DNA from: an uncultured Mycoplasmataceae bacterium | GTDB lineage: Bacteria; Bacillota_I; Bacilli_A; Mycoplasmatales; Hepatoplasmataceae | DNA: 41,079 bases | Assembly (NCBI GenBank): GCA_947330515.1 | Contig: CAMZOE010000043.1 | Span: 1-41,079 of the forward strand | Direction of reading: 5' to 3' | Shown here: positions 1-41,079 of the stretch, in pieces | Numbering within the stretch: the first letter of the stretch is position 1 | Layout of the letters: each line of letters opens with the position of its first letter | Notes under the pieces: generated by a model | What the model saw: only the letters and a program-made list of their open reading frames with translations | Told to the model about the DNA's origin: nothing | Databases searched by the model: none | Made by a program: the position numbers and the translations under genes

Positions 1-529
1 CTAAATAGAAATGATTTGTCCAGCCACTTTCATGTCTTATTGAAAAAGTAATGTTGTCATAATATTTAAAGTTATTTTCATTTTCAATAAACTGATTTTT
101 ATCAATTAAATATCAATAATTATTTTGATTATCACTACCTTCACTTCTAAAATGAAAAACATTGTTTTCTTTATCAAATCCAACATTTTTAAAATCCAAA
201 CCTCAATCAGTCATTTCTTTTTGCAAGAAATAATTTCCTGTATGATTGTTTAAAATGTAGTATTGTGGTTTATCTTTATCTTTAAAAGTCAACTTAATAA
301 TTGTTGTTGTTTTTGATTTAGCAATTTCTTCAAATGAGAAAATTGCTAAATCTTGGTTTGGTAAATCTTTAATATTAGTTGGTTGATAATCACTTGTAGA
401 ATTTCTAATAAAATGATTTACATCTGTATTTAGATTTACTAAATTACTTTTTGGAGTATTAAATAATGTTATTAAACTAATAACAGTGATAGTTGTAACT
501 CCAAAAAGTTTTTTTACTCTTTGTTTCAT
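1..529 (-). CDS. Secreted hypothetical protein, cut by the window edge (C-terminus missing)
   Basis: I do not recognise this gene. It reads on the minus strand and is still open at base 1, so only the first 176 codons are visible. The start at 529 is chosen because a strong Shine-Dalgarno stretch (GGAGGGAG) lies just upstream; an in-frame ATG at 547 lies upstream of that site. Residues 1-24 look like a signal peptide or N-terminal anchor: a basic start (KQRVKK), then a hydrophobic run. There is no lipobox Cys, so it is not a typical mycoplasma lipoprotein. The rest is hydrophilic and rich in Asn, Asp, Lys, Phe and Tyr. One in-frame UGA at 203-205 must be read as Trp. An exported or surface-anchored protein is the most I can infer. 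Confidence 0.7.
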
Positions 530-992
530 TTTCTCCCTCCTTATCATTTAAAATTAATTTCATAATATATAACTATTTTTTTAAATGGATTAAAGCTTAA
601 TAATTTAATTATTATTCTTATTGTTGTAAACATATTTAAAATAAAAATATCACCAAAGATAAAACATCAAAAAAACTTTTATTTTAATTTCCTTTTCATT
701 TTCTCCCTTTATTTTCTCCCTTTATTTTTTTCCTTTAGTTTTTTATAAAACAATTATATTGAGAATAAAAAACTAAAAGAATATTTAATTTATTTCAATT
801 ATTTTTATTAAAAAAAAGAATATAAAATTATTAAAATTAAATTATAAAAATCTATAAGAATAATTATTGTATAAATTACTTATTTAGAACTTTTTATAAT
901 GAATTATAAAAATAAAAAAACCCTTAGAAATAATTATCTCTAAGGGTTTTTGGTTTTATTTATATTCATTTCTTTTAATAAAATTAATTAGT
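530..992. other. AT-rich intergenic region with a duplicated SD-like motif
   Basis: No convincing gene is visible. On the minus strand around 697-735 a purine-rich Shine-Dalgarno-like motif (AAAGGGAGAAAAT) occurs twice in a row. The second copy precedes an ATG that opens only a six-codon frame (Met-Lys-Arg-Lys-Leu-Lys-stop). This resembles the start of the secreted-protein gene at 529 and could be the remnant of a duplicated gene start. A TATATT-like box near 563-570 on the minus strand may be the promoter for that gene. The purB terminator lies at 916-951. Confidence 0.4.
916..951 (-). terminator. Terminator downstream of purB
   Basis: A 13-bp stem pairs 916-928 with 939-951 (core CCCTTAGA/TCTAAGGG, flanked by A and T runs). 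Read on the minus strand it ends in a U-run, as expected 40 bases past the purB stop. The A/T runs on both sides could let it work in both directions. Confidence 0.85.
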
Positions 993-2300
993 TTATTTTT
1001 CTTTAAAAACACGTTCAAAAATTTCTTCAACTCGTGTCATAAAAAAATCTAAATTAAATAATTCATCAAGTTCTTCAAGAGAAAAAAGATTACGTTCTTT
1101 AACTAAGTTTAAATGTAATAATTCTTTAAAATCTATCTTTTCTTTTCAACTTTTAGCAACAAGTTCTTGAATTAAATCATAGGCTTCTTCTCTTGAAAGT
1201 GAAGAAGTTTCAACTAAATAACTAAGAACTCGTTGAGAAAAAATTACCCCATTAGTATGGTAGATATTTTTCATCATATTTTCAGGATAAACTAAAAGAT
1301 TTTTTAATACTTTAGAATAACGATTCAACATATAAACAATTAAATTAGTTGCATCTGGGAGAATAACTCTTTCTACAGAAGAATGAGAAATATCTCTTTC
1401 ATGTCATAGTTGAATATCTTGAAGCATTGGATTAACATAACCACTAATAATTCTTGCTATTCCTGTAATGTTTTCAGAAGCAATGGGATTTTTTTTATGT
1501 GGCATTGCTGAAGATCCTTTTTGTTTAATATCAAAAAATTCTTGAACTTCATAGATTTCACTCCTTTGTAAAGATCTAACTTCTAAAGCAATTTTAGCAA
1601 TAGTAGAAGAGATCAAAGAAAGAACAAAAATATAATTAGCATGACGATCTCTTTGAAGGACTTGTGTTGAGATATTAGAAGAAGAAATTTTAAAGGAACG
1701 ACAAACATAATCTTGAACAAATGGTGGGGTATTTACAAAGTTTCCCACCGCTCCAGAAATTTTTCCTATTTCTATTTCTTTTCTCACTTCTTTAAAACGT
1801 TTTAAATTACGATTCATTTCATCATATCAAAGTGCTCATTTTAAACCAAAAGAAGTAATGTCTGCATGAATACCATGAGTTCTTCCAATTGTAGGAGTAT
1901 CTTTAAATTCATAAGCTCTTTTTTTAAGAACACCCATAAACATTACTATCTTGCTTTCAATAATATCGTTTGCTTGTTTTAGAAGAAGAGCATTAGCAGT
2001 GTCAACAACATCAGTAGAAGTAAGACCATAATGAATTCATTTTTTTTCTATTCCTGGAATAGTTTCTGATACTGCTCTAGTAAAGGCAATAACATCATGT
2101 TTAGTTTCTTTTTCAAGTTCATAAATTTTTTCTAAATCAAATGAAGCAGTTTCTTGAATTACAAGTAAATCATCATTTGGAATTACCCCTAATTTAACTC
2201 AAGCTTCAATAGTTTTTAGTTCAACTTCTAAAAAGGTTTTAAACTTATTTTCATCAGTTCATATTGCTTCAATTTCTGCAACAGAATATCTTTTAATCAT
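993..2300 (-). CDS. purB: Adenylosuccinate lyase
   Basis: This cytoplasmic enzyme cleaves adenylosuccinate to AMP plus fumarate, and in the full purine pathway also cleaves SAICAR. The product is 435 residues, the normal family length. The fumarase/aspartase superfamily signature SSAMPHKKNP is at about residues 263-272, with its catalytic flexible-loop Ser. The frame needs several UGA codons as Trp, including one near residue 14 and one after the signature region. It starts three bases after the purA stop, so purA and purB are almost certainly co-transcribed; together they make AMP from IMP. That fits an organism that salvages purines rather than making them de novo. A terminator follows at 916-951. 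Confidence 0.96.
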
Positions 2301-2303
2301 TAC

Positions 2304-3596
2304 TTAAAAAACCTCTTTGATTTCAATAGTTTGTGAACGATCTGGGCCAACTGAAAAAGTAGAAATTTTTACTTCTAAAATTTCTTCTAATTTTAAAAGA
2401 TAATTTTTTGCATTTTGAGGAAGTTCATCAAAAGATTTTACTTGAGTAATATCTTCTTCTCAACCAGGCATTTTAAAAGTTACCGGTTCTACTTGTTCAA
2501 AGATTTCAACATCTGAAGGAACAAAATCTATTTTTTTACCTTCAAGTAAATAACTATCAACAATTTCAATTTCTTTTAATCCACTTAAAACATCTAATAA
2601 CGTTACAGCAATAAAATCTATTCCACTTGTTCTAATGGCATGTCTTAAAATAACTGCATCAAATCAACCAATTCTTCTTGGTCTTTTAGTAACTGTTCCA
2701 AATTCATTTCCTTTGATTCTAATATCATTTGCTAACATTTGATCTTGTAATTCAGATGGAAATGCTCCTGCACCAACTCTTGTTGAATAAGCTTTTACTA
2801 CTCCTAAAGTATTTGATAAAAGTTTAGGAGAAATTCCAACGTTATAAGGAATAGAGGAAGAAGTTGGTGATGATGAAGTGACAAAAGGATAAGTACCATG
2901 ATCTAAACATAACATTACTCCTTGAGCTCCTTCAAATAAAACTTTTTTATTTGCTTTTAAAAAGTTTTCTACCAATCTTGAAGTATCAGTAATTTTTGAT
3001 TTAAGAAATTGTCCTGCATCATAATATGGTTGATAAATTTCTTCAAAAGTAAAAGTTTTTAATCCAAATGCTGTGAAAATTTTATTTTTAATTGCTAAAT
3101 TATCTTTAATCTTAGAAGATAATTTTTTAGCATTAAGTAGGTCACAAATTCTTATTCCATCTCTTAAAGCTTTATCAGAATAAGTTGGTCCAATTCCTTT
3201 TCTAGTAGTTCCAATTTTATTTTCTTCAGTTTTTAAATCTTCAAACATTCCATCCATTTGAATATGATATGGAAAAATAACATGAGCTTTATCTGAAATA
3301 AAAAGTTGATAATCTTTAATTCCTTGTTCCTCAATACGTTTAATTTCTTTTACTAATTGAATAACATCAATAACCGTTCCCGAAGCAAGAACATTAGTAA
3401 TATTTGGATTAAAAATTCCCGATGGTAAAAGATTTAAAGAAAATTCTTTATTGTCAAATTTAATTGTATGTCCAGCATTATTTCCACCTTGATATCTGAC
3501 TACCATTTCTGCATGCGCTGCATAATAATCTGTAATTTTTCCTTTTCCTTCATCACCCCATTGTGTTCCAACGATTGCTAATGATTTTGTGTTCAT
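2304..3596 (-). CDS. purA: Adenylosuccinate synthetase
   Basis: This enzyme joins IMP and aspartate, using GTP, to form adenylosuccinate, which the adjacent purB product then cleaves. The product is 430 residues, full length for the family. The GTP-binding loop GTQWGDEGKGK is at residues 10-20 with the catalytic Asp15. QGGNNAGHT follows, and the conserved C-terminal RPRRIGWFD (usually RPRRCGWFD) starts at residue 305; its Trp is encoded by UGA, good evidence for code 4. The ATG at 3596 has an AAGAAGG ribosome site. It lies 27 bases after rluB and 3 bases before purB on the same strand, so it is inside the long minus-strand operon. Confidence 0.97.
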
Positions 3597-3623
3597 ATTT
3601 TTTTACCTTCTTAATTTCTTTCT

Positions 3624-4358
3624 TTATTTATAAGTTTGTTTGAGTGCTTCATACATCTCTTCTTTTTGAATTCTTCGGTATTTACCGCTTTCTAAATTAT
3701 TATCTAATACTAATAATCCGATTTGAATTCTTTTTAAATTTATTACTTCATTATTAAGTTCTTTAAACATTCTTCTAATTTGATTTTTCTTACCTTCATA
3801 AATAGTCATTTTTACTAAATAATTTTTTTGAGTATTATTGATTACTTTAACTTTTTTAACTGGTTTAGTAACTACCCCATCATCTAAGGTAATTCCTTCT
3901 CTTATTTTAGCAAAATCACTTCTTACTAAAGGATGTGATAGCCAAACAAGATAAGTTTTAGCTACTTTAGATTTTGGACTATTTACTAAATCAGATAATT
4001 TTCCATCAGTTGTAACAATAATCAAACCTGTGGTATTAACATCTAACCTTCCAATAGTAAAAAGATTTCTGTTGGAAGGGTTGGGGACTAAATCAATTAC
4101 CCTTTTGTTCATATCATCAATTCTAGAAGCAATATATCCTTTGGGTTTGTTAACTAAATAGTAATAATGTTTTGTTTTAAATTTGACTATTTTACCATCA
4201 ATTTTAATAAGATCATCAATAGAAGCTTTTTCTCCTAAAGATACAGTTTTACCATTTAATGTAACTCTTTTTGCTTTAATTAATCGTTCTACTTCTCTCC
4301 TTGAATAACTTCCATAATTAGAAATTATTTTCTGGATTCTCTCTTTATTATCATTCAT
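3624..4358 (-). CDS. rluB: rRNA pseudouridine synthase (RluB/RsuA family)
   Basis: This protein is predicted to isomerise uridine to pseudouridine in rRNA; RluB of this family acts on 23S rRNA. The 244 residues begin with an S4 RNA-binding domain (about residues 5-60, including SRREVERLIKAKRVTLNG). The catalytic domain has NKPKGYIAS near 70 and the active-site motif GRLDVNTTGL with Asp106. I chose the ATG at 4358, one base after the scpB stop. A TTG at 4373 would extend it by five codons and overlap scpB. Neighbours scpA and scpB upstream are the same as in many Firmicutes, where the order scpA-scpB-rluB is common; that favours RluB over RsuA or RluE. Confidence 0.9.
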   Translation of the reverse strand: MNDNKERIQKIISNYGSYSRREVERLIKAKRVTLNGKTVSLGEKASIDDLIKIDGKIVKFKTKHYYYLVNKPKGYIASRIDDMNKRVIDLVPNPSNRNLFTIGRLDVNTTGLIIVTTDGKLSDLVNSPKSKVAKTYLVWLSHPLVRSDFAKIREGITLDDGVVTKPVKKVKVINNTQKNYLVKMTIYEGKKNQIRRMFKELNNEVINLKRIQIGLLVLDNNLESGKYRRIQKEEMYEALKQTYK

Positions 4359-4359
4359 T

Positions 4360-4980
4360 TTATTTCTTTTCAAGTTTTTTTGCTTCTTGATTATTATCCT
4401 TCTTTTTATTTAGTGCTGTCATTTCTTCTTCATTTAAATTAGATAAAAGAGCACTATCAATTTTATCTCTAGAATCATAATCTGGCAATTGTTCAAGTGA
4501 AGATAAATCAAATGCTTCTAAAAAATTATTAGTAGTAATTCATAAACGTGGATTACCAGGAGTGTGGGCAACTTCAGGAGCTTCAATTAACTCTAGTTTT
4601 TGTAATCTTGCAATAATATAGTCACTATTTGCTTTTCTAATTTTTTCAATTTGTGTTCTTGTTATTGGTTGATAATAACTAATAATAGTTAAAACTTCAA
4701 TTGTTGCTTTTGATAGTTTTATTTTTAAGGGTTTATTTAAACGTGTTGAAATCAATTCTGAAGTTTCCTTGTTTAATGCTAATCTTATTTTTTCTCCATT
4801 CATTTTAATAATAAATGGAGTATTTAAACGGTGATACTTATCATTGATTTGTTCTATATATGCTAAAAGTTCTTCATCATCTACCTTTAGAATAGTTTTT
4901 AAAACATCAACCTTTATTCCTGCTTTTCCTTTTAAAAATAAAATTCCTTCAATCAATTGCGTTTTTAGTGAATTATTCAT
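4360..4980 (-). CDS. scpB: Segregation and condensation protein B
   Basis: ScpB is the winged-helix (kite) subunit that binds ScpA in the SMC-ScpAB condensin, which compacts and separates the chromosome. The product is 206 residues. A recognisable winged-helix region carries LSKATIEVLTIISYYQPITR at about residues 88-107 and HTPGNPRLW near 139-147. That Trp is a UGA, so the gene looks truncated under the standard code. After it come about 60 residues ending in a Lys/Asn/Glu-rich tail. Its ATG overlaps the scpA stop by 8 bases (ATGAATAA), a classic translational coupling of two partners made in fixed ratio. Confidence 0.94.
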
Positions 4981-5743
4981 GTCTCTTAATTATTATGTCC
5001 TTCTTTTTTTCAATTGTAATCACTTTCTTCTTGGAAGTTAATTCTAAAATTGCTAAAAATAAATATGCAATTAAAAAATTATCTTTTCCTTTGATAAGTT
5101 TTTTAAAAGAAACTGATTTTTTAACCTGAACTTCATCTAAAATCCCTTTCATTACTTCTTCAATAGAAATTTTTCTTCTTCTAATTGTAGGAATTGGTTC
5201 ATTTATTTTTTTTCCTTGTAAAATTATTTTTTCTAATTCTCTCGCTAACTCTTCTTGTTTATTTTTATAAACAACATTTTCTAAGTTTTTATGTTGTTTT
5301 AAAAATTGTTCCAAATCATCATCAATTTTATCCATAATTTTAACTTCATCAAAAATTTTTGCAATTTCTTGTGAAGCTTTTTTTACTTGTTCATATTTTA
5401 ATAATGTTTCAATTAGATTTTCTTCATCGCTATCGATAATTAATTCTTCACGATTTTGTAAATCTACAATTTGTCTTGTTTTAATTGCTAAGAGTTTTGA
5501 AGCAATTAAAAAATATTCTGATGCTTCATCTAAATTAATGTTGACATCTTGCATTAATATCCCAATATATTGATCTGCAATTTCACTTAAGTTAATATCT
5601 AGAATATCCATCTTTTTTTCTTTAATTAATAAAAGTAGTAAATCAAGTGGCCCATCAAACTCATTTATTCTAAAGAAAAGTTTTGTTGTTTCTTCTTCTT
5701 CAAGATATTTTTTAAATGCATTAGAAGATTTTATTTTTACCAT
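4973..5743 (-). CDS. scpA: Segregation and condensation protein A (kleisin)
   Basis: ScpA is the kleisin that bridges the SMC heads and holds ScpB dimers. The 256-residue product has the conserved N-terminal SMC-neck-binding region FDGPLDLLLLLIKEKKMDILDI at about residues 29-50. A Glu/Lys-rich middle follows, then a C-terminal winged helix that contacts the SMC cap (about 180-256). The start overlaps the stop of deoA by 7 bases (ATGGTAA), and its stop overlaps the scpB start by 8. Translation of deoA, scpA and scpB therefore appears coupled, although deoA has no functional link to chromosome segregation. No smc gene is in the window. Confidence 0.95.
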   Translation of the reverse strand: MVKIKSSNAFKKYLEEEETTKLFFRINEFDGPLDLLLLLIKEKKMDILDINLSEIADQYIGILMQDVNINLDEASEYFLIASKLLAIKTRQIVDLQNREELIIDSDEENLIETLLKYEQVKKASQEIAKIFDEVKIMDKIDDDLEQFLKQHKNLENVVYKNKQEELARELEKIILQGKKINEPIPTIRRRKISIEEVMKGILDEVQVKKSVSFKKLIKGKDNFLIAYLFLAILELTSKKKVITIEKKKDIIIKRHE

Positions 5744-7029
5744 ACTATTGTTTCTATCACCATTTCAAAAGGAACTTTATTTTGTTCTATTTTTATTAAA
5801 GATTTTAAATGATTTAAAAATTTTGTAGAAAGTTCTTTATCAGAATAAACTAACATTATTTCATCAAATTTTTTAACATAATCATTGGTTTTCTTTAAAA
5901 CTTGAATACCAACATTATAATTAATTTTATCATGAAGTTGTTTTCTTCCACCACCGAGATCAACAACAGCATATCCAAGTTTATCAACTTCTTGAAAAGA
6001 AACATAACCTTCTGAAGAAGTTTTAATTGGATAGATATATTTAGTATTAATTCTTTTTTGTTTAAGAAAAACTTCTATCTCTCCCCCTTGAATTTTAATT
6101 CATTCGATAAACTTATTAAAGGCGCTTTGATCTTCTATAACCTTATCTACCAACATATTTGCTTCTTCAAAAGAAACCTTATTAATTTCGGCAATAATAT
6201 AAGAAGCAATTTCTTTTGTTAATAAAAAAGCATCATTTTTAGTTTCGTTTCTTAAAATATCAATCGTTTCCCAAACTTCAAGTTTATTACCAATAAAATT
6301 TCCTAAAGGTTGTTCCATAGTTGAAATCATAACAAAAATTTTTCTTCCAAAATATAAACCAATTTTTTTAAATAATTTTGCCGCTTTTAAAGCTTCTTCT
6401 TTTGTTTTAAAGAAAGCAGCACTTCCACATTTAAGATCTATAAAAATATATTTTGAATTAGTAACTAATTTTTTTGACATTATTGAAGCAGCGATTAATT
6501 CCAAAGAACCTACAGTTCCTGTTACATCTCTAAGGGCGTAAATTGATTTGTCTAATGGAGCAAATTCTGAAGTAGCACCAATTAGAGAAATCCCATGTTC
6601 TTGAGAGTTGGAAACAAATTCTTCAAGAGTAAGATCAACATTAAAACCAGGAATTGATTCTAACTTATCAATTGTTCCACCAGTAAAACCTAATCCTCTT
6701 CCAGATAATTTACCAATGTTAATCTTATTTGCAGCTAAAATCGGAGCAAGAAGTAATGAAACTTTATCTCCAACTCCACCAGTAGAATGTTTATCAACTC
6801 TCCTCTCTAAATCATTAAAAGTAATTGTTTTCCCTGAATCCAATAAAATTTTTGTATATATGAAAAGTTCTTCTTCATTTAATCCATTAATTTTAATTGC
6901 CATCAATAATGAAGACATTTGATAGTCAGACATTCGTTTTTCTTGATATTCTTGAAACAAAAATTTTAACTCTTCTTCTGTTAAACTAAAATTATTTCCT
7001 TTTTTTTCTATAAGTTGGATAATATTCAT
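5737..7029 (-). CDS. deoA: Pyrimidine-nucleoside (thymidine) phosphorylase
   Basis: The enzyme cleaves thymidine, deoxyuridine or uridine with phosphate to the free base and (deoxy)ribose-1-phosphate, a salvage step typical of mycoplasmas. The 430 residues match the family. The glycosyltransferase family 3 signature begins at the phosphate site KHSTGGVGDKVSLLLAP (about 81-97). SGRGLGFTGGTIDKLESIPG (about 115-134) and the substrate-loop region with GTVGSL and LKCGSAAFF follow. One UGA Trp falls at about residue 310. The family also includes broad-specificity Pdp; sequence alone does not separate DeoA from Pdp here. It overlaps scpA at its 3-prime end and lies 16 bases after plsC. Confidence 0.94.
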
Positions 7030-7045
7030 TTTATTCCTTTTTTAA

Positions 7046-8002
7046 TTATTTTTTATTTTTTTTTGAATTAGTTTTTTTTGACTTAGTTTGTTTATTGAGT
7101 TTTTTAATTTTTTTATCTTTTGCTTTTGCTTCCGTTTTTTTATTTTTGTCTTCAAGCTTTTTCATTTTAATTTCTAATTTTTCTTCAAAGTTTTTTTGTT
7201 TTTTTTCAAGTCTTTCTTTTTCTTTATTATGTTTTTCTAATTCTTTTCCTTGAAATTGTTTTTCATATTCTAATAATGGAGCATTAATAATATTTCTTAC
7301 TTTTTCAGATAATTTCTCTGTACTTATTCTCATCACTTCGGAAGCTTTGATCGGTTTATGAAAGATTATTTGTACTTCCCTAGAATTAAATTTATATCAT
7401 TTTCTTGCTTCGATTGTCCCTAAGATAGTAATAGGATGAATTGGTAAATAATTTCTTTGTGCAATTTTAAAAGAAGCTGCATGAAATTCACCCAACTCAG
7501 CATTTCAATTTCTTTTTCCTTCAGGAAAAATAACTACTCCTCTTTTATTATTTTTTGCTCATTCTCCGGCACGTCCAAAATTAACTAATGATTTTCTAAG
7601 ATTGTTAGGAAATACAAAAAACGTTTCAGATGCTTGAAAATATCCTCTTACCGTTGAATCCTCTAAAGTATTTTTTGCTATTGCAGTAGCTGGTGCTTTT
7701 TCTCCCAATACTGGAAGTAAATAAAATCCATCAAAATTTGAAGAATGATTAGAAATTAATAAGTAAGAACCTTTAGGTTTATTTTCCTCGTTTATTACTT
7801 TAACATTTACTCCCAAAGCTTTAGTAAAAGTTTTTGCTTTCTTAACAATATATTTCCATCTTTTTTCATAATCATGAAAAGTTTCATCTTGTAACTTTTC
7901 ATTTTTTTTCATTCATTTACGAGTTCTTCTTGCCCCATAAAGAAAATTTAAATACATAAATGGCGCAGTAAACATCCTTAAAATATTTTTAAAAAATTCC
8001 AT
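7046..8002 (-). CDS. plsC: 1-acyl-sn-glycerol-3-phosphate acyltransferase with Lys/Glu-rich C-terminal extension
   Basis: PlsC acylates lysophosphatidic acid to phosphatidic acid at the membrane. The catalytic HX4D motif is HSSNFD (residues 86-91) and the glycerol-phosphate-binding motif FPEG is at 159-162. The N-terminus is hydrophobic (FKNILRMFTAPFMYLNFLYG). I start at the ATG at 8002, preceded by AAAAGG; this needs UGA codons as Trp at about residue 30 and after 147. From about residue 245 to 318 there is a highly charged, almost pure Lys/Glu/Asn segment with coiled-coil character that ordinary PlsC proteins of about 240 residues lack. It could bind acidic lipid heads or a partner; that is inference. 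It sits next to acpS, matching their shared role in lipid synthesis. Confidence 0.92.
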
Positions 8003-8031
8003 TGGTTTTTTCCTTTTTTCTTTTTTTCTTG

Positions 8032-8367
8032 TTAATTAATTATCGCAACACTAACCGAAGTTTTTCTTTCATGAGAAATAGAAAGAATGATATTTTTTTT
8101 TCTTTTTGATTCATAATAAACTTCAGGCATTCCCGATATTGAATTTATTATTTCAATTTTATGAAACAATAATGATTTATTTGAAGCTTTAACAATTGCT
8201 TCTTTTGCTGAAAATCTTCCAGAAGCAAATTCAATTTTAGATTGTTTATTATGAATAGAATTATATTTTTCTAATTCTTTTTCTGAAAATATTTTTTTTA
8301 TAAAAGCGTCGTTTTTAAGTTTTTTAGCAATTCTTTTGTTTTCGATAATATCTATTCCAATATTCAT
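8032..8367 (-). CDS. acpS: Holo-[acyl-carrier-protein] synthase
   Basis: AcpS transfers 4-phosphopantetheine from CoA to the Ser of acyl carrier protein. The 111-residue product is the usual small AcpS size. It has both signature motifs: the start GIDIIE with Mg-binding Asp6, and FSAKEAIVKA with Glu56 and Lys60. The ATG at 8367 has an AAAGGA site. It appears to be the first gene of the minus-strand operon acpS-plsC-deoA-scpA-scpB-rluB-purA-purB, with an extended -10 box at 8391-8396 about 24 bases upstream. Confidence 0.94.
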   Translation of the reverse strand: MNIGIDIIENKRIAKKLKNDAFIKKIFSEKELEKYNSIHNKQSKIEFASGRFSAKEAIVKASNKSLLFHKIEIINSISGMPEVYYESKRKKNIILSISHERKTSVSVAIIN

Positions 8368-8390
8368 AACTATCCTTTTTTAATGAATAA

Positions 8391-8396
8391 ATTATA
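8391..8396 (-). promoter_or_regulatory. Extended -10 promoter element for the acpS operon
   Basis: On the minus strand the sequence TGATATAAT forms a TGn-extended -10 box ending 23 bases before the acpS start. No good -35 hexamer is visible at 17 bases, which is normal for extended -10 promoters. Confidence 0.6.
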
Positions 8397-8435
8397 TCAC
8401 CTATATATAAATGTTATTTTTTTATAAATATGTAA

Positions 8436-8441
8436 TATATT
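8436..8441 (+). promoter_or_regulatory. Putative -10 box close to the rnhC start
   Basis: TATATT ends eight bases before the ATG at 8450, so transcription would begin about at the start codon. The region is very AT-rich, so this is only suggestive. Confidence 0.35.
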
Positions 8442-8449
8442 TAGTATAT

Positions 8450-9301
8450 ATGTTTATCACAATAAAAGCAAAATCTCAAAGTGAAATTTTATCATTTTTA
8501 AAAACATTGAAAAATTATGAAGAACAATATTCTCGTAGTTCATATGTTTTTATGATAATAAAATTTGAAGAAAATAAAATAACTATTTATAAAAATTTTA
8601 CCATTACAATAGAAGGAAACAAACTAAACAAAAGATTAGAAACCATTTTAATTAAAACTATTATGGATAATGAATTATATATTGGAAGTGATGAAGTAGG
8701 TGTTGGAGAACCAATAGGACCATTAATTACTTGTGGTTTAAGTTTTAAAAATTTAGAACAAAAAAAATATTTTTTCTTGAAAGGAGTAATCGATTCTAAA
8801 AAAATGAATTATAAACAAATCATGATTTTAGGAAAACTACTAGAACAAGAAACAATTCATAAATGTATTTCTGTAAATCCAGAAAACTTCAATAAACAAT
8901 ATTATAAAGGAATTAATGTTAAATTACTTAATGCAGTTCTTCACAATAATATTCATAATGAATTAGGAAATAAAATTTCAAGACAAAGTGTAATTGATCA
9001 ATTTATTAATGAAAAAAAATACTATGAATATTTATCAAAGACAAATAGTGAAATTTATCAAGGAAAAATTATTTTTGAAACAAAAGGAGAAAGTAAATAT
9101 TTAGAAATTGCAGCAGCTGCAATTCTTGCAAAATATAAATTTAATCTTTGGGTAGAAGAGATTTTATCTAAAGCAAACGTCTCTTTAGAAAAATATCTTA
9201 AAAATAGTTTAAATTATAGACTTATTGCTACTGATGTTAATAACCAACTAATAAAAATTCCTCCGGAAATAATTGTTAAAAGTTGAAAAAGAGAAAAATA
9301 A
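8450..9301 (+). CDS. rnhC: Ribonuclease HIII
   Basis: RNase HIII cuts the RNA strand of RNA-DNA hybrids. The product is 283 residues from the ATG at 8450. It has an N-terminal TBP-like substrate-binding domain (about 1-70), then the catalytic core with GSDEVGVGEPIGPL (Asp81, Glu82; the family usually has GSDEVGTGDYFGP). DSKKM follows, then IDQF with the likely third catalytic Asp, and the late motif ETKGESKYLEIAAAAILAK. A UGA Trp at 9284-9286 precedes the last few residues. An in-frame ATG at 8411 would add 13 residues, but a TATATT box at 8436-8441 lies between the two, which favours 8450 and a near-leaderless mRNA. It is divergent from acpS. Confidence 0.9.
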
Positions 9302-9309
9302 AATAATAG

Positions 9310-9344
9310 AAAAAATACTGTCATTAAAAATGACAGTATTTTTT
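9310..9344. terminator. Bidirectional terminator between rnhC and rpsO
   Basis: A perfect 14-bp stem (9310-9323 with 9331-9344, core ATACTGTCA/TGACAGTAT) has A and T runs on both sides. It lies between the convergent ends of rnhC (plus) and rpsO (minus) and can end both transcripts. Confidence 0.9.
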
Positions 9345-9363
9345 AAAAGAAATGAGAAAATTA

Positions 9364-9633
9364 TTATTTTCTTAAACCTACTTTTTTAATTAAAGCAAAG
9401 TATCTTTCTTCGTCTTTATTTTTTAAATAATTTAATAGGCTAGCACGATACGAAACTTTTTTATATAAACCAAGTTTTGAATGTTTATCTTTATGATGAA
9501 CTTTTAAATGTTCAGTAAGATTTTTAATATCTTTTGTCAATAAAGCTACTTGGACTTCTGGTGAAGCAGTATCACTTTCGTGTAATCTAAAATTTTCTAT
9601 AATTTCTTGTTTTGTGCTTTGTTCTAAAATCAT
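9364..9633 (-). CDS. rpsO: 30S ribosomal protein S15
   Basis: S15 is a primary binder of the central domain of 16S rRNA and helps form an intersubunit bridge. The 89-residue product is full length and has the conserved core HESDTASPEVQVALLTKDI, then LTEHLK and HHKDKHSKLGL, then SYRASLLNYLKNKDEERY. It is the last gene of the nusA-rpsO cluster, 53 bases after ribF, and ends in the shared terminator at 9310-9344. No autoregulatory leader element could be recognised with confidence. Confidence 0.98.
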   Translation of the reverse strand: MILEQSTKQEIIENFRLHESDTASPEVQVALLTKDIKNLTEHLKVHHKDKHSKLGLYKKVSYRASLLNYLKNKDEERYFALIKKVGLRK

Positions 9634-9686
9634 ATCTAAACTTCTTTCTTTTCTTTTTTTATTATATAATAAATGATATATTTTTT

Positions 9687-10583
9687 TTAGTTTTTTGAAA
9701 AATATTTTATTGCTTCTTTAATATCATCATTGATTGCTTTTTTTAACGCTTCAATGTTTCCATACTTTCTTGGAAAACGAAGAAACTTAACTAACTCAAC
9801 TCTTACGTTTTTTCCATAAATATTTTTATTAAAATTTAAAATATAAGTTTCATAATGAATTACTCCATCATTAGATAAAGTATCATTACTGTAGATTGAG
9901 GTAACTGAAGGATATTTTTTCCCATCAAAGATTAAATAAGAAAAATAAATTCCATTACCTATTTGAATAATATTTTTTCTTTTTATATTTGCAGTTGGAA
10001 CTTTAAGTAATAATGTTCCAAAATTTTTTCCAGGAATAACTCTTCCACTATAAAAATAATTGAATCCTAAAAAACTATTTGCTTGATCGATTTCAGAACT
10101 CATTAAAAACGATTTAATAATTGAAGAAGAAACTGGAAAATTATCTTGTTTTACTTGTTTGATTTGTTCAACTTCAATTAAATTAGAAAAATATTCCAAG
10201 TCTCCTTCAAATTTATTAAATTTAAAATCACTACCAACAAAAACAGATTTAACACCATATTTATGTTTAATGATTTTAACAAATTCTTCCAAAGAAAGAC
10301 GATAATTTTCATTATCACCAATAAAAAATAATAAATTTTCTATTCCTAATTTTGTCGCAATTCTAATTCGATCTTCATTAGTAAAAATTGTTGGTTTTGA
10401 AAAAACATCTAAATCATAAAGCATAACTATCAAATCATGATTTTTAGCAAGAGCAGCTTTTTTTGCTTGATGAATCAATACTTGATGTCCAAGATGGAAG
10501 GTTTCAAATTTACCAATTACTAAAGTTGTTGGTTTTGAAAAAATAACCTCATCAAGATTATGATTAAAATCAATAATTTTCAT
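9687..10583 (-). CDS. ribF: Bifunctional riboflavin kinase / FMN adenylyltransferase
   Basis: RibF converts riboflavin to FMN and then FAD. The 298-residue product has both domains. The N-terminal nucleotidyltransferase carries GKFETFHLGHQVLI (usual form GxFDGxHxGH; here Glu-Thr-Phe replaces Asp-Gly-Val/Leu) near residues 24-37 and an SSS-I motif near 153. The C-terminal flavokinase domain carries GRVIPGKNFGTLLLKVPTANI near 181-201, including the conserved PTAN, and ends in a helix with FRxxxKF-like spacing (LRFPRKYGNIEALKKAI). It starts directly after the truB stop. With no riboflavin biosynthesis genes here, the cell probably imports riboflavin. Confidence 0.94.
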   Translation of the reverse strand: MKIIDFNHNLDEVIFSKPTTLVIGKFETFHLGHQVLIHQAKKAALAKNHDLIVMLYDLDVFSKPTIFTNEDRIRIATKLGIENLLFFIGDNENYRLSLEEFVKIIKHKYGVKSVFVGSDFKFNKFEGDLEYFSNLIEVEQIKQVKQDNFPVSSSIIKSFLMSSEIDQANSFLGFNYFYSGRVIPGKNFGTLLLKVPTANIKRKNIIQIGNGIYFSYLIFDGKKYPSVTSIYSNDTLSNDGVIHYETYILNFNKNIYGKNVRVELVKFLRFPRKYGNIEALKKAINDDIKEAIKYFSKN

Positions 10584-11444
10584 TTATCTAATTCTTTTTT
10601 GAATTTTATAAGTTTTATCGCGGTCTACTTTACGAACTAAAATTTCAATTGTTTTATCAAGATTAACAAAAATAAGTTCATCTTCTTCAAAACCATCATA
10701 ACCATCAAAATTAGTTCTTTTACCTTCAAGAACTAACTTAATTAAGTCATCTCTGATAGTAATCATTTTTATTTTTGTTAATTCCGTTACAGAATGGGTT
10801 TTTAGGGCTTCTAATGGTGTTGAAAGTGGTTGTGCAAGTTTAACATCAACATTACCAATTTTAGTGCGTCTAAGCGATGTAAGCATTCCCGGAACCTCAA
10901 GTTTTCTTCCGATATCTCTAGCAAGTGCTCTAATATATGTTCCCGAAGAAACAGTAACTTCAAAACTAAACTCATTTGGTGTAGAAGTTTCTTTTACTTT
11001 AAAATCAAAAATTAGTTTTTTAACTGTTTTTAATTCAAACTCCTCATTATTACGAGAAAGTTCATAAGCTTTTTTTCCATTTATTTTTTTTGCGGAATAA
11101 CGTGGTGGCATTTGCTTAATTTTTCCAACAAAGTGTTCATTAACTACTTTTTCTAGGTCTTGAAGTTGAATATTAACTCCTTCAACTTCTTCAGTTACTT
11201 TACCATCAATATCTAAAGTATCTGTAGTTTTTCCGAAGAACATAGTTCCTGTATAAGTTTTTTTAGATTCTAAAAATCGATCAAGATATTTAGTATCATT
11301 TTCTGTGGCGATAATTAAAAGGCCGGTAGCAAACGGATCTAAAGTTCCGGAATGACCTCCTTTTTTAACTCCGATTTTTTTTAATAATTCATCAACGGTA
11401 TCTCTAGACGTTGAATTAGCTTGTTTGTCAATTATATAAAACAT
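10584..11444 (-). CDS. truB: tRNA pseudouridine(55) synthase
   Basis: TruB makes pseudouridine 55 in the T-loop of tRNAs. The 286-residue product has the catalytic motif GGHSGTLDPFATGLL with Asp36, then KTYTGTMFFGKTTDTLD and the RALARDIG region, and it ends in a PUA-like C-terminus. The ATG at 11444 is chosen because of the AGGA site and the family N-terminus (FYIIDKQANSTSRDTV). An 11-codon longer reading would run into rbfA. It lies 7 bases after rbfA and abuts ribF. Confidence 0.95.
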   Translation of the reverse strand: MFYIIDKQANSTSRDTVDELLKKIGVKKGGHSGTLDPFATGLLIIATENDTKYLDRFLESKKTYTGTMFFGKTTDTLDIDGKVTEEVEGVNIQLQDLEKVVNEHFVGKIKQMPPRYSAKKINGKKAYELSRNNEEFELKTVKKLIFDFKVKETSTPNEFSFEVTVSSGTYIRALARDIGRKLEVPGMLTSLRRTKIGNVDVKLAQPLSTPLEALKTHSVTELTKIKMITIRDDLIKLVLEGKRTNFDGYDGFEEDELIFVNLDKTIEILVRKVDRDKTYKIQKRIR

Positions 11445-11451
11445 TTTTTTC

Positions 11452-11781
11452 CTATTTAATTTTTTTAAACATCTCATCTACTTCATTAAGATGTTTTAAC
11501 TTTAAATCATAAATAAAGACAATTTTTGGTGCTTTACGTACGGTTAAATTTTTTGATACTATTTGAGAGAAAAAAGAAGTAGCTTTTTTCAATTCATAAG
11601 CAAATGCTTCTTCTTCCTCTTCATTTAAAATACTATAATAAACATTGGCAATATCTCCACCGTTAATCATTTCTACACTAGTAACGGTAACTTCTTTTAG
11701 CATTGGATTATTTACTTCTTCAAGCAATGCTTGAGAAATAATAATTTGAATTTTTGATGCTAAATTTTCTTTTTTATTCAC
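11452..11781 (-). CDS. rbfA: Ribosome-binding factor A
   Basis: RbfA helps mature the 5-prime end of 16S rRNA in the 30S subunit. The 109-residue product has the family pattern: LASKIQIIISQALLEEVNNPMLKEVTVTSVEM, then DIANVYYSI, then RKAPKIVFIYD. The start is a GTG at 11781 with a good AGAGG site, overlapping the infB stop by 8 bases (GTGAATAA), so infB and rbfA are translationally coupled. The stop is TAG. A longer frame upstream is just infB read in another frame. Confidence 0.93.
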   Translation of the reverse strand: MNKKENLASKIQIIISQALLEEVNNPMLKEVTVTSVEMINGGDIANVYYSILNEEEEEAFAYELKKATSFFSQIVSKNLTVRKAPKIVFIYDLKLKHLNEVDEMFKKIK

Positions 11782-13612
11782 TTTTTTCGACCTCTTTATA
11801 AACTTTAATTGAAGCTCCTTCTTGGAAGTTAAAGTCCATATCTTCAAAGACAATTCCAAACTCTTTTCCAACTTTTACTTCTTTTACATTATTTTTTTCG
11901 ATTTTTAACGTTTTGACTTTACTTTTAAAAACTTCATTTTCACGAAAATCAAAAATTTTAACAATTCCATCTTTAGGAATTATTCCACCAGTAACACTAC
12001 CACCAAGAATAACACCAAATTTTGATGATTCAAAAATTTTAAGAATTTTAAATTCACCAATATATTCTTCAATATATTCAGTCTTTTTAAGTCCATCAAT
12101 AATACGATTTACTTCTTCAATTAATTCGTAAATAATATTGAAATTTTGAACTTTGTATGTCCCAGTATTAACATCATATTTTGAAGATAATTCAAAGGTA
12201 TATATTTTTGCTTGTGAAGCTTCCGCAAGAGAAATATCAGAATTAGAAACTTCTCCTACATCAGCTCTTATTACTTCAACTTTTCCATAAGGTTTATCAA
12301 TTTTAATTAATTCTTCTTTTAAAGCAGTTAAACTCCCAAATGATTTTGCTTTTAAAATCACTTTTAAAATTCTTTCACTATCATCATTACTAAAGATATC
12401 TTCAAGAGTAACTACTTTTGGTTTGCTTTGTTTAGTTTCATTCACTAGTTTAATAGCAGAAATAATTTTTTTAGTATCTTTTAAATCATTAATAACGCTA
12501 AATTTAGAACCTGAAGCAGGAGCAATTCCTAATCCAAAAAGTTCAACTGATTCAGAAGGAAAAGCAATTTTTATCTGTTCCATCGAAGCATTATACATCG
12601 CTTTAATTTTCACAATATTTTCATTAATAAAAAGATAATCTCCAGTTTTTAAAACCCCATCATTAACAATGATTGAAATCATACTTCCTTTTTTGATATC
12701 AACGTTTGATTCAAGAATAGTTCCATTAGCAATAATATCATAGGAAGCTTTAAGTTCAAGTAATTCACTTTGAAGAATAATCGTTTCAAGAAGAGTATCA
12801 ACACCATCACCTTTTAAAGCAGAAATTTCTACAAAAGGAACTTCACCACCTCATTCTTCTGGAATTAAACCATAATTAGAAACTTCATTCTTAATTCTTT
12901 CGACATCCGCATTATGTTTATCAATTTTATTAATTGCCACAATGATTGGCACTTTAGCTGCTTTAGCATGATCAATTGATTCTTTAGTTTGAGGCATAAT
13001 CGTATCATCCGCAGCAACAACAATAACAACAATGTCAGTTACTTTAGAACCATTAGCTCTCATGTTAGTAAATGCTTCATGGCCTGGAGTATCAATGAAA
13101 GTAATTTTTTCTCCATTTTGCTCAATTGTATATGCTCCAATTTTTTGAGTAATTCCACCAACTTCTGAAGCAATTATATTAGTTTTTTTGATGTAATCAA
13201 GTAAAGTTGTTTTTCCATGATCAACATGTCCCATAATTGTAATAATCGGTGGACGTTTTTGAAGTTTTTCTTGATGATAAAATATTGATTCTTTAACTAA
13301 TTTATCAATATTAGCAAGAACATTCATTTCTGTAATTGTTTTTACTGATTTAAAATCAAGTTTTTTAGAAAGAGCTAGTTCTGCAATATGGTCTACAGAA
13401 AGTATCTCCTCTTCAGTAGTTTCTTTTATATTAAAATTAAGTAGTTTACAAACTTCTTTAAAAGAAATTTCTAATACTTCCATTATTTCCTTAATTTCTA
13501 TATTCTTTCCAAAAAATAAAGTATCTTTTTCGATTCATATTTTTGGAGTTAAAAAATCACTTATTTTATAAGTTTGCAATGCTGTTTTACTTTTTGCTTG
13601 TTTTTTTGACAT
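11774..13612 (-). CDS. infB: Translation initiation factor IF-2
   Basis: IF-2 is the GTPase that brings fMet-tRNA to the 30S subunit and promotes subunit joining. The 612-residue product is the short form usual in mycoplasmas, with only about 120 residues before the G domain. G motifs: G1 GHVDHGKT at 128-135, G3 DTPGHEAF from 174, G4 NKID at 228-231. The beta-barrel, domain III and the fMet-tRNA-binding C-terminal domain follow. A UGA Trp falls after residue 254 (EEWGGEVPF), where the standard code would stop. It begins directly after the YlxR gene and overlaps rbfA at its end. Confidence 0.97.
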
Positions 13613-13909
13613 TTAATTCTCCTTTGTTAATAATTGTTTTTTAATTAATTCATAGTCTTCTTCAATGAACATATGATTAGATTTAAGTTTTTTTATCAAA
13701 ACCCCTTTGTTAAAAATAATTTCAAGGGTTTTATCATCCTTAAGAAAATAAATACTCCTACCGAAAAGAATTTGTTTTTCATCAAAAATCAATTGATTAG
13801 TAGCTTTTATGAATACAATACGATGTAATTCTTGACGATTATATTTTTTTCTTGTAAGGATATCAGTGCGAATAATTACTTTGACGTTAGAAAGTGTCTT
13901 CCTCTTCAA
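13613..13909 (-). CDS. ylxR: YlxR/RnpM-family RNA-binding protein (DUF448)
   Basis: This small basic protein belongs to the YlxR family, encoded between nusA and infB in most Firmicutes and mollicutes; in Bacillus it is reported to act on RNase P (RnpM). I see the motif IIRTDILTRKKYNRQELHRIV, matching the family R-C-V-x-T-x-x-x-x-x-K-x-x-L-x-R-I-V pattern but with Asp in place of the usual Cys, and GRSIYFL, equivalent to GRGAYLC. I start at the TTG at 13909, with AAGAAGG eight bases upstream, giving 98 residues and a 23-base overlap with nusA. An ATG at 13936 is possible but lies deeper in nusA. It abuts infB. Confidence 0.85.
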   Translation of the reverse strand: MKRKTLSNVKVIIRTDILTRKKYNRQELHRIVFIKATNQLIFDEKQILFGRSIYFLKDDKTLEIIFNKGVLIKKLKSNHMFIEEDYELIKKQLLTKEN

Positions 13910-15149
13910 TTTTATTACCTTCTTCAATAATTTCATCTAAAGATTTAATTTTTAAAGTAAAGCTTGAGTTATTATTTTGTCTTCTATTGCTTTTTCTATT
14001 TTCTCTTTCAGGAAACATTTGTCAATCATAATCATAATCATCTTTTTTGGAATTAGTAATGATATCAATTTTTCCTCCGATAATTCTTGCAACTAATTTA
14101 ACATTAATTCCTCGTTTACCAATTGCTTGTAAGAACTCAGAATCTTTTACAAGAACATAAACTTCTTTAGTTTCACTTTTATTATTTATATATACCCCTA
14201 ATAATTGTGCAGGATGGAATAAATTACGAATAAGTTTTGCTTCATCCTCGGCATATTCAACAACATCAATAATTTCACCATGAACTTCATTGATTACTGG
14301 TTTAATTTTTGAACCTTTAACTCCAACAATTGAACCAATTGGATCAAGATGTTTTTCTTTAGTTGAAACTACAATTTTTGTTTTAGTTCCGTACTCTCTT
14401 GATAAATATTCAATTTTTATTTTTCCTTGTTTAACAAGATCATTTTCTTCTTTAATTAGTTCTTCAATAAATGCTGGTCTAGTTCTTGATGCAACAATTT
14501 GAGAATCTTTAGCAGTTTTATTAATATCAAGAATTAATACTCTTAAATACTGTCCAGTTCTTACATCATCTTTTGGTAATAATTCATTACGTGAAAGATA
14601 AACTACCACTTCTTCTAATCTTAATAAAATAAAATTTTCTTCCACTTTAAAAACTTTAGCGGTTACAATTGTTCCTAATAAATTTTTATATTTATTAAAT
14701 ACTTTTTCTTTTGCTTTTTCTTTAGAACGTTGAATTAATAATTGTTGAATTTGTTGTCTTTTAGAATTACTTATTTTGGATAAATCAACAGTTTCGATAT
14801 ATTGATCACCGTCTTTTAATTCTTTATCCAAAACAATATCATGTTCAATTGAAAGTTCTCTAAACATTTTTTCAAACGCAATTTTACCATTATTAATTGT
14901 TCAAATACGTTTAATCTCAAAAATAAAATTATCGAAATCTACTTCTACCATTATTTCCGAATCTTCAACAAGTTCTTCTTCTTCTTTATATCTATCTCTA
15001 CTATCAAGAGCTACAAAATAATAATCTCTACTAAATGTTTTCTCAAAAACATCTTTAATATATTCTTGTAATTCTTCTTTTTTCAATTCTCTTTGTTCTA
15101 AAATAGTTTTTAATGCTTCTAAAAAATTTTTTTGTTCTTTTTTATTCAC
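13887..15149 (-). CDS. nusA: Transcription termination/antitermination factor NusA
   Basis: NusA binds RNA polymerase and nascent RNA, modulating pausing and termination. The 420-residue product has an N-terminal RNAP-binding domain (1-125), an S1 domain with GTIVTAKVFKVEENFILLRLE (about 142-162), and KH1 with HLDPIGSIVGVKGSKIKPVI. KH2 follows with DSEFLQAIGKRGINVKLVARIIGGKIDI. The last 45 residues are an acidic and Asn-rich tail with no extra C-terminal repeats. The start is a GTG at 15149 after AGGA. UGA Trp codons occur near residue 83 and after KH2. It is the first gene of the nusA-ylxR-infB-rbfA-truB-ribF-rpsO cluster; rimP, which often precedes nusA, is not here. Confidence 0.95.
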
Positions 15150-15214
15150 CCTTTTTATCCTACTTTCTCTATTTATTATATATATCTTTATTTAAATGAT
15201 TTAATTAATAAAAA

Positions 15215-15229
15215 GTGGGAAAACCCCAC
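15215..15229 (-). terminator. GC-rich hairpin in the nusA leader (possible attenuator)
   Basis: In an otherwise AT-rich gap, GTGGG (15215-15219) pairs with CCCAC (15225-15229). On the minus strand the hairpin is followed by TTTTT, so it has the form of an intrinsic terminator located between the likely nusA promoter (-10 at 15259-15264) and the nusA start. A NusA-controlled attenuator would make sense, but this is inference. Confidence 0.5.
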
Positions 15230-15258
15230 CGTTAATTATTCTACTGACATTTGAAATA

Positions 15259-15264
15259 ATTATA
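15259..15264 (-). promoter_or_regulatory. -10 box for the nusA operon
   Basis: On the minus strand TGTATAAT gives a perfect TATAAT with an upstream TG, about 110 bases before the nusA start. Transcription from it would include the GC-rich hairpin at 15215-15229. Confidence 0.5.
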
Positions 15265-15391
15265 CATTAATTAGTTTTTTAAATGTTCTAAGATAGTTAT
15301 CTTTTTTCAATATAGTTTTTTTTATAAAACTTTTTAAAAAAATAACAGAACTATTTTTATTAAAAAATTAACCTTTAATCTAATTTAAAAT

Positions 15392-15429
15392 AAAAAATCC
15401 AATTATCTTAATCAATAATTGGATTTTTT
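15392..15429. terminator. Terminator downstream of the P-type ATPase gene
   Basis: A perfect 15-bp stem (15392-15406 with 15415-15429, core ATCCAATTAT/ATAATTGGAT) flanked by A and T runs lies just after the stop of the minus-strand ATPase gene. Confidence 0.9.
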
Positions 15430-15432
15430 TTG

Positions 15433-17925
15433 TTAAGTTATATTTTGTTGTTTTTTAAAGTCTTTAACTTTTCTTCTTTGTTTACGATATTTTTCTTTGT
15501 ATAAAATAAGTCTTAAGGTAGAAGCATTAATTAAAGCAATAATATCTGAAAGCATCATAAAGATTGCTGCTAACATAGGATTAATAATTCCAGAAACAGC
15601 AATAGGAATAGCAATTGCATTGTATGTAATAGAAATTCCAAAACCACGATAAATATTAAATAATAATTTATTAGAAATGTATAAAACATCAACAATTTTA
15701 TTTAAATCATTATCAATAATAGTAACATCACTTAATTGAATTGCAACTTCACTCCCAGAATTCATTGAAATAGATAAATCCGATTGTTTCATCGCAAGAG
15801 TATCATTGTTACCATCACCAACAAATAATACTGTTTTATCTCCTTCTTGAAGTTTTTTAACAATTTCACTTTTTTCATGAGGCAATTGTTCAGCAAAAAC
15901 ATTTTCTTCTTTTATTCCCACTTGATTAGCAATGTAATTTGCTGTTAATTGATTATCACCAGTAATCATGTAAACTTCAATTCCTTTTGCTTTTAAATCA
16001 CTTATAGCTTCAAATGTAGTTTCTTTGATTGAATCACCTAAAGCAAGGAATCCAATAACAGTTGTGTCATCAAAGAAAAAGATAACAATGTTTCCCTTGT
16101 TTTGTTCTTCGATTATTTCTTGAGAAACAGTGAAGTCTTCACCATGTATTTTAGCAACGAATTTTTGTGATCCTAAAAAATATTGTTTATTTTCAAAGTT
16201 AATTTTAATTCCAAATGATTGTTCTTCTTCAAAAGTAAAATCAAGAATTTTATCATTATTTTTATCTTCAAATTGAAGTTGTTCAACAATTGCTTTAGCA
16301 ATAGGATGAACGAAATTACTTTCTACTTGTTTTATTAAAGACAAGTATTCTTTAGGAATAGTGTTTTTAACAAGTTTTATTTCACCAGAAGTAATTGTTC
16401 CTGTTTTATCAAAAACAATTTTATCTGCTTTTTTAAAATTCTCAAAAACATCTTTTGAATTATAAAAAATTCCTAAATTACTAGCAACTGATGTTCCAAC
16501 TAAAATAGAAGTAGGAGTTGTAAGCCCCAGAGAACAAGGACAAGCAATTACCATGATTGTTATCATAACTTTAATTGCGTTCATTCATGGTTGGTCTCCT
16601 TCACCAAAAAATCCTCACCCAAGTAAAGCTATAATGGAAATAAAGAAAACTGAAGGAATTAAAATACTTGCTACCTTATCAGCAATATTTTGAGTTTTAG
16701 CTTTAAAGTTTTTAGTATTTTTTATTCCTTCTAAAATTTTAGAAACAACAGAATTACTTACTTCTTCAGTAACTTTTATTTTTAGTTCTCCCGTTGTAGA
16801 AACAGTTCCACCAATAACATTGTCACCAATTGTTTTTGGAAAATTATCTACTTCTCCTGTAAAAGAAGACTCTAATATTATTGAAGTACCTTCAATGATA
16901 ATACCATCTGTAGGAACTTTATCTCCTTTTTTAACAAAAACAATGTCATCTTTTATTAACTCACTTGAATCAACTTCAATCTTTTTATTATTTTTGTCTA
17001 TTTTAATTGCACTATCAGGAAGAATATTTTTAAAAACATCAATTTCTGTTAATGCTCTTTTTTTAATTGCAACTTCAATAAAACGTCCAGTGAAAATAAT
17101 AACCAATATTTCAGAGGCAGCATCAAAGAATAAAACATCCGGCATATCTTTATTAACAACCCCAATAATTAAAAATATTACGGAAAAAACATAAGCGAAT
17201 GTAGTGGAAATAGTAACCAAGACATCTACTGAAAGCCGTTTTTCTTTAGCATCATTTATTGTTTCTTTTCAAAAAATCATTCCTAATAAAGCAAAAATAA
17301 TTGTAGTTATTGAAAATTGAAAATATGGATTTCCAAAAAAATCAATAACTGGATTATTAACTCCAAAATTACCAAGCATTGCTAATAATAATGGTATTAA
17401 TAAAATTCAAGAAACAATTAATTTTATTTTATCTTTTTTGAATTTTTTAGGATCATCTAAAGAACTTCCATGTTCATGTTCTGAATGTTCATGTTCTGAA
17501 TGTTTATGTTCTAAATGATTAACTTTACTTTCTTGTTCATGATCTGAATGTTCACGTTCTAAATAATCATTTTTACTTTCTTTTTTGTTCTCCAAAAGAG
17601 AATTATTTATTTTTTTAGTTTTTTCTTTGTTATTATCCAATTTTTTTTCAATAATTAAACTAGAATTTTCTGTTGTATTACTAGATTTTCTTGGAATTTC
17701 TTCATCTTCGTTGTTTTTATCTTTAGAAGTTTCAAAATTAGTAATATTTATATCACTATCATTATTTGTTGTTGTAGAAGTTATATTTACTTTTCCATCA
17801 TCACTATTCTCTTGTTGTTTCTTTAAATGAGAATTTTTTGAGGAATTAGTGTGTTGATTTAAATTTAAACCAACATCAATGTTTTCACATTTTTTACAAT
17901 AAAAAGTTTTATTTTTATTTTCCAT
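15433..17925 (-). CDS. copA: P1B-type copper-translocating ATPase with Cys/His-rich N-terminus
   Basis: This membrane pump is predicted to export Cu(I) or Ag(I) using ATP. The 830 residues read in one frame with UGA as Trp. The transport-site motif CPC is at 462-464, the phosphorylated Asp is D506 in DKTGT, NFVHPIAKA carries the P1B-specific His-Pro, and MITGD and GDGNND follow. Near the C-terminus, MMLSDIIALINASTLRL resembles the copper-type last transmembrane signature. No ferredoxin-like heavy-metal domain is seen. Instead residues 1-170 hold a CKKC pair (about 10-13), a long polar stretch and a His/Glu-rich run with repeated HSEHEH, probably metal-binding. The ATG at 17925 is set by AAGGAG upstream. 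Zn or other metals cannot be excluded. Confidence 0.92.
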
Positions 17926-17944
17926 GTTGTACTCCTTCAAAAAT

Positions 17945-17950
17945 ATTATA
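17945..17950 (-). promoter_or_regulatory. -10 box for the P-type ATPase gene
   Basis: A perfect TATAAT on the minus strand lies about 20 bases before the ATG at 17925. The expected transcription start falls at the 5-prime edge of the AAGGAG ribosome site, so the leader would be only about 13 bases. The preceding terminator is at 17964-17984. Confidence 0.6.
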
Positions 17951-17956
17951 ACCTAA

Positions 17957-17984
17957 CAAAAAAGAACACTTTTTTAAAGTGCTC
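17957..17984 (-). terminator. Terminator between the RHH-like gene and the P-type ATPase
   Basis: Stem GAGCACTT/AAGTGTTC (17977-17984 with 17964-17971) followed on the minus strand by six T residues. It separates the RHH-like gene from the ATPase gene, so the two are probably transcribed independently. Confidence 0.85.
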
Positions 17985-18003
17985 CTTTGTTCAAATTTAA
18001 TTT

Positions 18004-18252
18004 TTAGGATAGATCAATATCATAAACTAAATTTATCAAATTTTCAATGAATGTAGATTTTGAAATGTTATGTTTTTTTGTTAATTCAAAAAGTTTTTCA
18101 ATAGAATTTTGAGAAATGTAAAAAGTAATATTTTTTTTTATATCTTTTGTATCATTAATAAATAAACTATCTAAAAAAAATTTTATTTCAGAAACTTTTT
18201 CATCTTTTTTGTTTTCGTTTACTTCTTGATCATTCTTTTTTTGTTTTATCAT
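18004..18252 (-). CDS. Small ribbon-helix-helix-like protein
   Basis: I do not recognise a named family. The 82 residues split into a charged Lys/Glu/Asp-rich first half and a C-terminal half (about 40-75) that reads as beta-helix-helix: ITFYISQNSIEKLFELTKKH, then NISKSTFIENLINLV. That pattern matches CopG/Arc/MetJ ribbon-helix-helix DNA-binding folds, as in small regulators and plasmid partition or mobilization proteins. The ATG at 18252 has a GGAG site. It ends in the terminator at 17957-17984. An imperfect palindrome at 18297-18330 just upstream would be a natural operator. Whether it controls itself, the ATPase or a lost mobile element cannot be told. Confidence 0.65.
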   Translation of the reverse strand: MIKQKKNDQEVNENKKDEKVSEIKFFLDSLFINDTKDIKKNITFYISQNSIEKLFELTKKHNISKSTFIENLINLVYDIDLS

Positions 18253-18296
18253 ATAAAAACTCCAAAAAAATAATGTTTAATTTTGTCAAGTTTTTC

Positions 18297-18330
18297 TAAA
18301 TTTTACTAATGAGTTTATTACTAAAATTTA
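18297..18330. repeat. Imperfect palindrome upstream of the RHH-like gene
   Basis: A 14-base arm (18297-18310) and its near-complement (18317-18330) differ at one position and are separated by six bases. The position 45 bases upstream of an RHH-like gene fits an operator for that protein. Confidence 0.5.
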
Positions 18331-18389
18331 CTACTTCATTGACAATATTATTATATATATAAAAATTAAAAATTTAATTTAAAATAAAA

Positions 18390-18421
18390 GTGCATAAATT
18401 CTTTTTATAAAATTCATGCAC
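18390..18421. repeat. Inverted repeat (GTGCATAAATT / AAATTCATGCAC)
   Basis: The arms at 18390-18400 and 18410-18421 form an interrupted stem with an AT-rich loop and no U-run. Function unknown. Confidence 0.45.
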
Positions 18422-18550
18422 CAACTCATTGATGGATAAAATGAAAAATCAAGTAAATATATCCATCATTATTATTATATTAAATTTGAATTATTTTATA
18501 TTCAATTTTTTAAATATTAAAACATTTAATAATTTAAAAAAATTAATTAA

Positions 18551-18582
18551 AATAAGAGGCACCGAATTCGATGCCTCTTATT
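18551..18582. terminator. Strong terminator-like hairpin
   Basis: A perfect 11-bp stem AATAAGAGGCA/TGCCTCTTATT (18551-18561 with 18572-18582) has a loop that itself holds the palindrome CGAATTCG. It is GC-rich compared with its surroundings. No gene ends close to it on either strand, so it may end a transcript from a lost gene or an untranslated RNA. Confidence 0.7.
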
Positions 18583-18718
18583 ATTTATTATGATGAAACA
18601 AAATTATATTAAATTGTTAATTTAATAGTTTTTTTATTAATGTAAAAATTAAAGGTCTGGGACTTTATTAATAAGAATTATTTGATTATTTGCAATGTTT
18701 TTTAGAGTGATTATTTGT

Positions 18719-18748
18719 GCTCAGACTACTCTAGTCTACTGTCTGAGC
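18719..18748. repeat. Nested, mutually exclusive stem-loops
   Basis: GCTCAGAC (18719-18726) pairs with GTCTGAGC (18741-18748). Inside this, AGACTA (18723-18728) can instead pair with TAGTCT (18732-18737). The two pairings share bases and cannot form together. Confidence 0.55.
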
Positions 18749-18921
18749 CATAAAACTGAACACAAAATACAAAATCTAACTGCAAATAAAACAACACATA
18801 CTACATTTATTTACAAATAAATTATACCAAAAAAAATAAATATTATCAACAATTATTTTAAAAAAATTAATTTATTTGTAATAGATAAATAATGATAAAG
18901 ATTTTTTTCTACTTTATAAAA

Positions 18922-20100
18922 CTAATTATCTCCTTTTATTTTAAGAGGAGTTTTATTATTTAAACATCCTTGAAATCTTATATGATCACAATCATAAATA
19001 GCAAAATCTATCAGTAAACTTAATTCTTTATAATTTAAAATTTCTTTTGATTTTAAATATGTTTGTTCTAAAATTGAAAAAAATATTCAATTAGGTAATT
19101 ATCTAATACATTCACAATTCTCCTCATTGAAAAATTGTGTTTTTATAAAATTATGAGCATATTTTATGTGTAACTCTTTCATAATCATAATTAATAATAG
19201 TTTGTTCAATAGTTTTAATTTTTTGTAAGCGTTTTTAATATTTAAAATTACAATAATGTTACCTTTATTCATTAATCAATAAACTTCATTATTAAAATCA
19301 TCAAGAGTAGTTAACAACACTTAAATATAGTCACTCTTCTTTTACTTTTATTTGAGTTATATCAACATATATATTTGTTATATGGTAAAGAAAAAGTTCA
19401 ATTACTGTTAATTAAATTAATCTTTTTAACTTTTAAATTTTTATCTTTTTCTTAATTTTGTTTTTGATTTTAAATTTAGTTTTTTTAAATATTTTAATGA
19501 TGGTTTCTTTGAAATTACAATGTTTTTTTGTTTAAAAGAATAATAATCATTTATATCCATATGTACTTTTTCTTTCTATAGAAAACATTATAGATCATTT
19601 AAAGTAGATTTTTATCATAATTATAAGTTTCTTTTTTTTGACCTTTTCTCAATCAATAATTATAGCTTTGTCTGCTCATTCCTAGAATTTTACATAAAAA
19701 GTTTTATTGAAAATTTTTTAGAATCATTTTCTTCCGATTTTCTTTAATTATTTTATATTTATCACTATTGTTTTTAGGAATATTTTGTTTTTAAAATTTT
19801 CACAATATCATTCAAGTTGTTCTCTTGTTAGATTACTAGCAACTGTAATTTATTTTTTTTAGTTTTTTTAATCTTCCTGGTAGTTTTTTTCTTGTTAAGT
19901 CCCATTATTACTTTTATTCTTTCATTTATTAATTTTTTATCTCATCATTTTATTAATTGTTTTCGTGCTTCAATTTTATTTGATTTACTTTGGCGTTTTT
20001 TAATTATTTCTTTTTCAAGAAAAAAGTTGATTTACCGTTTCTATATCTTATTGCATAATTATATTTAATTTTTCAATTTAAATATTTGTCTCACTTTAAT
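18922..20100 (-). pseudogene. Degraded IS3-family (IS150-like) transposase, orfA and orfB relics
   Basis: No intact frame exists, but translating the minus strand in code 4 with frame changes recovers the family order. An orfA-like part at about 19870-20085 contains KWDKYLNWKIKYNYAIRYRNGKS, then EKEIIKKRQSKSN. Between the two parts lies LTREQLEWYCENFKNKI (about 19800-19850). The orfB-like part begins with LCKILGMSRQSYNYWL (about 19640-19690); WLYLSV lies near 19335. The C-terminal end, SMRRIVNVLDNYLIEYFF, is followed by a frameshift and then YKELSLLIDFAIYD and HIRFQGCLNNKTPL, stopping at 18922. Stops and frameshifts are scattered throughout, so it is inactive. I could not define its terminal inverted repeats. 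Confidence 0.75.
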
Positions 20101-20105
20101 AACTT

Positions 20106-20139
20106 AAAATACCTGACTTCTAAAGAAATCAGGTATTTT
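20106..20139. terminator. Terminator downstream of dnaK
   Basis: Stem 20106-20120 with 20125-20139 (AAAATACCTGACTTC / GAAATCAGGTATTTT, one mismatch), followed on the minus strand by T residues, 47 bases after the dnaK stop. Confidence 0.85.
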
Positions 20140-20185
20140 AATTTTATAATTTTAAATTTAAAATAAATTATTTAAATCATTAAAA

Positions 20186-22066
20186 TTATCTTCTAGGTTT
20201 TTTTGGTGCTGAAGGTAATTTTTGTGATTGAGGTGGTCTACCTTGAGGTGGTCTACCTTGAGCAGGTCTACCTTGAGTTGGTCTACCTTGAGGTGGTCTT
20301 CCTTGAGGTGGTCTACCTTGAGGTGGTCTACCTTGAGGTGGTCTTCCTTGAGGTGGTCTTCCTTGAGGTGGTCTTCCTTGAGGGGCAGGTGCAGCTGGTC
20401 TTGGAGCAGGTGCAGCTGGTCTTGGAGCAGGTGCAGCTGGTCTTGGAGCAGGTGCAGCTGGTCTTGGAGCAGGTGCTGGTGCAGCAGCTGGTCTTGGAGC
20501 AGGTTTTGATGCTGCAGGAGCAGGTGCAGTTGAATTATTTCTTTTTCATGAAAGGATTGAATCTCTCATACGTTTTTTATCTGCATCTTTATTAGAAGAA
20601 GCTTCTCTAATGATTTTTTCAATTTCATCATCTGATAAAGTTTCAGAATTTTCAATAGTAACTTTTTTAACATTACCAGTTTTTTTGTCTAATGCTGATA
20701 CATCAAGAATACCATTGACATCGATTGAGAATGAAACTTCAATTTGAGGAATTCCTGCAGGTGCTTTATCAATACCGCTTAATAATAAGTTTCCTAAGAA
20801 TTTATTATCTTCTACCATATATCTTTCACCTTGGAAAACTTTAACTTCAACTTTAGATTGATTTGCAACTACTGTTGAAAAAATACGTTTTGATGTTGTA
20901 GGAATTGAAGAGTTTCTAGGAATTAATACAGTCATAACTCCCCCTCTTGTTTCAACACCTAATGAAAGAGGAGTAACATCTAATAATAAAATATCTGTAA
21001 CTTCTCCTGTAAGAACTGAAGCTTGAATTGCAGCTCCCATTGCTACTACTTCATCAGGATTAACTGTTGAATTAGGTTTTTTATTTAATCTTGTTTCAAT
21101 TAAAGTTCTAATGTAAGGAATTCTTGTAGTTCCACCAACTAAAATAATTTCATCGATATCTTGAATTGATACTCCCGAATCATTAATTGCTTGTTCAATA
21201 GGTTCTATTGTTTTATCAATAGCAGGTCCAACTAGTTCTTCAAATTGTGTTCTTGAAAATTTAGTTTCAATATGTAATGGACCAGCATCACTTGAAGCGA
21301 TGAATGGTAATGAAATAGTTGTTTCTAACACTGAAGAAAGATTTTTTTTCGCTTTTTCAGCTTCTTCTTTCATTCTTTGTAATGCCATTTTATCTGTAAT
21401 TAGATCAATACCATATTCTTGTTTAAATCCATCAACTAAGAAATCAACGATAATGTTGTCAAGATCGTCTCCTCCTAATTTATTATCTCCTGCAGTTGCA
21501 AGAACTTCAAAAGTACCATTAGAAATTTCTAAAACTGAAACGTCAAATGTTCCTCCACCGAAGTCATAAACTAAAATTGTTTCTTCTTTATCTAATTTTT
21601 CGATTCCATAAGCTAATGCAGCAGCAGTTGGTTCATTGATAATTCTTTGAACATTAAGACCAGCAATTTTACCAGAATTTTTTGTTGCATTACGTTGTGA
21701 ATCATCGAAATAAGCAGGAACTGTAATAATTGCTTCTGAAATTGGTTCACCAAGTTTTTTTTCTGCATATTCTTTTAAATGTGCAAGAATCATTCCAGAA
21801 ATTTGTTCAGGTTTATATTTTTTTCCCCCAATTTCAAATTCGTGATTTGTTCCCATAAATCTTTTAACAGAAACTATTGTATCAGGATTTGTAAGTGCTT
21901 GTCTTTTAGCAGCATCACCAACAATAATTTCTCCATCTTTAAAGGCAACTACAGAAGGTGTAGTTCTATTACCTTCGGGATTTTCTAGGATTTTTGCTTT
22001 ACCGTTTTCGTAAACTGAAACAACAGAATTAGTTGTTCCCAAGTCAATACCTATAACTTTACCCAT
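20186..22066 (-). CDS. dnaK: Hsp70 chaperone DnaK with a repetitive Pro-rich C-terminal tail in place of most of the lid
   Basis: DnaK binds unfolded peptides under ATP control with DnaJ and GrpE. The 626-residue product starts at 22066 (AAGGAG site; [14 protein letters not shown]). The ATPase domain is normal, with [13 protein letters not shown] and [12 protein letters not shown], and the substrate-binding beta domain ends near residue 473 (KVTIEN). The helical lid normally continues for about 130 residues. Here only about 33 are left (474-506). After a UGA Trp at 507, a 120-residue low-complexity tail begins: five PAPRPAA-type units, then ten PQGRP pentapeptides (with single T and A variants), ending in a basic KKPRR-like tip. 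The tail is encoded by near-perfect 21-base and 15-base tandem repeats. No CIRCE element is seen upstream. Confidence 0.95.
20230..20380 (-). repeat. 15-base tandem repeat array encoding PQGRP in dnaK
   Basis: Ten consecutive units of the form CCT-CAA-GGA/T-AGA-CCA on the minus strand, with synonymous GGA/GGT changes and two units with a first-codon substitution (Thr, Ala). All are in the dnaK frame, so copy-number changes would keep the frame. Confidence 0.92.
20381..20515 (-). repeat. 21-base tandem repeat array encoding PAPRPAA in dnaK
   Basis: Four near-identical 21-base units plus one variant unit encode Ala/Pro/Arg heptapeptides (APAPRPA) in the dnaK frame. The array is markedly more GC-rich than the surrounding genome. 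Confidence 0.88.
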
Positions 22067-22379
22067 AAATTCTCCTTCCATTAAACATAATATGTTTAAT
22101 TTTTTTATAAAACTATTAGAAAATAAAAAATGTATTAAAAGCAAAATAATCAATATTTTGTTTCCAAAAAATAATGTATAAAATGTGTATAAAAAAAATA
22201 CTTTTTTTACTTATAAAATATATTCACACAAAACTATACTATAAAATTAGAAGCCTTTTAATATCCTAAATCTAACATTTTAATTATATCAAATTATTAT
22301 TACTTTAAATTTTTTTAATGATAAATATGCTATTTTATAATGAAATTTACAATTCTAATAATCTTCATTATTTACAATT
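22067..22379. other. Intergenic region upstream of dnaK
   Basis: About 310 AT-rich bases between the start of dnaK and the end of the beta-helix gene. It holds the palindrome at 22081-22099 and one of the two 25-base tandem copies at 22346-22395. I found no CIRCE (TTAGCACTC-N9-GAGTGCTAA) and could not choose a promoter with confidence. Confidence 0.5.
22081..22099. promoter_or_regulatory. Palindrome TTAAACAT-AAT-ATGTTTAA in the dnaK leader
   Basis: A perfect 8-base inverted repeat with a three-base spacer lies two bases upstream of the dnaK ribosome-binding site. It could be a repressor operator or an RNA hairpin near the ribosome site. It does not match CIRCE. Confidence 0.5.
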
Positions 22380-22395
22380 CTAATAATCTTCATTA
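22346..22395. repeat. Perfect 25-base tandem duplication at the 3-prime end of the beta-helix gene
   Basis: The 25-base unit at 22346-22370 is repeated exactly at 22371-22395. One copy contains the last codons and TAG stop of the minus-strand gene; the other lies just downstream of that stop. Confidence 0.9.
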
Positions 22396-25300
22396 TCATT
22401 TTGTTTAGAAATTAAATTTTGTTTAGAAATAATTGATTTTAAAAATTTATATTTTCCGTTAATAATTGTTTCATTTATCATTGTTTCTTCAAGTTTAACT
22501 ATTCCTTTAATTTTAGAGTTATTTATTTTAGAAAAAGAAATATTAATATTGCCATCAACTGAAGAAAAAAAGATATTAGAATTTTTAACTAAAACTTCCT
22601 TGTTAAGTAAAGAATTTTTGATAACGCTATATTCTAAAAAAGCACTATCATTTAATAAAGAATCTGTTACCGTAGAACAAAAAACTCTTGCTCGATCATG
22701 AAGTTCTGATGAAGATACATTAGAATTAATAATTTTAACTTCATTTAAAAGACGACAATCACTAATATTAGAATCACTAATTAAAACACTATCGCTTAGG
22801 AAAGATTTCTCAATAAATGCATTTTTAACTTTAGAAGAATTTTCAATTTCAGAAGCATAGATAATGCTTGATTGAACAAAAGAATTATCCGAAATAACAC
22901 ATTTTTCTATCTTTGCATTAGTTAAATATGTATTATTTTGAATTTTGGATTGTAAAATTTCTGAAGATATAATTTTAGAAAGACCATTTATTATTGAATT
23001 TCCACTGATTTTAGAATTATTGATTGTGCAACTATTTTCAATAACAACACGATCATAAATTCAAGTATTACCCATAATTAAATTAGAACCAATAATTTTA
23101 GCTTTTGCTGAAATAACTGAAATATCTTGAATAAAAGTATGACCATTAATATATGATTTTCCTAAGATTCTTGATGAACCAGAAACTCTAACATTATTTC
23201 TTAAGATTGCTTGTTGAGAAATTTTAGCATTATCTGAAACAATTACAGAATCAAAAATTTTTGCAGAATCAAAAATTTTTGCATTTCCATAAACTACTGC
23301 TTTATCATAAATTCAACTTTTTCCATTTTTTGATAAATTTTCTAGTGTTTCAACATAACCACCAAAATCATTTTTCTTAACATCATCAAATGATTGATTA
23401 GCTTGAATTTGATAAACAGTGATTGTTTTATCTAATTTTTCATCATAAATAACTTTTCTTCGATTAGTTAATTTAAATTTAGGATTAGATTTTTGATAAT
23501 TTTGAATTTCAATATTTTCAACAATAACCTTATATTGTGGAAATTTTTTCAATGTTTTAATTCATTGTTTACCAAACTCATTATTTTCAAAAACAATAAT
23601 TTCATTATTTTTAGGTAAATTTAAAAGAAAATCTCCAAAAATTTTTGTACTTCCTTTAGTAATTAAATTTGCTTTAATAATGATATTACCAAAAAATCTA
23701 CTATCATTGAAAATATAAGCATCTCCTAAAATTTTAGCATTTTCAAAAATCATTGATTTTCCATAAATAAAAATTTTTGATGAAGGTGAACCAACAATAG
23801 CATTATCAAAAATTTTAACATGATGATGAATGTTAATTGTTCCTCTTAAAACTGCATTATTTTTAATAATAACATTATTACTAATTGTTATTTTTCCGTC
23901 AAGAGAAGCATTATCTAAGATAGAAACAGATCCTTGAATAGTAACATTTCCGCTTAAAGTAGCATTCCCCATAATTTGCATTTTTTTACTTGAATTATTT
24001 TCTAAATAACATTTTTCTAGGATTCTAGCATTCTCATAAATATAAACATTTCCTTTTATTGCTCCTACTGAAATAGCAACTTTTGTATTTCCAAAAATTT
24101 TAACAAAATAATTTTTTTGACCATCAATTATTGTTTTTTTATAAATCATTGCATTGTCAGTAACAAATGATCGATTAACTAAAGCATTATCTTTAATAAT
24201 TGCTAATTTTTCAACTTTTGTAGTTTTAACAATTGCTTTTCCAGAAATAATAGCATTATCTTTTATTAGTGATTTTTCACTAATAATTGCTTCTTCTACA
24301 ACTCTAGAGTTATCAATTGCAGATGAACCTTTCTCAATTCAAGAATTATTTAATTGAGAAAGGTTAAAAAGTGATGAAACATATCCACCAATCTCGTTAG
24401 AAGAATAATTTTTAATATCTCTCAATAATCTTATTGGAAAAATAAATTCGTTTTTATATTTTACTTTTTCATCTCATAATACTTCATATTTAAGAGAATT
24501 AGTAATTGATAACTCTTGAAGTTTTTGGAAATTTATTTCTTTAAAAAAAGAATTTGCTGAATAGAAATTAAAAGTTATATTATTATTTTTAGTAATAATT
24601 TTACTTAAATTTTGAACAAGAATATTTTTGTTTTTATAATCAATAATATAAAAATTTATAGTTTTTAAAAAAGGATTTTTAACAATTCTTTGAATTATTG
24701 AAATATCAATAAATGTAGTATCCAAAATATCAATATTATTTAAATCAGGAAAATACTCAATCAAATCAATATTATTTTCATATTTAAAAGAAAAATCTTT
24801 TGTTTTATTAAGTCCAGAAGTAAAATCATTTAAATCATCATTCAAGAATGACCCTTGTACATGTGTTAAATTTGTTCATTCTAACAAATTAACTTCTGCA
24901 AGTGAATAAACGGAATCATATTCTTTAATTTTAGAACTAATAATGTTTTTTAAGTATAAATTTTTATCATAACTTAAATAAACTTCTAAAATGTCTGTAA
25001 AAGAAAAATTTCCTTCTTCTAAAGCTTCTTCATTAAAAGTAAAACGATTTTTAGCACTAACACTAATACCATTTCTATTTCTCATAAATGCATCTATAGG
25101 ATCTTTTAAAATATTAAAACGATTAAAAAGGAAGAAAGATTTACGATAGCTTTCTTCTAATCATTCATAAAAAATATCATCTAAAATCAAATCAAATTTT
25201 TCAAGAATATAATCCTTTGAAATATCATTCAAGTGAACTTTATTAATATTTTTGCTAATAATATTTTCATTTAAAAAATATGTTAAAAAAATAACTATTT

Positions 25301-25682
25301 TTTCTTTTATTTTTAAAAAAACTTTATACAGTGGTTTACTTTTGTTGTCTTTTAATAAGGATTCAATATCCAAACCATCAAAAAGATCTTTTTGATCAAA
25401 TTTAAATCCTTGAAAATAAACTTTAACAACGGAAGACTTATTAATTTCATCAATAAAAAATACAAAAAAATCAGTCATATCAAATTCTAATACATTAATA
25501 GAAACTGTTTTATTATAATTGAAAATTGGTTTTTGAGTTTTTTTTCCAAAATTCTCAAAAATAAAATTTTCTTTTTGATATAAAAAATCTTTATCTTTTC
25601 TTAGTGGTAATACTAGTTCAAAATATTGATAAATGAAGGAATATATATCCCTTCCAAACAACATAACATTTTTATAATTCAT
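22380..25682 (-). CDS. 1100-residue protein with two beta-helix-like repeat modules
   Basis: I do not know a name for this protein. All parts lie in one frame once UGA is Trp. Residues 1 to about 420 are non-repetitive, rich in Phe, Asn and Lys, with no signal peptide. At about 430 and again at about 780 a cap motif GGYV...NLS...SWI appears. Each is followed by some 300 residues of short Ile/Val/Ala/Asn-rich units such as IYENARI, IFDNAIV, VYGNAKI and ISDNSFV. These give the spacing of a parallel beta-helix, as in YdcK-like or hexapeptide-type proteins. The end has a small repeat (ISKQN twice). A TATAAT box (25690-25695) sits seven bases before the ATG, suggesting a leaderless mRNA. Role: perhaps structural or binding. 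Confidence 0.8.
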
Positions 25683-25689
25683 ATTTAAT

Positions 25690-25695
25690 ATTATA
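25690..25695 (-). promoter_or_regulatory. -10 box directly before the beta-helix gene
   Basis: TATAAT on the minus strand is followed by seven bases and then the ATG at 25682, so transcription should begin at or next to the start codon. The upstream ATG at 25721 would lie above this promoter. Confidence 0.55.
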
Positions 25696-25722
25696 TCCTT
25701 AAAAGAGATATTAAAAAACAAA

Positions 25723-25748
25723 AAGGAATAATTAAAAAATTATTCCTT
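25723..25748 (-). terminator. Terminator-like hairpin downstream of tRNA-Trp
   Basis: A perfect 11-bp stem AAGGAATAATT/AATTATTCCTT (25723-25733 with 25738-25748) is followed on the minus strand by TTTTTGTTTTTT. It can end the minus-strand transcript coming from tRNA-Trp, before the beta-helix promoter. Confidence 0.75.
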
Positions 25749-26011
25749 GATTTTATATATTATATAATTTTAAAAACAATAGACATAATAAATTATGTAT
25801 AAAGTTTATTAATTTGTTTGGTTTGTTCGGTTTTGGTTTTTATTTTGGTTTCTTTTATTTATTTAAATTTGTCTACAGTCTACATAAATAATACTTTTAT
25901 TAAATAAATTTCATTTTCAAATATTCTTTACTAATACTTTACTTTTGATAAATACATTATAAACACAATTAATAAATAAAAAAAATTTTTTTTATTTTTT
26001 TTATTTATTAA

Positions 26012-26085
26012 TGGCGGGTGTTAAAGGAATCGAACCCTTACAACTGGTTTTGGAGACCATTGTTCTGCCACTAAACTAAACACCC
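26012..26085 (-). tRNA. trnW: tRNA-Trp (anticodon CCA)
   Basis: A 74-base cloverleaf on the minus strand. The acceptor arm GGGTGTT pairs with AACACCC, followed by discriminator G and an encoded CCA. The D arm is GTTTAGTGGCAGAAC, the anticodon loop is CTCCAAA giving anticodon CCA, and the T arm is AAGGG-TTCGATT-CCTTT. The first anticodon-stem pair looks like an A-G mismatch. It reads UGG. The UGA codons used throughout the window need a separate tRNA-Trp with anticodon UCA, which is not in the window. Confidence 0.95.
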
Positions 26086-26108
26086 AATTTATTAAATTAT
26101 TATTTTAA

Positions 26109-26114
26109 AGTATA
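26109..26114 (-). promoter_or_regulatory. -10 box for tRNA-Trp
   Basis: TGTATACT on the minus strand offers a TATACT -10 box about 24 bases before the tRNA 5-prime end. Confidence 0.4.
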
Positions 26115-26200
26115 CAATAAAATATATTTTTATTTAAAAATTTATCTTCTTATAACAAAAAAATCTAAAAAGAAACCTTTTCTTTTTGATAAAAAAAAAT

Positions 26201-26206
26201 TACAAT
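26201..26206 (+). promoter_or_regulatory. -10 box six bases before the ATG at 26213
   Basis: TACAAT followed by six bases and the ATG, with no ribosome site in between. This fits a leaderless transcript. Confidence 0.45.
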
Positions 26207-26212
26207 ATATTT

Positions 26213-26482
26213 ATGTTCAAACAAATAACAAATTTACAAAATTTCAACATCTTTTTAGGAGAAGAAAATGATTTACTTACAAGAAACAAAGAAAATGATC
26301 ATTTTCAGGAAGAAAGCATTGTTGAATATATTACCGAAACAGAAATAAATGAAACTATTGTAGAAACAATAATTAATAAATCTTTTTCTTATATTGATGC
26401 AAAAAATATTTATATAATTACTGATTCTAAACAAAAATTTTTAGAAATATGGATCCAAAATCTTGTATCTTTTTTAAAATAA
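26213..26482 (+). CDS. Small acidic hypothetical protein
   Basis: I do not recognise the 89-residue product. It is acidic and Asn/Glu-rich with a central run ESIVEYITETEINETIVETIINKSFSY, and ends IWIQNLVSFLK. There is no signal peptide or membrane segment. No Shine-Dalgarno site precedes the ATG; a TACAAT box six bases upstream suggests a leaderless mRNA. A clear terminator follows, so it is a single-gene transcript at the left edge of the accessory region, just beyond tRNA-Trp and transcribed away from it. It could be a regulator or antitoxin-sized protein, but nothing in the sequence shows that. Confidence 0.6.
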   Translation: MFKQITNLQNFNIFLGEENDLLTRNKENDHFQEESIVEYITETEINETIVETIINKSFSYIDAKNIYIITDSKQKFLEIWIQNLVSFLK

Positions 26483-26488
26483 AAAATA

Positions 26489-26523
26489 AAAATAAGAACC
26501 AAATTAAAAGGGTTCTTATTTTT
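26489..26523 (+). terminator. Terminator after the small gene at 26213
   Basis: Stem AAAATAAGAACC/GGTTCTTATTTT (26489-26500 with 26511-26522) followed by T residues. Confidence 0.85.
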
Positions 26524-26571
26524 ATTTTAAAAAAGATATAAAATAAAAGATAAATTTTAGAAAGGACAAAT

Positions 26572-27984
26572 ATGGAAAAATTTTTAATTATTTTATTAGA
26601 AAGTATAGTTTTATTATTGATAATAATAATAATAATTTTATTTATAATAAGAATGTTTTTAAAAAAGAAAAAAATTAACTTAAATGTTGACTCAATAAAT
26701 ACTACTAGTGAAATGACTTTAGTAAAAAAACATTATTTCAAAAGATGATCTAGCATCTCTTTAAATACATGAGCAATTCCACTTTCAAGTGATTTTGAGT
26801 TTCAAAAGATTAATATTATCGAAAGTAAAGAAGTTCACGGTCACGTTTTGATTGTTGGTGGGAGCGGAAGCGGAAAAACACAAAAAATTATTTTACCGTT
26901 TATTTTAATGAATGCTCAAGCAAAAGAAAAACCATCATTCATTATCAACGATGTAAAAGGAGAAATTTTCCAAGAAACTAATAATTATTTAAGAAGAAAT
27001 GAATATAATCTAATTCAATTAACATTTGAATTAGATAAAAAAAATTTGAATTATTTTAATCCATTATTAACTATTTATAATGCAAAAGACAAGCCATTAA
27101 TTTTAGTAAATAAAATGCACTTAATTGCAGATTTTATTTTCGATGATGAAGATGTTAAAGATCCTTTTTGAAATGCAAAAGCAAAAGATGTTTTTTTTGG
27201 TTTAATTTATTTTCTTTTAGAAAAAGAAGTAAGAAGTGAGGAATTTACATTTAAAAAAATAATGACTATTTTTGATAATCTTAATTTAATTAAAGATGAA
27301 ATTATTGATAGAAAAGAAAAAAGTTATTTCTTTTTAAAAGAATTTTTAATAAAAAAAGAATCATCTAAAACAATAGAAAGTATTTTTGTTACTTTCAGAG
27401 GAAAACTCTCCCCTTACTGTGATGGTGTAGTAAATATTATCAATCAAAAAAACAATTTTGAAATTAATGATTTAATTAATGAACCAACTGCACTATTTAT
27501 TAAGAATCCCATTCATGATGAAAGTATTAAAAATTTTATTAGTTTGGTAATCTATCAACTTAACACAGAACTTATTAATAATGAGAAAATAACCCTTTCT
27601 AGGCCAATAATTAATCTTCTTGATGAATTTGGTTCATTTGTTAAAATTAAAAATTTTGAAGAATGACTTTCAATTAGTAGACAAAAAAATATTTGATATT
27701 TAATTGCAATTCAAAATATTGCTTTATTTGAAAATAAATATGGAAATATTTCAAAATACTCTTCTAATTTTCTATATGAATATTTTGTTGGTGGTGGAGA
27801 TAGAAAAAGTTATGAATATTTTGTTAAAGATTATAATGACATTAAAAAAGAAAATAAAGCTTTAATAAGTTTTAATTATTTTCATACTTTGTCACAAGAT
27901 GAAATAATCTTAAAACAAAAAAAAGAATTGCCAAAAATAAAAAAGTTTGATAATATTTGAAAAATTAATGATACTTACTTATAA
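26572..27984 (+). CDS. VirD4/TraG-type coupling ATPase
   Basis: Type IV coupling proteins link a relaxase-DNA complex to the secretion channel and pump DNA with ATP. The 470-residue product begins after an AAAGGA site. It has one N-terminal membrane segment (about residues 5-30), then Walker A GGSGSGKT at 96-103, and a TraG-like stretch with FIINDVKGEIFQ (usually DPKGE) and NYFNPL, then FWNAKAKDVFFGLIYFL. Walker B is INLLDEFGSF with D351. UGA Trp codons occur before the Walker A and around 370-390. It is shorter than conjugative TraG proteins of mycoplasma ICEs. It lies 18 bases before the helicase gene, likely in one operon, and near a relaxase gene, which supports a mobilization role. A HerA-like defence ATPase is a less likely alternative. 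Confidence 0.82.
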
Positions 27985-28002
27985 TTTAAACAAGGTGAAA
28001 AA

Positions 28003-31000
28003 ATGAATTTACAAGAAAAAAATAAAAGAAAATACAACTCAATAGTAAAAAAAATGGACTTTGATAAAGAAATAAAAGAAAAAATTTTATTTTATTATCC
28101 AAAAAATATAGAAGAATTACTTCAAATCAAAGGAATTGATGAAGAATGAATGAATAAAAATAAAAATTTTATTAAATTTTTAGATACTTTGATTCTTTTA
28201 GAAGAAGAAAAAATTAATCCAAAAACAAACACAGTATTGAATAATTTTTCACAAAAATTATCAATGATTTCACAAAAAAGTAAAATGATTTGAACAAGTA
28301 AAGTTAATATTGCTAATAATATTGATTTAAGTATTCTAGAAACGAAAGTAATAAAATCCATCGATGAAATCATAAAAAATCCTAAAGATGATAAAAAAGC
28401 TGTTGAAATTAAAATTAAAAGAAGCCAAATATCTCTCGTAGGAAACAGTGATTTCAAAAAACAAATTGAGAAATATGAAAAATTTCTTGAAGATGATGAT
28501 GAATATAAAAAAATGAAAAATGAAAAAATCATCTTTAAAAGAGTAAATTATGATTATTTTAGCAAAATAATTAATAAAAATAATGAAATCAAAAAAGAAA
28601 AAGGACAAAACTTACTTTATATTGCTAAATATTATCTCGAAGGTAATTACTTTGCAAATGATAAAGATTTTGCTTTAAGAGCTCCTATTTTTCTTTTTCC
28701 AGTAGAATTAAAGCGCAATGAAAGAATTAGTGAAATAAAAATTAAAAATGATCCTTCGAGGGACATTATTGTTAATCCTTTTATTTTACAAAATATTTTA
28801 AAAAAGAAAACATATATATATAACTATAAAAAAACAATCGAAGAAAATGTAAAATTATTATTCGAAGGAATTAAATATGATGTTTCAAATACAAGATTAA
28901 CTTATTTTGAAACACTCTCTATTAAAGAGGTTATTTCTAATTTAGGATATCGTATAAAAAATCATTTAATATTAGGAATCTTTAATCAATTCGATAGTTC
29001 TATTCAAGAAGAAATAAATGAAATTAGAAAAAGTAAAATGGTTGGAAGAAACATCATAGAAACATTTTCTGAATATGATATTTATGAACGCGAAGCTATT
29101 AATAAAATAAACAATGAAATTGAAACAAAAATTAATGATGATGAAGATATTTATTATATTGATAAACTAAATTATCAACAGGTGTTAGCATTAAAGAAAA
29201 TTAATCACAATGATTTAAATCATTTAACAATTTGAGGACCTCCAGGGACGGGAAAAAGTCAAACTATATTATCAATCATTATTGATGCCTTAATTAAGAA
29301 TAAAAAAGTAGCAGTAGTTACTGAAAAGAAAGTTGCTCTTGATGTTATCTATGAACGTTTAGGTGAATTAAAAGACTTTGCTTTACTTATTACAGATTTA
29401 AATTCTAAAAATGAATTTTATGACCAAATAAAATCATCTTTTGAAGCAATAGAAAAATTTAGCACTAATCCAAAACCAATCAAAAATATCGATTATACTA
29501 AACGCTTAAAAAATAATTTAGATAATCTAGATAAAATTGATTTCAAAGAAAATATGGAAGAACTTAATAATAAAACATTTTTAGAAGTTTTCTCAGAAAT
29601 TCAACCACATTTACTTAATAACAAAAAATTACAATTTTTTGTTAAATATAAAATTGATTTAATTAAATTTAATAAAAATATTTCATATCAAGATGCAGTT
29701 GATATCTTTATGTTAATTGAAAATAATTTTTCTATCAATGGACTTGTTAATTTTTATAACTTTAATAAAAAATACATCGATTTTGAAAATTACGATAATA
29801 TTGTTAATAAAATTACAGAAACATTAAATAATCTAATTGATGCTCAAAAAATCAATGAAGAAAAGAAAAATAATTTAGAAATACTAAATAAATTAGTTTT
29901 CGAATATAAAACAATCAGTAAATGATCATGAATTAAAAAGTGAAAATTTAGAAAAGTTATTTATAAACAAACCTTTTTAAAAACAAAAGATGAAATTCAA
30001 AAATTTAATCAAGAACAAGAATTGTTACTATTAATAAATCAGAACGAAAATCTTATTAAAGAAGTATCTATTTATGAAAATGAATTAAAAAATATCCAAG
30101 AAAAAGAATGACAAATTAATAAATTTAAAAATTTAAATTCAGTTCAAATTGAATGAATCCAAAAAATAATTGAATATTCTCGTAAAACTGAGCTTGATGA
30201 AGATAAAAGTAGATTACTAAATAAGGTTTTATTTAACTTTATTATTGAAGAACAAGTAATCAATAATACTCTATTTAAGGTATTAGAAAATAAGATTAAT
30301 AATTGAAAAACACAAATCTTAAATATTGATGAAATTCAAGATAAATTAACAATGTTTAACAAAAATCTTGTTGTTCAAAAAGTTGTAGAACAATTTAAAA
30401 ATGATTTAGAATTTAATAGTCGTTCCAAAACTATTGAAAAAATTGTTAATTCGAAAAATAAAAATGCCATTATTGATTTTTTCCAAAAATATGGACTTGA
30501 AATTAAAAAAAGTTTTCCAATTTGGTTAATGCGTCCTGATGTTCTTGCAAATTTATTTACTCCATTAGAAAAATTCGACATTATTTTAGTTGATGAAGCT
30601 AGTCAATTATTTGTTGAACAAGCTTTACCTGCATTACAACATTCAAGAAAAATAGTTGTTCTAGGTGATGAAAAACAACTCTCACCTTCAAGTTTCTTTC
30701 AAACAAAATTTGAAAACGAAGATGAACAAATTGAATATATCGAAAATGATGATAGTTTATTAGATTTTGCGAAAACAAAATTTCCTAGTGTAATGTTAAA
30801 AAATCATTATCGTTCTAACTATAGTGATTTAATTGAATTCTCTAATATTAAATTTTACGATGGTAACTTAATTGTTACTGATAATAATTCCAATAAAACA
30901 AAAAGTTCTATAAGTTTTATTAAAGTTAAAAATGGAATTTTTACAAACGCAACTAATATTGAAGAAGCAAAAACAATTATTGAAACTATTACTAAAATTT

Positions 31001-31800
31001 CACAAAATAGCACTACTAAAAATATGTCTTTAGGAATCATTACAATGAATAATTCACAAAAAGAATTGCTTGAAACAATGATTACTCAAAGCAGCAAAAA
31101 AGACCCAGTGTTAAATAAATATGTTAAAAAATCTAATCTTTTTGTTAAAAGTATTGAAAATGTTCAAGGAGATGAAAGGGATATCATAGTTCTTTCTACA
31201 ACATATGGTTACGATGTAAATGGTAATCTAAATGTAAGATTTGGACCAATTAATAATCAAGGTGGAGAAAACAGAATTAACGTTGCAATAACACGTTCTA
31301 AAGAGAAAATGTATGTTGTTAGTTCATTTGATCCTTATGAATTAACCGCAAAAGTTCAAAAAGCTAAAAATAATGGACCAAGAATACTTGCTGATTTCTT
31401 AGTTTATTCTATGGATCCAAAACAATGATTAGAAGTTAATAAAACTAAATCAAAAATTGAAGTTGAAAGTGATTCATATATGATAAATCTTTTTGAAACA
31501 CTTGAAAAAACAATTAAAAGAAAATTTGGTTTTGATTTAATTAGAGATACAACCAATTCAAATTTTGGAATGGATTTTATTGTTTATGATCCTAAAAGAA
31601 AAAGAAATATTTTAGGTCTTGAAACAGATTTACGTTCCTTTGATGAATCTAAATTCGCAAGAGATAGAGATATTAGTAAAATGCAATATCTAACTTCAAG
31701 AGGGTGAAAAGTTCATAGAATTTGAACATTAAATTGAATTAAAAATGAAAAAAAAGAAATTGCTGCAATCATGAAAGAAATTTCTTTACTAAGTGAATAA
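28003..31800 (+). CDS. SF1 helicase with C-terminal Vsr/MTES_1575-like nuclease domain
   Basis: The 1265-residue protein starts after an AAGGTG site. Residues 1-400 resemble the N-terminal region of DUF4011-type helicases. Walker A GPPGTGKS is at 412-419; a long, partly coiled insertion runs from about 500 to 780. Walker B VDEAS has D864, motif III GDEKQLSP starts near 888, and NHYRSN, VQGDERDIIVLS and NVAITRSKE complete the UPF1/DNA2-like SF1 set. The last about 100 residues look like a Vsr-type endonuclease fold: GMDFIV (D1191), LGLETDL (E1207, D1209), RDRD, and GWKVHRIWTLNW. This domain order matches helicase-nuclease proteins described as phage defence candidates (DUF4011-helicase-Vsr). 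Many UGA Trp codons break it under the standard code. It follows the coupling protein gene by 18 bases. Confidence 0.85.
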
Positions 31801-31827
31801 ATAGATTAAATTTTATTTTAAAAATAA

Positions 31828-31871
31828 ACTAAAAAGCACTACTAAAAATAAACTTAGTGGTGCTTTTTAGT
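31828..31871 (+). terminator. Terminator after the helicase gene
   Basis: A long stem (31828-31844 with 31855-31871, ACTAAAAAGCACTACTA / TAGTGGTGCTTTTTAGT, one G-T pair) ends the coupling ATPase-helicase transcript before the relaxase promoter. Confidence 0.88.
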
Positions 31872-31905
31872 TTTTATTAAAAAATTAATAAACTTTATTT
31901 TTATA

Positions 31906-31911
31906 TATATT
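31906..31911 (+). promoter_or_regulatory. -10 box six bases before the relaxase start
   Basis: TATATT is followed by six bases and the ATG at 31918, with no ribosome site, fitting a leaderless transcript. Confidence 0.4.
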
Positions 31912-31917
31912 AATTAT

Positions 31918-33255
31918 ATGAATAAAAATAAACTTAGTATGAAAATTAATTATACAAAAAATTTAAAAACATTGACACATTCTGCAAGAAGACAAAAAAT
32001 ATATCAATTTGATTTAGAAAAGTTAAACTATGAAGGTTACAATGTAATCGAAAAAAATTTAAAATACAATGAATTTTTTAACGGAAATGAATGAGAAAAA
32101 CTATCAGAAAAAGATTTTTATCAAATAGTTAAAAAAAATATTCAAGAAAAATTTTTAGAATCTTCCTTAGAATTTAAAGTTAATCAAAACAAACCCTACC
32201 TTAGCCAAATTATTATTAGTTTTACTCCTAGTTTTTTTGAGCAAGCAAACATTCTAGATTACAATGAAATTTCCAAAGAAGACAATTGCTACAAATGAGG
32301 AATAAAAGAACTATATGATGAAAAACAATTAAAAGATATTTTTAGAAGCGTTAACAAAGCATTGGAAAAACAATTATCTCAAGCATTAAACTATGATAAT
32401 TTTGTTGGAAGTTTTTTACATTTAGATGAAAAAACTCCACACTTACACTTCTTTTTTACTTTAATTGATCAAAATTTAGAAAACAAAATAAGTAAAAAAA
32501 ATATTCCAAAATATCTATCAATAAGAGAAAACATTATTACAAAGGTTAATAAAATTTTAAATAAAGATAATCAAATTGATAAAGATATTCCAAAAGAAAA
32601 TCAAAGAAATTGAAAAAAAGAATTAGAACTAAACCTTAAAGAATTAACGATAATAAGAGAAAAAATGGAAAAAGAAAAATATTTCTCTCTTGAAGAAATA
32701 GTAAAAGGTGGTTTTTCAGAAAATAAAATTATAGAAAAAGAAATTAAATATCTTTTTTTAGAAAATGTTAATAAAATTTTATTAGAAAATAAACATTTAA
32801 TTAAAACCAAAACTTTTTTTATGGACTTTGAAAAAATTTTTTCTCTTTACGAATATTCTTCTCTAAAAATAAGAAAAGAGAAGGTAAATTGATACATTAA
32901 AACAAAGGAAAATATATATGGTATAGAAAATGATCTTTATTATAAAATATTAGATAAAACATATAATAAAGAAATTAAAAAAGAACCTATTAGTCTAGAA
33001 TTAACAAGAAAATTAGATGGAGTAAAATATGAAATCAAAAAAGAACTATCTGAAATATTAGATGAAGTTAGTTTTTTCATAAAATCAAGAGACATTAATA
33101 TCTTAAAACAACAATTAGAAAAAACATTACTAATGAACAGAGATATAAAGGAAAATTTTAATTTTATTTATAAAGAAATTAATTTGGAATTAAATCGAGA
33201 AAGATCAAGAAAATATGAAAAAAAATTAGAAGAAACAAAAGAAAGAGAAATTTAA
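31918..33255 (+). CDS. mobV: MOBV-family relaxase (Pre/Mob-like plasmid mobilization protein)
   Basis: MOBV relaxases nick plasmid or element DNA at oriT and stay attached to the 5-prime end. The 445-residue product has the family hallmark HLDEKTPHLH at residues 168-177, the H-x-D-E-x-T-P-H-x-H metal-binding motif of Pre/Mob proteins. The N-terminus (KINYTKNLKTLTHSARRQ) resembles the first motif region, with a conserved Arg rather than an obvious catalytic Tyr. After about residue 230 the protein is a Lys/Glu-rich, helical region with coiled-coil character. UGA Trp codons occur in both halves. It is transcribed alone between two terminators. With the coupling ATPase at 26572 it argues for a mobilizable element. 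I could not place its oriT. Confidence 0.82.
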
Positions 33256-33276
33256 TTTTTTAATAATTGAAAAAAA

Positions 33277-33302
33277 TAAAACTCCTTATAATAGGAGTTT
33301 TA
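33277..33302. terminator. Bidirectional terminator between relaxase and symporter genes
   Basis: Stem TAAAACTCCT/AGGAGTTTTA (33277-33286 with 33293-33302). It overlaps the stop codon of the minus-strand symporter gene and separates two convergent genes. Confidence 0.85.
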
Positions 33303-34676
33303 GTTAATTGTTTTGTTCTTTTTATTTAATCTTTGATTTATTAAATTGGAAGTGAGATAGCTTGTAGAATTACCTATATGTCTCAATGGTTCAAGAATAC
33401 TTTCAATAGCAAAAATTGAACCATAGTAAAAAATTGAATTTATTCCTAAAGTTGTAGTTAAAAATGAAAGAACAATATTTCTTGCCATTTCATCTCCTCC
33501 TTTTAAACCAGAAGTAGTAAAATTCACCACTAAGATTAATAGAAACAAAATCAAGACATTAGAAAAAGTAATAGAAGAAACACTATTTAATCCGATTAAG
33601 GATATTATCATTAGATAATATCCAGAACAAATGGCAGGACCAATGTTTAATCCTAAAATAGAAGTTGTTTCTGCAATAGCTTTATCAACCCCAAGTTCTT
33701 CACTAATCTTAATTGTTTCTGGTAAATAATTGATTGAATTTGATTTAATAAAAGCAATTAAAATATATGATCAGTAATATTTAAAATATCTTTTAATGTT
33801 TCCAAAAAGAACCAAGTTAATTATATTAAGAAAAATTAATATAATTACTAAGCCAAAAACAAACACACCAATAAATTTTAATAATTGTAAAATAATTTCT
33901 GGATATAAAAAAATAGAAGAAATTCTAGTAATGATAATCAATGGAAGACTCATAGAAAGAATTTTTAAATAATTCATCATTATCTCCTTGGAAGAAGTGA
34001 ATATTCCTACCATTTTTTTCTCTCTTTCAATATCATCCTTAAAATAACTTTTAATAGAGAATGCAATAATAAGAGAAAATGGAATAAGAACTATTAAAGG
34101 AAATATTTCAACAAAAACTAAACCTGTATCAATAAAAGTTTTTGAAACGGCAATAATAAAAGTAAAAACATTTTTTGAATCTGGTGAAACAGTTTTTAGA
34201 TCAATTTTATTAATCAATGGAATTAATAAAATTCCTATAATCATACCAATAATTATAGGAATCATTAATGAAAAGAATGTTTTTAAAAAAAAGCTTCTTT
34301 TGAAGGTATTATTTTTTTTGATAATCAGTAGTACTATCATTGAAAAGATTAAAAAAGGAATGGTTACGAAAACAAGAGAAAGATAAATATTAGTAAACAT
34401 TAAAAGTAATGCTTGAGTTTCGTTTTTTCAAGTCCAAGAAACTAATTCCCCATCTTTATCAATAACCATTCTAGAACTTTCAGGAGAAAAATAAACTAAT
34501 AATAAAATCAAAAAACCAATTAATAAAGCGATTAAAAAAGAAAATAATGTTAATTTTTGCATATCTTTATGTTTTCTACGATATAAAAATAGAAAAATAA
34601 TAGCACTAACCAGTGCAATTAAAATAACTAAAGTTTGGTAAAATGAAATACCAATTAGTGTTAAAAAATCTACCAT
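33300..34676 (-). CDS. Divergent dicarboxylate/amino acid:cation symporter (SDF family)
   Basis: The 458-residue product is strongly hydrophobic with about eight to ten membrane segments. It is similar in outline to DAACS/GltP transporters for glutamate, aspartate or C4-dicarboxylates. The conserved core is recognisable but weak: AFIKSNSINYLPETIKISEELGVDKAIAE matches the family Ser-rich hairpin and following helix (usual form TxSSAATLP). GLNIGPAICSGYY corresponds to the helix with the usual NMDG-like site, which is altered here, and NFTTSGLKGGDEMARNIVLSF resembles HP2. The altered motifs mean the substrate cannot be inferred. The ATG at 34676 has an AAGGA site. UGA Trp codons join three fragments. 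Confidence 0.72.
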
Positions 34677-34719
34677 TATTTTTTCCTTATTTTATCTATT
34701 ATTTATTTAAATCAAACAT

Positions 34720-35079
34720 TTAAATACTTAAAAATCTATTGTTTTTTTTAAAAAAAAGTTTTATTTTATCAACTGAAGTTTGACTAAGTCTTGTTACATA
34801 TTCTGCATATCTACTAAATAAATCATATGAAATAGTTCTAATTTCGTTATTCGGATTCAAAGTACTTCCTAATAATTCATCAACTTCAACTAAATTTAAA
34901 TTTTGTTGAGAATTTTTTTTACCATTAAAAGCTCTAATTTTGATTATTTTTTCTTCCGGTGAAAAACCAACAATCAAAAAAGGTCTTTTTCCTTTTGTAT
35001 TTGCACCCTTATAATAAATATTCAAATCAGTATCTTTTGCTTCAAAAACCAATCATAATTCTATATTTTCAATTTTCAT
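34720..35079 (-). CDS. Small protein with PemK/MazF-like layout
   Basis: The 119-residue product starts at 35079 behind a perfect AAGGAGG site. The order of elements resembles PemK/MazF mRNA-cleaving toxins: an opening strand IELWLVFE (Trp from UGA), then TKGKRPFLIVGFS (compare KxRPvLVIS), then IIKIRAFNG, then a later ISYDLFSRYAEYVTRLSQTSVDKIKLFF segment with a C-terminal helix. The similarity is of layout only; I see no decisive catalytic signature. No small antitoxin gene lies directly beside it: upstream is a membrane-protein gene 27 bases away, downstream the symporter. It could equally be an orphan or an unrelated small domain. Confidence 0.55.
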
Positions 35080-35105
35080 TATTTTACCTCCTTCTTATAA
35101 ATATT

Positions 35106-35927
35106 TTATAATTTTTTGGAAAATTTATCATAAATTAATAAATAAATAAATAAAATAAAAATAAATAATAAAGGAATAAATAATTGACAAACAGAATAAA
35201 CATCATTTATATTCATATGAAATTCACTAAAATTTATAAATGGATCAAATGTAAGAAAAATCGTTGAAGAAAACATATTTATTCAAAAATAAGGATTTAT
35301 GAATTTAATCATTGTTGAAAAATTAAAATGAAATTCCTTGATAAATTTTTTTGTTCCATAAGAAGATAAAGTCTCTTTATCAAGATTAAAATTAATAAAA
35401 AAACCACCATCAAATAAAAAAATAACGGAAAAAACTACAAAATAACCAAGAATTTTTTGTTTACTTCCTTTGATTAAAAGGAAAAAAAATAATGAACTTA
35501 ACAAAAAATTAATTATTAATACATAAATAAGTGAAAGTCATTTTATCTTTGTATACTCTATTTTCGCTAAAACTGTTCTTGGAAATAAATCAAAAAATAA
35601 GCTAGCATTAGGAACCAAATAAAAGAGAAGAATTAAATAAAAGAAAATAAAAATAACACTAAATAAAATTATTGGAAACAATATTAAAATTGTTTTAAAA
35701 TAAAAAAAAACAAACTTTGAATTTGAATGTTTTTTAAGATATTTTAATCTCTCATTATGAGTAAATAAAATTACAAAAGTAAAAAAGAAAATACTAAAGT
35801 TTATTACTCCATAAAACAAATAAGAAAGAGGAACAATTATATATATAGTTGTTGAAAAAACAATTAAAAATATTATTATAAGCAAAAAAGTCTTCCAATT
35901 ATAAATTGTTTTATAAATTTGTTTCAT
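35106..35927 (-). CDS. Polytopic membrane protein, ABC-2 permease-like topology
   Basis: I do not recognise the family. The 273-residue product has about six strongly hydrophobic segments (roughly 13-33, 36-55, 68-92, 132-152, 160-180, and 235-265), with a larger non-membrane loop of about 50 residues before the last. That layout is like ABC-2 type permeases, but no ABC ATPase gene is next to it. The start is one base after the stop of the 90-residue gene upstream (TAG-C-ATG), so the two are surely one transcript. A single UGA Trp follows the third fourth-segment boundary. With the small partner it may form a membrane complex of unknown function. Confidence 0.65.
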
Positions 35928-35928
35928 G

Positions 35929-36201
35929 CTAATTCTTCAAAATGAAAAAATTGTTTTTAAAATTATTTAAACTATTAATTTTTTCATTTCTTTCACCATC
36001 ATTATCACTTCTTAAAGTTAAAGAATTAGTTTTAAATACAAAAGGAAAATTTGCTTCCGGAATTGAATTAAAATTTATTGATAACTTTTCTAAAAAAGAA
36101 TCAAAAGTTTTATAAAAAAAAGTTGTTTCTTTTAAAATAAATTCTTTTTCCTGATTAATCAATTCAATCCCTAATGAATTAAAAATATCTTTATTTTTCA
36201 T
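35929..36201 (-). CDS. Small hypothetical protein upstream of the membrane protein
   Basis: The 90-residue product is hydrophilic (KEFILKETTFFYKTFDSFLEKL, then SLTLRSDNDGERNEKINSL) with no membrane segment or signal peptide. I do not recognise it. The ATG has AGAGGA upstream and a TATAAT box at 36225-36230. It ends one base before the start of the polytopic membrane protein, so it probably works with it or regulates it. Confidence 0.6.
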   Translation of the reverse strand: MKNKDIFNSLGIELINQEKEFILKETTFFYKTFDSFLEKLSINFNSIPEANFPFVFKTNSLTLRSDNDGERNEKINSLNNFKNNFFILKN

Positions 36202-36224
36202 TTCTTGTTTCCTCTCTTTTTTAA

Positions 36225-36230
36225 ATTATA
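36225..36230 (-). promoter_or_regulatory. -10 box for the 36201 gene pair
   Basis: A perfect TATAAT on the minus strand, about 24 bases before the ATG at 36201, with a normal ribosome site in between. Confidence 0.5.
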
Positions 36231-36273
36231 ATAAAAAAACAAAAGAATTAGTTTTTAATTTTATCTTGTGATT

Positions 36274-38370
36274 TTAATAAGTATCTTCATAATCAATGAT
36301 TTCACTATCATTTATTGATGATTGATTATTTTCATTATTATATTGTTCATTATTTTCAAGATATTCACCTTCATAAATGTCAACATTTATTGAATTTGGA
36401 TCTTCATCACTTTCATTATAATCGTAACTTTCATTATAATCATTGTTAAATTGATCATCAAAATTATCATCATTACTTTCACTTGTTGGTAAAGGAACTG
36501 GTTGATTTTGAACATAACGATAATTATCTGAACCATATAATCTTTCTGTTTCTTTTTTATCTCTATAAACTTTAATAAATCAAAGAATTAAAAGTGTAAT
36601 GATTATTATTATTATTATTAAAAAAATAATTGATACAATTCCAAGAGTGGTATTAATAAAAGTCACATAAGTTGCAGAAGTATAAGATTTACTTTCAATA
36701 ATATTTTTAATCGCATCGTTATCTAACGATATTTCAATATTTTTAAGTTCATTACTTTTATTTGATAAATTTATTTCAGTATTAAAAGTAACATCATCTT
36801 TATAAAGTTTTTTTAACTCTAATCCTTTAAAATCAAATGTAGCTTTATAAACATTATTTGCACCATTTCATTCTAATTTATCTTTTTCACTTTTAAATTT
36901 TTTATCACCAACTTGAAAAAAAGAATTATTAAGATTTGGATGTATTCCGCCAAGAAAATAATTATCAGAAAAAATAATACTAAAATTAATAGATAATTTA
37001 CCTAATTTTTTCTTAGTTCTTGTTAATTCAATCCCTGATGTTTCAAAAGATAATTTATTTGAAACAACAATTTTTCTTAATATTTTTGCTTCGTTTTTTT
37101 CATTATTAGAAAAAATATTGTCTAAACTATTAAAATCTAAAAAATATTTTTGGATTCCAATACTATCATTTAAATTAATACGAAGAAAATTATCATCTTC
37201 AGTATATGTAATTAGTGCTTCAAAAGGTAATTTTTCTTTTTCAATATCACTAATACCTTTAAATAATTTTTGAGATTTAATTTCTGTAACTGTTTTTGAG
37301 TAATCAATAACACGAATATCATTAAAAGCACTAGAATCAACAGCTAAACTAATATTTTTTCCATCATTATTTGATGAAATAATATAAACATCATTTTTAG
37401 AAGTTTCTGAAATTTGATTATTATTAAATAAAATAAAATTATGAATTCCTGAGTTAGAAAAAATTGTTGAATTTCCAGTGGTACTTAAAAAAGAAAAATC
37501 TGTTGAAAAATTATTTTGTGCCACTAATACACTTGACATAGAGAAAAAAATATTTTCACTATTACTATCATAATTATTAATTATTGATGAAGATTTTATA
37601 TTATTACCATTAATATCGTTATCAATAAAAGAAAAACCTTTAACATTAATAAAATTAGGTTCTATATTATTTTTTCTAGTATTATAAGCAGAAGAACCGC
37701 TAATATTTATACTACCAATTAATATTCCTATCGTATCATTAGATTCAAAAACATTATTTTCAATAACATTAGTTTTTACTGTAGTTTTTGAAAATAATGA
37801 AAGATTATCACCTTCACCAGGAGTAGTTCAAGTAAGATCAAAATTATTAATAAATATACCTTTAACATCTGTAGAAATATCATTATTTTGTAAATTCATA
37901 TTTTTAATTACAACATTATCAAAAACATTTAAATTTTTTTCTTTTGTTGAATTATCAAAAGTATATTTATTAATAAAAAATTCTACATTATCAAAAACAA
38001 CTCCTTCAAAATAAACATCTGTTGCATCATTAATAAAGAAATCATTTTGAGTTATTTGGTTGTCTTGTGCTAAATTATAATTTTTTATACTATAACCATT
38101 ACCCACAATAACTTTATTTTGTGTTGAAATTCCACTACCTTTTTCATTTGATAAATCAATATCACTACCTAAATTAATTTTTTTTGTATTTTCATTAATA
38201 AGTTCTTTTTTAAATTCTTCTACATTATTAACTGTAACTCCATCATTTTTATCATTTTTTATTAAAATTCCATCTTTACTATTTTTTACAAACGGTGTTA
38301 CACCAATTAAAAAAACACTTGAAGTTATTAATAAAAATGAAAAAAAATTAAATTTTTTTACATTTTTCAT
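36274..38370 (-). CDS. Large surface-anchored protein with acidic cytoplasmic tail
   Basis: The 698-residue product begins with an N-terminal signal or anchor (residues 8-25, FFSFLLITSSVFLIGVTPF). It ends with a second membrane segment (about 570-598, with a run of Ile) followed by a 100-residue tail rich in Asp, Glu, Asn and Tyr (repeats of NDYNESYDYNESDEDP type). The part between, about 540 residues, would be outside the cell. It is Asn/Ser/Ile-rich, and its first half has short units like IDNDINGNNI, VIENNVFESN and VVIKNMNLQNN, typical of right-handed beta-helices. No lipobox is present. An adhesin or surface receptor with an intracellular tail is plausible; no specific family is recognised. 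Confidence 0.7.
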
Positions 38371-38394
38371 ATTTTATATCCACCCTTCATTAGT

Positions 38395-38446
38395 AATGAA
38401 AACAATTATCTTTTAAGAAGATATTAAAAAGATAATTGTTTTCATT
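38395..38446. terminator. 20-bp perfect hairpin between two minus-strand genes
   Basis: The arm at 38395-38414 is exactly complementary to 38427-38446, with a 12-base loop. It lies between the gene ending at 38490 and the surface-protein gene starting at 38370. There is no clear U-run on the minus strand, so it may act as a terminator, a processing site or a leader structure. Confidence 0.6.
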
Positions 38447-38489
38447 GCTTTACATATAATTAACAATATTATATCATTTTTGTAAAACT

Positions 38490-39278
38490 TTATTTGAAAT
38501 CAATCTTGTCTTTTATTAATGAAATTTGTTCATCGTAATTCATTTTTTTTGTTTGATTTTCAGCTTTAAATAACTTTGTTGTTCTATGAATAGTTATTTC
38601 ACTTGATTTAGAAACAAGATATTCACCAATAGCTTTATTTGTTTTTTGTTGTTGTAGTTGTTGTTTTTTATTATTTTTAGAATCATTTAAATTGTTTTCT
38701 TCAAATAAGGTAATTGCTTTAATTTCATCTTCTAATTGAGCAACTTCCTTATTGGAAATTTTTTGTTGATCATAAATTTCATCAAGATTATCTTTTGATA
38801 AATTATTTGTTTTTAAAAATGAATCCTTTTCTTGATTATCTTTTAAATACAATTCATTAACATCTTGATATGAAATTAATTCTTTTTCATTTAAAAATCC
38901 TTCAACATAAATAAAACCAGATAAAAAAGTTTTGTATTCTTTTTTTGTTATTTTATTTTTAAGAAATGCAATTGTTTGCTTATTGATAAAATTTTCAATT
39001 CTATTTTTTTCTAAAGATTTAATATTTAAAATGTTTAAATATTTCTTCAAAATATCAATATTATTAAATTTTCCGTATTTTTGTTTTAATTCAAGTTCTT
39101 CTTTTTCATATAACGAAAAGTATTCGTCACTGTTATAAAATTTATTTAATATTTGTTTTGTTTGTTTTGTTTTATTTTTTTTATAAATAAAAAAGAAGGA
39201 AATAAAAACAATAATCAATAATATAAATATAGAAATTGAAATTGTAATTATTTGAATTTTTGATATTTCATTTAACAT
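38490..39278 (-). CDS. Membrane-anchored coiled-coil hypothetical protein
   Basis: The 262-residue product has one N-terminal transmembrane segment (about 9-32) followed by a basic cluster (YKKNKTKQTKQ) and then a hydrophilic Lys/Glu/Asn/Gln-rich body with helical and coiled-coil character, including a Gln run near 204-212. It is therefore tethered to the membrane with the body probably in the cytoplasm. I do not recognise a family. The ATG at 39278 has GGGGAA upstream. It precedes the surface protein on the same strand, but a strong hairpin separates them. Confidence 0.65.
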   Translation of the reverse strand: MLNEISKIQIITISISIFILLIIVFISFFFIYKKNKTKQTKQILNKFYNSDEYFSLYEKEELELKQKYGKFNNIDILKKYLNILNIKSLEKNRIENFINKQTIAFLKNKITKKEYKTFLSGFIYVEGFLNEKELISYQDVNELYLKDNQEKDSFLKTNNLSKDNLDEIYDQQKISNKEVAQLEDEIKAITLFEENNLNDSKNNKKQQLQQQKTNKAIGEYLVSKSSEITIHRTTKLFKAENQTKKMNYDEQISLIKDKIDFK

Positions 39279-39478
39279 ATAGATTCCCCATAATACAAAA
39301 CATAAATAAAAATAAATATTCTATAAAAAAGAATACTAATAGTTTTTATATATTTTGTTTCAATCTTTTAATTTATTTTAATTATAATAAAAAAACATAT
39401 TTTAATATAATGTAGATAAAATATTAATTTTATATTTATACTTAATAAATTAAAAATAAATAAAGGAATAACATAAAA

Positions 39479-39967
39479 ATGAAAAAATTAACAAATAGTG
39501 TGTTAATAGAAAAGAATATTGAAATTGTTTGAAAAAAACTAACTATCAAAGAAGATAATTTAAAAAATTTTTTTCATAAATTAAAAACATTAGTTCCGAT
39601 TAATACTGATGAAAATTTAATAGGTAATTTATATGAATTTACTATTAAAACTACTGAAACTAAAAAAAATGAAAAAAAAATATCAGGAACAATAGAAATA
39701 GAAAATATAAGAAATGAAGACTTTTGAAAAGAATTATATTTAATAATAATTGTAAATGAAGAAATATTCATTAATATGCATTTTGAATTAACAGTTTTTG
39801 AAGGTGATAAAGATAAAACTCTTTTAAAAGTTGATTCAGATTTTGATTTTAAAAAGAAAACAACAAAATTCAAAAACTTTATAAATGTTACTTTTTTAAA
39901 AGGTGAAAAATTTGATGTTGAAATTAAAAAAGTACTAGAAGAATTAAAGTTTGAACTGGAATATTAA
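39479..39967 (+). CDS. Possible SRPBCC/START-fold hypothetical protein
   Basis: The 162-residue product starts behind an AAAGGA site. The opening (NSVLIEKNIEIVWKKLT), the middle strands (LIGNLYEFTIKTT, KISGTIEIENI) and the final long helix (TFLKGEKFDVEIKKVLEELKFELE) follow the strand-helix-strand-helix pattern of SRPBCC ligand-binding proteins. These usually begin with an S-x-x-I-x-A-P-x-E-x-V-W motif. The similarity is weak and there is no enzyme motif. It is the only plus-strand gene among minus-strand neighbours, and it ends in a 27-bp hairpin. Confidence 0.6.
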
Positions 39968-39971
39968 TTCT

Positions 39972-40037
39972 TTTTTTCAATAAAAAAAATAATCGTTTAT
40001 GTTTGTATCAAAACGATTATTTTTTTTATTGAAAAAA
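39972..40037. terminator. Bidirectional terminator with a perfect 27-bp stem
   Basis: The arms 39972-39998 and 40011-40037 are exactly complementary, contain long A and T runs and a core AATCGTTT, and have a 12-base loop. It lies between convergent genes ending at 39967 and 40038. Confidence 0.9.
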
Positions 40038-40877
40038 TTAATGTCTTTTAATATTTATCTCATAGTTTTCTGTAGTACTAAAATTTTTTTTCTTTTTAAA
40101 AACTTTTGGATTTTTTTGAATTTTTCTTGAATAAGTTTCTAGAAAATCTGTACCTTTTATATTTAAAACTATTCTTTCTTTTTTTATTTTTAAATCACTT
40201 TCTCAAATATATGCATAAAAATTAAAACTACTTAATGTTTTTTCATCTATCGTCATTCAATTTTGTTCAATAACAATAATTTTTTGATTATTTCTTTTAA
40301 AATTATTGGTGATATAACTTAAATTAATTGGTTTTTTATAATTATTAAAATCATTATCATCATCCATGGTAAGTAAAACTTTATCTTGATCAAAAATACT
40401 AATATTTTTAGCTTCTTTTGCTTTTAAAACATTTCTTATATTTTCTTCTTCTCTAAAATTCTTTAATGTATTAAATAAATCATCAATAATAATAAAAGAA
40501 TTTTTCTTAAAACTTTTTCCAGTACTATCTCAATTTGTAGAATCTATTTTATGATATTCAAGTTTTAATCCTTTAAAAAAACTTTTATCCAAATTACTAT
40601 AAACATTTATAAGCTTTTCTCTATTTTCAGGTTTAGGATAAGTGGCAAAATGATTTCAGTGTTTAGAATATTCTTCTAAAATAAAAAAAACTAATGTTTT
40701 TTTACCATTACCATTTTTCCCCCCGATCAAAATACTATGATTATTTTGATTAAATACACGTCTTAGAAATCGTTTTTTCGATTCTGAATAAAAAATATTT
40801 GATAAAGAAAGCGCAAAAATTAAAAAAATAATTCCTAACCCAAATAATATAGCCGACCATATAATTAATTCTTTCAT
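40038..40877 (-). CDS. Membrane-anchored P-loop ATPase of unknown family
   Basis: The 279-residue product has an N-terminal transmembrane segment (about 4-27), then a Walker A-like GKNGNGKKT at 53-61 and a Walker B-like FIIIDD with Asp132 and Asp133. The order is unlike Zot proteins, where the membrane segment follows the ATPase domain, although the Walker pair and size are comparable. The last part is Lys-rich (KKNFSTTENYEINIKRH). AAGGATGG precedes the ATG at 40877. UGA Trp codons are frequent. It lies just downstream of the 5S rRNA terminator, at the right end of the accessory region. A mobile-element or phage-derived ATPase is possible but unproven. Confidence 0.65.
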
Positions 40878-40943
40878 TTTCCATCCTTAATTTTTCTTTA
40901 ATATCTTTATTATATGTTATGTTTTTTAATTTTTAACAAAAAA

Positions 40944-40965
40944 AAAACATTCTAATGAATGTTTT
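40944..40965 (-). terminator. Terminator of the rRNA operon
   Basis: Stem AAAACATTC/GAATGTTTT (40944-40952 with 40957-40965) followed on the minus strand by a long U-run, immediately after the 5S rRNA. Confidence 0.85.
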
Positions 40966-40969
40966 AAAA

Positions 40970-41078
40970 GTTAGCAATAACCTATTCTTCCTTATAAAAA
41001 AGTACCTTCGGCGAAATAGAACTTAACTTCTGAGTTCGGAATGGAATCAGGTGTACCTTCTACTCTATCCTTACTAAC
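40970..41078 (-). rRNA. rrf: 5S ribosomal RNA
   Basis: The minus strand carries the conserved 5S core CCGAACTCAGAAGTTAAG and the loop sequence CGCCGAAGGTAC. The terminal helix pairs GTTAGTAA at 41071-41078 with TTGCTAAC at 40970-40977, giving a full-length molecule of about 109 bases, short as in other mollicutes. It is the 3-prime end of an rRNA operon whose 23S and 16S genes should lie to the right of the window. Confidence 0.95.
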
Positions 41079-41079
41079 A

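Follow-up and report, generated by a model that had tools for sequence, protein, structure and literature searches.

The source of the window, the whole 41,079-nucleotide stretch analysed here, is a draft genome (832,759 bases, 85 contigs, completeness about 84%) in which TGA is read as tryptophan. Its minus strand carries an open reading frame of 1,100 codons (22380-25682), with dnaK (20186-22066, minus) downstream and a tRNA-Trp gene (26012-26085, minus) upstream, all three on the same strand. The encoded protein comprises a long N-terminal head and two modules, each made of a cap and a repetitive solenoid. The features of the locus are as follows.

22380-25682, minus strand: the complete gene under genetic code 4, encoding 1,100 aa from the ATG at 25682 to a TAG stop at 22380-22382
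25696-25700, minus strand: candidate Shine-Dalgarno AAGGA, read from the sequence, 13 nt 5' of the ATG and weak because of this long spacing
24507-25682, minus strand: orphan N-terminal part (head), residues 1-392, with no family or PDB match and no relative found
24336-24497, minus strand: cap 1, residues 396-449, GGYVSSLFNLSQLNNSWI
23613-24335, minus strand: solenoid 1, residues 450-690, built chiefly of hexapeptides that three short insertions interrupt; PF00132 (Hexapep) matches at 579-614
23478-23612, minus strand: linker, residues 691-735, without repeat, closing solenoid 1 (sequence reading)
23310-23477, minus strand: cap 2, residues 736-791, the nearer to the YdcK/phrog_5070 consensus
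22989-23309, minus strand: solenoid 2a, residues 792-898, hexapeptides (18-residue coils); lag 18 z 4.0
22413-22988, minus strand: solenoid 2b, residues 899-1090, 12 successive 16-residue coils (6+5+5), 11 of them strict

A first-pass annotation had described a giant two-module protein of 1,100 residues between dnaK and tRNA-Trp; its size and position hold for a single minus-strand frame under table 4, a strand and code that it had left unstated. At the local base composition, the probability that 1,100 codons stay open by chance is about 1e-40, and the longest open run in the other five frames of the interval is 157 codons. A gene on the forward strand or under table 11 was considered and rejected, as neither offers any long frame. 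The gene is fully adapted to code 4, with seven in-frame TGA and no TGG as tryptophan codons. Together, these observations confirm it as a real minus-strand gene under code 4, and it is single-copy in the source genome. Sequence inspection revealed no evident signal peptide, in line with the first-pass annotation, nor any lipobox or membrane segment (highest 19-residue hydropathy 1.3).

The surroundings have features of their own. An exact 25-bp tandem duplication (22345-22394) overlaps the stop codon of the gene. The source genome holds three dnaK genes, the one in the window and two on another contig (17003-18514 and 34092-35588; L212 and L213 on C15 of G000), whereas each of the 13 relatives that gave a match has one. 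The copy in the window is isolated, and Pro/Ala/Arg and (Q)GRPP tandem repeats in 15-nt units appear to take the place of its C-terminal lid; one of the C15 copies is accompanied by a GrpE-like gene of its own and carries a long charged tail. We saw no tRNA close to dnaK in the relatives' genomes. Insertion at the end of tRNA-Trp was rejected, since no repeat of the tRNA end that would mark an element around the gene was found. Beyond the tRNA (26572-33255, plus), mobilisation genes for a coupling protein (TraG-like) and a relaxase (Mob_Pre-like) lie on either side of the gene for a DUF4011/helicase/MTES_1575 nuclease of 1,265 residues, which matches two candidate defence families of PADLOC, PDC-S37 (E 5.5e-138) and Hhe (1.6e-79). 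Further on (36274-38370, minus) lies the gene of a likely surface protein of 698 residues: its N-terminus is signal-like, it has weak matches to a pectate-lyase-like adhesive domain and to MpPF26, and it ends in a membrane segment.

The two caps share the pattern GGYVx4NLSx4SWI with identical spacing, reading GGYV-SSLF-NLS-QLNN-SWI in cap 1 (residues 432-449) and GGYV-ETLE-NLS-KNGK-SWI in cap 2 (residues 774-791), exactly as annotated. The two modules are homologous (25% identity, E 3e-14). Repeats follow each cap far above chance, over roughly 240 and 290 residues in place of the 300 or so first ascribed to each. In module 1, the aliphatic autocorrelation reaches z = 6.6 at lag 6. At the end of module 2 it stands at lag 16 (z = 6.3), a value reached in 0 of 2,000 shuffles. 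The coils of solenoid 2b run gapless from residue 899, numbering 11 by a strict and 12 by a relaxed definition; in all 11 strict coils, Ile, Leu or Val occupies positions 6, 11 and 16, and Ser, Ala, Cys or Thr occupies positions 9 and 14. A run of even three such coils is absent from all 342 relatives. A pentapeptide repeat protein was rejected, there being no Pfam pentapeptide match and z 0.6 at lag 20 against z 6.3 at lag 16. The solenoids carry a net positive charge (+15, +7 and +1). Because they have no long loop insertions, only short ones, and only five histidines, all in repeat positions, they present no obvious active site.

Profile comparisons place the modules near YdcK. They match the NCBIfam model NF040481 (YdcK) with E 2.1e-43 and 148.5 bits, under its curated cut-off of 350 bits, and close relatives likewise fall below it (137-189 bits); both caps align with the YdcK cap ahead of the solenoid. 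Against the PHROGs, the matches are phrog_5070 (E 1.7e-76) and phrog_7964 (E 9e-72), and the crystal chain of Salmonella YdcK, 2F9C, is matched with E 2.5e-12. This chain has been grouped with trimeric LpxA-like proteins, which form the left-handed beta-helix group (PMC4372379, PMC4671585). Hexapep PF00132 scores 31.0 bits, above the Pfam gathering score of 27, and the six-residue periodicity is also present; matches to LbH_EIF2B and GMPPB_C lie under their Pfam cut-offs. Solenoid 2b has its best matches among left-handed helix families (Hexapep_GlmU, E 2.8e-4; LbH_GLGC, E 0.0029). By homology, the modules are thus predicted to be left-handed (hexapeptide) beta-helices, which bears out the beta-helix first proposed and specifies its type. 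A solenoid is present, and no family spanning the full 1,100 residues was found. The function had been called unknown: the literature searched indeed assigns none to any YdcK protein, and the modules belong to a recognised superfamily that the first-pass annotation had not named.

Structure prediction bears on the same point. An AlphaFold2 (AF2) model of module 2 from 18 sequences has a mean pLDDT of 51.7. Its first coils reach about 70-85 and place a two-residue strand at six-residue intervals, the pattern that a hexapeptide helix would give; the 16-residue array lies mostly at 50 or below, the alignment being unreliable there. Foldseek searches with this model and with that of the head (mean pLDDT 36.7) returned no significant match. 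As the AF2 models are weak and the fold searches gave nothing significant, the assignment of left-handedness rests on homology.

The head was annotated as a unique domain of 420 residues; it is shorter, about 392-395 residues, and it matched nothing in any search. Pfam, the PHROGs, NCBIfam and PDB sequences gave no match, and the 317 genomes of the order gave one noise-level match (E 0.006), weak and containing three TGA. Searches of the species genomes and viral contigs, made with seeds that detect close relatives only, so that distant ones may exist, returned no relative, nor did phages. Autocorrelation of residues 1-392 revealed no repeats, and the head has no similarity to the linker between the modules. 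In the AF2 model, built from the single sequence, residues 310-400 reach pLDDT values of about 50-67 in places, with strands and helices alternating. By eye, residues 290-400 or so might resemble degenerate leucine-rich repeats, which we offer as a guess; the weak fold-search matches of the head, to leucine-rich repeat proteins as well as TIM barrels, carry little weight at so low a pLDDT (37). So far, this large unmatched head is unique.

The modules themselves have many relatives, in 419 viral stretches, 144 genome stretches (mostly Bartonella), 64 phage records and 21 plasmid records, so the short cap-plus-repeat proteins are common, as had been stated. Two caps per chain occur in 4 of 168 viral frames and 6 of 174 genome frames, in phages and Bartonella. 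Of the duplicated fusion with a large head, judged unusual at first sight, the head is so far unmatched, and the duplication is uncommon, not unique (10 of 342 relatives). The longest of the 342 has 530 residues. Several relatives stand in tandem on each of two plasmids, one from Streptococcus salivarius and one from Bartonella. In Bartonella species (L120-L197), YdcK-like genes have expanded greatly, both chromosomally and on plasmids and frequently as tandem copies, and there the module is also fused to transmembrane coiled coils. In another genome of the class, a fusion (L012, 1468-3387) joins a cap and solenoid of the YdcK type to domains of the ArdC N-terminal and zincin metallopeptidase families. 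Given the two-cap proteins, the ArdC-like fusion and the transmembrane and coiled-coil fusions of Bartonella, the relatives behave as separate modules.

Within the lineage, the module is rare: it was found in 3 of 392 genomes of the phylum and in none of the nine other genomes of the family, and the order contributes one plausible further genome (L024) once four apparent low-complexity PHROG 5070 matches are dropped. Relatives abound on phages and plasmids, and this patchy distribution suggests horizontal gain of the module. All seven tryptophan codons are TGA, so any such gain would be old, or the donor another code-4 organism. Where their roles are known, the genes beside phage relatives act mostly in replication, recombination, antirepression or methylation (methyltransferase). 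A tail fibre or tailspike was rejected, since phage relatives mostly adjoin replication and regulator genes rather than tail genes; this neighbourhood favours intracellular work over a tail role.

On these grounds we propose, tentatively and at a little short of an even chance, that the protein is a cytoplasmic, non-enzymatic rod in which an unrecognised head is joined to two capped YdcK-type left-handed beta-helices that serve as a binding or scaffold surface. With the YdcK family assigned no function in the literature searched, this mechanism rests on shape. With a rise of 4.8 angstroms per coil, rods of some 14 and 18 coils would measure roughly 65 and 85 angstroms. The cap hairpin (GGYV..NLS..SWI) would close the open N-terminal end of its own helix, and a rod capped in this way would remain a discrete unit that does not stack end to end. 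The flat faces, rich in Ser, Asn and Lys, could then act as a binding or oligomerisation surface, with the N-terminal domain supplying the specific activity or the binding partner. Probably, the lineage acquired the YdcK module long ago from a mobile-element or phage pool; duplication would have followed, with the second copy lengthened as coils were duplicated.

Other readings draw on parts of the same evidence. A counter-defence or DNA-metabolism accessory retained from a mobile element, which we consider unlikely yet worth weighing, would fit the phage relatives that adjoin primosomal, Erf-like annealing, RuvC-like, antirepressor and DNA methyltransferase genes, the one relative fused to ArdC, and the relaxase, TraG-like coupling protein and candidate defence nuclease that lie beyond the tRNA in the window. 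Yet the protein has no PADLOC match, its solenoids are net positive, unlike DNA mimics, no tRNA-end repeat marks an element around the gene, and the gene lies apart from the mobilisation genes, on the opposite strand. Bactofilins polymerise through exposed helix ends. A polymer-forming cytoskeletal protein of this kind is improbable here, because both helices carry a folded cap; PF04519 matches weakly at two places (23.3 to 25.6 bits, under its cut-off of 27.9), and relatives bear the database label 'polymer-forming cytoskeletal protein'.

Scores also decide against membership among the hexapeptide acyltransferases, as they do for the bactofilins. A hexapeptide enzyme like LpxA or LpxD, the annotation that many relatives carry (phage relatives are labelled 'putative acyltransferase'), would share the fold superfamily, and the NCBIfam models of LpxD, LpxA, NeuD and GlmU match weakly. 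All of these matches fall far under their curated cut-offs (LpxD 33 of 242 bits), however, the solenoids lack long inserted loops and have few histidines, all in repeat positions, and the YdcK cap is absent from such enzymes; we regard this reading as a shade less probable still than a bactofilin. We give least weight to a surface adhesin or host-interaction protein. Long beta-solenoids are frequent in adhesins, and a secreted-type solenoid protein is encoded nearby (36274-38370), but signal peptide, lipobox and membrane segment are not evident, and the relatives are YdcK-type and, in phages, sit beside early rather than tail genes.

The cytoplasmic rod that we favour could be taken further: head and rods, one of them with a 12-coil array of 16-residue units, might constitute a previously undescribed bacterial cytoplasmic scaffold or effector with a head of new fold, a proposition we hold to be doubtful. 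YdcK-type proteins are abundant on phages, on plasmids and in Bartonella, yet the literature searched gives them no function. That a mollicute with a reduced genome retains a duplicated 3.3-kb version argues for useful cellular work by the module, and the fused head offers a handle on its binding partner. The perfect 6+5+5 array also offers those who study coil geometry or design beta-helices a clean test case from nature.

Comparison with known systems shows how far the protein departs from its relatives. Members of the YdcK family (NF040481; PDB 2F9C/2PIG; Pfam B_solenoid_ydck PF18836) likewise have a cap (K-Y-E-L-T ... GG[YW][IV]..NLS..W[IV]) followed by a hexapeptide solenoid; the present protein differs in having two modules rather than one, an extra 392-residue head and the 16-residue coil array. 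The phage proteins of PHROG 5070 and 7964, of unknown function, share the cap and first coils (E <1e-71), whereas the viral relatives sampled have mostly 130-340 residues (maximum 530) and mostly one cap, with no such head. The two-cap YdcK-like proteins of Bartonella and phages (L168, L149, L136, L102) match it in caps per chain, but they span 252-530 residues with no such head and no 16-residue array, and their caps lie 133-266 residues apart, compared with 342 here. Bactofilins (PF04519) also form a triangular beta-solenoid and match weakly, below the family cut-off, whereas the helices here are capped.

The geometry of the 16-residue coil is itself already known, since two coils in the left-handed helix domain of an ADP-glucose pyrophosphorylase (9xuk, PF25247; 9xuk_B 347-385) show the same 6+5+5 (or 5+5+6) register. 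The match of 9xuk_B to solenoid 2b is not significant (E 0.39), and the likeness is one of register, not descent. The family matches to this domain and to the corresponding eIF2B domain (PF25084) are weak and under their Pfam cut-offs. In contrast to both, the present protein has no nucleotidyltransferase domain and has 11-12 such coils where they have about two. The module is common, and its duplication is rare yet known. What sets this protein apart so far is its size, together with its orphan head and its array of 16-residue coils; it is an unusually large form of a common type of protein and not a new type.
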